This document shows, piece by piece, positions 1 through 37,582 of a stretch of DNA of 37,582 bases. The stretch's first letter is position 1. Each line of letters opens with the position of its first letter. Both the position numbers and the translations under genes were made by a program. The notes beneath the pieces were generated by a model. The model saw only the letters and a program-made list of their open reading frames with translations, was not told the DNA's origin and searched no databases. The DNA is from Actinomycetales bacterium (GTDB lineage: Bacteria > Actinomycetota > Actinomycetes > Actinomycetales > Microbacteriaceae). The stretch is from positions 1 to 37,582 of the forward strand of contig JAATFB010000034.1 in NCBI GenBank assembly GCA_015655415.1, in the 5' to 3' direction.

Positions 1-292
1 TCGCCGTCATGGCCGTGAACGAGCCGCCGGGCGAGTTGATGTACATGACGATGTCGCGGTCGGGGTCCTGGCTCTCCAAGACGAGGAGCTGGGCCATGAT
101 GTCGTCCGCCGACGCGTCGTCCACCTGCACGCCGAGGAAGATGATGCGGTCCTCGAAGAGCTTCGCGTAGGGGTCCTGCCGCTTGTAGCCGTAGGCGGTG
201 CGCTCCTCGAAGCTCGGGAGGATGTAGCGGGAGTCCGGCATGGCGACGCGCGGGGCGCCGCCGACAAGGCCGGAGAAGTTCGGGGTTTCCAT
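1..292 (-). CDS. clpP2: ATP-dependent Clp protease proteolytic subunit ClpP2 (3' end outside window)
   Basis: This is the start of the second ClpP paralogue; about 97 codons are visible before the gene runs off the left edge. It opens with METPNFSGL at the ATG ending at 292, with a GAAGGA-type ribosome site upstream. Visible family features are the R-D-I-V-M-Y-I-N-S-P-G-G stretch near the window edge, which forms the ClpP handle/oxyanion region. The catalytic Ser, His and Asp lie beyond the edge. It begins 28 nt after the clpP1 stop, so the two are almost certainly co-transcribed. In Actinobacteria ClpP1 and ClpP2 rings combine into one hetero-tetradecamer that degrades substrates handed over by ClpX or ClpC; clpX usually follows, but is not in the window. 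Confidence 0.95.
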   Translation of the reverse strand, partial: METPNFSGLVGGAPRVAMPDSRYILPSFEERTAYGYKRQDPYAKLFEDRIIFLGVQVDDASADDIMAQLLVLESQDPDRDIVMYINSPGGSFTAMTA

Positions 293-320
293 CTGTGTCG
301 TGTCCTTCGCTCTCTCTCGC

Positions 321-905
321 CTACTCCTGGGTTCCGCCGCCGCCGACCACGTCGGAGGCGGATTCGCGGATGTGGTCGACGAATCCGTACTCCAGTGCCT
401 CGTGCGCGTTGAACCAGCGGTCGCGGTCGCCGTCCGCGTTGATCTGCTCGACGGTCTTTCCCGTCTGGGCCGCGGTGATCTCGGCGAGGCGGCGCTTCAT
501 GTCGAGGATGAGCTGCGCCTGCGTCTGGATGTCGCTGGCCGTGCCGCCGAAACCGCCGTGCGGCTGATGCAGCAGCACGCGGGCGTTCGGGGTGATGTAG
601 CGCTTGCCCTTGGTCCCCGCGGTGAGCAGCAACTGGCCCATCGACGCCGCCATGCCGATGCCGACCGTCACGATGTCGTTGGGAACGAACTGCATGGTGT
701 CGTAGATGGCCATGCCCGCGGTGATCGAGCCCCCGGGCGAGTTGATGTACAGGTAGATGTCACGCTTGGGGTCCTCGGCGGCCAGGAGCAGCAGCTTCGC
801 CGCGATCTCGTTGGCGTTGTCGTCGCGCACCTCCGAGCCGAGCCAGATGATGCGGTCCTTCAGCAGTCGGTCAAAAACACTGGGTTGCAGTGTCGGTTCC
901 GCCAT
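321..905 (-). CDS. clpP1: ATP-dependent Clp protease proteolytic subunit ClpP1
   Basis: The protein is a 194-aa ClpP serine peptidase, normal length for the family. The catalytic triad is readable: Ser88 in GMAASMGQ, His113 in LLHQP, and Asp162 in the D-R-D-R-W segment. The start MAEPTLQ has an AAGGAG site about 7 nt upstream. It is the first gene of the clpP1-clpP2 operon and follows tig in the same orientation, separated by a strong hairpin. A possible -10 box (TAGATT, 936-941 on the minus strand) lies just upstream, so the pair probably has its own promoter. The product should form a heptameric ring that stacks on ClpP2. Stress control by ClgR is common for this operon; a weak resemblance to its site at 972-982 was seen but is not called. 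Confidence 0.97.
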
Positions 906-935
906 GAACGTGCTCCTTCTTCGTACGTGCTCTCG

Positions 936-941
936 AATCTA
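936..941 (-). promoter_or_regulatory. Candidate -10 box for clpP1-clpP2
   Basis: TAGATT on the minus strand, 30 nt upstream of the clpP1 start. No convincing -35 hexamer is seen at the usual distance. Confidence 0.4.
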
Positions 942-1089
942 TCGAAGGGGTCGCCCGCCCATGCCGCTGTTCGCCGTCGGCAGAGCCGAGGCGGCCAGCA
1001 CGCCGCGCACCTCGTCAGGGCGCGGCTGCCACCGGGCGCGCCATCGCATCGGCTCGAGCCACCGACTCGAGTCTCAGGCGTCCCCAGAC

Positions 1090-1128
1090 GCGGTGAGGGG
1101 CGGGTGCCGCGCACCCGCCCCTCACCGC
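1090..1128 (-). terminator. Strong hairpin terminator after tig
   Basis: A perfect 17-bp stem (1090-1106 with 1112-1128) closes a 5-nt loop, about 20 nt beyond the tig stop and upstream of clpP1. There is no T tract after the stem, as is usual in high-GC actinobacteria. It probably separates tig transcription from the clp operon. Confidence 0.75.
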
Positions 1129-1146
1129 AGCAGCGGGCACCCCGCG

Positions 1147-2571
1147 CTAGGCCTTCGCGCTCTTGGACGCCTTCTTCTTGGGCTTCTTGCCGGCGGTCTC
1201 GCCTGAATCCTGGGCCGGCTCGTCCGCATCCGCTCCGGGGACCTCCGCGTGCTCCTCGGCAGGCGACTCCTCGGCGGCAGACGCCTCCGCGGACTCCGGC
1301 ACAGCGGCGAACTCGGAGAGGTCGACCGGCTGACCGTTGCTGTCCTTGACCACCGCGCGGCCCAGCAGCACGGCGATCGTCTTGTTGCGAGCGACCTCGC
1401 CGAACATCTGGGGCAGCTGGCCGTTCTCTCCCAGCACCTGCACGAACTCGTTCGGGTCCATGCCGTACTGGGCGGCGGCCTGCACCAGGTAGCTGCTCAG
1501 CTCCTCCTGGCTGACCTGCACGTTCTCCTTCTGGGCGATCTCGTCGAAGAGCACCTGGGTGCGGAACGCCTTCTCGCTGGCCTCCTTCACCTCGGCACGG
1601 TGCACGTCGTCGTCGAGCCTGTTCTCGGCCTCCAGGTGGCGGTGCACCTCGTCTTCGACCAGGCCCTCGGGGACCGGGATCTCGGTGAGCTCGAGCAGTC
1701 GGTCGACCAGCAGGTTGCGGGCCTCGTTCCCCTGGGCGAAAGTCTTGCTGCGAGCGGCCTCGCCGCGCAGGCTCTCCCTCAGCTCCTGGATGGTGTCGAA
1801 CTCGCTGGCGATCTGCGCGAAGTCGTCGTCGGCATCCGGGAGCTCCCGCTCCTTCACCGCGTTCAGCGTGACGGTGATCTCGGCGTCCTCGCCCTCGTGG
1901 TCGCCTCCGAGCAGCCTGGAGGTGAACGTCGTGGTCTCTCCGGCCGACAGGGAGTCGAGGGCCTCGTCGATGCCGTCGACGAGCTCTCCGGAGCCGATCT
2001 CGTACGACACGTTGCTCGCGGTGTCCACCTGCTCGCCGTCGATCGTGGCGACCAGGTCAAGCTGTGCGAAGTCGCCCTTCGTCGCCGGGCGGTCGACGGT
2101 GACCAGCGTGCCGAACCGGCTGCGCAGCCGGTCGAGCTCGGCCTCGACGTCGTCGTCGGTGACCTCGGCCGCCTCGACGGTCAACTCGATGCCGTCGTAG
2201 TCGGGAAGAGTGATCTCGGGGCGCACATCCACCTCGATCGCGACGACGAGGTCGCCGGAGTAGTCCTTGTCGCTGGGCCACTCCTGGATGTCCGCCTCGG
2301 GACGCCCGACGGGCTTGACGTCGTTCTCCTCCACCGCGCTGCGGTAGAACGCCTCGAGCCCCTCGTTCACGGCGTGCTCGAGGACAGCCGCCTTGCCGAC
2401 GCGTTGGTCGATGATCGGTGGCGGCACCTTGCCCTTGCGGAACCCCGGCACGTTCACCTCTTGCGCGATGTGCTCGTAGGCGTGCTTGATGCTGGGCTGC
2501 AGCTCCTCGGGGGTCACTGCGATGGTGAGCTTCGCGCGCGTGGGGCTCAGCTTCTCGACCGTGGTCTTCAC
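1147..2571 (-). CDS. tig: Trigger factor, ribosome-associated chaperone and prolyl isomerase
   Basis: The protein is 474 aa with the trigger-factor layout: an N-terminal ribosome-binding domain with the signature GFRKGK at residues 43-48, a central FKBP-type peptidyl-prolyl isomerase domain around residues 155-240, and a helical C-terminal substrate-binding domain. The tail is rich in Ala, Glu and Lys, typical of actinobacterial forms. The start is a GTG (VKTTVEKL) with AGGAG nine nt upstream; the longer open frame would run through tRNA-Pro and is not believable. Trigger factor binds beside the peptide exit tunnel (ribosomal protein L23) and shields nascent chains. The position just upstream of clpP1-clpP2 is the conserved bacterial order tig-clpP. 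Confidence 0.97.
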
Positions 2572-2618
2572 GTGAGAGATCTCCTGTGTTCGAAATGGTT
2601 CGGTCAGAGTCGACCTTG

Positions 2619-2693
2619 TCGGGGCGACAGGATTCGAACCTGCGGCCTCCCGCTCCCAAAGCGGGCGCTCTAGCCAAGCTGAGCTACGCCCCG
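2619..2693 (-). tRNA. tRNA-Pro (anticodon TGG)
   Basis: The minus strand folds into a full cloverleaf. The 7-bp acceptor is CGGGGCG paired with CGCCCCG, the D arm contains TAGCTCAG, the anticodon loop TTTGGGA carries TGG, and the T arm contains GGTTCGAATCC. The 3' CCA is not encoded. It lies 47 nt upstream of tig on the same strand. Confidence 0.95.
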
Positions 2694-2830
2694 GATCGTG
2701 GTGGACCCGCGAGGTCCGACCGGCCAGGCACGCACCAGGGCGTTCAGCAAGCCGAAATGACCTCGGACAGTCTAGCGAATGACAGGCGATGCCCGTCCCG
2801 GCTGGTTCCGAGCCTCCAGCGGCCATGCAC

Positions 2831-2836
2831 TACACT
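2831..2836 (+). promoter_or_regulatory. Candidate -10 box for tRNA-Gly
   Basis: TACACT, 28 nt upstream of the mature tRNA 5' end. The -35 region (TTCCGA near 2806) is poor. Confidence 0.35.
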
Positions 2837-2864
2837 TGCTGGCGCGGCTCAACCGCCGCGATCC

Positions 2865-2935
2865 GGGGATGTAGCTCAATGGTAGAGCCTCAGTCTTCCA
2901 AACTGATGGTGCGGGTTCGATTCCCGTCATCCCCT
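2865..2935 (+). tRNA. tRNA-Gly (anticodon TCC)
   Basis: A 71-nt cloverleaf. The acceptor GGGGATG pairs with CATCCCC, the discriminator base is T, the D arm has TAGCTCAATGGTAGAGC, the anticodon loop CTTCCAA carries TCC, and the T arm has GGTTCGATTCC. No CCA is encoded. It is divergent from tRNA-Pro. Confidence 0.95.
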
Positions 2936-3104
2936 CTCACGATCGGCCTCATCCAGCGGCCTTCGCCGGGTGCCATCGACGAACCGATGGCCGTACTCGC
3001 GTGCCTCGTTCCCCACGGACCGGGGCGACTACCCAGGTGATCAGCGTCGGCGGTCCCCCACTTTGCGGGTGGCCGAGCTTGGACGCCGCGGCATGGTCAT
3101 CTGT

Positions 3105-3110
3105 CAGGAT
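3105..3110 (+). promoter_or_regulatory. Candidate -10 box giving a leaderless lipoprotein mRNA
   Basis: CAGGAT ends six nt before the GTG at 3117, the spacing that puts the transcription start on the start codon. Confidence 0.4.
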
Positions 3111-3116
3111 GGGCGG

Positions 3117-3629
3117 GTGCCGTCGCGCAAGTCAGCAGTTCTCCGCGCCGCGACCGCCCTGCTCGCCGGAGCTCTTGCCGTCGGCATGGCCGGCTGCGTG
3201 AGCGCGGAGCGTCCGACGGATGACGCGACCCGCTACGCTGCCGGCCATCATCGCTGCGTGCCCGGCGCATCCGTCGAGCTGGACAAGCCATCGCACACGT
3301 TCCACCTCTCCGGTTCGTGCGGAGAGGTGGTGGTCAGGGGCGACGGGGTCACGGCGCGACTGCAACGCGCGGTCTCGCTCGACGTACAGGGACAGTCCAG
3401 CACCGTCGCCGTTGCCGACCGGGTGGGATCGGCCGTGGTCCGGGGCGACGGCGTGTCGCTGTCGGCCGACTCCGTGGGATCCGTGCTGATCACAGGGCAG
3501 AGCAACTCGGTCACTGCCCCGGCGCTCGGCTCCGTGATGGTTCAGGGCGACCACAACGTGATCACCACCCACGTCCACCCCAGCGACTACCGCGTGAGCG
3601 GGCAGGACGACAGGCTCCTCCTGCAGTGA
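3117..3629 (+). CDS. Secreted lipoprotein with DUF3060-type repeats
   Basis: The product is about 170 aa. The GTG at 3117 gives a short basic N-terminus (VPSRKS), a hydrophobic segment and a lipobox-like MAGC, so it is probably exported and lipid-anchored. The mature part is Gly/Ser/Val-rich and repeats a short pattern (VVVRGDGV, AVVRGDGV, VLITGQSN, VMVQGDHN). This is the beta-helix-like pattern of DUF3060 proteins common in mycobacteria and other actinobacteria; their function is unknown. An in-frame ATG at 3093 is possible but would add residues before the basic region and has no ribosome site, whereas the GTG fits leaderless transcription from the box at 3105. Single gene between tRNA-Gly and an unrelated membrane protein. 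Confidence 0.8.
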   Translation: MPSRKSAVLRAATALLAGALAVGMAGCVSAERPTDDATRYAAGHHRCVPGASVELDKPSHTFHLSGSCGEVVVRGDGVTARLQRAVSLDVQGQSSTVAVADRVGSAVVRGDGVSLSADSVGSVLITGQSNSVTAPALGSVMVQGDHNVITTHVHPSDYRVSGQDDRLLLQ

Positions 3630-3810
3630 CCCTTCCCGTATCCGTCCTCGGCCCGGCAGCTCCGAAGGACATGTCGACGGTCGGGCCCATATGACGTTCG
3701 AGACCGCCTCTGTCCTTCCGAACGGCGCGTCCTTCGGGTAGCTGAGGGACTCCCTTGGGTTTGGGAGAATGTCCGGGACGCACGTCCGCCAAGCACCCAG
3801 GAAGCCGCTC

Positions 3811-4392
3811 ATGACGCCCGACGAAGCCGCCGACATCCTCGAGGTCGGCAAGGATGCCCCCGCCGCCGACATCCTCGCCGCCTACTCCGCCAAGGCCAAG
3901 GCAGCCGGCGGCACGTACGCGGGCAACCTCGAGGCGGAACGGGCCGAGGTGCAGCTGCTCGGCGAGGCCAGAGTGACGCTGATGACGCATCGCCAGAGGG
4001 CACAGGGGGCGCAGCAGCGCACCGCGGCGGCGCAGCGAACGGACCGCGGGCCGACGTACGGGGAACGCGGCGAGGCCGTCATCGGCTGGCCCGACGAGAC
4101 GAAGGGCAGGCCGCGCACCGCCGAGGAGGAGCTCATGCGCAAGCGCCGGTCGTTCGCGATCGCGATCGTCGGGCTGGTGCTCTCGCTCACCGCGTGGGTC
4201 TGGTGGCTGCTGGAGCCCCTGTCGCTGTTCGGCATCGGTCTGAACATCTGGGCCCTGGTGAGGGTGCGCGGCTACGGGAGCGGTCTGTACACCGGCACGC
4301 GGATCGTGGCATGGGTCTCTGTCGTGCTCGGTGCGCTGGGGCTGCTGGGCAACATCCTGCTGGTCGTCAACGGACTCTCGGCCGCCCACTGA
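3811..4392 (+). CDS. J-domain-like membrane protein with DUF4190-type C-terminus
   Basis: The protein is about 193 aa. Residues 1-60 (TPDEAADILEV..AAYSAKAKAAG) resemble the DnaJ fold, but the HPD motif that activates Hsp70 is absent. Two hydrophobic helices (around residues 118-140 and 165-190), separated by a GYGSGLYTG turn, look like a DUF4190 membrane unit. I chose the ATG at 3811 because AGGAAG lies just upstream and a -10-like GAGAAT (3765-3770) would start the mRNA near 3777; the earlier ATG at 3769 would then be outside the transcript. The gene stands alone before dps. Function is unknown; a membrane-anchored adaptor is only a guess. Confidence 0.75.
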   Translation: MTPDEAADILEVGKDAPAADILAAYSAKAKAAGGTYAGNLEAERAEVQLLGEARVTLMTHRQRAQGAQQRTAAAQRTDRGPTYGERGEAVIGWPDETKGRPRTAEEELMRKRRSFAIAIVGLVLSLTAWVWWLLEPLSLFGIGLNIWALVRVRGYGSGLYTGTRIVAWVSVVLGALGLLGNILLVVNGLSAAH

Positions 4393-4406
4393 CGACCGCG
4401 AAACTT

Positions 4407-4421
4407 AGCACAGCCTGTGCT
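4407..4421 (+). promoter_or_regulatory. Palindromic operator candidate upstream of dps
   Basis: A perfect inverted repeat, AGCACAG-C-CTGTGCT, ends four nt before the -35 box of dps. With its flanks it matches the DtxR/IdeR consensus (TTAGGTTAGCCTAACCTAA) at roughly 11 of 19 positions, including both outer TTAG/CT parts. Iron-dependent control is an inference; another regulator such as a Fur-family protein is equally possible. Confidence 0.55.
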
Positions 4422-4424
4422 TCC

Positions 4425-4452
4425 TTGCGGAATGCACGGGGCCGCGTAGCGT
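4425..4452 (+). promoter_or_regulatory. dps promoter
   Basis: -35 TTGCGG (4425-4430) and -10 TAGCGT (4447-4452) with a 16-nt spacer. The predicted start is near 4458, the A of a small upstream ORF. Confidence 0.65.
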
Positions 4453-4457
4453 TGAAC

Positions 4458-4490
4458 ATGACAACGAGCGAAGGGATCAGCATTCCATGA
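4458..4490 (+). CDS. Leaderless 10-codon upstream ORF coupled to dps
   Basis: An ATG five nt after the -10 box opens a 10-codon frame (MTTSEGISIP). Its TGA overlaps the dps start as ATGA. The dps ribosome site (GAAGGGA) lies inside it. The sequence shows the geometry only; translation of the peptide and coupling to dps are inferred. The same layout occurs at tesB and hsdM. Confidence 0.45.
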   Translation: MTTSEGISIP

Positions 4491-4972
4491 GCACAACCGA
4501 CACCACCCCCCAGGCCACCACCAACCCGGACGTCGCCGCGGGCACGGCGCAGTTCCTCACGCCGGTGGTCATCGAGCTCGAGGCCCTCGTGGTCAACGGC
4601 AAGAATGCGCACTGGAACCTGCGTGGCTCGAACTTCATCGGCGTGCACGAGCTGTTGGACACGTTCGTCTCCCACGCCCAGGAGTGGGCCGACCTCGCCG
4701 CAGAGCGCATCGTCGCACTCGGCCTTCCGATCGACTCGCGGATCGCCACCGTGGCGGCGAACACGAAGGCCGCTCCGCTCAGCGACGGATTCGTGCAGTC
4801 CGACAAGTCCATCGCTGAACTGATCGGTCAGATCGACGTCGCGCTCGACGCGGTGAACACCGCCGTGCGCGAGCTGGAGGAGCTCGACCAGACCAGCCAG
4901 GACGTCGCCATCGAGATCGCTCGCGGGCTCGACAAGGACCGCTGGCTGCTGTTCGCGCACATCGCCAAGTAG
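4487..4972 (+). CDS. dps: Dps family DNA-binding ferritin-like protein
   Basis: The protein is 161 aa, the usual Dps length. The ferroxidase residues at the dimer interface are present: His42 in AHWNLRG, His54 in GVHELLD, Asp69 and Glu73 in the D-L-A-A-E segment. Dps forms a 12-subunit shell that oxidises Fe(II) with hydrogen peroxide, stores the iron and can coat DNA in starved cells. The N-terminal tail is short, Thr-rich and lacks Lys/Arg, so DNA binding by that tail is doubtful. Control is likely through the palindrome at 4407-4421 and promoter at 4425-4452. Translation probably couples to the upstream 10-codon frame. Monocistronic: a terminator follows. Confidence 0.95.
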   Translation: MSTTDTTPQATTNPDVAAGTAQFLTPVVIELEALVVNGKNAHWNLRGSNFIGVHELLDTFVSHAQEWADLAAERIVALGLPIDSRIATVAANTKAAPLSDGFVQSDKSIAELIGQIDVALDAVNTAVRELEELDQTSQDVAIEIARGLDKDRWLLFAHIAK

Positions 4973-4984
4973 CGATCCGATCGC

Positions 4985-5015
4985 GAGGGGTCACGGCCGA
5001 CGGCCGTGGCCCCTC
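4985..5015. terminator. Hairpin between convergent dps and PaiB-like gene
   Basis: A 14-bp stem with one T-G wobble and a GAC loop lies between the converging genes, so it can act in both directions. No T tract. Confidence 0.7.
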
Positions 5016-5073
5016 TGCCATGTGAGTGCACGTCGCCGCGGCGCGTCGGCCCGTCGCCTCCTCGAGCGCCCGG

Positions 5074-5724
5074 TCAGGGGGCGGGCGGCAGCTCCCGTCC
5101 CAGCCGCGCGTGCGTGCGACGCATCTCGGCCGCGAGCCGGGCATCCGCATACGGCCCGTCGCCTTCGAGCTCGGCGATGATCGTGCCGACGATCTCGGGC
5201 GCCCGGTTCTGGCTCATCTTGTTCTTCGCCACGATCCGCGTGGGGGTGAGCCGCACACCGACCGTGCCGCTCAGCAGGCGTGCGGCGTACGCCTCGTTCT
5301 CGGGGGTGTCCGCCATGCGCCGCGGCGCGGCCATCCGCTCCTCGAAACGATCGACGAGGCGTCCGAGCACCTCCCAGTTCTCCTCGTCGCTGAGGAGAAC
5401 CGGCACTCCCGTCAGATGCGCCGCGACGAAGTTCCACGTCGGCACCGCGGGTCGCTCGTCGTACCACCCCGGCGAGACGTAGCCGTGCGGTCCCTGCACG
5501 ACCACGAGCAGCTCATGCCGGCCGAGCTCATGCACCTGATCGTCCGGCCTGCCCAGGTGGGTGAGGATCGAGATCTCCTCGCAGGACTCGTCCAGCAGCA
5601 CCGGGTAGTGCGACGCGACGAGCCCGTTCGATGTCTGACTGACCAGGAGGGCCCACGGGTTCTCGCGAATCAGCCGCTTGATCTCCTCGACGTCGCCCAG
5701 AGCGAAACTCGGGTTCTGTCTCAT
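5074..5724 (-). CDS. PaiB-like FMN-binding protein
   Basis: The protein is 216 aa. The PaiB signature GPHGYVSPGWY starts at residue 78 and continues to P-T-W-N-F near residue 99. The fold is a split-barrel flavin-binding domain related to pyridoxamine-phosphate oxidase. In Bacillus PaiB was described as a negative regulator of sporulation and protease genes; in actinobacteria its role is unclear and it may be an FMN-dependent reductase. The start MRQNPSF has a good site (GGGAGGAACG). Its ATGA also overlaps the stop of an upstream frame in the 91-nt gap behind nei, but that frame extends into nei and may be chance. Probably the last gene of a nei-containing transcript. Confidence 0.85.
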   Translation of the reverse strand: MRQNPSFALGDVEEIKRLIRENPWALLVSQTSNGLVASHYPVLLDESCEEISILTHLGRPDDQVHELGRHELLVVVQGPHGYVSPGWYDERPAVPTWNFVAAHLTGVPVLLSDEENWEVLGRLVDRFEERMAAPRRMADTPENEAYAARLLSGTVGVRLTPTRIVAKNKMSQNRAPEIVGTIIAELEGDGPYADARLAAEMRRTHARLGRELPPAP

Positions 5725-5815
5725 CGTTCCTCCCGTGGCGGCCAGCGGGACGGCGCGTCCTCGCCGGCCGGGGCGGCCGCCGGCATCCGGTGACGCGGAC
5801 CGAGCACCAGGATGC

Positions 5816-6790
5816 CTACGCCTGACATCTCGGACACCAGTACAGCTTTCGCCCCGCCATCATCTCCATCACGATGTGCGTTCCGCACACCCGGCACGGG
5901 AGACCCTCGCGCTTGTACACCCAGTGCCGGTCCTCCCGGCTCGCCATGGCGCGGGCCCAGTCCTCCGGGCTGAGGTCGTCCATCGTCATCATCTGACCCG
6001 TTCGGACCCCGACCTCCAGCAGGTGCGCCAAGTCGCGCCACAGCCGACGCGCCGTGTCGAACGGCACCCTCGTGCCGGGCGTGTGCGGGTTCAACCGGGC
6101 TCGGAACAGCAGCTCGGCGCGGTACACGTTGCCGATGCCGCTGATCACGGACTGGTCCATCAGCAGCACGCCGATCGGCGTCTGCTTCGCCGTGAGGTCC
6201 CGTGCGACGCTCTCCTCCACCTCGGGTCCGTCGTCCACGAGCGGGTCCGGTCCCAGTCCGGCGATGATCTCCGACACGGCATGCTCATCCAGCACCTCGC
6301 ACACGGTCGGACCGCGGAGGTCGGCCACAGCGGTGTCGGTGAGCAGCCGGGCGCGCACGGCGCCGACCGGCTCCGGGGGGAAGACGAAGTCCGAGTCGTC
6401 CTCCTTCTCCGACTCGGACATCCGCAGCCGCGCCCGGCGGGGAGCCCCCATGCTCGCGATCGAGTCCTCGCCCCGCGAGTCCAGGACCGTGCCGTGCTGG
6501 TTCGTCTGCCCGATGCGGCCGCCCGAGGAGCGGATCGTGTCGTCGACCGTGATCTCGCCGGCGAAGTCCCACGCCCCGTAGATGCCGAGGTGCACGCGCA
6601 GCCAGAGGCCGTTGTCGAACTCGAGGAACATCTGCTTGCCGACGGCGCGGGCATCCACCATCGTCGCGCCGTCGATGAGGGCCGCGCCGGAGCTGAACCG
6701 CCCCTGCGGCGAGCTGACGGCGACCCTCTTGCCCACGAAGTTGCGAGAGAACTGCAGGGCGATGCGATGAACGGAGTGACCCTCGGGCAT
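5816..6790 (-). CDS. nei: Endonuclease VIII-like DNA glycosylase (Fpg/Nei family)
   Basis: The 324-aa protein starts MPEGHSVHRIA, so after Met removal the catalytic N-terminal Pro and Glu of the Fpg/Nei family are in place. The central H2TH region is seen around GIGNVYRAELLFRA, with GIGN being diagnostic. The C-terminus has the zinc finger C299-x2-C302-x16-C319-x2-C322. It removes oxidised bases and cuts the abasic site by beta/delta elimination. The charged insert SESEKEDDSD near residues 125-134 is unusual. The start is 8 nt after the rpiB stop, so it is co-transcribed with rpiB. H-S-V after PEG favours Nei over Fpg (MutM); substrate range cannot be set from sequence. Confidence 0.92.
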   Translation of the reverse strand: MPEGHSVHRIALQFSRNFVGKRVAVSSPQGRFSSGAALIDGATMVDARAVGKQMFLEFDNGLWLRVHLGIYGAWDFAGEITVDDTIRSSGGRIGQTNQHGTVLDSRGEDSIASMGAPRRARLRMSESEKEDDSDFVFPPEPVGAVRARLLTDTAVADLRGPTVCEVLDEHAVSEIIAGLGPDPLVDDGPEVEESVARDLTAKQTPIGVLLMDQSVISGIGNVYRAELLFRARLNPHTPGTRVPFDTARRLWRDLAHLLEVGVRTGQMMTMDDLSPEDWARAMASREDRHWVYKREGLPCRVCGTHIVMEMMAGRKLYWCPRCQA

Positions 6791-6798
6791 GGCGGCGG

Positions 6799-7293
6799 CT
6801 ACTCGATGTTCCTGTCGGCCCTGTCGGCGATGTCGCACGTCGCCTCGAACTCGGCGATCTGCGCGATGCGGCGCACGTGCCGCTCCTCGAACGAGAACGG
6901 CTCGGCGATGAACGTGTCGATGAAGGAGATCGCCTCCTCCACGGTGTGCTGCCTGGCGCCGATGGCGATCACGTTCGCGTCGTTGTGCTGCCGCGCCAGC
7001 AGCGCCGTGCTCTTGTTCCACACCAGAGCGGCGCGTATGCCGCGGACCTTGTTCGCGGCGATCTGCTCACCGTTGCCGGATCCGCCGAACACGACGCCGA
7101 GCGACTGCCGCCCGGCCTGCTGATCAGCCACCACACCCTTGGCAGCGTTGATGCAGAACGCCGGATAGTCGTCCAGCGGATCGAAATCCCTCGGCCCGTG
7201 ATCGACGATCTCGTGCCCTGCCTCGCGGAGGTGCCGTTGCAGCGTCTGGGAGAACTCGAGCCCGGCATGGTCCGTGCCGATGTGGATGCGCAT
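6799..7293 (-). CDS. rpiB: Ribose-5-phosphate isomerase B
   Basis: The product is 164 aa, matching RpiB/LacAB sugar isomerases. It begins MRIHIGTDHAG, with the substrate loop TDHAG and the second loop GGSGNGEQ near residues 70-77. The enteric RpiB active-site Cys is absent; mycobacterial RpiB likewise uses a Glu, here about Glu76. It interconverts ribose-5-P and ribulose-5-P in the pentose phosphate pathway. I prefer the second ATG (7293): the -10 box TAGACT ends 7 nt before it, which makes the mRNA leaderless; the upstream ATG at 7299 would lie outside the transcript. First gene of an rpiB-nei unit. Confidence 0.95.
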   Translation of the reverse strand: MRIHIGTDHAGLEFSQTLQRHLREAGHEIVDHGPRDFDPLDDYPAFCINAAKGVVADQQAGRQSLGVVFGGSGNGEQIAANKVRGIRAALVWNKSTALLARQHNDANVIAIGARQHTVEEAISFIDTFIAEPFSFEERHVRRIAQIAEFEATCDIADRADRNIE

Positions 7294-7300
7294 GGCCATC

Positions 7301-7306
7301 AGTCTA
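7301..7306 (-). promoter_or_regulatory. -10 box of leaderless rpiB
   Basis: TAGACT on the minus strand, with 7 nt to the ATG at 7293. No clear -35. Confidence 0.6.
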
Positions 7307-7338
7307 GGGACGTCGGGAAACGCGCCGGCCGTCGTTCC

Positions 7339-7938
7339 TCAGTCGAAGATGGGGTCCCGGGTGCGGGTGCGCTTGAGCTCGAAGAAGCCGTCATACGACG
7401 CCGCAGCGACGATGCCGTCCCAGAGCGTGAGCGCCTGCTCGCCGCGGGGGGCGGGCGAGATGACGGGTCCGAAGAAGGCGGTGCCGTCGACCGCGATCAC
7501 CGGCGTGCCCACCTCCTGCCCCACTCTGTCGATCCCGTCCGCGTGGCTGGCGCGCAGCTGGGCGTCGAACTCGTCCGAGTCCGCGTATCGTGCGTAGTCT
7601 TCGGGCAGGCCGACCTCCGCCAGGGCCTCCGCGACGATCGCCTCGACATCCTTGCGACCGCCCGGATGGATGCGGGTGCCCAGCGCGTCATACAGCGGCT
7701 TCACCGCCGCCTGCCCCTCGAGCTCGCCGACGGCGGTGACCAGACGTGCGTACCTCAGGGTGCGCGGCAGTATCGCGCGGTAGGACTCCGGCACGTCCTT
7801 GTCCTCGTTGAGCACGTAGAGGCTCATGATGTGCCACGTCACGTTCAGGTCGCGATGCGGTGCGACCTCGTCCACCCAGCGCGAGGTCATCCACGCCCAC
7901 GGACACGACGGATCGAACCAGAAATCGACATCGGTCAT
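7339..7938 (-). CDS. DsbA-fold mycothiol-linked oxidoreductase, Rv2466c-like
   Basis: The protein is about 199 aa with the thioredoxin-like DsbA fold. It is recognisably related to the Mycobacterium tuberculosis mycothiol-dependent nitroreductase Rv2466c: FWFDPSCPWAW near the start, GTPVIAVDGTAFFGPV with the cis-Pro loop, and FFELKRTRT at the end. The reference protein has a Cys-Pro-Trp-Cys active site; here it is Cys-Pro-Trp-Ala, so a dithiol mechanism is not possible and a single-Cys mycothiol mechanism is implied. I chose the ATG at 7938 because the -10 box TTAGAT ends 7 nt upstream, giving a leaderless mRNA. Divergent from pepN. Confidence 0.85.
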   Translation of the reverse strand: MTDVDFWFDPSCPWAWMTSRWVDEVAPHRDLNVTWHIMSLYVLNEDKDVPESYRAILPRTLRYARLVTAVGELEGQAAVKPLYDALGTRIHPGGRKDVEAIVAEALAEVGLPEDYARYADSDEFDAQLRASHADGIDRVGQEVGTPVIAVDGTAFFGPVISPAPRGEQALTLWDGIVAAASYDGFFELKRTRTRDPIFD

Positions 7939-7945
7939 GCGGTCC

Positions 7946-7951
7946 ATCTAA
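7946..7951 (-). promoter_or_regulatory. -10 box of the leaderless DsbA-like gene
   Basis: TTAGAT on the minus strand, 7 nt before the ATG at 7938. Confidence 0.5.
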
Positions 7952-8154
7952 GCCGCTGCGCCCCGGCACCGCAGCGCGTCGAGAAGGGACGCGAGGCGAG
8001 CTCTCGAAGCGGCGGTGACGCCCTAGGCTTGAGGATCGGACGCGCTGCCGAAGGCGCCGCGCGCAGCGGCCCGCAGCGGAACACGCCCGGGCACGGACAC
8101 GCGGCACAGAGTCACCGGGGCACGAGAGCACCGGGACACAGAACAAGGAGAGCC

Positions 8155-10698
8155 ATGCCAGGAGAGAATCTCACCCGCACCGAGGCGCAGGAGCGCCGCG
8201 CCGTCGTCGACACGCACAGCTACGACGTCGCTCTCAATCTCACGACCGGCGACGAGACCTTCCTCAGCGTCACCACGGTGCGGTTCTCCGGCCGGGCGGG
8301 CGCGTCGACCTTCATCGACGCGATCACCGAGTCCGTGGAATCGGTGGTGCTCAACGGCGAGCAGCTCGATGTGGCCGAGGTTAGCGACGGGGTGCGCATC
8401 CGGCTGCCGCGCCTGGCTGCGGAGAACGAGCTCACCGTCGTCGCACGGGCGAGATACACGAACACCGGCGAGGGGCTCCACCGCTTCGTCGATCCCGTCG
8501 ATGGCGAGGTCTACCTTTACACGCAGTTCGAGGTGCCCGACTCCCGCCGCATGTTCGCGGTGTTCGAGCAGCCCGATCTCAAGGCACGGTTCACCTTCAC
8601 CGTGACGACCCCGCAGCACTGGGCGGTGGTGAGCAACTCTCCGGTGGCGTCCGTCGAGGAGGCCGGTCCCGTCAAGACCACCGTCTTCGACGAGACACCG
8701 CGCATCTCCTCCTACATCACAGCGCTCATCGCCGGACCCTACCGGAGCTGGCACTCGGAGCTCACCAGCAGTGACGGCCGCACCATCCCGCTCGGCGTGT
8801 ATGCGCGTGCGTCACTCGCCGAGCACATGGACGCCGACTACATCTTCGAGAAGACCCGCCAGGGCTTCGCGTTCTACGAGGACCGGTTCGGCGTTCCCTA
8901 CCCCTTCGCCAAGTACGACCAGCTCTTCGTGCCCGAGTTCAACGCGGGCGCGATGGAGAACGCCGGCGCGGTGACCTTCACCGAGACGTACGTGTTCCGC
9001 TCGAAGGTGACCGACGCGATCAAGGAGCGCCGGGTCGTGACGATCCTGCACGAGCTCGCGCACATGTGGTTCGGCGACCTCGTGACCATGAAGTGGTGGA
9101 ACGACCTGTGGCTGAACGAGTCGTTCGCCGAATACGCCTCGACCCTGGCCACCGCCGAGGCGACCGAATGGCGCGAGGCGTGGACCACCTTCGCCGCCAT
9201 GGAGAAGAGCTGGGCGTACCGGCAGGATCAGCTGCCCTCCACCCACCCCATCGTCGCGACGATCAACGACCTCGAAGACGTCCAGGTGAACTTCGACGGC
9301 ATCACCTACGCGAAGGGTGCGTCGGTGCTGAAGCAGCTCGTCGCGTGGGTGGGTCGCGACGACTTCCTCGCCGGCGTCTCGAACTATTTCACGAAGCACG
9401 CGCACGGCAACACCGAGCTCCGTGACCTGCTCGTGGAGCTGGAGGCCACCAGCGGCCGGGACCTCACGACGTGGTCGAGGCTCTGGCTCGAGACGGCCGG
9501 TGTGAACACCCTGCGACCCGAGCTCTCGACCGATGCCGCCGGCACGATCACCGCGTTCGCCGTGCGACAGAGCGCGCACCCGGATCACCCCACCCTGCGC
9601 CCGCACCGGTTGGCGATCGGCCTCTACGACTTCCGCGGAGGCAGACTGGTGCGCGACGGAAGGCTCGAGCTCGACATCGACGGCGAGCTCACCGAGGTTC
9701 CGGAGCTCGTCGGCAAGAGGCGTCCCGACCTGATCCTCGTCAACGACGACGATCTGGCCTACGCGAAGATCCGGCTCGACGACGCCTCGCTGGCGGCGGC
9801 GATCGAGCATCTCTCCGAGATCGAGTCGCCGCTGGCGCGCTCCCTCGTGTGGGGCTCGGTGTGGGACGCGACACGGGACGCGGAGGTGCCAGCGAGCGAC
9901 TACGTGCGCCTGGTTCTCGGCAACATCGGCGCCGAGACCGAGTCGACGACGCTGCGCACCACGCTGAACCAGCTGGTGCTCAGCGTCACGGCGTACGTGG
10001 CCCCGCAGCGCCGCGCCGAATCCCGGCAGCGGGCCGCGGACGCGCTCTGGGAGCTCGCCACGTCGGCCGAGCCCGGCAGCGACAGGCAGTTCCAGTTCGT
10101 CAAGTTCTTCGCCGTCCTCGCCTCCACACCCCAGCAGCTGGCGAACGTCGCCGGACTTCGCAACGGGTCGATCGCACTGGACGGTCTCACGATCGACACC
10201 GACCTGTCGTGGGAGCTGCTGACGTCGCTGGTCGCCGGTGGTGCTGCGGGTAACGCGGAGGTCGACGAGGCGCTCGCGGCGGACAACACGGCCAATGGCG
10301 CACAGGCCGCGGCACTCGCACGCGCCGCCATTCCGACGGCGGAGGGCAAGGCGGCCGCATGGTCCAGCGTGTTCGATGCGGACGACCTTCCCAACACGAT
10401 CGTGCGGATGACGACATTGGGCTTCCAGCGCGTGCACGACGCCGCGCTCCTGGAGCCCTACGTGGCCAGGTACTTCGACGCACTGCAGTCGGTGTGGGCG
10501 TCGCGCAGCTACAAGATCGCGGAATACCTCGTCGAGGGCATGTATCCGTTCCCGCTGGCCGACGAGCGGCTGGCCGAGGCCACCCGTGCGTGGCTCGACG
10601 CCAACCCCGAGCCGGCAGCGCTGCGCCGCCTGGTGTCCGAGCATCTCGCGTCGGTGGATCGGGCGTTGGCGGCGCAGGCGCGGGACGCGAGCGCCTGA
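8155..10698 (+). CDS. pepN: Aminopeptidase N, M1 family zinc metallopeptidase
   Basis: The protein is 847 aa, typical of actinobacterial PepN. The exopeptidase motif GAMEN is at residues 265-269. The zinc motif has His299 and His303 in HELAH, catalytic Glu300, and third ligand Glu322 in NESFAEY. The transition-state Tyr is near residue 385 (ITYAKGA). The C-terminal half is the helical ERAP1-like domain. It removes N-terminal residues from peptides in the cytoplasm and probably works downstream of proteases such as ClpP. The start MPGENLTR has AAGGAG four nt upstream. An open frame extends far upstream but antisense to rpiB and the DsbA-like gene. A TAGGCT at 8024-8029 could be the -10, leaving a long leader. 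Confidence 0.96.
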   Translation: MPGENLTRTEAQERRAVVDTHSYDVALNLTTGDETFLSVTTVRFSGRAGASTFIDAITESVESVVLNGEQLDVAEVSDGVRIRLPRLAAENELTVVARARYTNTGEGLHRFVDPVDGEVYLYTQFEVPDSRRMFAVFEQPDLKARFTFTVTTPQHWAVVSNSPVASVEEAGPVKTTVFDETPRISSYITALIAGPYRSWHSELTSSDGRTIPLGVYARASLAEHMDADYIFEKTRQGFAFYEDRFGVPYPFAKYDQLFVPEFNAGAMENAGAVTFTETYVFRSKVTDAIKERRVVTILHELAHMWFGDLVTMKWWNDLWLNESFAEYASTLATAEATEWREAWTTFAAMEKSWAYRQDQLPSTHPIVATINDLEDVQVNFDGITYAKGASVLKQLVAWVGRDDFLAGVSNYFTKHAHGNTELRDLLVELEATSGRDLTTWSRLWLETAGVNTLRPELSTDAAGTITAFAVRQSAHPDHPTLRPHRLAIGLYDFRGGRLVRDGRLELDIDGELTEVPELVGKRRPDLILVNDDDLAYAKIRLDDASLAAAIEHLSEIESPLARSLVWGSVWDATRDAEVPASDYVRLVLGNIGAETESTTLRTTLNQLVLSVTAYVAPQRRAESRQRAADALWELATSAEPGSDRQFQFVKFFAVLASTPQQLANVAGLRNGSIALDGLTIDTDLSWELLTSLVAGGAAGNAEVDEALAADNTANGAQAAALARAAIPTAEGKAAAWSSVFDADDLPNTIVRMTTLGFQRVHDAALLEPYVARYFDALQSVWASRSYKIAEYLVEGMYPFPLADERLAEATRAWLDANPEPAALRRLVSEHLASVDRALAAQARDASA

Positions 10699-10752
10699 TC
10701 CGCCGACGCGAGCTCATCCTCTGGGTGGATGCCGCGCGCGCACGTCGCCACG

Positions 10753-10758
10753 TAGGTT
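10753..10758 (+). promoter_or_regulatory. -10 box of leaderless ABC transporter operon
   Basis: TAGGTT followed by six nt and the ATG at 10765. Confidence 0.55.
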
Positions 10759-10764
10759 GAAGTC

Positions 10765-11676
10765 ATGATCGAGATCGAAGGCCTCTCCAAGAGGTACGGG
10801 ACGAAGCTGGCGGTGGATGACGTGAGCTTCACGGTGCGCCCCGGCATCGTCACCGGCTTCCTGGGGCCCAACGGCGCGGGGAAGTCAACGACCATGCGGA
10901 TGATCATGGGGCTCGACAGTCCGAGCGCCGGCCGGGCGCTCGTGGCGGGCCAGCCGTATGCACGGCTCCGCTCCCCCCTGCACGAGGTCGGCGCCCTGCT
11001 GGAGGCCAAGGCCGTGCACACCGGCCGGACCGCCTTCAATCATCTGCTCGCCCTCGCCGCCACCCACGGCATCCCGCGCAGCCGCGTGCACGAGGTCATC
11101 GCCATGACCGGCCTCGAGTCTGTGGCGAGCAAACGGGTCGGGGGCTTCTCGCTCGGCATGGGCCAGCGGCTGGGAATCGCCGCCGCACTTCTCGGGGACC
11201 CCCACACCCTCATCCTCGACGAGCCCGTGAACGGGCTCGACCCCGAGGGCGTGCGATGGGTGCGCGAGTTCTGCCGTTACCTCGCCTCCCAGGGGCGCAC
11301 GGTGTTCATCTCCTCGCACCTGATGAGCGAGATGTCCCAGACCGCGGACCATCTCATCGTGCTGGGCCGCGGCCGCGTTCTCGCCGACGCGCCGATCGCC
11401 CAGGTCATCTCCGGGGCGACGCGACGGGTCGTTCGCGTGCGCACCCCTCGGGCGCGGGCACTCACGGCCGCTCTCACCGGTCCCGGCGTCACCATCACCT
11501 CGTTCGACGACGGAGCGCTGGAGGTGTCCGGCCTCGAGGCGGCGCAGGTCGGCGACGCCGCCGCGGCGGCGGGCATCGCGCTGCACGAGCTGACGCCCGT
11601 GGACGCCTCGCTCGAGGAGGCCTACCTCGAGCTCACCCGGGACGACGTCGAATACCACTCGGAGGTGACCCGATGA
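10765..11676 (+). CDS. ABC-2 type exporter, ATP-binding subunit
   Basis: The protein is 303 aa. Walker A is GPNGAGKST near residue 34, the Q-loop and signature region are LGMGQRLGIAAAL (a degenerate LSGGQ, as in many ABC-2 ATPases), Walker B is LILDEPVNGLDP, and the H-loop is SSHLMSEM. The C-terminal 80 residues form the small alpha/beta domain seen in DrrA- and BcrA-type ATPases. The mRNA is probably leaderless. The last codons overlap the permease start (ATGA), so the two subunits are translationally coupled. The cargo is unknown; relatives export antibiotics, peptides or lipids. Confidence 0.93.
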   Translation: MIEIEGLSKRYGTKLAVDDVSFTVRPGIVTGFLGPNGAGKSTTMRMIMGLDSPSAGRALVAGQPYARLRSPLHEVGALLEAKAVHTGRTAFNHLLALAATHGIPRSRVHEVIAMTGLESVASKRVGGFSLGMGQRLGIAAALLGDPHTLILDEPVNGLDPEGVRWVREFCRYLASQGRTVFISSHLMSEMSQTADHLIVLGRGRVLADAPIAQVISGATRRVVRVRTPRARALTAALTGPGVTITSFDDGALEVSGLEAAQVGDAAAAAGIALHELTPVDASLEEAYLELTRDDVEYHSEVTR

Positions 11677-12548
11677 CCGCGACCAGCGATGCACGCACCC
11701 CGGGAACGTTGCCCGGCAGCCCCCTCGACGGAATCCGAGTCACGTTCCCCGGTGTGCTGCGCTCGGAATGGATCAAGCTGCGCAGCCTGCGCTCCACGTT
11801 GTGGTGCTTGGGGCTGGTCGTTTTCATCTCGGTCGGCTTCTCGGCCCTGGTCGCGGGCGTCTACCACGTGGAGAACGTGGCGGCGGTGCCGGTGGAAAGC
11901 GGCAGGCAGCTCCAGGTGCTGGCCGCCACCGTCGGCGTCAGCTTCAGCCAGCTCGTGGCAGCCGTGCTCGGCGTGCTCGTCATCACCGGCGAGTACTCCA
12001 CCGGAATGATCCGGTCCACCTTCTCGGCCGTGCCGGGCCGCCTCGCGGCGTATTTCGCGAAGCTGATAGTCCTCGCGCTCGTCGTGTTCCTCGTCTCGGC
12101 GGTCTCGCTCGCCCTCTCCGCGCTCGTCGCCACCGCCATCTTCTCCTCGCGCGGCCTGCACACTGACCTCTTCTCCGGCCAGGTGCTGCTTCCCCTGCTC
12201 GGCGGCGCGTGCTACCTCGCCATGATCTCGATGCTGGCGTTCTCGACCGGCGCGATCGTCCGCAGCTCCGCCGGTGGCATCGCCACCGTCCTCGGCGTGC
12301 TTCTGGTCCTTCCCGTGGTGCTGAGCCTGACCGCGAGCCTGACACAGGCGAAGTGGGTGGACAACATGACCCAGTTCCTGCCGTCTCAGGCCGGGGCGAA
12401 GCTGTACGCGTTCCAGCCGACGCATGAGGCCCAGGTGCCATCGGGAACCGTGTCGCTGGACGTGTGGCAGGGCCTGCTCGTGCTGGCGGCGTGGGTCGTG
12501 GTCCCGCTCGTCGTGGGGGCGGTGCTCGTGAAGCGACGCGACGTCTGA
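11673..12548 (+). CDS. ABC-2 type exporter, membrane subunit
   Basis: The protein is 291 aa with a hydrophilic N-terminus of about 45 residues (R-S-E-W-I-K-L-R-S-L is typical of ABC-2 permeases) and six hydrophobic segments. Helices can be placed near residues 48-68, 90-112, 135-163, 178-200, 208-232 and 260-283. The segment ITGEYSTGMIRSTF is characteristic of this permease family. GGAGGT lies before the ATG, which overlaps the stop of the ATPase gene. The two proteins should form a homodimeric ATPase-permease pair in the cytoplasmic membrane. Substrate unknown. Confidence 0.92.
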   Translation: MTATSDARTPGTLPGSPLDGIRVTFPGVLRSEWIKLRSLRSTLWCLGLVVFISVGFSALVAGVYHVENVAAVPVESGRQLQVLAATVGVSFSQLVAAVLGVLVITGEYSTGMIRSTFSAVPGRLAAYFAKLIVLALVVFLVSAVSLALSALVATAIFSSRGLHTDLFSGQVLLPLLGGACYLAMISMLAFSTGAIVRSSAGGIATVLGVLLVLPVVLSLTASLTQAKWVDNMTQFLPSQAGAKLYAFQPTHEAQVPSGTVSLDVWQGLLVLAAWVVVPLVVGAVLVKRRDV

Positions 12549-12566
12549 CCGGGCCTCGCCGCCCGG
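12549..12566 (+). terminator. Weak hairpin after the ABC exporter genes
   Basis: A 6-bp stem (CCGGGC/GCCCGG) with a 6-nt loop directly after the permease stop; no T tract. Confidence 0.3.
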
Positions 12567-12622
12567 CATCCGGTGCCCAGCCCACGCATAGCGTCCGCCC
12601 AGGTCGGCTCATGCCGTCTCAC

Positions 12623-12628
12623 TAGACT
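12623..12628 (+). promoter_or_regulatory. -10 box of leaderless mscS-glbO operon
   Basis: TAGACT, eight nt before the ATG at 12637. Confidence 0.55.
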
Positions 12629-12636
12629 CGTCTGCG

Positions 12637-13830
12637 ATGATCCTTCTCGCCGACCTCCCGACCGCGACCGACATCGCCGATCCGACCTTCTGGGAGACGG
12701 TGCTGCACGGTCTGGCCACTCTGGGCTGGAAACTCGTCTGGACCGCCGTCATCATCGCGCTCGCGTTCCTGGCCTCATGGCTGCTGCGGTTCGTGATTCG
12801 CCGCGTGGTGCGCCGGATCGTCACCGGCGTGAAGAACAAGCAGAACGTCGAGGACACGCAGGCCCTCGCGGCCTCGCCGATCGCCGCGGTGCGGCTGGTG
12901 CAACGCACGCGAACGCTCGGCACCGTGCTGAGCAACATCGTGAACGTCGTCATCGCGATCATCGCGATCGTGCTCATCGTCTACACCATCAACAAGGACA
13001 TCCTCGGCTCCTTCGCCCTCCTCAGCGCCGCGCTCGGAGCCGGCCTGGGATTCGGCGCCCAGAACATCGTCAAGGACGTCTTGAACGGCCTGTTCATGGT
13101 CATGGAGGACCAGCTCGGGGTCGGGGACGTGGTCGACCTGGGGCCCGCGACCGGGATCGTCGAGGCCGTCGGCATCCGCGTCACCCAGATCCGCGACGTC
13201 AACGGCACGCTGTGGTTCGTGCGCAACGGCGAGATCCTGCGCGTCGGCAACACGTCGCAGGGATGGGCCCGGGTCATCACCGACCTGGCCGTGCCGTACG
13301 ACAGCGATGTGGACGCCATCCAGGAGCGCATGCTGCAGGTCGCCAACGAGCTCGCGACTGCGCCGCGCTGGCGCGCCCGGATCGTGGAGAAACCGGAGTC
13401 CTGGGGCATCGAATCCGTCTCGAGCGACGCCGTCGTTCTGCGCATCGTGATCAAGACCCGCACCACCGCGAAAGACGACGTGGCACGCGAGCTGCGCAGG
13501 CGCATCAAGGCGGCGCTGGACGAGATGGGTGTCGCGCTGCCGTCACTGTCGAGCGTGGTTCTGACGGGTTTCGACGGAGCGGCGAGCATCACCGGCTCCC
13601 ATCCGCCCCGCACCCGTCCCGAGCCCGTCGTCTCCACGCAGGAGCAGAAGCCCAGGAGGCGAGGATGGAAGCGAGAGGCGGCGGCCGACGAGAAGTCGAG
13701 CCCGAGCGGTGCGGCATCCACCCCGGCGCGCACCACCACACCGACGCGGAGCACGTCGGCCCCCCGGAATCCGTCTCCGGGGGAGCACGGCCTGCAGAGC
13801 GACCACCACTCCGGCGAGGATGGGCGATGA
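12637..13830 (+). CDS. mscS: MscS-type mechanosensitive ion channel
   Basis: The protein is 397 aa. There are three membrane helices (about residues 18-55, 93-120 and 125-150). The third is the Gly/Ala-rich pore helix, with the hallmark ALGAGLGFGAQNIVKD and the GDVVDLG that begins the beta domain. The channel opens under membrane tension to release solutes at osmotic downshock. The last 80 residues are a low-complexity tail rich in Pro, Arg, Ser and Thr with no counterpart in enteric MscS. The gene overlaps glbO by four nt (ATGA), so they form an operon. Confidence 0.92.
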   Translation: MILLADLPTATDIADPTFWETVLHGLATLGWKLVWTAVIIALAFLASWLLRFVIRRVVRRIVTGVKNKQNVEDTQALAASPIAAVRLVQRTRTLGTVLSNIVNVVIAIIAIVLIVYTINKDILGSFALLSAALGAGLGFGAQNIVKDVLNGLFMVMEDQLGVGDVVDLGPATGIVEAVGIRVTQIRDVNGTLWFVRNGEILRVGNTSQGWARVITDLAVPYDSDVDAIQERMLQVANELATAPRWRARIVEKPESWGIESVSSDAVVLRIVIKTRTTAKDDVARELRRRIKAALDEMGVALPSLSSVVLTGFDGAASITGSHPPRTRPEPVVSTQEQKPRRRGWKREAAADEKSSPSGAASTPARTTTPTRSTSAPRNPSPGEHGLQSDHHSGEDGR

Positions 13831-14303
13831 CTCAGGAGCACTCCCCCGGCGACACGCCAGCCGCGACTCCGGCGGCGAACGGCGCTCCGCTGATGCTTCG
13901 AGTGTCGCCGGGTGGGGAGGCGGCCGGTGGAAGCCTCTATGACCAGGTCGGCGGGCATGAGACGTTCCGCCGGCTCGTCGACGCGTTCTATCGCGGCGTC
14001 GCCGACGACCCGGTGCTGCGTCCGATGTATCCCGAGGAGGACCTGGGCCCCGCATCCGATCGGCTGCGGATGTTCCTGGAGCAGTATTGGGGCGGGCCGA
14101 CCACGTATAGCGAGCGCCGCGGCCATCCGCGCCTGCGCATGAGGCACGCCCCGTTCGCCGTGACCCCGGACGCCCGCGACCGATGGCTGACCCACATGCG
14201 CGCCGCACTCGACGAGGTCGCCCTGCCGCCGCTGCAGGATGCGACGCTGTGGGCGTACCTCGAACGCGCCGCGCACGCGATGGTGAACACGTTCGACCAG
14301 TAG
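13827..14303 (+). CDS. glbO: Truncated haemoglobin, group II (GlbO-like)
   Basis: The protein is 158 aa: a 35-residue Ala/Pro-rich lead and then a 2-on-2 globin. Group II features are YDQVGG (38-43), Tyr55 at the B10 position, the W-G-G-P-x-x-Y stretch near residue 88, the proximal His107 in LRMRHAPF, and Trp120 at G8. Group II globins bind oxygen with high affinity and are linked to oxygen/NO chemistry and membrane lipids. The first 23 residues may be spurious: a later Met at residue 23 is closer to the normal start. However, the ATG at 13827 overlaps the mscS stop, which favours coupling. Confidence 0.92.
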   Translation: MTQEHSPGDTPAATPAANGAPLMLRVSPGGEAAGGSLYDQVGGHETFRRLVDAFYRGVADDPVLRPMYPEEDLGPASDRLRMFLEQYWGGPTTYSERRGHPRLRMRHAPFAVTPDARDRWLTHMRAALDEVALPPLQDATLWAYLERAAHAMVNTFDQ

Positions 14304-14409
14304 GGCCGCGCCGCGACGACAGGCTGGATGCGACGGCGCGCGGGCAGCGATACTGAGACATCGCCGCGATGACACCGAGGCGGTGAGATCCGTTTCGAAG
14401 GAGACCCGG

Positions 14410-16113
14410 ATGCCCCCAACGCCCGCAGCCTCGCCCGCACCCGCCACCGCCACCCCCGCGGATCCGACCAGCGCCGACGCGATCGTCGTCGGGGCGGGGC
14501 TCGCCGGCCTGGTCGCCGCCGCGGAGCTGCTGGACCACGGCAGACGCGTCCTGCTCCTCGAGCAGGAGCCTCCGCAGTCGCTCGGCGGGCAGGCGTTCTG
14601 GTCGTTCGGCGGTCTGTTCCTGGTGGACTCGCCGGAGCAGCGTCGCCTGGGCATCCACGATTCGCTCGACCTCGCCAGGCAGGACTGGTTCGGCACGGCC
14701 GGCTTCGACCGGGAGGAGGACCGGTGGCCGCGGCGCTGGGCGGAGGCCTACCTGGAGTTCGCGGCCGGCGAGAAACGGCGCTGGCTCCGGGCCCGGGGCG
14801 TGCGGCTGTTCCCCGTCGTGGGGTGGGCCGAGCGCGGCAGCGGAACGGCGGGCGGTCATGGCAACTCGGTGCCGCGCTTCCACATCACCTGGGGCACCGG
14901 TCCCGGCCTGCTCCGACCGTTCATCGAGCGGGTGCGGCGAGGGCAGGACGAGGACGGGGCGGTGCTCGCGCACCGGCATCGGGTGGACGAGCTGATCGTC
15001 GAGCACGGATCCGTGGTCGGCGTGCGCGGGAGCATCCTCGCCCCTGACGACGCGGAGCGCGGAGTCGCCAGCACTCGCGACGTCGTGGGCGAGTTCGAGT
15101 TCCGTGCGCCCGCCGTGATCGTCACCTCGGGCGGCATAGGCGGCAACCACGAGCTGGTGCGGGAGAACTGGCCGGGGCGTCTCGGAGCACCGCCCGCGCA
15201 CATGCTCGCCGGCGTTCCGGCCCACGTCGACGGACGGATGATCGCGATCGCGGGGCGGGCCGGGGCCCGTGTGATCAACACTGACCGCATGTGGCACTAC
15301 ACGGAGGGGATCCGGAACTGGGCACCGGTGTGGCAGAACCATGGCATCCGGATCCTGCCCGGTCCCTCGTCGCTCTGGTTCGACGCGAACGGCGTTCGTC
15401 TGCCCGCTCCCCTGTTCCCCGGCTTCGACACGCTCGGCACCCTCGAGCACCTCCAGAGGACCGGACACGACTACAGCTGGTTCGTGCTGACGCAGAAGGT
15501 GCTCGAGAAGGAGTTCACCCTCTCGGGGAGCGAGCAGAACCCCGACCTGACCGAGAAGGACGTGCGCCTGCTGCTGCAGCGCGTACGCCCGGGGGCGCCC
15601 GCTCCGATCGAGGCCTTCACGCGCAACGGCGCCGACTTCGTGGTCGCCGCGACCCTTCCGGAGCTCGTCGCGGGCATGCGCGCCATCGCCGACACACCGT
15701 TCGATGAGACTGCCATCGAGCGCGCCGTGCTGGAGCACGACCGGGAGCTCGACAACCGGTTCTCCAAGGATGCCCAGCTCGCCGCGATCACCTCTGCCCG
15801 CCGCTATCGCGGTGACAGGCTGCTGCGCGTGGCCGCACCGCACAAGTTCCTCGACCCGAAGGCCGGCCCGCTCATCGCGGTGAAGCTGCACATCCTCACC
15901 CGCAAGACGCTCGGCGGCATCGAGACCGACCTGCAGGGGCGTGCCCAGGACGCGAATGGGGGGAGCGTTCGCGGGCTGTATGCCGCGGGCGAGGTGAGCG
16001 GGTTTGGCGGCGGCGGCGTGCACGGCTATCGGTCGCTGGAGGGCACGTTCCTCGGCGGATGCCTGTTCTCCGGCAGGCAGGCCGCCCGCGGGGTGCTCGC
16101 CGACCTCGCCTGA
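14410..16113 (+). CDS. FAD-binding dehydrogenase of the fumarate reductase/ketosteroid dehydrogenase superfamily
   Basis: The protein is 567 aa. The Rossmann dinucleotide motif GAGLAGL is at residues 28-34, with the ribose-binding Glu51 at the end of the second strand. The SLGGQAFWSFGGLF block and the C-terminal flavin block (GLYAAGEVSGFGGGGVHG, then G-T-F-L-G-G-C-L-F-S-G) are as in the uncharacterised 'FAD-binding dehydrogenase' family of actinobacteria and proteobacteria. The expected activity is flavin-dependent alpha,beta-dehydrogenation or enoate reduction; the substrate is unknown. AAGGAG lies six nt before the chosen ATG; a longer open frame starts at 14383 but lacks a site. Convergent with the next gene, ten nt apart. 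Confidence 0.9.
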   Translation: MPPTPAASPAPATATPADPTSADAIVVGAGLAGLVAAAELLDHGRRVLLLEQEPPQSLGGQAFWSFGGLFLVDSPEQRRLGIHDSLDLARQDWFGTAGFDREEDRWPRRWAEAYLEFAAGEKRRWLRARGVRLFPVVGWAERGSGTAGGHGNSVPRFHITWGTGPGLLRPFIERVRRGQDEDGAVLAHRHRVDELIVEHGSVVGVRGSILAPDDAERGVASTRDVVGEFEFRAPAVIVTSGGIGGNHELVRENWPGRLGAPPAHMLAGVPAHVDGRMIAIAGRAGARVINTDRMWHYTEGIRNWAPVWQNHGIRILPGPSSLWFDANGVRLPAPLFPGFDTLGTLEHLQRTGHDYSWFVLTQKVLEKEFTLSGSEQNPDLTEKDVRLLLQRVRPGAPAPIEAFTRNGADFVVAATLPELVAGMRAIADTPFDETAIERAVLEHDRELDNRFSKDAQLAAITSARRYRGDRLLRVAAPHKFLDPKAGPLIAVKLHILTRKTLGGIETDLQGRAQDANGGSVRGLYAAGEVSGFGGGGVHGYRSLEGTFLGGCLFSGRQAARGVLADLA

Positions 16114-16123
16114 GGCGCCTCTG

Positions 16124-16813
16124 TCAGCCGCGAAGGGACCAGGCAGGACGCTTCAGGAGCACATGCCCGCGAAGCAGGGTGAGACGCGTCCACGGCCCGG
16201 TCTCGTGCACGGTCACCGGTTCCTCCGGCTCCCCGAGGAAGCCCAGCGAGCGGGCGGCGAACGCGGCTCCGGCCGCGACGTATTCCAGTTCCGGCATGGG
16301 TCTGCTCCAGACCTCCGCGCGCACGCGTTGCACGAGCTGCTCCCCCGCCTCGTGCGGAATCGCGGACGCCACCTCGGCGATCCCCTCGTCCGCGGACCGC
16401 GCCAGCACCGCGGCGGTGGTCTCGCCGACGCGACGCCAGCCGCCGCGCGGCGGCGTTATCCCGGCCCAGGTGACGGTGCTCACCTGCAACGGCAGCCGGA
16501 TGCCGATCGGGTTGGCCTCCTCGTCCGCCTGGCGCGGGGCGTCCGCCGCGCGTGCCAGGCGGTCGAGCAGCGACCGGGTGGGGACGACGGCGTCGAAGAC
16601 AGCACCGGGGTCGGTCACGAACGTGCGCAGGCCGAGCACGGTGGGTATGCGATCGAGCAGGCCGCGTGGGTACAGCACGGCCGTGTATGCCGCCAGCACG
16701 CCGGAGCCGGCGATCAGTCGCACGGACCCGTCTTCGACGCGGCCCGCGCGCGACAGGTACACCTGGAGGTCGGAGACGGCGAGCGCATCGACCAGGGAGA
16801 AGGACTCACTCAT
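16124..16813 (-). CDS. Conserved actinobacterial protein of unknown function
   Basis: The 229-aa protein has no signal peptide or membrane helix and no motif that I can tie to a reaction. It begins MSESFSLVDAL; the most regular parts are V-A-S-A-I-P-H-E-A-G-E-Q-L near residue 150 and S-L-G-F-L-G-E-P-E-E near residue 190. Composition and codon use match the backbone, so it is a real gene. The mRNA is probably leaderless from TTTAGA (16820-16825, minus). That box overlaps the tesB -10 on the other strand, so the two genes may be controlled jointly. Confidence 0.8.
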   Translation of the reverse strand: MSESFSLVDALAVSDLQVYLSRAGRVEDGSVRLIAGSGVLAAYTAVLYPRGLLDRIPTVLGLRTFVTDPGAVFDAVVPTRSLLDRLARAADAPRQADEEANPIGIRLPLQVSTVTWAGITPPRGGWRRVGETTAAVLARSADEGIAEVASAIPHEAGEQLVQRVRAEVWSRPMPELEYVAAGAAFAARSLGFLGEPEEPVTVHETGPWTRLTLLRGHVLLKRPAWSLRG

Positions 16814-16819
16814 GTGCTG

Positions 16820-16827
16820 TCTAAACT
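16820..16827. promoter_or_regulatory. Overlapping divergent -10 boxes (conserved protein and tesB)
   Basis: Minus strand TTTAGA (16820-16825) lies six nt from the ATG at 16813. Plus strand TAAACT (16822-16827) lies six nt from an ATG at 16834. The eight shared bases mean that only one polymerase can open this site at a time. Confidence 0.5.
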
Positions 16828-16833
16828 AACGGA

Positions 16834-16905
16834 ATGCGACCCACGCCACGGTCGCGCTGCGCGCCCAGACGCGGCATCCCGCACACGATTCCAGAGGCAC
16901 CATGA
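16834..16905 (+). CDS. Leaderless 23-codon upstream ORF coupled to tesB
   Basis: An ATG six nt after the TAAACT box opens a 23-codon frame, rich in Arg and Pro (it starts MRPTPRSRCAP). Its TGA overlaps the tesB start as ATGA. The tesB ribosome site (GAGG) is inside it. Translation and coupling are inferred. Confidence 0.4.
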   Translation: MRPTPRSRCAPRRGIPHTIPEAP

Positions 16906-17771
16906 CGCTTCCCCTCGACGGCCTGCTCGCCGCTCTCGACCTGACCGACACCGGCGCCCGCACCGACGAGGACATCTTCACGGGACCGAGCCTGTGGATG
17001 CCGCACGGCCGAGTGTTCGGCGGCCAGGTCCTGGCCCAGTCTCTGGTCGCGGCGATGCGCACGATGCCGGAGGGCCGCGCCGTGCACTCGATGCACGGCT
17101 ACTTCCTTCGACCCGGCGACGTCAACGAGCACATCACGTTCTCCGTCGACCGCATCCACGACGGCCGGTCGTTCTCGACGCGCCGGACCCAGGCATACCA
17201 GCACGGACTGCCGATCCTGTCCATGATCGCCTCCTTCCAGGACCCGAGCGAGGGTCTCGAACACCAGGCCGAGATGCCCTCCGGCTTTCCGGGGCCCGAC
17301 GAGCTACCCAGCGACGCGGACATCCTGGCCGGCTTCGAGCATCCGATCGGCGTCTACTGGCGCACCGAGCGGCCGTTCGACCTGCGGCACGTCCCCTCCC
17401 CGGTATATCTCACGGTCGAGGGCGAACGGGTCGCGCACCAAGCCGTGTGGTTCAAGACGCTCGGACCGCTCCCGGACGATCCGGACCTGCACCGTGCCGC
17501 GCTCGCCTACGCCAGCGACTACTCGATCCTGGAACCGGTGATGCGACGCCACGGGATCAGCTGGTCCACCCCCGGCCTGAAGATGGCCAGCCTGGATCAC
17601 GCGATGTGGTGGCACCGGTTCAGCCGGGTGGACGAATGGCTGCTCTACGTACAGGAGTCGCCGAGCGCGACCGGCGGCCGCGGTCTGGCCACCGCCAACA
17701 TCTTCACACGCGAGGGCACGCTGGTGGCCACGGTCGCCCAGGAGGGGATGATCCGACTGGCGCATGGCTGA
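16902..17771 (+). CDS. tesB: Acyl-CoA thioesterase II
   Basis: The protein is 289 aa with the double-hotdog layout of TesB. The N-terminal hotdog contains GRVFGGQVLAQSL and SMHGYFLRPGD. The C-terminal hotdog carries the catalytic network: Asp232 in SLDHAMWWHR, the Ser/Thr pair in S-P-S-A-T (residues 253-257) and Gln280 in AQEGMIR. This matches the Asp, Thr and Gln of the E. coli enzyme. It hydrolyses medium- and long-chain acyl-CoA to free fatty acid and CoA in the cytoplasm. The start MTLPLDGLL follows a short leaderless ORF, and expression probably depends on passage of the ribosome through it. Confidence 0.95.
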   Translation: MTLPLDGLLAALDLTDTGARTDEDIFTGPSLWMPHGRVFGGQVLAQSLVAAMRTMPEGRAVHSMHGYFLRPGDVNEHITFSVDRIHDGRSFSTRRTQAYQHGLPILSMIASFQDPSEGLEHQAEMPSGFPGPDELPSDADILAGFEHPIGVYWRTERPFDLRHVPSPVYLTVEGERVAHQAVWFKTLGPLPDDPDLHRAALAYASDYSILEPVMRRHGISWSTPGLKMASLDHAMWWHRFSRVDEWLLYVQESPSATGGRGLATANIFTREGTLVATVAQEGMIRLAHG

Positions 17772-17833
17772 GCCGACGGCCGTCCGGTCACCGGCTCGCA
17801 CGGATCACCGGCCGCCTCCACCGTGCGTGGCGG

Positions 17834-18340
17834 GTGCGGGAGCGCGCCTCGTCTCAGCGCCGCCACAGCATCGCACGTCATGGTGATAGTGCTGCGGCCT
17901 CGGCGCGGCCGCCATCGGCGACGCGAGCGCGCAGACGTCGCGTCGCCCTAGGCGGGGCGAGCGTCGCCATGGCCGCCGTCGCTCTTGCCGGCTGTTCCGC
18001 CGACGGGGACCAGAGCGGCGGATCCTCCGGCGAGCACACCCGGGCCGGCTCCGCCACGGTCGAGCTGGCGAAGGTGCCGGTCGGCGGCGCGCTTGCGGCG
18101 ACGATCGACGATCAGCCCGTCGTGATCGCCCAGCCGACGGAAGGACGGGTCGTGGCGTTCTCCGCGGTCTGCCCGCACCAGGGATGCGTCGTGAAGCCGT
18201 CGGGCGACGAGTTCGACTGCCCGTGTCACGGCTCGCGCTTCGACGCAGCGACAGGGAAGGTGCTGCACGGGCCGGCCACACGCGGATTGACACGGCTCAC
18301 GGCATCCGTCGACGGCGGCACCGTGAACGTAAGACCCTGA
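17834..18340 (+). CDS. Rieske [2Fe-2S] protein with Tat-type lipoprotein signal
   Basis: The Rieske cluster motifs are clear: C-P-H-Q-G-C and, 16 residues later, C-P-C-H-G-S. Each supplies one Cys and one His ligand plus the cysteines of the stabilising disulphide. Upstream is a twin-arginine stretch (RRRRVALGG), a hydrophobic run and a lipobox ALAGC, so a folded protein is probably exported and lipid-anchored. It is an electron carrier of unknown partner; no cytochrome bc genes are near. The start is uncertain: the only usual in-frame starts are GTG 17834, with a weak site, and ATG 17969, which is too late for the signal. Convergent with the thioesterase downstream. Confidence 0.8.
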   Translation: MRERASSQRRHSIARHGDSAAASARPPSATRARRRRVALGGASVAMAAVALAGCSADGDQSGGSSGEHTRAGSATVELAKVPVGGALAATIDDQPVVIAQPTEGRVVAFSAVCPHQGCVVKPSGDEFDCPCHGSRFDAATGKVLHGPATRGLTRLTASVDGGTVNVRP

Positions 18341-18435
18341 GGACGGCGCGACCGTGACGGAGCGAGCATGAGGACGGCGCGACCATCGAACCCCGGCGCT
18401 CGAACGTGGGCTCCGAGGGCGCCGGCGCGTGACGT

Positions 18436-18460
18436 CGGCGCCGCGGTGATGGCGGCGCCG
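18436..18460. terminator. Hairpin between convergent Rieske and thioesterase genes
   Basis: A 9-bp perfect stem (CGGCGCCGC/GCGGCGCCG) with a 7-nt loop, close to the thioesterase stop. No T tract. Confidence 0.45.
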
Positions 18461-18464
18461 GAGC

Positions 18465-18947
18465 TCACCGACGGTGGAACTCGATCGCCGGCTCCTGATA
18501 GGGCGACCAGGCAACGCGTTCCCGATCGTTGACGCGGCGCGGACGGCCGGTGGCCGCATCGACGAGCACGATCGTCGTCGCGGCGCGCGAATACAGGGTC
18601 GCCGGCTCGAGCCCGGCAGGCGACCAGACCTCATAGCACAGTTCGAGGCTCGCTCCGCCGATCGCTGCGACCCAGATCTGGATGTCCAGGGGCTTGCGCA
18701 TGTAGGGGATCGGAGCGAGGTACTCGATCTCCTGGCGCGCGATGAGGCTCAGGGTGTCCGCACCCGGACGGCTGTCCAGCACGGCGGTCGAGGCGCCCAG
18801 CGCCTCGCCCCGATCGACGTCGTCCTCGGAGTCATCCGTCCACAGGGCCACGATCCTGGCCTCCTCGAGAAGCCGCAGCATCTCGGCGTTGTTCACATGG
18901 CCGTAGGCATCCAGGTCGCTCCAGCGCAGCCGGATCGGCACCCTCAT
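18465..18947 (-). CDS. 4-hydroxybenzoyl-CoA-type hotdog thioesterase
   Basis: The protein is 160 aa with a single hotdog domain. The motif W-S-D-L-D-A-Y-G-H-V-N-N near residues 9-20 is the classic D-x-x-G-H-V-N-N of the 4HBT/YbgC family, in which the Asp is catalytic. The substrate is some acyl-CoA; the exact chain cannot be told. It starts 10 nt after the ettA stop (ATG 18947; a GTG at 18953 is also possible) with no clear ribosome site, so translation probably follows from ettA. Together they form a two-gene unit. Confidence 0.88.
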   Translation of the reverse strand: MRVPIRLRWSDLDAYGHVNNAEMLRLLEEARIVALWTDDSEDDVDRGEALGASTAVLDSRPGADTLSLIARQEIEYLAPIPYMRKPLDIQIWVAAIGGASLELCYEVWSPAGLEPATLYSRAATTIVLVDAATGRPRRVNDRERVAWSPYQEPAIEFHRR

Positions 18948-18957
18948 CCGCACGGAT

Positions 18958-20640
18958 TCAGTCTCTCGTGAGCTTGCGGTACGCGGATCGATGCGGCTTC
19001 GCGGCGTCCGGACCCAGGCGCTCCACCTTGTTCTGCTCATATGCCTCGAAGTTGCCCTCGAACCAGTACCAGTTCGCCGGGTCGTCGCTGGTCCCCTCGT
19101 AGGCGAGGATGTGCGTGGCGATGCGGTCGAGGAACCATCGATCGTGGGTGATGACCACGGCGCAGCCGGGGAACTCGAGCAGAGCGTTCTCCAGGCTGGA
19201 GAGGGTCTCGACGTCGAGGTCGTTCGTCGGCTCGTCGAGCAGGAGCAGGTTGCCGCCCTGCTTGAGGGTGAGGGCGAGGTTGAGCCGGTTCCGTTCGCCG
19301 CCGGAGAGCACGCCCGCCTTCTTCTGCTGATCCGGGCCCTTGAACCCGAAGGTCGACACATAGGCTCGGCTGGGCACTTCGGTCTTGCCGACCTGGATGT
19401 AGTCCAGGCCGTCTGAGACCACCTCCCACAGCGTCTTGTTGGGGTCGATCCCGCCACGCGACTGGTCGACGTAGGAGATCTCGACGGTCTCGCCGATCTT
19501 CAGCTCACCGCCGTCGAGCGGCTCGAGTCCCACGATCGTCTTGAACAGCGTCGTCTTTCCCACGCCGTTCGGACCGATGACGCCGACGATTCCGTTGCGC
19601 GGCAGCGTGAAGCTCAGCCCGTCGATGAGCGTGCGATCGTCGAAGCCCTTCCGCAGGTTCTTCGCCTCGATCACCAGCTGGCCGAGCCGCGGCCCGGGCG
19701 GAATCTGGATCTCCTCGAAATCGAGCTTGCGGCTGCGCTCCGCCTCCGCGGCCATCTCCTCATACCGTGCGAGTCGTGCCTTCGACTTGGCTTGCCGTCC
19801 CTTCGCCCCGCTGCGCACCCACTCGAGCTCGTCGGCGAGGCGTTTGGCCAGCTTGGCATCCTTCTTTCCCTGCACCTGCAGGCGTTCGCGCTTCTTCTCC
19901 AGGTAGGTGGAGTAGTTGCCCTCGTAGGGGTACAGGTGCCCACGGTCGACCTCGGCGATCCACTCCGCGACGTGGTCCAGGAAGTATCGGTCGTGCGTCA
20001 CGGCGAGCACCGCACCCGGGTACTTCTGCAGATGCTGCTCCAGCCAGAGCACGCTCTCGGCGTCGAGGTGGTTCGTCGGCTCGTCCAGCAGGAGCAGGTC
20101 GGGCTTCTGCAGCAGCAGCCTGCACAGCGCAACACGGCGCCGCTCGCCGCCGGAGAGCACGGAGACCGGGGTGTCCGAGGGCGGGCAGCGGAGGGCGTCC
20201 ATCGCCTGTTCCAGCTGGGAGTCGAGATCCCATGCGTCTGCGGCGTCGATCTGCTCCTGAAGGGTGCCCATCTCCGCCAGCAGGGTGTCGAAGTCCGCGT
20301 CGGGCTCTGCCATGGCCGCCGAGATCTCATTGAACCGGTCGACCTTCGCCTTGATCTCGCCGACGCCCTCCTGCACGTTCTCCAAGACGGTCCTCGACTC
20401 GTCGAGCTCCGGCTCCTGGAGGAGGATGCCGACGCTGTAACCGGGTGACAGCTTCGCCTCGCCGTTGGAGGGGGTGTCGAGCCCGGCCATGATCTTCAGG
20501 ATGGTGGACTTTCCGGCACCGTTGGGACCGACCACGCCGATCTTCGCACCGGGCAGGAACGCCATGGTGACGTCGTCGAGGATGAGCTTGTCGCCCACCG
20601 CCTTCCGGGCGCGCACCATCGAATAGATATATTCGGCCAT
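18958..20640 (-). CDS. ettA: Energy-dependent translational throttle protein EttA (ABC-F)
   Basis: The protein is 560 aa with two ABC domains in one chain and no membrane helix, the ABC-F layout. Walker A motifs are GPNGAGKST (first domain) and GPNGVGKTT (second). The signatures are LSGGERRRVALCR and LSGGERNRLNLAL, and both Walker B motifs read LLLLDEPTN. The linker carries the charged P-site tRNA-interacting region, and an arm insertion is present in the first domain. EttA binds the ribosomal E site and gates the first peptide bond according to ATP level. The leaderless start MAEYIYSMVRARK is set by TAGACT 7 nt upstream. Confidence 0.96.
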   Translation of the reverse strand: MAEYIYSMVRARKAVGDKLILDDVTMAFLPGAKIGVVGPNGAGKSTILKIMAGLDTPSNGEAKLSPGYSVGILLQEPELDESRTVLENVQEGVGEIKAKVDRFNEISAAMAEPDADFDTLLAEMGTLQEQIDAADAWDLDSQLEQAMDALRCPPSDTPVSVLSGGERRRVALCRLLLQKPDLLLLDEPTNHLDAESVLWLEQHLQKYPGAVLAVTHDRYFLDHVAEWIAEVDRGHLYPYEGNYSTYLEKKRERLQVQGKKDAKLAKRLADELEWVRSGAKGRQAKSKARLARYEEMAAEAERSRKLDFEEIQIPPGPRLGQLVIEAKNLRKGFDDRTLIDGLSFTLPRNGIVGVIGPNGVGKTTLFKTIVGLEPLDGGELKIGETVEISYVDQSRGGIDPNKTLWEVVSDGLDYIQVGKTEVPSRAYVSTFGFKGPDQQKKAGVLSGGERNRLNLALTLKQGGNLLLLDEPTNDLDVETLSSLENALLEFPGCAVVITHDRWFLDRIATHILAYEGTSDDPANWYWFEGNFEAYEQNKVERLGPDAAKPHRSAYRKLTRD

Positions 20641-20647
20641 GCGTTCC

Positions 20648-20653
20648 AGTCTA
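20648..20653 (-). promoter_or_regulatory. -10 box of leaderless ettA
   Basis: TAGACT on the minus strand followed by 7 nt and the ATG at 20640. Confidence 0.6.
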
Positions 20654-20714
20654 TGGTCGCGGGCGCCGTGGCCTCGCCGTTGCGGCGGAGCAGGCCGGGG
20701 CGTCCGATCGCGTC

Positions 20715-21221
20715 CTACTGAATGGGCACGGTGTCTCCGATGAGGCACTTGCCGGTGGCCAGCACGGGCGCGACGGTGCTGTGGTAGCCGCCGATGTCCG
20801 CGCCGAACTGGCCGATCAGGCATCCGCCGTTGATCAACACGGAGAACTGCACGGAGCCGGGGCTGAGGTTCACCGTCGTCTTGTCGGCGGTCATCTGCAT
20901 GGCGGATTTCGAGAAGCCGGCCGCGGCGAGGCCATCGACGAACTGCTGCGCCGAGGGGTTCTTCAGCGCGGTGATCGTGCGATTGTTGACGTAGTCGAAG
21001 AAGTCACGGTTCTGCTGTGCCGTGCCGTTCGGGTTCAGCGTGGGCAACGCGCTCGGGACGGGCGCGGACGACTGCGTGGTCGTCGGCGTAGCCGACCGCG
21101 TCGGAGCGGGCGTGGGCGCGTTCGCTCCGCACGCGGACAGCCAGACGACGAGTGCCACGGTTCCTGCGACCGCCGCAAGGCCGGCCGACAGGCGCCCCCG
21201 CGGTTGCCGGGCATCGGTCAC
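20715..21221 (-). CDS. Secreted lipoprotein, DUF6993-like
   Basis: The 168-aa protein has a signal peptide (GRLSAGLAAVAGTVALVVWL) and lipobox LSAC, followed by a long Pro/Thr/Ser linker of about 35 residues. The compact C-terminal domain contains two Cys segments, G-G-C-L-I-G-Q and G-K-C-L-I-G-D, which may form a disulphide. This matches the DUF6993 family of Microbacteriaceae, as I recall it; the function is unknown. The start is GTG 21221 with AAGGGAG nine nt upstream; a TAGACT at 21273-21278 on the minus strand is a good -10. Same strand as ettA but the 74-nt gap and leaderless ettA suggest separate transcripts. Confidence 0.8.
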   Translation of the reverse strand: MTDARQPRGRLSAGLAAVAGTVALVVWLSACGANAPTPAPTRSATPTTTQSSAPVPSALPTLNPNGTAQQNRDFFDYVNNRTITALKNPSAQQFVDGLAAAGFSKSAMQMTADKTTVNLSPGSVQFSVLINGGCLIGQFGADIGGYHSTVAPVLATGKCLIGDTVPIQ

Positions 21222-21272
21222 GGATCCGACTCCCTTCCCGTCGCCGGACGCGGTCCGAGTCGACGCGTGAGC

Positions 21273-21278
21273 AGTCTA
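21273..21278 (-). promoter_or_regulatory. -10 box of the DUF6993-like lipoprotein gene
   Basis: TAGACT on the minus strand, giving a leader of about 45 nt that contains a ribosome site. Confidence 0.5.
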
Positions 21279-21369
21279 GGGCGCGGAATCCGGTATGGCA
21301 TGGGGGCCGGCGTCGCCTCGTCGCCCTGTCGCCCGGCGGCCACGCACCGGTCGGGTCGGAGCACGGGCG

Positions 21370-21945
21370 TCAGAACGGCGGCTCCACCGCGGTCTCCAGG
21401 TGTCGCACCTCCGCGTCATTCGGCGCCTGCTCCAGCGCGCCGCCATCCGTGTCGCGTGCGAGCTGCGGCCGCGCCCCTGGCGCGCTCCCTCCGGGAACGG
21501 CCCAGCCATCGGCGTCCACGGCACCGCGCTCCGTCCGCTCCGGCGTCGAGCCGCCGGCCGTCTCGTCCGGACCCGTGCGCGCCGGACCGCTCGCCGCCTT
21601 CGCGAGGGTGCTGGTGCCGAACGTGAGGTCATGGCCGATGGCGTCCGCGATGAGCTGCACCGTGGTGCCGTGCCGCCCGTCCTTCTCCCATTCGTTCACC
21701 CGCAGCCGGCCGCTCACCACAACCCGGTCTCCCTTGTTCAGGGATTGCGAGCCGTGTTCGGCGAGACGGCGGAAGGCGACGACGGTGTACCAGTTCGTCT
21801 CACCGTTCTCCCATCCGCTCGCCTCCCGATTGAACTTGCGCTGCGTCGACCCGAGCCGGAAGGTGAGCCGGGCGAGCCCGTCGCCCACGATGGCGAGCGC
21901 GGGCGGGGTACCAACGACCCCCGTTGCAGAGATGGTGTCAGGCAT
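21370..21945 (-). CDS. ssb: Single-stranded DNA-binding protein
   Basis: The protein is 191 aa with an OB fold in residues 1-115: MPDTISATGVVGTPP, F-N-R-E-A-S-G-W-E-N-G-E-T-N-W-Y-T-V-V-A-F-R-R-L-A, and K-G-D-R-V-V-V-S-G-R-L. The tail is long, acidic and Gly/Pro/Ala-rich and ends A-V-E-P-P-F, close to the D-x-x-P-F tip by which SSB recruits partner enzymes. Actinobacteria often carry two SSBs; the essential one sits between rpsF and rpsR, which are absent here, so this is probably the accessory SsbB-type paralogue. AAGGAG lies about 10 nt before the ATG. The 231-nt gap to the divergent gene holds both promoters. Confidence 0.9.
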   Translation of the reverse strand: MPDTISATGVVGTPPALAIVGDGLARLTFRLGSTQRKFNREASGWENGETNWYTVVAFRRLAEHGSQSLNKGDRVVVSGRLRVNEWEKDGRHGTTVQLIADAIGHDLTFGTSTLAKAASGPARTGPDETAGGSTPERTERGAVDADGWAVPGGSAPGARPQLARDTDGGALEQAPNDAEVRHLETAVEPPF

Positions 21946-22163
21946 TCTCGTGTCTCCTTCGATCGCGTGTTCCGAGATCGACTCCGCGCGCGCGGGCCGT
22001 GACTCCACTGTGGCCGCGCCGGCGAGGGCGCTGGAGGCGCGCGGCCGATGTGGTGGATGAGAAGCCCGGTGCGATGGCTGTGGACGACGAGTCTGTGGGC
22101 GCCGGCCACGCTCGTGATCACAGGAACACGGCATGGCTGCGCGAAGATCGACACCGACACGGG

Positions 22164-22169
22164 TAGTCT
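22164..22169 (+). promoter_or_regulatory. -10 box of leaderless membrane protein gene
   Basis: TAGTCT followed by 7 nt and the ATG at 22177. Confidence 0.5.
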
Positions 22170-22176
22170 CCGGCCC

Positions 22177-22926
22177 ATGCAGTGGTGGAATGACTTCTCT
22201 CAGTGGCTCACGTCCCAGGACGCGCGGCCGGTGATCTTCACCGCGATCGTGCTCCTGGTCTCCATCGTCGTCGCCGGGCTGCTGTCGGCCTGGATCGCGC
22301 GCGGCGCGATCCGAGGGCTGCTCTCGCGCGCGGAGCGCGAGCAGAAGGCCGCCGCCGTCGCCGCCCTGGTGGACGCCGCCGTGGAGGCGTCCGTCTGGAA
22401 CTCGTTGACGCCTGCTGAGCAGTTGCTCTCCGATCGCTCGGTGGGTCAGGCGGACATCCAGGTTCGCCTGCTTCCGCTGAAGGGCGCGGCCGTCGCCGCC
22501 GACTGGGCCGCGCACCAGCTCGCGGAGCTCAAGCGCAACTCGGCCACGTACGGCTACAGCCTCGAACCGGCGATCGTCGAGTTCCGCGACCGGCTCGTGG
22601 AGTGGCAGAACAAGCCGCGCCGCTCACGTCGCCTCTTCCTCGAAGATCTCGAGAGGTGGCGCTTCGAGCGCACCACCACCGGCGATGCGGAGTCCGCGTA
22701 TGCGGAACAGGACGACTGGGTCGCCAAGCAGCACCACGAGCGCTTCGTCGCGGGCTCCGCGGCCGACGCGACCACCGCCTCATCTGGGCTCCCGGCACGG
22801 GACTCCGCGCAAGAGTCTGCGCCTGCGGCAGCCGACGACACCGCCCTGCTCGAGGACTACAGCGCCATCGCCAGCCCGGTCGGCGCCTACGCGGCGCGCA
22901 AGCCCACCGGGCTCGAGGAGAGCTGA
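22177..22926 (+). CDS. Conserved actinobacterial membrane-anchored protein
   Basis: The protein is 249 aa. A single hydrophobic helix (about residues 18-42) anchors it, with the rest probably in the cytoplasm. The soluble part is helical and charged, with a conserved-looking core (ADWAAHQLAELKRNSATYGY) and a loosely ordered Ala/Ser/Asp tail. No catalytic motif is visible. Codon use is that of the backbone. It is transcribed divergently from ssb and convergently to nadE; no functional link is evident. Confidence 0.8.
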   Translation: MQWWNDFSQWLTSQDARPVIFTAIVLLVSIVVAGLLSAWIARGAIRGLLSRAEREQKAAAVAALVDAAVEASVWNSLTPAEQLLSDRSVGQADIQVRLLPLKGAAVAADWAAHQLAELKRNSATYGYSLEPAIVEFRDRLVEWQNKPRRSRRLFLEDLERWRFERTTTGDAESAYAEQDDWVAKQHHERFVAGSAADATTASSGLPARDSAQESAPAAADDTALLEDYSAIASPVGAYAARKPTGLEES

Positions 22927-23022
22927 GCGAGCGGTCCCGCGCGATGCGCTGAGCGTTCGTCCGCCGCAGTCGTTCACCATCGCTTGCGCGGCAGCCGTCC
23001 GTCGCGCCTCATACGGCCGCGG

Positions 23023-23847
23023 TCAGGAACGCCACCACGTGTCGAACGGAGTCACGGGGGTGCGCCGCTTGTGCTCCGTGGACAGGTACTTCGCCTCGAT
23101 GGCTTCGGCGATGGCATCCGGCACGTCCATGCCCTCGAGATACGCGTCGATGTCCCGATACCGGATGCCGAGGTTGTCCTCGTCGGCCTGCCCGGGGGTC
23201 TCGTCGAGCAGATCCGCGGTGGGCGACTTCTCGTACAGTCGCGAGGGCGCTCCGAGGTGCTCGAGGATCTGCCGGCCCTGGCTCTTGGTCAGCCCGGTGA
23301 GGGGCGTGATGTCCACGCCGCCGTCGCCGAACTTCGTGAAGAAGCCCGTGACGGCCTCGGCCGCGTGATCGGTGCCCACCACCAGAAGGCGGCGCTGGCA
23401 GGCGAGCGCGTACTGGGCGACCATGCGCATCCTCGCCTTCACATTCCCCTTGGTGAAGTCGTGGATCGGCTCGCCGGTCGCATCGGCGAACTCCGCGGCG
23501 ACCCCGTCCACGCCGCGCTGCACATTGAAGGTGACGGCCCGTTGCGGCCGGATGAACTGGATCGCCAGCTTCGCGTCCTCCTCGTCTGCCTGCACCGCGT
23601 AGGGCAGACGCATCGCGATGAACTCGGCCTCGGCTCCGGACGCCAGCATCCGCTCGGCCGCGAGCTGACAAAGCCGCCCGGTGAGCGTCGAGTCCTGACC
23701 GCCGCTGATGCCGAGGACGAAACCGCGTGAGCCCGACGACCGGGCGTAGTCCACGAGGAACGAGACACGGGCCTCCACCTCTACGGCGGGGTCGATCGAT
23801 GGCTTCACATTGAGCTGGCGGATGATCTCCGCCTGGATTTCGCGCAT
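23023..23847 (-). CDS. nadE: Ammonia-dependent NAD+ synthetase
   Basis: The protein is 274 aa, the size of NH3-dependent NadE without the glutaminase domain that many actinobacteria have. The ATP pyrophosphatase loop SGGQDS is at residues 48-53. The deamido-NAD and ATP sites are seen in [30 protein letters not shown] and D-G-G-V-D-I-T-P. It converts nicotinate adenine dinucleotide, ATP and ammonia to NAD+. The ATG at 23847 is preferred to the GTG at 23856, since TAAAGT ends 7 nt before it (leaderless). Confidence 0.95.
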
Positions 23848-23854
23848 GGTGTGC

Positions 23855-23860
23855 ACTTTA
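23855..23860 (-). promoter_or_regulatory. -10 box of leaderless nadE
   Basis: TAAAGT on the minus strand followed by 7 nt and the ATG at 23847. Confidence 0.5.
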
Positions 23861-24158
23861 TTCCGGTCGTGTTTCGGGCGCGCTACGTCGGATCCGCCGG
23901 GTCGCGTCGGCGCATGGCGGTCTCCGCCCGCGGAACGGCCGGTCGCATCGGAACGCCGAGCGCGCGGCGTCCGGATGGCTGCTGATGGGCCATGTCAGAC
24001 GGTGGATGTTCGTTCCCGTGGCGACGACCACGTCAAGCCGGGCGAGCACGCCGTCCGAGAGCACGATCATCTCCGTCCGACCGAAGCTCCCGCACGGTCG
24101 TCTCGATCGGTCTGAGCGCCGAGGCGGGCGGTGGGCGAGCCCGCCGAGGGCGCACCAC
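23861..24158. other. About 300-bp gap between nadE and the GH127 fragment
   Basis: No gene with a believable start or known motif was found. A minus-strand frame reads E-M-I-V-L-S-D-G-V-L-A-R-L-D-V-V-V-A near 24000-24070, which looks protein-like and might be debris of a gene lost with the rest of the arabinofuranosidase locus. I cannot identify it. Confidence 0.4.
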
Positions 24159-25550
24159 TCACGCCAGCGTCCCCTCGACCGGCACGAAGATCCGCATGGC
24201 GGACGGGCCGCGGTTAGCCCAGAGGGCGTAGGGAATCGCCACGAGGCGAAGTTCCTGTCCGCAGCTCGGGGGCACGTCTTCGCGACGCTTCCAGCCTGCA
24301 CCCCTCCACCCCGCATCGTCGCGGGCACGCCCCGGAACAGTGAGCACGACGGCGCGCTGACCCAGGAAGTCTTCGCGGACCTCCTCGACCAGCTCGCCAT
24401 CGCGGAGCAGCTCGACATGATTCAGATCGACACCGTCGGCTTGGTCTATGCCCTCGAACGCGTACACGACCGGGCCGCGCTCGATGGCGACTGTGCCGCG
24501 CACCGCGTCGACCGAAGGATGCGCGACCGTCAGTCGCGGCTTCACGGGAAGTCGCAGTATGACCACGTCGCCAGGCATCCAGGCGCGGTTCACACTCGCG
24601 TATCCGAGCTCGTTCACGGTGAACGTGCTCAAGACGCCGTTGACCAGCAGGCTTGCGTCCTCCGCCCAGTCCGGAATGCGGAACTCCATCGCCCAGTCCG
24701 TGCCTGGTGCTGCGGCGACGGTCACCGTGACCGTCCCGTCGATGGGATAGTCGGTGACGACGTCCAGGCGAGTCGCGCCGCCGGACACGGCCGCCTGGAT
24801 GGTCGTCGGCATGTACTGGTGGATCTGGATTGCCTCGCCGGTGCGGGTCGCAACGTACGCGGCCAGCGATGCAATGGTGCGCATGACGTTGGACGGGCAG
24901 CACGCGCACTCAAACCATGCCGGGCGGGTCCCGGGCGCATCGGCGCGGTTCGGTCTGGTGTCGGTGGGAGCTGCAGGCAGCGCTGTCCTTCGCTGCGCGG
25001 GGTTGTTGTAGAAGAAGCCCCGCCGGTCGACGGCAGTGGATGCGGCGAACAGGTTGTACAGCGCCCGCTCGATCGCGTCGGCGAAGCGCGACTCTCCCGT
25101 GGCGAGCAGCAGACGCCAGCTGACCATGATGTTGCCGATCGTCGCACAGGTCTCGCCGTAGGCGAGATCGGGCGGGAGCTCGTAGCTGTCGCCGAACGCC
25201 TCGCCGACGAATCGGGAGCCCAGCGCGCCCGTGATATACGTCTTGGTCGCTGTCATGGACTCCCACTGTGTGAGTGCAGCGGTCAGCAGGGCCTCCTCCC
25301 CCGTCTCGATATAGAGGTCGACGACGCCGGCGAGAAGATAGACGGCACGTACCGCATGTCCGACGACCGTTGTCTCCTCGCGCACGGGTGTCGCGTCCTG
25401 GTAATAGGGGCTGTCGCCGAAGTTCGTGGTGTCCAGGGTCTTGTGCCCACGCACGTCGATGAACTGCTCGGCGAGCTCGAGGTAATCACGCTTGCCGGTC
25501 TCGCGGTACAGCTCGACGAGGGCCATCTCTATCTCCTCGTGGCCATCGGT
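24159..25550 (-). pseudogene. N-terminally truncated GH127-type beta-L-arabinofuranosidase
   Basis: The frame from the ATG at 25526 gives 455 aa that match the middle and C-terminal parts of GH127 (old DUF1680) proteins, normally about 650 aa. Family features: EMALVELYRETG at the start, G-H-A-V-R-A-V-Y-L-L-A-G, T-K-T-Y-I-T-G-A-L-G-S, G-E-A-F-G-D-S-Y-E-L-P-P, and E-C-A-C-C-P-S-N-V-M-R, whose Cys pair and Glu belong to the zinc-bound catalytic centre. Homology goes back as far as D-G-H-E-E-I-E-M (codons up to 25550) and then stops; the in-frame codons before that are unrelated and lead into A/T-richer DNA. About 190 residues are missing, including part of the barrel, so the product is unlikely to be active. 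The break marks the left edge of the island. Confidence 0.8.
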
Positions 25551-25630
25551 GTCTGTGCGGCGACGGCCACGTCGAACAGGACTGTACGGTAATTGGTGTA
25601 ACTCCGTTTCAGGAGTGACACATGAGTATG

Positions 25631-25864
25631 GAAGGCTCCGGGCCTGCCGTGGCTGCGACCGAGAATCGTTGAGAATCCGCGTGTTTTCGCGGTTCTCATG
25701 GGGTTCAGTGTACCTATGAGTACCGGCTCGTAACGGCCAATCTGGTCACTTCTGAGGGCAATCTGGTCACCAAAGTGGTCACCAATTTCAACGGCACCGG
25801 TTCTTCACACGACCGGCATCTGAATGTAGTTTTCCTGCCTCCAGACCCAACCCACGGTCAGGGA
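25631..25864 (+). repeat. Direct repeat, copy A (234 bp)
   Basis: This stretch aligns without any gap to 27142-27375 at a constant offset of 1511 bp. I count about 59 differences by eye, near 75% identity, higher (about 82%) in the first 160 bp. It holds a short hairpin (25671-25697) and repeated TCTGGTCAC words. Its right 85 bp corresponds to the coding 3' end of the gene at 27290-27598, so it carries a decayed piece of a second copy of that gene. Confidence 0.85.
25671..25697. repeat. Hairpin inside repeat copy A
   Basis: Arms GAGAA(T)CCGCG and CGCGGTTCTC pair over 10 bp with one bulged T around a 6-nt loop. In copy B (27182-27208) two substitutions each break a pair and are not compensated, so a conserved structural role is not supported. 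Confidence 0.5.
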
Positions 25865-25946
25865 ACGTCCTGGAAAAGTGGTGGCTCGGGCGCCACGCCG
25901 CAAGGCTGGCGATCGCGGACGGCACAGGATTGTCGGAAGTGCCGGA

Positions 25947-25952
25947 TAGCGT
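25947..25952 (+). promoter_or_regulatory. Candidate -10 box for the TIR cassette
   Basis: TAGCGT, 44 nt before the TIR start and identical to the dps -10 hexamer. No good -35 is seen. A 6-bp hairpin (CCTGCC/GGCAGG, 25965-25983) falls in the leader just before the ribosome site. Confidence 0.35.
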
Positions 25953-25996
25953 GTGCGCAGCAGACCTGCCTCGGATGGGCAGGCAGACAGGAACCG

Positions 25997-26371
25997 ATGG
26001 CGACCCGAGTCTTCGTGAGCTTCGACTATGACAACGATGCGCGACTGAAAGACCTGCTGATCGGGCAGGCAAAGAATCCGGGCTCGCCCTTCGAGGTGCA
26101 GGACTGGTCCGTCAAGACCGCCAGGCCCGGATGGCGTACAGATGCGAAGAATCGCATCGCGCGCAGTTCCCAGGTCGTCGTCCTTTGCGGGCGTCATATG
26201 GGTACGGCCTCCGGTGTGAATGTCGAGATCGAGCTCGCGCGCGAGGCCGGCAAGCCGTACTTTCTGCTTGCCGGCTACGACAATTCAACTCGACCCACTG
26301 CCGCCGCTGGCGACAAGCTGTACAAGTGGACTTGGGAGAACCTGAAGATTCTGATCGCCGGGGGGCGGTAA
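25997..26371 (+). CDS. TIR-like domain protein (MTH538/ThsB-type, DUF1863-like)
   Basis: The 124-aa protein is a single TIR-like flavodoxin-fold domain. Visible strands and loops: TRVFVSFDYDND (first strand and BB-like loop), F-E-V-Q-D-W-S, S-S-Q-V-V-V-L-C-G, and G-V-N-V-E-I-E-L-A-R-E-A-G with Glu77 where TIR enzymes carry the NADase glutamate; it ends L-Y-K-W-T-W-E-N-L-K. In Thoeris systems ThsB of this fold makes a cyclic ADP-ribose signal from NAD+ on phage infection; whether this protein is an enzyme is inference. The start has AGGAA just upstream; a longer frame would begin inside repeat copy A. First of three tightly packed genes with A/T-richer codons than the backbone. Confidence 0.85.
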   Translation: MATRVFVSFDYDNDARLKDLLIGQAKNPGSPFEVQDWSVKTARPGWRTDAKNRIARSSQVVVLCGRHMGTASGVNVEIELAREAGKPYFLLAGYDNSTRPTAAAGDKLYKWTWENLKILIAGGR

Positions 26372-26376
26372 CACTG

Positions 26377-26841
26377 ATGCTGCCTCTCGAAGCGTTTGAC
26401 ATGTACAAAATGGCTGTCGAGATGGCCGACCGTGTATCGGCGCGACGCGGCCAGGCGAACCAGTTCTATCTGGCGGTCGAAACGCTTCTGCTCGGCATAC
26501 CTGCATCGATCACGCTCCTGCTGTCCGCAAGCGCATCTGCGGGTCTCGATCCGTGGGTTACGTTGGTGCTCGGCATCTGCGGTCTTGCGGTCAGCACAAT
26601 CTGGTGGATGCAGCTTCGCAGCTACCGCGACCTGAACACCGCGAAGTTCAAGGTCATCAACAAGATTGAAGCTGACTATTTCGAGGTCCGTCCGTTTTCA
26701 GACGAGTGGGCACACCTGAAGCACGATGAGAACATCAAGCGGTGGCGTGGCCGGTACGCAGAACTCGGTACGGTGGAACGCGTCATGCCCGCGGTGTTCG
26801 CCGTGCTGTATCTGGCGCTGATTGTGATTGGGTTCCTATGA
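26377..26841 (+). CDS. Three-helix membrane protein of the TIR cassette
   Basis: The 154-aa protein has hydrophobic helices near residues 30-50, 60-80 and 135-154. Between helices 2 and 3 is a charged cytoplasmic stretch with R-S-Y-R-D-L-N-T-A-K-F-K-V-I. This arrangement resembles small membrane proteins that I recall named 'RipA family octameric membrane protein' and is also like SLATT effectors; I could not check either. It begins five nt after the TIR stop and overlaps the next gene (ATGA). By analogy with other TIR and SLATT systems it could be a pore-type effector that damages the membrane when the TIR protein signals. That role is inferred from context only. Confidence 0.8.
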   Translation: MLPLEAFDMYKMAVEMADRVSARRGQANQFYLAVETLLLGIPASITLLLSASASAGLDPWVTLVLGICGLAVSTIWWMQLRSYRDLNTAKFKVINKIEADYFEVRPFSDEWAHLKHDENIKRWRGRYAELGTVERVMPAVFAVLYLALIVIGFL

Positions 26842-27134
26842 ACTATCTCGACCAGGTCGCCAGCGAAATCAAGCAGGCGATTCCAGCGGAGTTACGCCCG
26901 GACAACGACGCACAAGTCCTGTATCGCTTATACGCGCTCCTTGTCCTCACACGAGGAGTCGAGACCACCCTCGCTAATGTCCACGATGCATGGTCGGTGT
27001 GGATGCTCGGGCGTGAGCCCAGCCACGAGTCGCTGGTTCCCTTCGAGAGTCTTCCCGAAAAAGTGCGACAGGAAGACGAGCCATATCAGCGTGCGATAGT
27101 TGTCGTTGCGCGGGCTAGAACGGTCAGAACATAG
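26838..27134 (+). CDS. Small protein of the TIR cassette (DUF7701-like)
   Basis: The 98-aa protein is mainly helical: MNYLDQVASEIKQAIP, then R-L-Y-A-L-L-V-L-T-R-G, N-V-H-D-A-W-S-V-W-M and H-E-S-L-V-P-F-E-S-L. I recall related short proteins in actinobacteria annotated DUF7701, often next to TIR-like genes; this needs a search. No signal, membrane helix or catalytic motif is visible. The last 15 residues (VVVARARTVRT end) look less regular. The ATGA overlap with the membrane protein means co-translation, so it is likely a regulator or chaperone of the other two. It stops only seven nt before repeat copy B. Confidence 0.75.
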   Translation: MNYLDQVASEIKQAIPAELRPDNDAQVLYRLYALLVLTRGVETTLANVHDAWSVWMLGREPSHESLVPFESLPEKVRQEDEPYQRAIVVVARARTVRT

Positions 27135-27141
27135 AAGTTCT

Positions 27142-27375
27142 GAGGGCTCCGGGCTCGCCGCGGCTGCGGCCGAGAATCGTTGAAAATCCGCGTGATTTCA
27201 CGGTTCTCATGAAGTTGAGTGTACTGACGCGTATCGGCCGATGACGGCCAATCTGGTCGCTCCTAAGGTCGATCTGGTCACCAAGGTGGTCACCGATTCC
27301 AGCGTCCCTGATTCTTGAAGTACGCCGCACTCGGATGCGGTTTTCCGGCGTCCGGGTCCCGATAGCGATCAGGGA
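27142..27375 (+). repeat. Direct repeat, copy B (234 bp)
   Basis: The partner of 25631-25864. Its right part (27290-27375) is the coding 3' end of the intact 102-aa gene; the rest is non-coding. It begins immediately after the third cassette gene. The words ATCTGGTCACCAAG and GTGGTCACC repeat inside it, as in copy A. Confidence 0.85.
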
Positions 27376-27598
27376 GGCTATGAATCCACTCGACAGCTTC
27401 CCTCGGGAGGAAGCGAGGATCGACTTGGTTGACGTACCCCCATAGCGACTCACGTGACCAGTAAGGATCATTCCGAGATGGACCGCCGACCTCGGCGATC
27501 TCCTCAAGTACAGGCTCAGCGAGCGCCGCATACGGATGACTCTCGATCCACCGACGGTATGCCTTGTTCAGCAACGGGAGCCACTCTTGAATTTCCAT
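27290..27598 (-). CDS. Protein of unknown function at the end of the hsd operon
   Basis: The 102-aa protein starts MEIQEWLPLLNKAY nine nt after the hsdR stop, with AAGGGGG as ribosome site, so it is the last gene of the hsd operon. It is acidic-basic mixed and Trp/Tyr-rich (R-R-W-I-E-S-H-P-Y-A-A-L; P-Y-W-S-R-E-S-L-W-G-Y-V) with no membrane helix. I do not recognise the family. A decayed copy of its last 28 codons is found in repeat copy A (compare P-D-R..A-G-K-x-H..K-N..R), so the gene has been duplicated or exchanged here. An anti-restriction or assembly role is possible but unsupported. Confidence 0.65.
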   Translation of the reverse strand: MEIQEWLPLLNKAYRRWIESHPYAALAEPVLEEIAEVGGPSRNDPYWSRESLWGYVNQVDPRFLPREAVEWIHSLPDRYRDPDAGKPHPSAAYFKNQGRWNR

Positions 27599-27607
27599 CG
27601 AGCCCCC

Positions 27608-30600
27608 TTATCCGAGCCCGGAGAATCGCTCGAAGTAGGCCAGGAGCGCGTCGAGGACGGCCGTGCGTTTCTCGACGTAGTGTGCGGCCGCACCGGCGCC
27701 GAAGCGCGGCATCGGGGGCAGGAGGCGGCCGATGGCCGTCCCTCCCGTCTGCACGCTACCGTCGCGGAACGCGGCGGCCATGAACGCTCGTGTCTCCTCA
27801 GGCTTGAGGGACTCTCGCTCGATGATCTCGGCGAGTTCCTCGGCCTTGCGCTCCGCGATGAATCGCCGCCACTCTTCGTCGACATCCGCGCTCACCGCGA
27901 TGGACGCGACGAAGGCTTCAATGAGGTCCTTCTTGGAACGCAGCGTGATCGAGGAGTCGAGGGCGCGGGTGATCGAGGCCGTGATCTCCTTGCCGGCCTT
28001 CAGGTCCTTGCCGCGGCCGTCGTTGTAGGAGCGCACCAGCATGAGCACGTAGTCGACGCCGACCTCGACGGACTTGACCAGCTCGATCTCGAAGACGACG
28101 TCCTCGGTGATCGCCTCCTTGTCAACCTTCGTCCGCTCGCGGCGCTCGGCGTAGAGGTCAACGTAGCGGCTCTGGTAGTCCTGGAGCACGCCTTCCGGAA
28201 CGATCTCGTTGCCGGCGAACTCGTCGAACGCGGTGAGGATGTTCCGCAGCCGCAGGATGTCGCCGTAGAGGGCGATGAAGGCGTTCTCGGCCTGCTCACC
28301 GAACAGCGCCTCGCCGGGCGGGAACTCGGTGAGCAGACGGTCGACGAGCGCCTGGTAGTCGCCGTAGTAGTCGGCGAAGGGCTTCAGCACGACGATACCG
28401 CGCGCGTCCTTGTCGCCGAAGAGCGCGATGGCGTCGTTCGTCGCCTCTTCCAGGTTCCGGAACGAGACGATGTTCCCGTATGCCTTGACGGAGTTCAGGA
28501 TGCGGTTGGTACGCGAGAACGCCTGGATGAGGCCGTGCTGCCGGAGGTTCTTGTCGACGAAGAGCGTGTTCAGCGTCGTCGCATCGAAGCCGGTGAGCAG
28601 CATGTCGACCACGATCACGAGGTCGATCTCGCGGTTCTTGATCCGCTGGGTGAGGTCGACGTAGTACCGCTGGAAGCCGTCCCCGCTAGTCGAGAAGTTC
28701 GTGCGGAACAGCTCGTTGTAGTCGTTGATGGCGTCTTCGAGGAAGTCCCGTGAGACCTTGTCGAGGCGGTCGGTGTCCATCGCCTCGTCGGGCAGCAGGT
28801 CGCTGTCCGACTCGGCCTCGTTGGCCTCGTAGCTGTAGACGATCGCGACCTTGAGACGCTGCGCCTCGGGGATGCTCTGCTGCTGCCAGGAGAACTGGTT
28901 GTAGTAGCGGCGGCCCGCATCGATGGAAGCCGTCGCGAAGATCGCGTTGAAGCCCGCGACGCGACGGCCGCGGAAGTCATAGGTGTCGTGCCGCTGGGTC
29001 TTCTGGTCGAAGTGCTCGCGAATGTACTCGACGACCCCCGCGATCCGCTCCGGGGCGAGCAACGCCTGCTCGGTGTCGATCGCCCGCACCTGCTTGTCGG
29101 TGATCACCGGCGGCGCCTTGATCGTGTCGATGTAGTCGATGCGGAACGGCAGCACGTTCCGGTCGCGGATCGCGTCGACAATCGTGTAGGTGTGCAGCTT
29201 CTCGCCGAACGCCTGCTCCGTCGTGCGCAGATGCACCTTGCCACCGCTGGCGGCGTTCACCGCGAAGATCGGCGTACCCGTGAAGCCGAAGAGGTGATAC
29301 TGACGGAACGCCTTCGTGATCTCCGCGTGCATGTCGCCGAACTGTGAGCGATGGCATTCGTCGAAGATGACGACAACGTGCTGCCCGTAGATCGGGTGCT
29401 GCCTGTGCCGCTCGACGAAGACCGAGAGCTTCTGGATCGTCGTGACGATGATCCGTTTCGTCGGATCGCCGAGCTGCCGGGTGAGCACCGCGGTCGAGGT
29501 GTTGCCATTCGCGGCGCCCTCTTCGAAGCGGTTGTACTCCTTCATCGTCTGGTAGTCGAGATCCTTGCGATCGACGACGAAGAGTACCTTGTCGACCTCC
29601 GGCATCCGGGAGGCGAGCTGCGCGGTCTTGAACGAGGTGAGCGTCTTGCCCGAGCCAGTCGTGTGCCAGATGTAGCCGCCGGCCTCGACCTTGCCGAGCT
29701 GCTTCGCGTTCGTGGCCGTGACGATGCGCTGGAGGATCTTCTCCGTGGCGACGATCTGGTACGGCCGCATCACCAGCAACATCCGGTCGGTGTCGAAGAC
29801 GCAGTACTTCGTCAGGATGTTGAGGAGCGTGTGCTTCGCGAAGAACGTCTTGGTGAAACCGACTAGGTCCTCGATCGGCTGGTTGTTCTCCGCGGCCCAC
29901 CACGACGTGAACTCGAAGCTGTTCGAGGTCTGCTTGCCCCGGCCACCCCTGGTGCGCGCGGACTCGTCGATGTGCCGCTCGCGGGTCGTGTTCGAGTAGT
30001 ACTTCGTCTGCGTGCCGTTGGAGATCACAAAGAGCTGCACATATTGGAACAGCCCGCTCCCCGCCCAGAAGCTGTCGCGCTGGTAACGGCCGATCTGATT
30101 GAACGCCTCGCGGATTGGCACTCCGCGGCGCTTCAGCTCAACGTGGACGAGCGGCAGGCCGTTCACGAGGATCGTCACGTCGTAGCGGGTGGACCTGCTT
30201 GCCGCCTCCGCGCCATCGACCTCGTACTGGTTCAGCACCTGGAGCACGTTGTTGTGGATGTTTCGCTTGTCCAGCAACGCGATGTTCTTCGTCGTCCGGT
30301 TGTCACGCCGGAACGCGATGATGTGGTTCTCCTGGATGCGCGCCGTCTTCTCGACGATGCCGTCCGAGTCGCGGGCCAGCTCATCGCGATAGAACCGCGC
30401 CCACTCCTCATCAGTGAAGGTGAAAGCGTTCAGCGCCTCGAGCCGCGCCCGCAGGTTCGCCACCAACTCGGCCTCGGACGTGATGCGGAGCCGCTCATAC
30501 GCCTGCGCGACGAGCTGCCCGATGAACGCCTCTTCGAGCTGCGCCTCCGACTGGTAGGCGGCGACCACGGCCGGCTCCGGCGTGAATTCCGCGACGACCG

Positions 30601-30655
30601 TCGACTCGCTGGAGACCGCGATTGGCTCATACCGCAGGGCTGGAAGATCAGTCAC
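27608..30655 (-). CDS. hsdR: Type I restriction enzyme, R subunit
   Basis: The 1015-aa protein has an N-terminal PD-(D/E)xK nuclease (Asp159, then Glu173-Leu-Lys175 in H-V-E-L-K), followed by the SF2 translocase: Walker A G-S-G-K-T at 334-338, DECH box at 432-435, F-T-G-T-P motif III and the Q-x-x-x-R-x-x-R (A-F-S-R-T-N-R) motif VI. The C-terminal helical part docks on the methylase core. The length and motif pattern suit a type IC (EcoR124-like) subunit. It starts at a GTG that overlaps the GIY-YIG gene by eight nt. It cuts unmethylated DNA at a distance after ATP-driven translocation. All key residues are intact. Confidence 0.96.
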   Translation of the reverse strand: MTDLPALRYEPIAVSSESTVVAEFTPEPAVVAAYQSEAQLEEAFIGQLVAQAYERLRITSEAELVANLRARLEALNAFTFTDEEWARFYRDELARDSDGIVEKTARIQENHIIAFRRDNRTTKNIALLDKRNIHNNVLQVLNQYEVDGAEAASRSTRYDVTILVNGLPLVHVELKRRGVPIREAFNQIGRYQRDSFWAGSGLFQYVQLFVISNGTQTKYYSNTTRERHIDESARTRGGRGKQTSNSFEFTSWWAAENNQPIEDLVGFTKTFFAKHTLLNILTKYCVFDTDRMLLVMRPYQIVATEKILQRIVTATNAKQLGKVEAGGYIWHTTGSGKTLTSFKTAQLASRMPEVDKVLFVVDRKDLDYQTMKEYNRFEEGAANGNTSTAVLTRQLGDPTKRIIVTTIQKLSVFVERHRQHPIYGQHVVVIFDECHRSQFGDMHAEITKAFRQYHLFGFTGTPIFAVNAASGGKVHLRTTEQAFGEKLHTYTIVDAIRDRNVLPFRIDYIDTIKAPPVITDKQVRAIDTEQALLAPERIAGVVEYIREHFDQKTQRHDTYDFRGRRVAGFNAIFATASIDAGRRYYNQFSWQQQSIPEAQRLKVAIVYSYEANEAESDSDLLPDEAMDTDRLDKVSRDFLEDAINDYNELFRTNFSTSGDGFQRYYVDLTQRIKNREIDLVIVVDMLLTGFDATTLNTLFVDKNLRQHGLIQAFSRTNRILNSVKAYGNIVSFRNLEEATNDAIALFGDKDARGIVVLKPFADYYGDYQALVDRLLTEFPPGEALFGEQAENAFIALYGDILRLRNILTAFDEFAGNEIVPEGVLQDYQSRYVDLYAERRERTKVDKEAITEDVVFEIELVKSVEVGVDYVLMLVRSYNDGRGKDLKAGKEITASITRALDSSITLRSKKDLIEAFVASIAVSADVDEEWRRFIAERKAEELAEIIERESLKPEETRAFMAAAFRDGSVQTGGTAIGRLLPPMPRFGAGAAAHYVEKRTAVLDALLAYFERFSGLG

Positions 30656-31553
30656 CGAGACCCCGATCCTCCCAGGCGCCGTAAGAGATGCCTGCGTCGC
30701 TGACCCATTCCTTGCGACCGTTGCAAGACCGGCCGAGCGCCACCGCTCCCGCAGCGGACGGCGATCGGAACGGGATGTCGCGGGTCAGCGTTCCGACCTT
30801 CCCCTGCACCGCGATCGAGCCATCGGCCACGAGCTTTTGATGCTGGCTGCGGTACGCGCTGTACGCACGTCTCGTGCTGTCCGCGGTGCCGGTGGCGTTC
30901 CAGGACGCCACCACTCTCGAACCTTCGAGCACCAGGAACTCGTCGCCCACCTGCTGCGCGAGTGCACTCACCCCAGACTTCTTAAGTTCGAGGCGGAAGA
31001 TCGGCGATTCGATCGAGGCCGCCTTCGGACTGTCAGGAGCGGGCCTGACCTTGATGGCGTCGACCCCGAGAACGGGGAGGATCACTTCGAGCTGCCCGAT
31101 GAACGCCTCCATATCTGACGCCTGTGCCTCGGAGAGCTTGCGGCCCTGTGGGGTCTGGATGTTGCTCAGGTCGACGCGCTTCGCCTGGCGCGCCAGCTCG
31201 ACGAGCCGGGCTTCCAGGTAGCCCCAGTGCCCCTCCGTGAGCGCGTCGTCCTTCGCCGACACGAGCACAGCTCGATCGAAGAACTCCTTCGACGGCTTCG
31301 CCTTGTGGTCCGCGAATCGCCTCGCGAAGCTCTCGGTCCGCCCGATGTAGCAGCGCACTCCGCCGAGCGCCTCATCATCATCGCCGAGCAGGAGGTAGAC
31401 GCCGTTCCGCTGTGCCTCCGGACGCTTGAGCAGGTCACCGAGGTCCGAGCGCGGGCCGAAGAGCACATGGCCGGTCCAGCCGACGATCTCCGCCGTCGTG
31501 ATCCCGCCCGGCACCCCCTCGACGAGGAAGACCTCAATGTGCTTCCCCATCAT
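30648..31553 (-). CDS. GIY-YIG nuclease domain protein with DUF4357
   Basis: The 301-aa protein has an N-terminal GIY-YIG domain: G-V-Y-L-L-L-G at 51-57, C-Y-I-G at 68-71, R-R-F-x-D-H, and the metal-binding Glu114 in G-Y-L-E-A-R-L. The C-terminus (about 225-290) is a DUF4357 domain with P-S-A-A-G-A-V and C-N-G-R-K-E-W. Such proteins are often encoded in type I restriction loci, but their role is not known; they could process DNA ends or guard the host. It sits between hsdS (ATGA overlap at its start) and hsdR (8-nt overlap at its end), so it is made together with the enzyme. The second Met is an alternative start. Confidence 0.88.
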   Translation of the reverse strand: MMGKHIEVFLVEGVPGGITTAEIVGWTGHVLFGPRSDLGDLLKRPEAQRNGVYLLLGDDDEALGGVRCYIGRTESFARRFADHKAKPSKEFFDRAVLVSAKDDALTEGHWGYLEARLVELARQAKRVDLSNIQTPQGRKLSEAQASDMEAFIGQLEVILPVLGVDAIKVRPAPDSPKAASIESPIFRLELKKSGVSALAQQVGDEFLVLEGSRVVASWNATGTADSTRRAYSAYRSQHQKLVADGSIAVQGKVGTLTRDIPFRSPSAAGAVALGRSCNGRKEWVSDAGISYGAWEDRGLGD

Positions 31554-32773
31554 GCCACCTCCTGGAACGTCAGCAGCCGATCCCGGTAGTACCCGTACTG
31601 CTGCCGCCTGGCCTCCAGTTCGGCGGGCAAGCCGATTGAGAGGTCGTTCACGAGGGCATCGAACTTGTCGAGGATCGAGACGATCCGCCGCTGCTCGTCA
31701 AGCGGCGGGAGCGGGATGCGCAGCCCTAGGAGAATTTCGTCATTAAGGCTGACACGCGTTGACAGAATCGCCTTCTTCGCGATCTGCCGTCTGAGTAGAG
31801 ACGACCGGAAGCAGTAAGCGGCAAATTGCGCATCAATAGCACCAACCCGCTTGGGGCGAAGCCGCTTCGTGAAGCCGTTGAACGTTGCCTTGGGGTAGTC
31901 CACAAGCGCAGCACACGCCATGCCCAGTCCGTCAATGTCCTCGCTGGTCCTCGTGACGAATACATCACCAGCTCTGACCGAATAACGACCCTGTTCCGCC
32001 AGGGTCGAATTAACCAGACTCTGAAGTTCAGAGGGAACGGCCAGATTGTTGAACACTGTCTTGAAGGACAGGAACGGCTGGCCAAAGCCGAACTGATCGG
32101 CGTTCTTCGAAAGTCCGGAAGAGGACTCGTATAGCTCACCCATCGAAACCCATCGGACCCTCTGGGGAGCCTCTGCGAAGCTCAGAAGCTGGTTCCGATA
32201 GTAGGCATACTGACGCCGCCGAGCCTCCAGCTCCGCCTCCAGCTCCGCCTCCAGCGTCTGGAACAAGTCGAGCACCCGAACGATCTCCCGCTGCACTTCG
32301 ACAGGAGGAACGGGGATCTTGTACTTGAGGATCATCGCCTTGTCTCCGCGAGGCATCGCGGCGCCCTTGGCGAACTTTGTGTCGTACGCAAAGAACAGGT
32401 CCGACGCGAGCAACTGGTAAAGAAACCGCGGTTCGATCAACCCTACGTTCTCAAAGCGAATCCGCACCGAAAGCACATCGCCGGAGTGACCGCCGGACCC
32501 CGCAGCAAGCCAGATCTTCTTCAGGTATGGTCGGATATTCCCGATCAGGACGTCTCCGGGCAGGTATTGCGACACCTGACCTGATGACGGAACGAAGGAT
32601 GATTCAACTCGTCCCCCGCGGTTCGGTCGGAGGTTGTCGACGCCGACGAACGAATGCTCGTCCAATAGCGCACCGTCGACGCGCGTCCGCGAATAGTCGG
32701 CGACCTCACCGAGGGTCTTGAATGGCACCCCATCCGGGCACAGCTCGCGGATGAGATCATCGATGCGGCTCAT
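31550..32773 (-). CDS. hsdS: Type I restriction-modification specificity subunit
   Basis: The 407-aa protein has two target-recognition domains (about residues 1-150 and 205-355), each followed by a conserved helical spacer. The first spacer reads L-E-A-E-L-E-A-E-L-E-A-R-R-R-Q-Y-A-Y-Y and the second P-A-E-L-E-A-R-R-Q-Q-Y-G-Y-Y, the type IC pattern. The first contains a 12-bp tandem repeat (32223-32255). The DNA of both recognition domains is visibly richer in A/T than the spacers, as expected when these domains are exchanged between strains. Each domain reads one half of the split target; the sequence recognised cannot be predicted. It overlaps hsdM and the GIY-YIG gene by four nt each. Confidence 0.95.
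   Translation of the reverse strand: MSRIDDLIRELCPDGVPFKTLGEVADYSRTRVDGALLDEHSFVGVDNLRPNRGGRVESSFVPSSGQVSQYLPGDVLIGNIRPYLKKIWLAAGSGGHSGDVLSVRIRFENVGLIEPRFLYQLLASDLFFAYDTKFAKGAAMPRGDKAMILKYKIPVPPVEVQREIVRVLDLFQTLEAELEAELEARRRQYAYYRNQLLSFAEAPQRVRWVSMGELYESSSGLSKNADQFGFGQPFLSFKTVFNNLAVPSELQSLVNSTLAEQGRYSVRAGDVFVTRTSEDIDGLGMACAALVDYPKATFNGFTKRLRPKRVGAIDAQFAAYCFRSSLLRRQIAKKAILSTRVSLNDEILLGLRIPLPPLDEQRRIVSILDKFDALVNDLSIGLPAELEARRQQYGYYRDRLLTFQEVA
32223..32255 (-). repeat. 12-bp tandem repeat in the hsdS spacer
   Basis: The unit GCCTCCAGCTCC (plus strand) occurs twice in full and then for nine bases, encoding successive Glu-Leu-Glu-Ala units. It resembles the four-residue repeat of EcoR124 HsdS, whose copy number sets the gap in the target site. 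Confidence 0.8.
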
Positions 32774-34338
32774 TCGTCAGCCTCCAGCTCGGCGACGATC
32801 GCGTCGATCTGCGTGCGCAGCTCGACCTGGCGGGTGACGATCCCGGCGATCCGGGCGTTCAGCTCGGTAATGTCGATCGCCTCGGTCGTATCCTCCTTGT
32901 CGACGTAGGCATCGACGGAGAGTCGGTAGTCGTTCTCGGCGAGATCGGCGGAGGAGACGAGCTTCACGAGGTAGTCGGCATCCGCCCGCTCGGTGAAAAC
33001 CTCCATGATGCGGTCGCGGTGCGCAGCGAGCAGCTTGTTCTTGTTGCCGACGCGGGTGAAGAGCTTCGAGGCATCGATGAAGCACACGTCGTTGGTCTTC
33101 TTCGACCTCTTGAGCACGATGATGCAGGTCGCGATGCCGGTGCCGAAGAACAGATCGGGCGGGAGCTGGATGACCGTGTCGATGTAGTTGTTGTCGATCA
33201 GGTACTTGCGGATCTTCTGCTCCGCGCCACCGCGATACAGCACACCGGGGAACTCGACGATCGCCGCGGTGCCATCGACCGCGAGGTACGACAAGATGTG
33301 CATCGTGAAGGCGAGGTCGGCCGCCGATTTCGGGGCGAGCACGCCGGCCGGGGCGAAGCGCGGGTCGCTGATGAGCACCGGGTCGCTGTCGCCGGGCCAC
33401 TTGATCGAGTAGGGCGGGTTGGAGACGATTGCCTCGAAGGGCTCGAAGTCATCGTGGCGCGGATCGAGAAGCGTGTCCCCGTGGGCGATGTCGAACTTCT
33501 CGTAGGGGATGTCGTGCAGGAACATGTTGATCCTGGCGAGGTTGTACGGGGTCAGGTTGATCTCCTGACCGTAGAAGCCCTGCCGGACCTTCTCCTTGCC
33601 GAGCACCTTGGCGAACTGGAGCAGCAGGCCACCGGAGCCGCACGCCGGGTCATAGACCTTGTTGACCTCGGACTTGCCCGCCACCGTGATGCGCGCGAGC
33701 AGCTCGGAGACCTCCTGAGGTGTGTAGTACTCTCCACCGGACTTGCCCGCGCTCGATGCGTACATCTGCATGAGGTACTCGTAGGCGTCGCCGAAGGCGT
33801 CGATCGTGTTGTCCTCGAAGCTTCCGAGCGGCAGGTCGCCGATCGCCTCCAGCAGCTTGACGAGCTTTTCGTTGATCCGCTGCACGGTGGGGCCGAGCTT
33901 CGGGGAGTTCACGTCGAGGTCGGCGAAGAGCCCCTTGAAGTCTTTTTCGCTCGCGGCTCCCGCCGCGGAGCCCTCGATGTGCTTGAAGACCGCGTCGAGC
34001 CTCTCGTTGAGGTTCTCGTCGTGCCGCGCGTGGGCACGAACGTTCACGAACAGCTCGGAGGGCAGGATGAAGAAGCCCTTCTCCTCGACGGTCACCTCCC
34101 GCGCCGGCTCCGCCTCTGCATCAGGCAGCCTCGCGTAGGAGAAGGTCGCGTCGCCAGTCGCGTACTGGGCACGGTCGAAGTGGGCGGCGAGGTTCTCGCT
34201 GATGTAGCGGTAGAACAGCATCCCCAGAACGTAGGACTTGAAGTCCCAACCGTCGACGGAGCCCCGCAGATCGTTCGCGATCCGCCAGATCGTCTTGTGC
34301 AGCTCGGCGCGCTGCGCTTCCTTTGTCGTCGGTGTCAT
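32770..34338 (-). CDS. hsdM: Type I restriction-modification methyltransferase subunit
   Basis: The 522-aa protein has an N-terminal HsdM helical domain (residues 1-150), the SAM-binding motif I D-P-A-C-G-S-G-G-L at 230-238, and the adenine-methylase motif IV N-P-P-Y at 307-310. It therefore makes N6-methyladenine with two HsdM per HsdS. It is the first gene of the operon hsdM-hsdS-GIY/YIG-hsdR-102 aa; its end overlaps hsdS by four nt. Its start overlaps the stop of a 10-codon leaderless frame (TGATG). Expression of the methylase first and the nuclease fourth fits the need to protect host DNA before cutting starts. Confidence 0.96.
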   Translation of the reverse strand: MTPTTKEAQRAELHKTIWRIANDLRGSVDGWDFKSYVLGMLFYRYISENLAAHFDRAQYATGDATFSYARLPDAEAEPAREVTVEEKGFFILPSELFVNVRAHARHDENLNERLDAVFKHIEGSAAGAASEKDFKGLFADLDVNSPKLGPTVQRINEKLVKLLEAIGDLPLGSFEDNTIDAFGDAYEYLMQMYASSAGKSGGEYYTPQEVSELLARITVAGKSEVNKVYDPACGSGGLLLQFAKVLGKEKVRQGFYGQEINLTPYNLARINMFLHDIPYEKFDIAHGDTLLDPRHDDFEPFEAIVSNPPYSIKWPGDSDPVLISDPRFAPAGVLAPKSAADLAFTMHILSYLAVDGTAAIVEFPGVLYRGGAEQKIRKYLIDNNYIDTVIQLPPDLFFGTGIATCIIVLKRSKKTNDVCFIDASKLFTRVGNKNKLLAAHRDRIMEVFTERADADYLVKLVSSADLAENDYRLSVDAYVDKEDTTEAIDITELNARIAGIVTRQVELRTQIDAIVAELEADE

Positions 34339-34370
34339 CAGAACTTGGCCTTCATCCTCAATACCGACAC
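34338..34370 (-). CDS. Leaderless 10-codon upstream ORF coupled to hsdM
   Basis: A GTG seven nt after the -10 box TAGGAT opens a 10-codon frame (VSVLRMKAKF). Its TGA shares one base with the hsdM ATG (TGATG). Same length and layout as the dps upstream ORF. Translation is inferred. Confidence 0.45.
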   Translation of the reverse strand: MSVLRMKAKF

Positions 34371-34377
34371 AAGGTTG

Positions 34378-34383
34378 ATCCTA
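34378..34383 (-). promoter_or_regulatory. -10 box of the hsd operon
   Basis: TAGGAT on the minus strand; predicted start near 34370. No good -35. Confidence 0.5.
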
Positions 34384-34727
34384 TTGACTCGCTCGCGGCG
34401 TCCCGGACCACAGCTCGCCCCGGAAGTACCACGCTTCTTGCAGATCAGGTGCTCCGCATATGCTGCGGGGCGCAGACGCGTACTCGGATTGAATGAAATA
34501 ACGCTGCGTTGCCGGAAGGTCAAGAGCGGCGTACCTCGACCCACAAGGAGCTTCAAGGACTGTTTCGACGCGTCCCATCAAGCCCCAGCGGTCCTCGGTC
34601 GGGCACAACGAGATCCCGGCCGCACTCTCGTTGATTGAGACGTCCAGACGCTAAACGGCTATTGAAAAGTCGAACCTTGAGCTCTAAACGATCGGAGCCC
34701 AAGGTAACTTTCCTCACCACAGGACTT
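34384..34727. other. Gene-free stretch between hsdM and the HEPN-like gene
   Basis: It carries the hsd promoter at its edge. A 75-codon minus-strand frame (34381-34608, starting MCPTEDRW) is open but has no ribosome site or family features. Nothing else was seen. Confidence 0.4.
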
Positions 34728-35651
34728 CTACCGGGGCTCTCGATCTCGATAGAACTGGACGCCGCTCATCGCCTCGGCGAGGACGAACGTGGTCACGCGC
34801 TCCTCGGCCGAGTCGAACAACTCATTCCACGCGCGCATCGCTGCTTCCAGAGCATCGAGTGCCCGCCCGGCCTCGGCGATGAGAAGACGGTGGTCGTCAG
34901 GTTGAAGCGTTTCACCCTGATACACGGTGAGCACGCTGAATCTCTCGCCGTCGGCCTCGGCCTCAATCCACGGGCTGGCAGGTTCTACTCCACCGGCAAC
35001 CGACTGCGGGCGCCAACGGTGGAAGTCAGTGTTTCGGCGCTCAACGAGTCTGGTCCATCGGTCGTCCTCCACGAGCGTCCGCAGAAGTCCGACGATCTCT
35101 CGGACTTCATCCCTGTGATGGTCGACGGCCTGCTCCAGCCCAGTCACGGATCCCGCGTTGAAAGCCAGCCAGTGGTCGGTCTTCTCATCGAAAGGAGGGA
35201 ACCCCTTGCTCGCTTTGAATCGCTGCGTGAGCACCGCTCGGCTACGGTTATCGAACGCGAGCAAGCGCGCAGTCACGTTGACCAGCCCATGGGCTGCGGC
35301 CAAGGCATAGTAGCTGGCGATCTCGGCGAGCGCGCGTGCAGGAGGACGAACCTCGTTATCGGAGTGAACGCTGCTGAGCCATGCGCATGCGTCGCGGTAA
35401 GCAGCACCCGCTAGACCGAGTTGCTCCCCCGCCGAAGCGATGCGACCGTAGAGCACATAGGCGCGGTTGGGCTGAACTCGAAGGCTAATCGCGCGCATCT
35501 CCTGAAACGTCGCCTGCTCGCCACGGACTTGCCAAGCGAGCGCCGTCTGAATGACGCGCTGATCGAACGCACTGTAGTCCTCGACCCGGCCAGAGAACAG
35601 CGTGGGCACGATGATCCCAATGGGAGCCCCAACGGAGTCTGCGTCTGTCAT
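34728..35651 (-). CDS. HEPN-like protein of unknown function
   Basis: The 307-aa protein is almost all helical, with no membrane segment. Near the middle it has R-R-N-T-D-F-H-R-W-R-P-Q-S; Arg206-x4-His211 matches the R-x4-6-H motif of HEPN ribonucleases, and this combination next to a restriction locus is typical of HEPN toxins or effectors. I do not recognise a named family; the HEPN call is inference from the motif and predicted helices. No antitoxin-like gene is directly adjacent. The ATG at 35651 lies eight nt after TATAGC (35660-35665, minus), so the mRNA may be leaderless. It stands alone upstream of the hsd operon on the same strand. Confidence 0.65.
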   Translation of the reverse strand: MTDADSVGAPIGIIVPTLFSGRVEDYSAFDQRVIQTALAWQVRGEQATFQEMRAISLRVQPNRAYVLYGRIASAGEQLGLAGAAYRDACAWLSSVHSDNEVRPPARALAEIASYYALAAAHGLVNVTARLLAFDNRSRAVLTQRFKASKGFPPFDEKTDHWLAFNAGSVTGLEQAVDHHRDEVREIVGLLRTLVEDDRWTRLVERRNTDFHRWRPQSVAGGVEPASPWIEAEADGERFSVLTVYQGETLQPDDHRLLIAEAGRALDALEAAMRAWNELFDSAEERVTTFVLAEAMSGVQFYRDREPR

Positions 35652-35659
35652 AGGGCGAG

Positions 35660-35665
35660 GCTATA
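35660..35665 (-). promoter_or_regulatory. -10 box of the HEPN-like gene
   Basis: TATAGC on the minus strand, eight nt before the start codon. Confidence 0.4.
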
Positions 35666-36276
35666 TCGGGATCGTTATCCTCGATCTGCAAGAGGCGTGG
35701 TAGCTCAGGAAGGTCCTCGCGGCGAAATTCTTGAAGCTCCGACCGCGGCAAGAGGCTCGTCACGGATTCGCTCTATGCCGCACCGCCGGCATTCGCCCGA
35801 TTCGACAGGCTGGCCGGTACAGCGCGTGCACCTTGGCTGATGAACTACCGATGACCTTGAAGCACAGCTGAAGGAGACATGACACCACCGAGCTTTCGCG
35901 CGACACGCGCGGAGTCGACATAGATCTCACGGTGCCGCCACCGTGGCGGGGCCGTCCATGCCTAGGGCGGGGCAACCGCCGACGGCGGTGCCACGGTGGC
36001 CCCACCGGCCCTCTTACGGTGGTGCCAACTTGGCACCACCGCCATTTCCAGAGAAATGGACGATCTTCGCGATGAGGAACGCCCCACGCTCGCCCCGGCC
36101 TCAGCGCCAACTACTTCGACACAATAGGCACGCGCTCGTTCGTCTCGCAATAGCACGCCTCCGGAATCTCCCGATCTCTCAGCAGCCATTCACCTCCGAT
36201 CTCGCCGCAATGAGGGCTCACGTACTCACAGCTTGACAGGCACGCGCGCTGAGAGGGGTGAAGCGCTCAACTAGTG
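35666..36276. other. Gene-free stretch with palindromes, about 600 bp
   Basis: No credible coding frame was found; several frames of 70-110 codons overlap each other and lack ribosome sites and family features. The middle holds three inverted repeats in 110 bp (35935-35949, 35971-35992 and 36017-36041), in which the word GGTGCC or its complement GGCACC recurs. This looks like an operator or a remnant of a gene control region. Confidence 0.5.
36017..36041. promoter_or_regulatory. Perfect palindrome, probable operator
   Basis: The arms CGGTGGTGCCAA and TTGGCACCACCG are exact complements around a single C (12+1+12). Such symmetric sites are bound by ribbon-helix-helix or similar repressors, often of toxin-antitoxin genes. 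No repressor gene is seen beside it. Confidence 0.55.
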
Positions 36277-37170
36277 CTACCGCCACTCCCTCGCTTCCGG
36301 ATCCCAGCGTACGGAGCCCGCGCCGCCCAGCGCCGGATCGGCGAACGCCGTGCACTCCGCGAGAAGCTCCTCGAACTGCTCGGGCGTCGAGTCGATCAAC
36401 CACTGATTTTTCCGCCAGGTCGCCCACTTGCGCTGGGCTAGGACTGGCATCCCCGCAAGCAAAGGCGCGAGCGGTTCGAGCGTGACACCGCGGTAAGCAG
36501 CGACGCTATTGAGCGCCTCGCGCAGGTCACGGGCGGCTATCTGACGCGTCCGGGTGATCGCGGCGATGTCAACGAAGTCACGCCATCGGGTGTTCTGCTC
36601 GCCACGATCGATCGCCGTCACGATCTTCTCTGCGAGCACCATATGGTCGGGATAGCCGCGCAGTCGGAGCACGCCGCCGAGCAGCAGCGGGAGCTCGGCT
36701 TCGGTGGGCGCCGGCCAGATCGGATCGCCGAAGTTCACGTCAACGTGCAGAGCGATGACTGCCGAGACCAGTCGTGCGACCACGCGGACGCGCACACCGC
36801 TGTAGGCAGCGTCCTCCCGGATCTCCGCAGCCGACACCGATTCAAGGTCGAAGGAGAGCCCGTCCTCCACTGGGTTCGCCAGCACATCGCGGATCCGCCG
36901 CTCGACCTCGGCGACCTCGTTGGCGAAACCGAGGGCGGCGAGATCGATGTCGCGAGTCGGACGACGAACGGCGAAGGCGGCCATGAGCACGCCGCCCTTG
37001 AGCACGAAGTCTTCCGCGTTCGGTGAGGCCGCGAGACGGGTGAGGAAGCCTTCCAACGCGTAGAGCGTGAAGTACTCGGACGGCTCCCGGCCATGGCGCT
37101 TCGCAAGGTTGCGAAGGTCGTTGTAGGCGCGGCCTTCCGGAGTGTCTCGCCTCGGCGCAGGCGGCGTCAC
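36277..37170 (-). CDS. abiEii: AbiEii-type nucleotidyltransferase toxin
   Basis: The 297-aa protein is a DNA polymerase beta-like nucleotidyltransferase of the AbiEii/AbiGii family. The motif is Gly59-Gly60 in V-L-K-G-G-V-L-M, followed by Asp74 and Asp76 in T-R-D-I-D-L. The later conserved block is H-M-V-L-A-E-K-I-V-T-A-I-D-R-G and R-W-R-D-F-V-D-I. The start is a GTG at 37170 with GGAGGT nearby; it overlaps the abiEi stop as GTGA. The longer frame to 37545 runs across abiEi. In type IV systems the toxin transfers nucleotides, arresting growth when phages disturb AbiEi. Active-site residues are intact. Confidence 0.9.
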   Translation of the reverse strand: MTPPAPRRDTPEGRAYNDLRNLAKRHGREPSEYFTLYALEGFLTRLAASPNAEDFVLKGGVLMAAFAVRRPTRDIDLAALGFANEVAEVERRIRDVLANPVEDGLSFDLESVSAAEIREDAAYSGVRVRVVARLVSAVIALHVDVNFGDPIWPAPTEAELPLLLGGVLRLRGYPDHMVLAEKIVTAIDRGEQNTRWRDFVDIAAITRTRQIAARDLREALNSVAAYRGVTLEPLAPLLAGMPVLAQRKWATWRKNQWLIDSTPEQFEELLAECTAFADPALGGAGSVRWDPEAREWR

Positions 37171-37582
37171 AGGAGCACCTCCAACGCCACCCGCAACCGG
37201 GGCGATGCCTTCGGGAATGAGCGCGCCATCTTCAGCAGAGCTGCCGGAGAGTTCCCGCGGCGCCGCAGCCAGCGCCGCAGCGCCTCGTGGGCCACGTCGC
37301 TGCCTTCCTGGTGCATGAGGCGGAACGCGTCGATGATCGTCCGCTCCGCCGAATAGATCGACACCTTGATTCCTTCTCCTGCGTCGATCTGCTCGCGGCC
37401 GATGTCGAAGGTCGCGGCATCGAAGCTGTGCCAGCTCGCGTGCGCGAAGCCCGCCGGGTGACGGGTCCCCCGAGGCAGTGCGATGTCCGTGGCGAAGGGG
37501 ATGGCGTCGCTCAGCTCGTTGTGCACGAGCGCGCTCGTCAGACACAGCGTTGCGGCGGCGTTCACAGCCGTTGCGGCCGTAA
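37167..37582 (-). CDS. abiEi: AbiEi antitoxin, C-terminal part (gene continues beyond window)
   Basis: The visible 138 codons match the C-terminal region of AbiEi antitoxins: C-L-T-S-A-L-V-H-N-E-L, P-R-G-T-R-H-P, Y-S-A-E-R-T-I-I-D-A-F-R-L and A-L-R-R-W-L-R-R-R-G. The frame is open to the window edge, so the GTG at 37565 is not the start; the winged-helix N-terminus lies outside. It overlaps abiEii by four nt. AbiEi normally binds the operon's own promoter as repressor and neutralises AbiEii without binding it, hence type IV. Confidence 0.88.
   Translation of the reverse strand, partial: TAATAVNAAATLCLTSALVHNELSDAIPFATDIALPRGTRHPAGFAHASWHSFDAATFDIGREQIDAGEGIKVSIYSAERTIIDAFRLMHQEGSDVAHEALRRWLRRRGNSPAALLKMARSFPKASPRLRVALEVLL

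What the first reader, a model, noticed from the sequence alone, without database searches (positions are those of the whole stretch)
25997..27134. Three-gene TIR / membrane / small-protein cassette, a candidate anti-phage system
The sequence shows three plus-strand genes with 5-nt spacing and an ATGA overlap: a TIR-like protein with a candidate catalytic Glu77, a three-helix membrane protein and a 98-aa helical protein. They lie inside a locus with restriction, HEPN and AbiE genes and are A/T-richer than the backbone. Known TIR systems (Thoeris) pair a TIR signal maker with an effector; here the partner would be a membrane protein, which is not the ThsA type. The third gene has no known role. 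The combination looks like an uncharacterised signalling-type abortive system.
Basis: partly seen in the sequence, partly recalled or inferred. Interest (0 to 1): 0.85.

Follow-up and report, generated by a model that had tools for sequence, protein, structure and literature searches.

The report
TIR alarm operon with RyR brake
A three-gene bacterial operon joins a TIR-family protein and a membrane protein to a small ryanodine-receptor-like protein with four residues that match those a phage protein uses to hold an immune signal, so it is likely an anti-phage alarm that carries its own brake, and viral DNA carries the predicted brake alone.

Summary
The three plus-strand genes are a ThsB-type TIR (PF08937), an octameric-membrane-family protein (8xMP, PF24838) and DUF7701 (PF24792), with 5-nt spacing and an ATGA overlap, 58.9% GC in a 67.0% window, between 81%-identical direct repeats. 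The third gene has a lead: a DUF7701 profile matches only ryanodine-receptor (RyR) domains in the PDB (E 1.6e-6 for a two-repeat chain, 0.0055 for a single one), and every full-length copy checked keeps H-W-H-D residues matching those with which phage RyDEP binds and cuts 2'/3'cADPR, the Thoeris signals (PMC13232231). The trio occurs in nine diverged cellular loci, the window included, once with DUF7701 fused to 8xMP; on 25 of 25 viral contigs DUF7701 stands without TIR or 8xMP. Related TIRs pair with caspases, where another RyR-like or a SLOG-like gene often follows. Best reading: a Thoeris-like alarm whose third gene binds the signal, most likely as a host-encoded brake (compare ring nuclease Crn2/AcrIII-1). 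The rival: it is the receptor that gates the membrane effector. Signal, effector action and protection are untested. A preprint cataloguing TIR systems could not be read, so the TIR-8xMP core may already be named.

The parts
25997..26371 (+). TIR protein, ThsB type, 124 aa, candidate catalytic Glu77
   Evidence: PF08937 27.0 bits against cut-off 21.2; E77 in 38 of 38 aligned close relatives and 25 of 25 TIRs with a recognised effector neighbour; many homologues start at the same Met
26377..26841 (+). 8xMP (octameric membrane protein family), 154 aa, three hydrophobic segments; predicted membrane effector
   Evidence: PF24838 128.6 bits; hydropathy; model pLDDT 89.5; R23, R24, W76, N87, K90, E110 in 19 of 19 8xMPs compared
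26838..27134 (+). DUF7701, a divergent ryanodine-receptor (RyR) domain protein, 98 aa; predicted signal-binding protein (H49, W52, H63, D80)
   Evidence: PF24792 114.4 bits; the profile hits only RyR chains in the PDB; the four residues are kept in 68 of 68 full-length rows checked, near-copies included; model pLDDT 95.5
25631..25805 (+). left copy of a direct repeat flanking the cassette
   Evidence: 81% identical to 27142-27316 over 175 nt; 247-nt ungapped match at 74%
27142..27316 (+). right copy of the direct repeat, starting 7 nt after the stop of the third gene
   Evidence: no further full copy in the held genome, only a 25-nt piece on contig C49

Best explanation
The cassette is a three-gene operon that likely works as an anti-phage alarm: its TIR protein is predicted to turn NAD+ into a cyclic-ADP-ribose-type signal, its 8xMP membrane protein would be the effector that the signal switches on, and its RyR-domain protein DUF7701 would capture or cut that signal as a built-in brake. 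Shown here: the three protein families, the recurring gene trio, the H-W-H-D site in DUF7701, the DUF7701-8xMP fusion in one genome, DUF7701 without TIR or 8xMP on viral contigs, and TIR relatives beside caspase genes with other RyR-like or SLOG-like third genes. Inferred: that the three genes are co-transcribed, which signal is made, that 8xMP damages the membrane, that DUF7701 binds the signal, and that the binding restrains the response. The phage copies would then be predicted counter-defence proteins that use the same fold.
For: Family matches. DUF7701 profile against the PDB: 15 of 15 matches at E<=10 are RyR chains; H49, W52, H63 and D80 align with H, W, H and D of the Bacteroides RyR protein around short insertions in the latter. 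In phage RyDEP, H75, W78, H100 and D117 contact the ligand, H75 and D117 being the catalytic pair; six of eight other homologues tested bind the signals, none of the eight cut them, and two were shown to block Thoeris (PMC13232231). The spacings agree (3 and 17). In one search all 68 full-length rows (43 host or database, 25 viral; near-copies included) keep H, W, H and D. TIR and 8xMP stand beside DUF7701 in 9 of 12 distinct cellular places and on 0 of 25 viral contigs within the DNA fetched. The third gene crosses effector types and is missing from some pairs, as a signal modulator might: TIR-caspase-RyR-like (L040, L041, L042, L053), TIR-caspase-SLOG-like (L057, L061, L064; in L050 the SLOG-like gene is adjacent on the other strand), TIR-8xMP-SLOG-like (L077), and neither seen in the DNA fetched (8xMP: L046, L047, L056; caspase: L054, L055, L062), plus TIR-8xMP pairs in Halorubrum and Synechococcus. 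Precedent for the triple distribution (host stand-alone, fused to effector, viral): Crn2, Csx1-Crn2, AcrIII-1 (PMC7293037 abstract).
Confidence: 0.45

Rival explanations
1. DUF7701 is the receptor: the RyR domain binds the TIR-made cyclic ADP-ribose and opens or assembles the 8xMP membrane effector, so the pair acts as a split ligand-gated channel.
For: Fusion DUF7701-8xMP in one ORF right after a TIR gene (L010 5989-6801); overlap of the 8xMP and DUF7701 ORFs in the window, L004, L006, L008 and L063; the RyR subtype goes with the effector, not the TIR; 8xMP conserved residues are the same with and without a TIR neighbour, and one 8xMP adjoins an NB-ARC gene (L078), so 8xMP shows no TIR-specific sensor site; animal RyRs carry this domain on a channel (PMC13232231).
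Against: TIR-8xMP pairs without a recognised DUF7701 exist (L046, L047, L056, L086, L087); [quoted passage not shown] the studied RyR relatives in phages are inhibitors (PMC13232231).
Confidence: 0.3
2. DUF7701 has another role, such as a chaperone or neutralising partner of 8xMP that keeps it harmless until infection, with no nucleotide bound.
For: Adjacent, often overlapping and once fused genes, as in toxin-antitoxin pairs.
Against: Conservation of the four residues in all full-length rows; copies on viral contigs without 8xMP.
Confidence: 0.12
3. The operon is not an anti-phage system: the genes travel together but act in another stress response or are no longer functional here.
For: No phage assay exists for it that I found; the cassette is rare (DUF7701 in 2 of 297 genomes of the order and 4 of 396 of the phylum, the window's own included).
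Against: All three frames are open and conserved; a type I restriction gene and an AbiEii gene lie nearby; TIR relatives lie on plasmids and viral contigs beside caspase or 8xMP genes.
Confidence: 0.08

Closest known systems
Thoeris (types I, II, IV)
   Same: ThsB-type TIR gene beside a separate effector candidate; related TIRs stand beside caspases elsewhere, as in type IV
   Different: Effector candidate is 8xMP, neither SIR2-SLOG (type I), TM-macro (type II) nor caspase (type IV); a third, RyR-domain gene is present
RyDEP phage RyR-domain proteins (PMC13232231)
   Same: RyR-type domain with H-W-H-D residues at matching spacings; copies in phages
   Different: DUF7701 is a separate Pfam family; 'DUF7701' and 'PF24792' do not occur in the held text of that paper, which works with PF02026; DUF7701 also sits in host loci beside TIR and 8xMP
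TIR-SLATT pairs (PMC9503650)
   Same: TIR gene beside a small membrane protein predicted to respond to ADP-ribose derivatives (passage)
   Different: The membrane protein is 8xMP and scores below the SLATT_1 cut-off (24.7 against 41); the paper's text does not mention RyR or ryanodine
Crn2 / AcrIII-1 / Csx1-Crn2 (type III CRISPR ring nucleases, PMC7293037)
   Same: A signal-handling domain found in host defence loci, fused to the effector, and in viruses (abstract)
   Different: Different signal, family and system; a likeness of pattern only

Membership tests
Thoeris | ThsB-family TIR protein | tested here: met
   PF08937 27.0 bits over cut-off 21.2; PADLOC ThsB models match weakly, best E 5.8e-5
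Thoeris | Effector of a described type: SIR2-SLOG, TM-macro or caspase | tested here: not met
   The partner gene matches only 8xMP in Pfam
Thoeris | TIR makes a cADPR isomer or His-ADPR that activates the effector | not testable with these tools
   Needs enzyme assays
8xMP (PF24838) | Pfam gathering score | tested here: met
   128.6 against 30 bits
SLATT | NCBIfam SLATT_1 cut-off | tested here: not met
   24.7 against 41 bits
RyR domain (PF02026) / RyDEP | Pfam gathering score | tested here: not met
   13.4 against 27.4 bits
RyR domain (PF02026) / RyDEP | Ligand residues H, W, H, D at matching spacing | tested here: met
   Profile alignment to the Bacteroides RyR protein; 68 of 68 full-length rows; the match to RyDEP itself rests on residue numbers in PMC13232231, not on its sequence
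RyR domain (PF02026) / RyDEP | RyR fold | tested here: inconclusive
RyR domain (PF02026) / RyDEP | Binds or hydrolyses 2'/3'cADPR | not testable with these tools
   Needs binding and cleavage assays

The most novel reading that the evidence does not exclude
A bacterial forerunner of the cyclic-ADP-ribose/ryanodine-receptor pathway: a TIR enzyme makes cyclic ADP-ribose, a RyR domain receives it and directly opens a membrane pore, and phages carry the RyR domain alone as a decoy.
Probability: 0.28. Interest if true: 0.92.

Novelty: new variant of a known kind. Interest (0 to 1): 0.72.

Why it matters
If DUF7701 binds the operon's own TIR product, it would be a host-encoded RyR-domain regulator of TIR immunity; the paper that showed RyR domains binding and cutting TIR signals did so for phage proteins (PMC13232231). 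As a brake it would explain how a lethal TIR alarm is held in check. As a receptor it would tie bacterial TIR signalling to a domain of animal calcium channels whose interaction with cyclic-ADP-ribose signals that paper leaves to future study. Either way the phage copies of DUF7701 are concrete, testable candidates for anti-TIR proteins.

Tried and rejected
Contig-length linking of database hits: 12 of 33 DUF7701 clusters share a longest-contig length with a listed TIR or 8xMP hit. Only positives count, because lengths are per cluster and only the best 120 TIR and 8xMP hits are listed. On the same rough measure 13 contig lengths are shared by TIR and 8xMP hits and only one of them also by a DUF7701 hit; for the same reason I do not read this as absence.

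Fold search of 8xMP in the PDB gave no usable match (best E 0.53), and its profile gave none. The plasmid search with the flanking repeat found nothing. Neighbours of the viral DUF7701 genes (72 of the 108 plus-strand neighbours listed, from 18 of the 25 viral loci, near-copies left out) showed no NAD+ salvage family in Pfam at E<=0.001; WhiB and RNA ligase, two hits each, were the commonest. Reading 8xMP as the signal sensor from its conserved polar residues was dropped, since the same residues occur in 8xMPs without a recognised TIR neighbour.

TIR places dropped before the counts. Searches matched 18 distinct genomes: three beside 8xMP, six beside caspase, three (L058-L060; 123-129 bits) with a second ThsB_TIR gene next door (L058, L060) or no recognised neighbour (L059), and six with weak scores (L043-L045, L065-L067; under 41 bits) that were not assigned. 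Of the viral-contig TIRs, L048 and L052 had no recognised partner, and L049 has a caspase and a RyR-like gene about 1.7 kb from its TIR on the other strand and is not counted as an operon. L051 (SLOG-like gene about 3.6 kb away on the other strand) is not counted as SLOG-linked. L009 (99% identical to L008 over 5.8 kb) is not counted. Only nine of the plasmid TIR, 8xMP and DUF7701 hits outside L053 were opened for TIR or 8xMP context besides L080; the rest were not. Foldseek and VIA rows without RyR (separase, antitermination protein Q and others) were judged common helical arrangements.

Literature: 'DUF7701', '8xMP', 'RipA family octameric' and 'octameric membrane protein' gave no relevant paper; Thoeris with 'octameric membrane protein' gave none; named Thoeris types III to VII gave three papers. 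Burroughs et al. 2015 (NAR) is not held; that it treats SLATT and RyR domains together is my recollection.

Full report
OBSERVATION. The three genes are at 25997-26371, 26377-26841 and 26838-27134 (+), spaced as described. Pfam names all three over its cut-offs: ThsB_TIR, 8xMP and DUF7701. The TIR start is supported by homologues that begin at the same Met. The cassette is 58.9% GC against 67.0% for the window. It sits between direct repeats of about 175 nt, 81% identical.

THE TIR. 717 homologues were found (best 120 listed). Glu77 is invariant in the 38 sequences I aligned and in 25 of 25 TIRs with a recognised effector neighbour. The best PDB sequence match is a TIR (8fz9, E 0.0038). Catalysis is inferred from family knowledge.

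THE MEMBRANE PROTEIN. 8xMP, 128.6 bits, below the NCBIfam SLATT_1 cut-off. Three hydrophobic segments; model pLDDT 89.5; no PDB relative by sequence or Foldseek. R23, R24, W76, N87, K90 and E110 are shared by 19 of 19 8xMPs compared, including four with no TIR recognised in the DNA fetched, so these residues are not a TIR-specific sensor site.

THE THIRD PROTEIN. A profile of 34 DUF7701 sequences (the window's and 33 database relatives) hits 15 PDB sequences at E<=10, all ryanodine-receptor domains. The best, E 1.6e-6, is a chimera with two copies, each about 0.2 on its own; the best single-copy chain has E 0.0055. The alignment puts H49, W52, H63 and D80 on H, W, H and D of the Bacteroides RyR protein, with short insertions in the latter. 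A preprint on phage RyDEP (PMC13232231; I saw the abstract and outline, parts 1-3 of 6 of the text, the first part of the reference list, the figure and extended-data legends, and a term search) gives H75, W78, H100 and D117 as ligand-contacting residues, H75 and D117 being catalytic. The spacings 75-78 and 100-117 equal 49-52 and 63-80. Six of eight other homologues tested there bound the signals and none of the eight cut them. In my set all 68 full-length rows (43 host or database, 25 viral, near-copies included) keep H, W, H and D; three partial rows (L012 and two pieces in L053) could not be scored in full. The model has pLDDT 95.5, but fold matches to RyR are modest, and the Pfam RyR cut-off is not reached (13.4 against 27.4 bits). 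I call it a divergent RyR domain on profile and residues, not on fold.

GENE COMPANY. I saw twelve distinct cellular places with DUF7701. Nine have TIR and 8xMP beside it (window, L004, L006, L008, L010, L011, L053, L063, L082); eight of these, L053 left out, were compared with each other and are 37-55% identical in DUF7701. The other three are L007 (the contig begins 222 nt upstream), L012 (a 48-residue fragment without TIR or 8xMP) and L080 (a phage-like plasmid, no TIR or 8xMP). L053 is counted although its DUF7701 is split over two frames, with an IS21 element just downstream. Most of these places were found by searching for DUF7701. In L010 one ORF holds DUF7701 followed by 8xMP, both over cut-off, directly after a TIR gene. 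On viral contigs, 0 of 25 have TIR or 8xMP in the DNA fetched (up to 6 kb each side, less at contig ends). DUF7701 also matches 40 Streptomyces phage records, whose neighbourhoods I did not open one by one. In a tree the 26 viral-type rows and nine cellular rows (31 different sequences) fall on two sides of one branch (support 88/96, under the tool's 95/80 mark; 0 of 500 label shuffles as low).

SWAPPED PARTNERS. Related TIRs stand beside caspases, with a third gene that is another RyR-like protein (L040, L041, L042, L053) or a SLOG-like protein (L057, L061, L064; in L050 it is adjacent on the other strand). One TIR-8xMP pair (L077) has the same SLOG-like third gene, 44% identical to that of L057. 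The labels are weak Pfam matches: RyR E 0.0047 for the L053 gene, YpsA/SLOG E 0.0033 and 0.015 for L057 and L077; the others are tied to these by phmmer. With neither in the DNA fetched: TIR-8xMP in L046, L047, L056 and L086, L087 (third genes judged from annotation only); TIR-caspase in L054, L055, L062 (L062 ends about 0.5 kb after the caspase). In the whole-genome searches by TIR, 18 genomes matched: three beside 8xMP, six beside caspase (five of the six with a RyR-like or SLOG-like third gene), nine unassigned. On a TIR tree of 25 rows the effector label needs seven changes, at least four of them forced by well-supported branches, and is not clearly clustered (87 of 500 shuffles as low). 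So effectors appear to have been swapped under one TIR family.

MECHANISM. Committed reading: the TIR makes a cyclic-ADP-ribose-type signal, 8xMP is the effector, and DUF7701 binds or cuts the signal as a brake. The case rests on the RyDEP biochemistry, on third genes crossing effector types and being absent from some pairs, and on the likeness to Crn2/AcrIII-1/Csx1-Crn2 (PMC7293037, abstract and outline only; PMC7213978, passages). Against it, the RyR subtype goes with the effector rather than the TIR, and the three TIR-8xMP pairs recognised in whole-genome searches with TIR or 8xMP queries (the window, G036, G522) all carry DUF7701. That favours the receptor rival, to which I give 0.3. No computation here separates the two; step 1 of the next steps does.

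WHAT IS KNOWN. TIR-SLATT neighbourhoods are described (PMC9503650, passages). SLATT was earlier proposed as a nucleotide-signal-responsive pore (PMC7159879, passages). Types I, II and IV of Thoeris and their signals are as summarised in PMC12847820 (passages). A preprint on TIR systems (doi 10.64898/2025.12.03.692087) is not held and is known to me only from reference lists; a 'type VI' that signals through 2'cADPR is mentioned in PMC13232231. I found no paper in the held library on DUF7701, or on 8xMP with Thoeris, so novelty is limited to 'not found there'.

Noticed in passing
window 25631-25805 and 27142-27316; own genome C49:1847-1871 (L003): The repeats flanking the cassette share a 25-nt motif (two TGGTCACC-type boxes) with one other place in the genome, between a tyrosine-integrase-like ORF and what looks by eye like a tRNA-Gln gene; they may mark a mobile-element boundary.
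   Followed up: partly
L053 (Paenarthrobacter plasmid pYJN5-2) 1044-2690 and 4127-5291: Two TIR operons about 1.4 kb apart: TIR-caspase-RyR-like and TIR-8xMP-DUF7701, the latter with a split DUF7701 and an IS21 element just downstream.
   Followed up: partly
L040, L041, L042, L053: TIR-caspase operons carry a third gene of a second RyR-like type that, read by eye, keeps H..W and the late D but lacks the middle His of DUF7701.
   Followed up: partly
L077:3968-4441 and L057:5361-5840: A SLOG-like small protein is the third gene of both a TIR-8xMP and a TIR-caspase operon (44% identical).
   Followed up: partly
L058:1444-2921 and L060:1501-2381: Two fairly close TIR relatives (129 and 124 bits) are each followed by a second ThsB_TIR gene; in L058 a HIT-domain gene comes next.
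   Followed up: no
L078 (Rhizobium plasmid pRL22b6) 3477-3935: An 8xMP gene directly follows an NB-ARC gene, so the family may serve other kinds of sensors too.
   Followed up: no
window 27290-27598 (-) and 34728-35651 (-): Two ORFs beside the restriction genes match no Pfam, NCBIfam or PADLOC model at E<=1; the right repeat copy runs into the end of the first.
   Followed up: no
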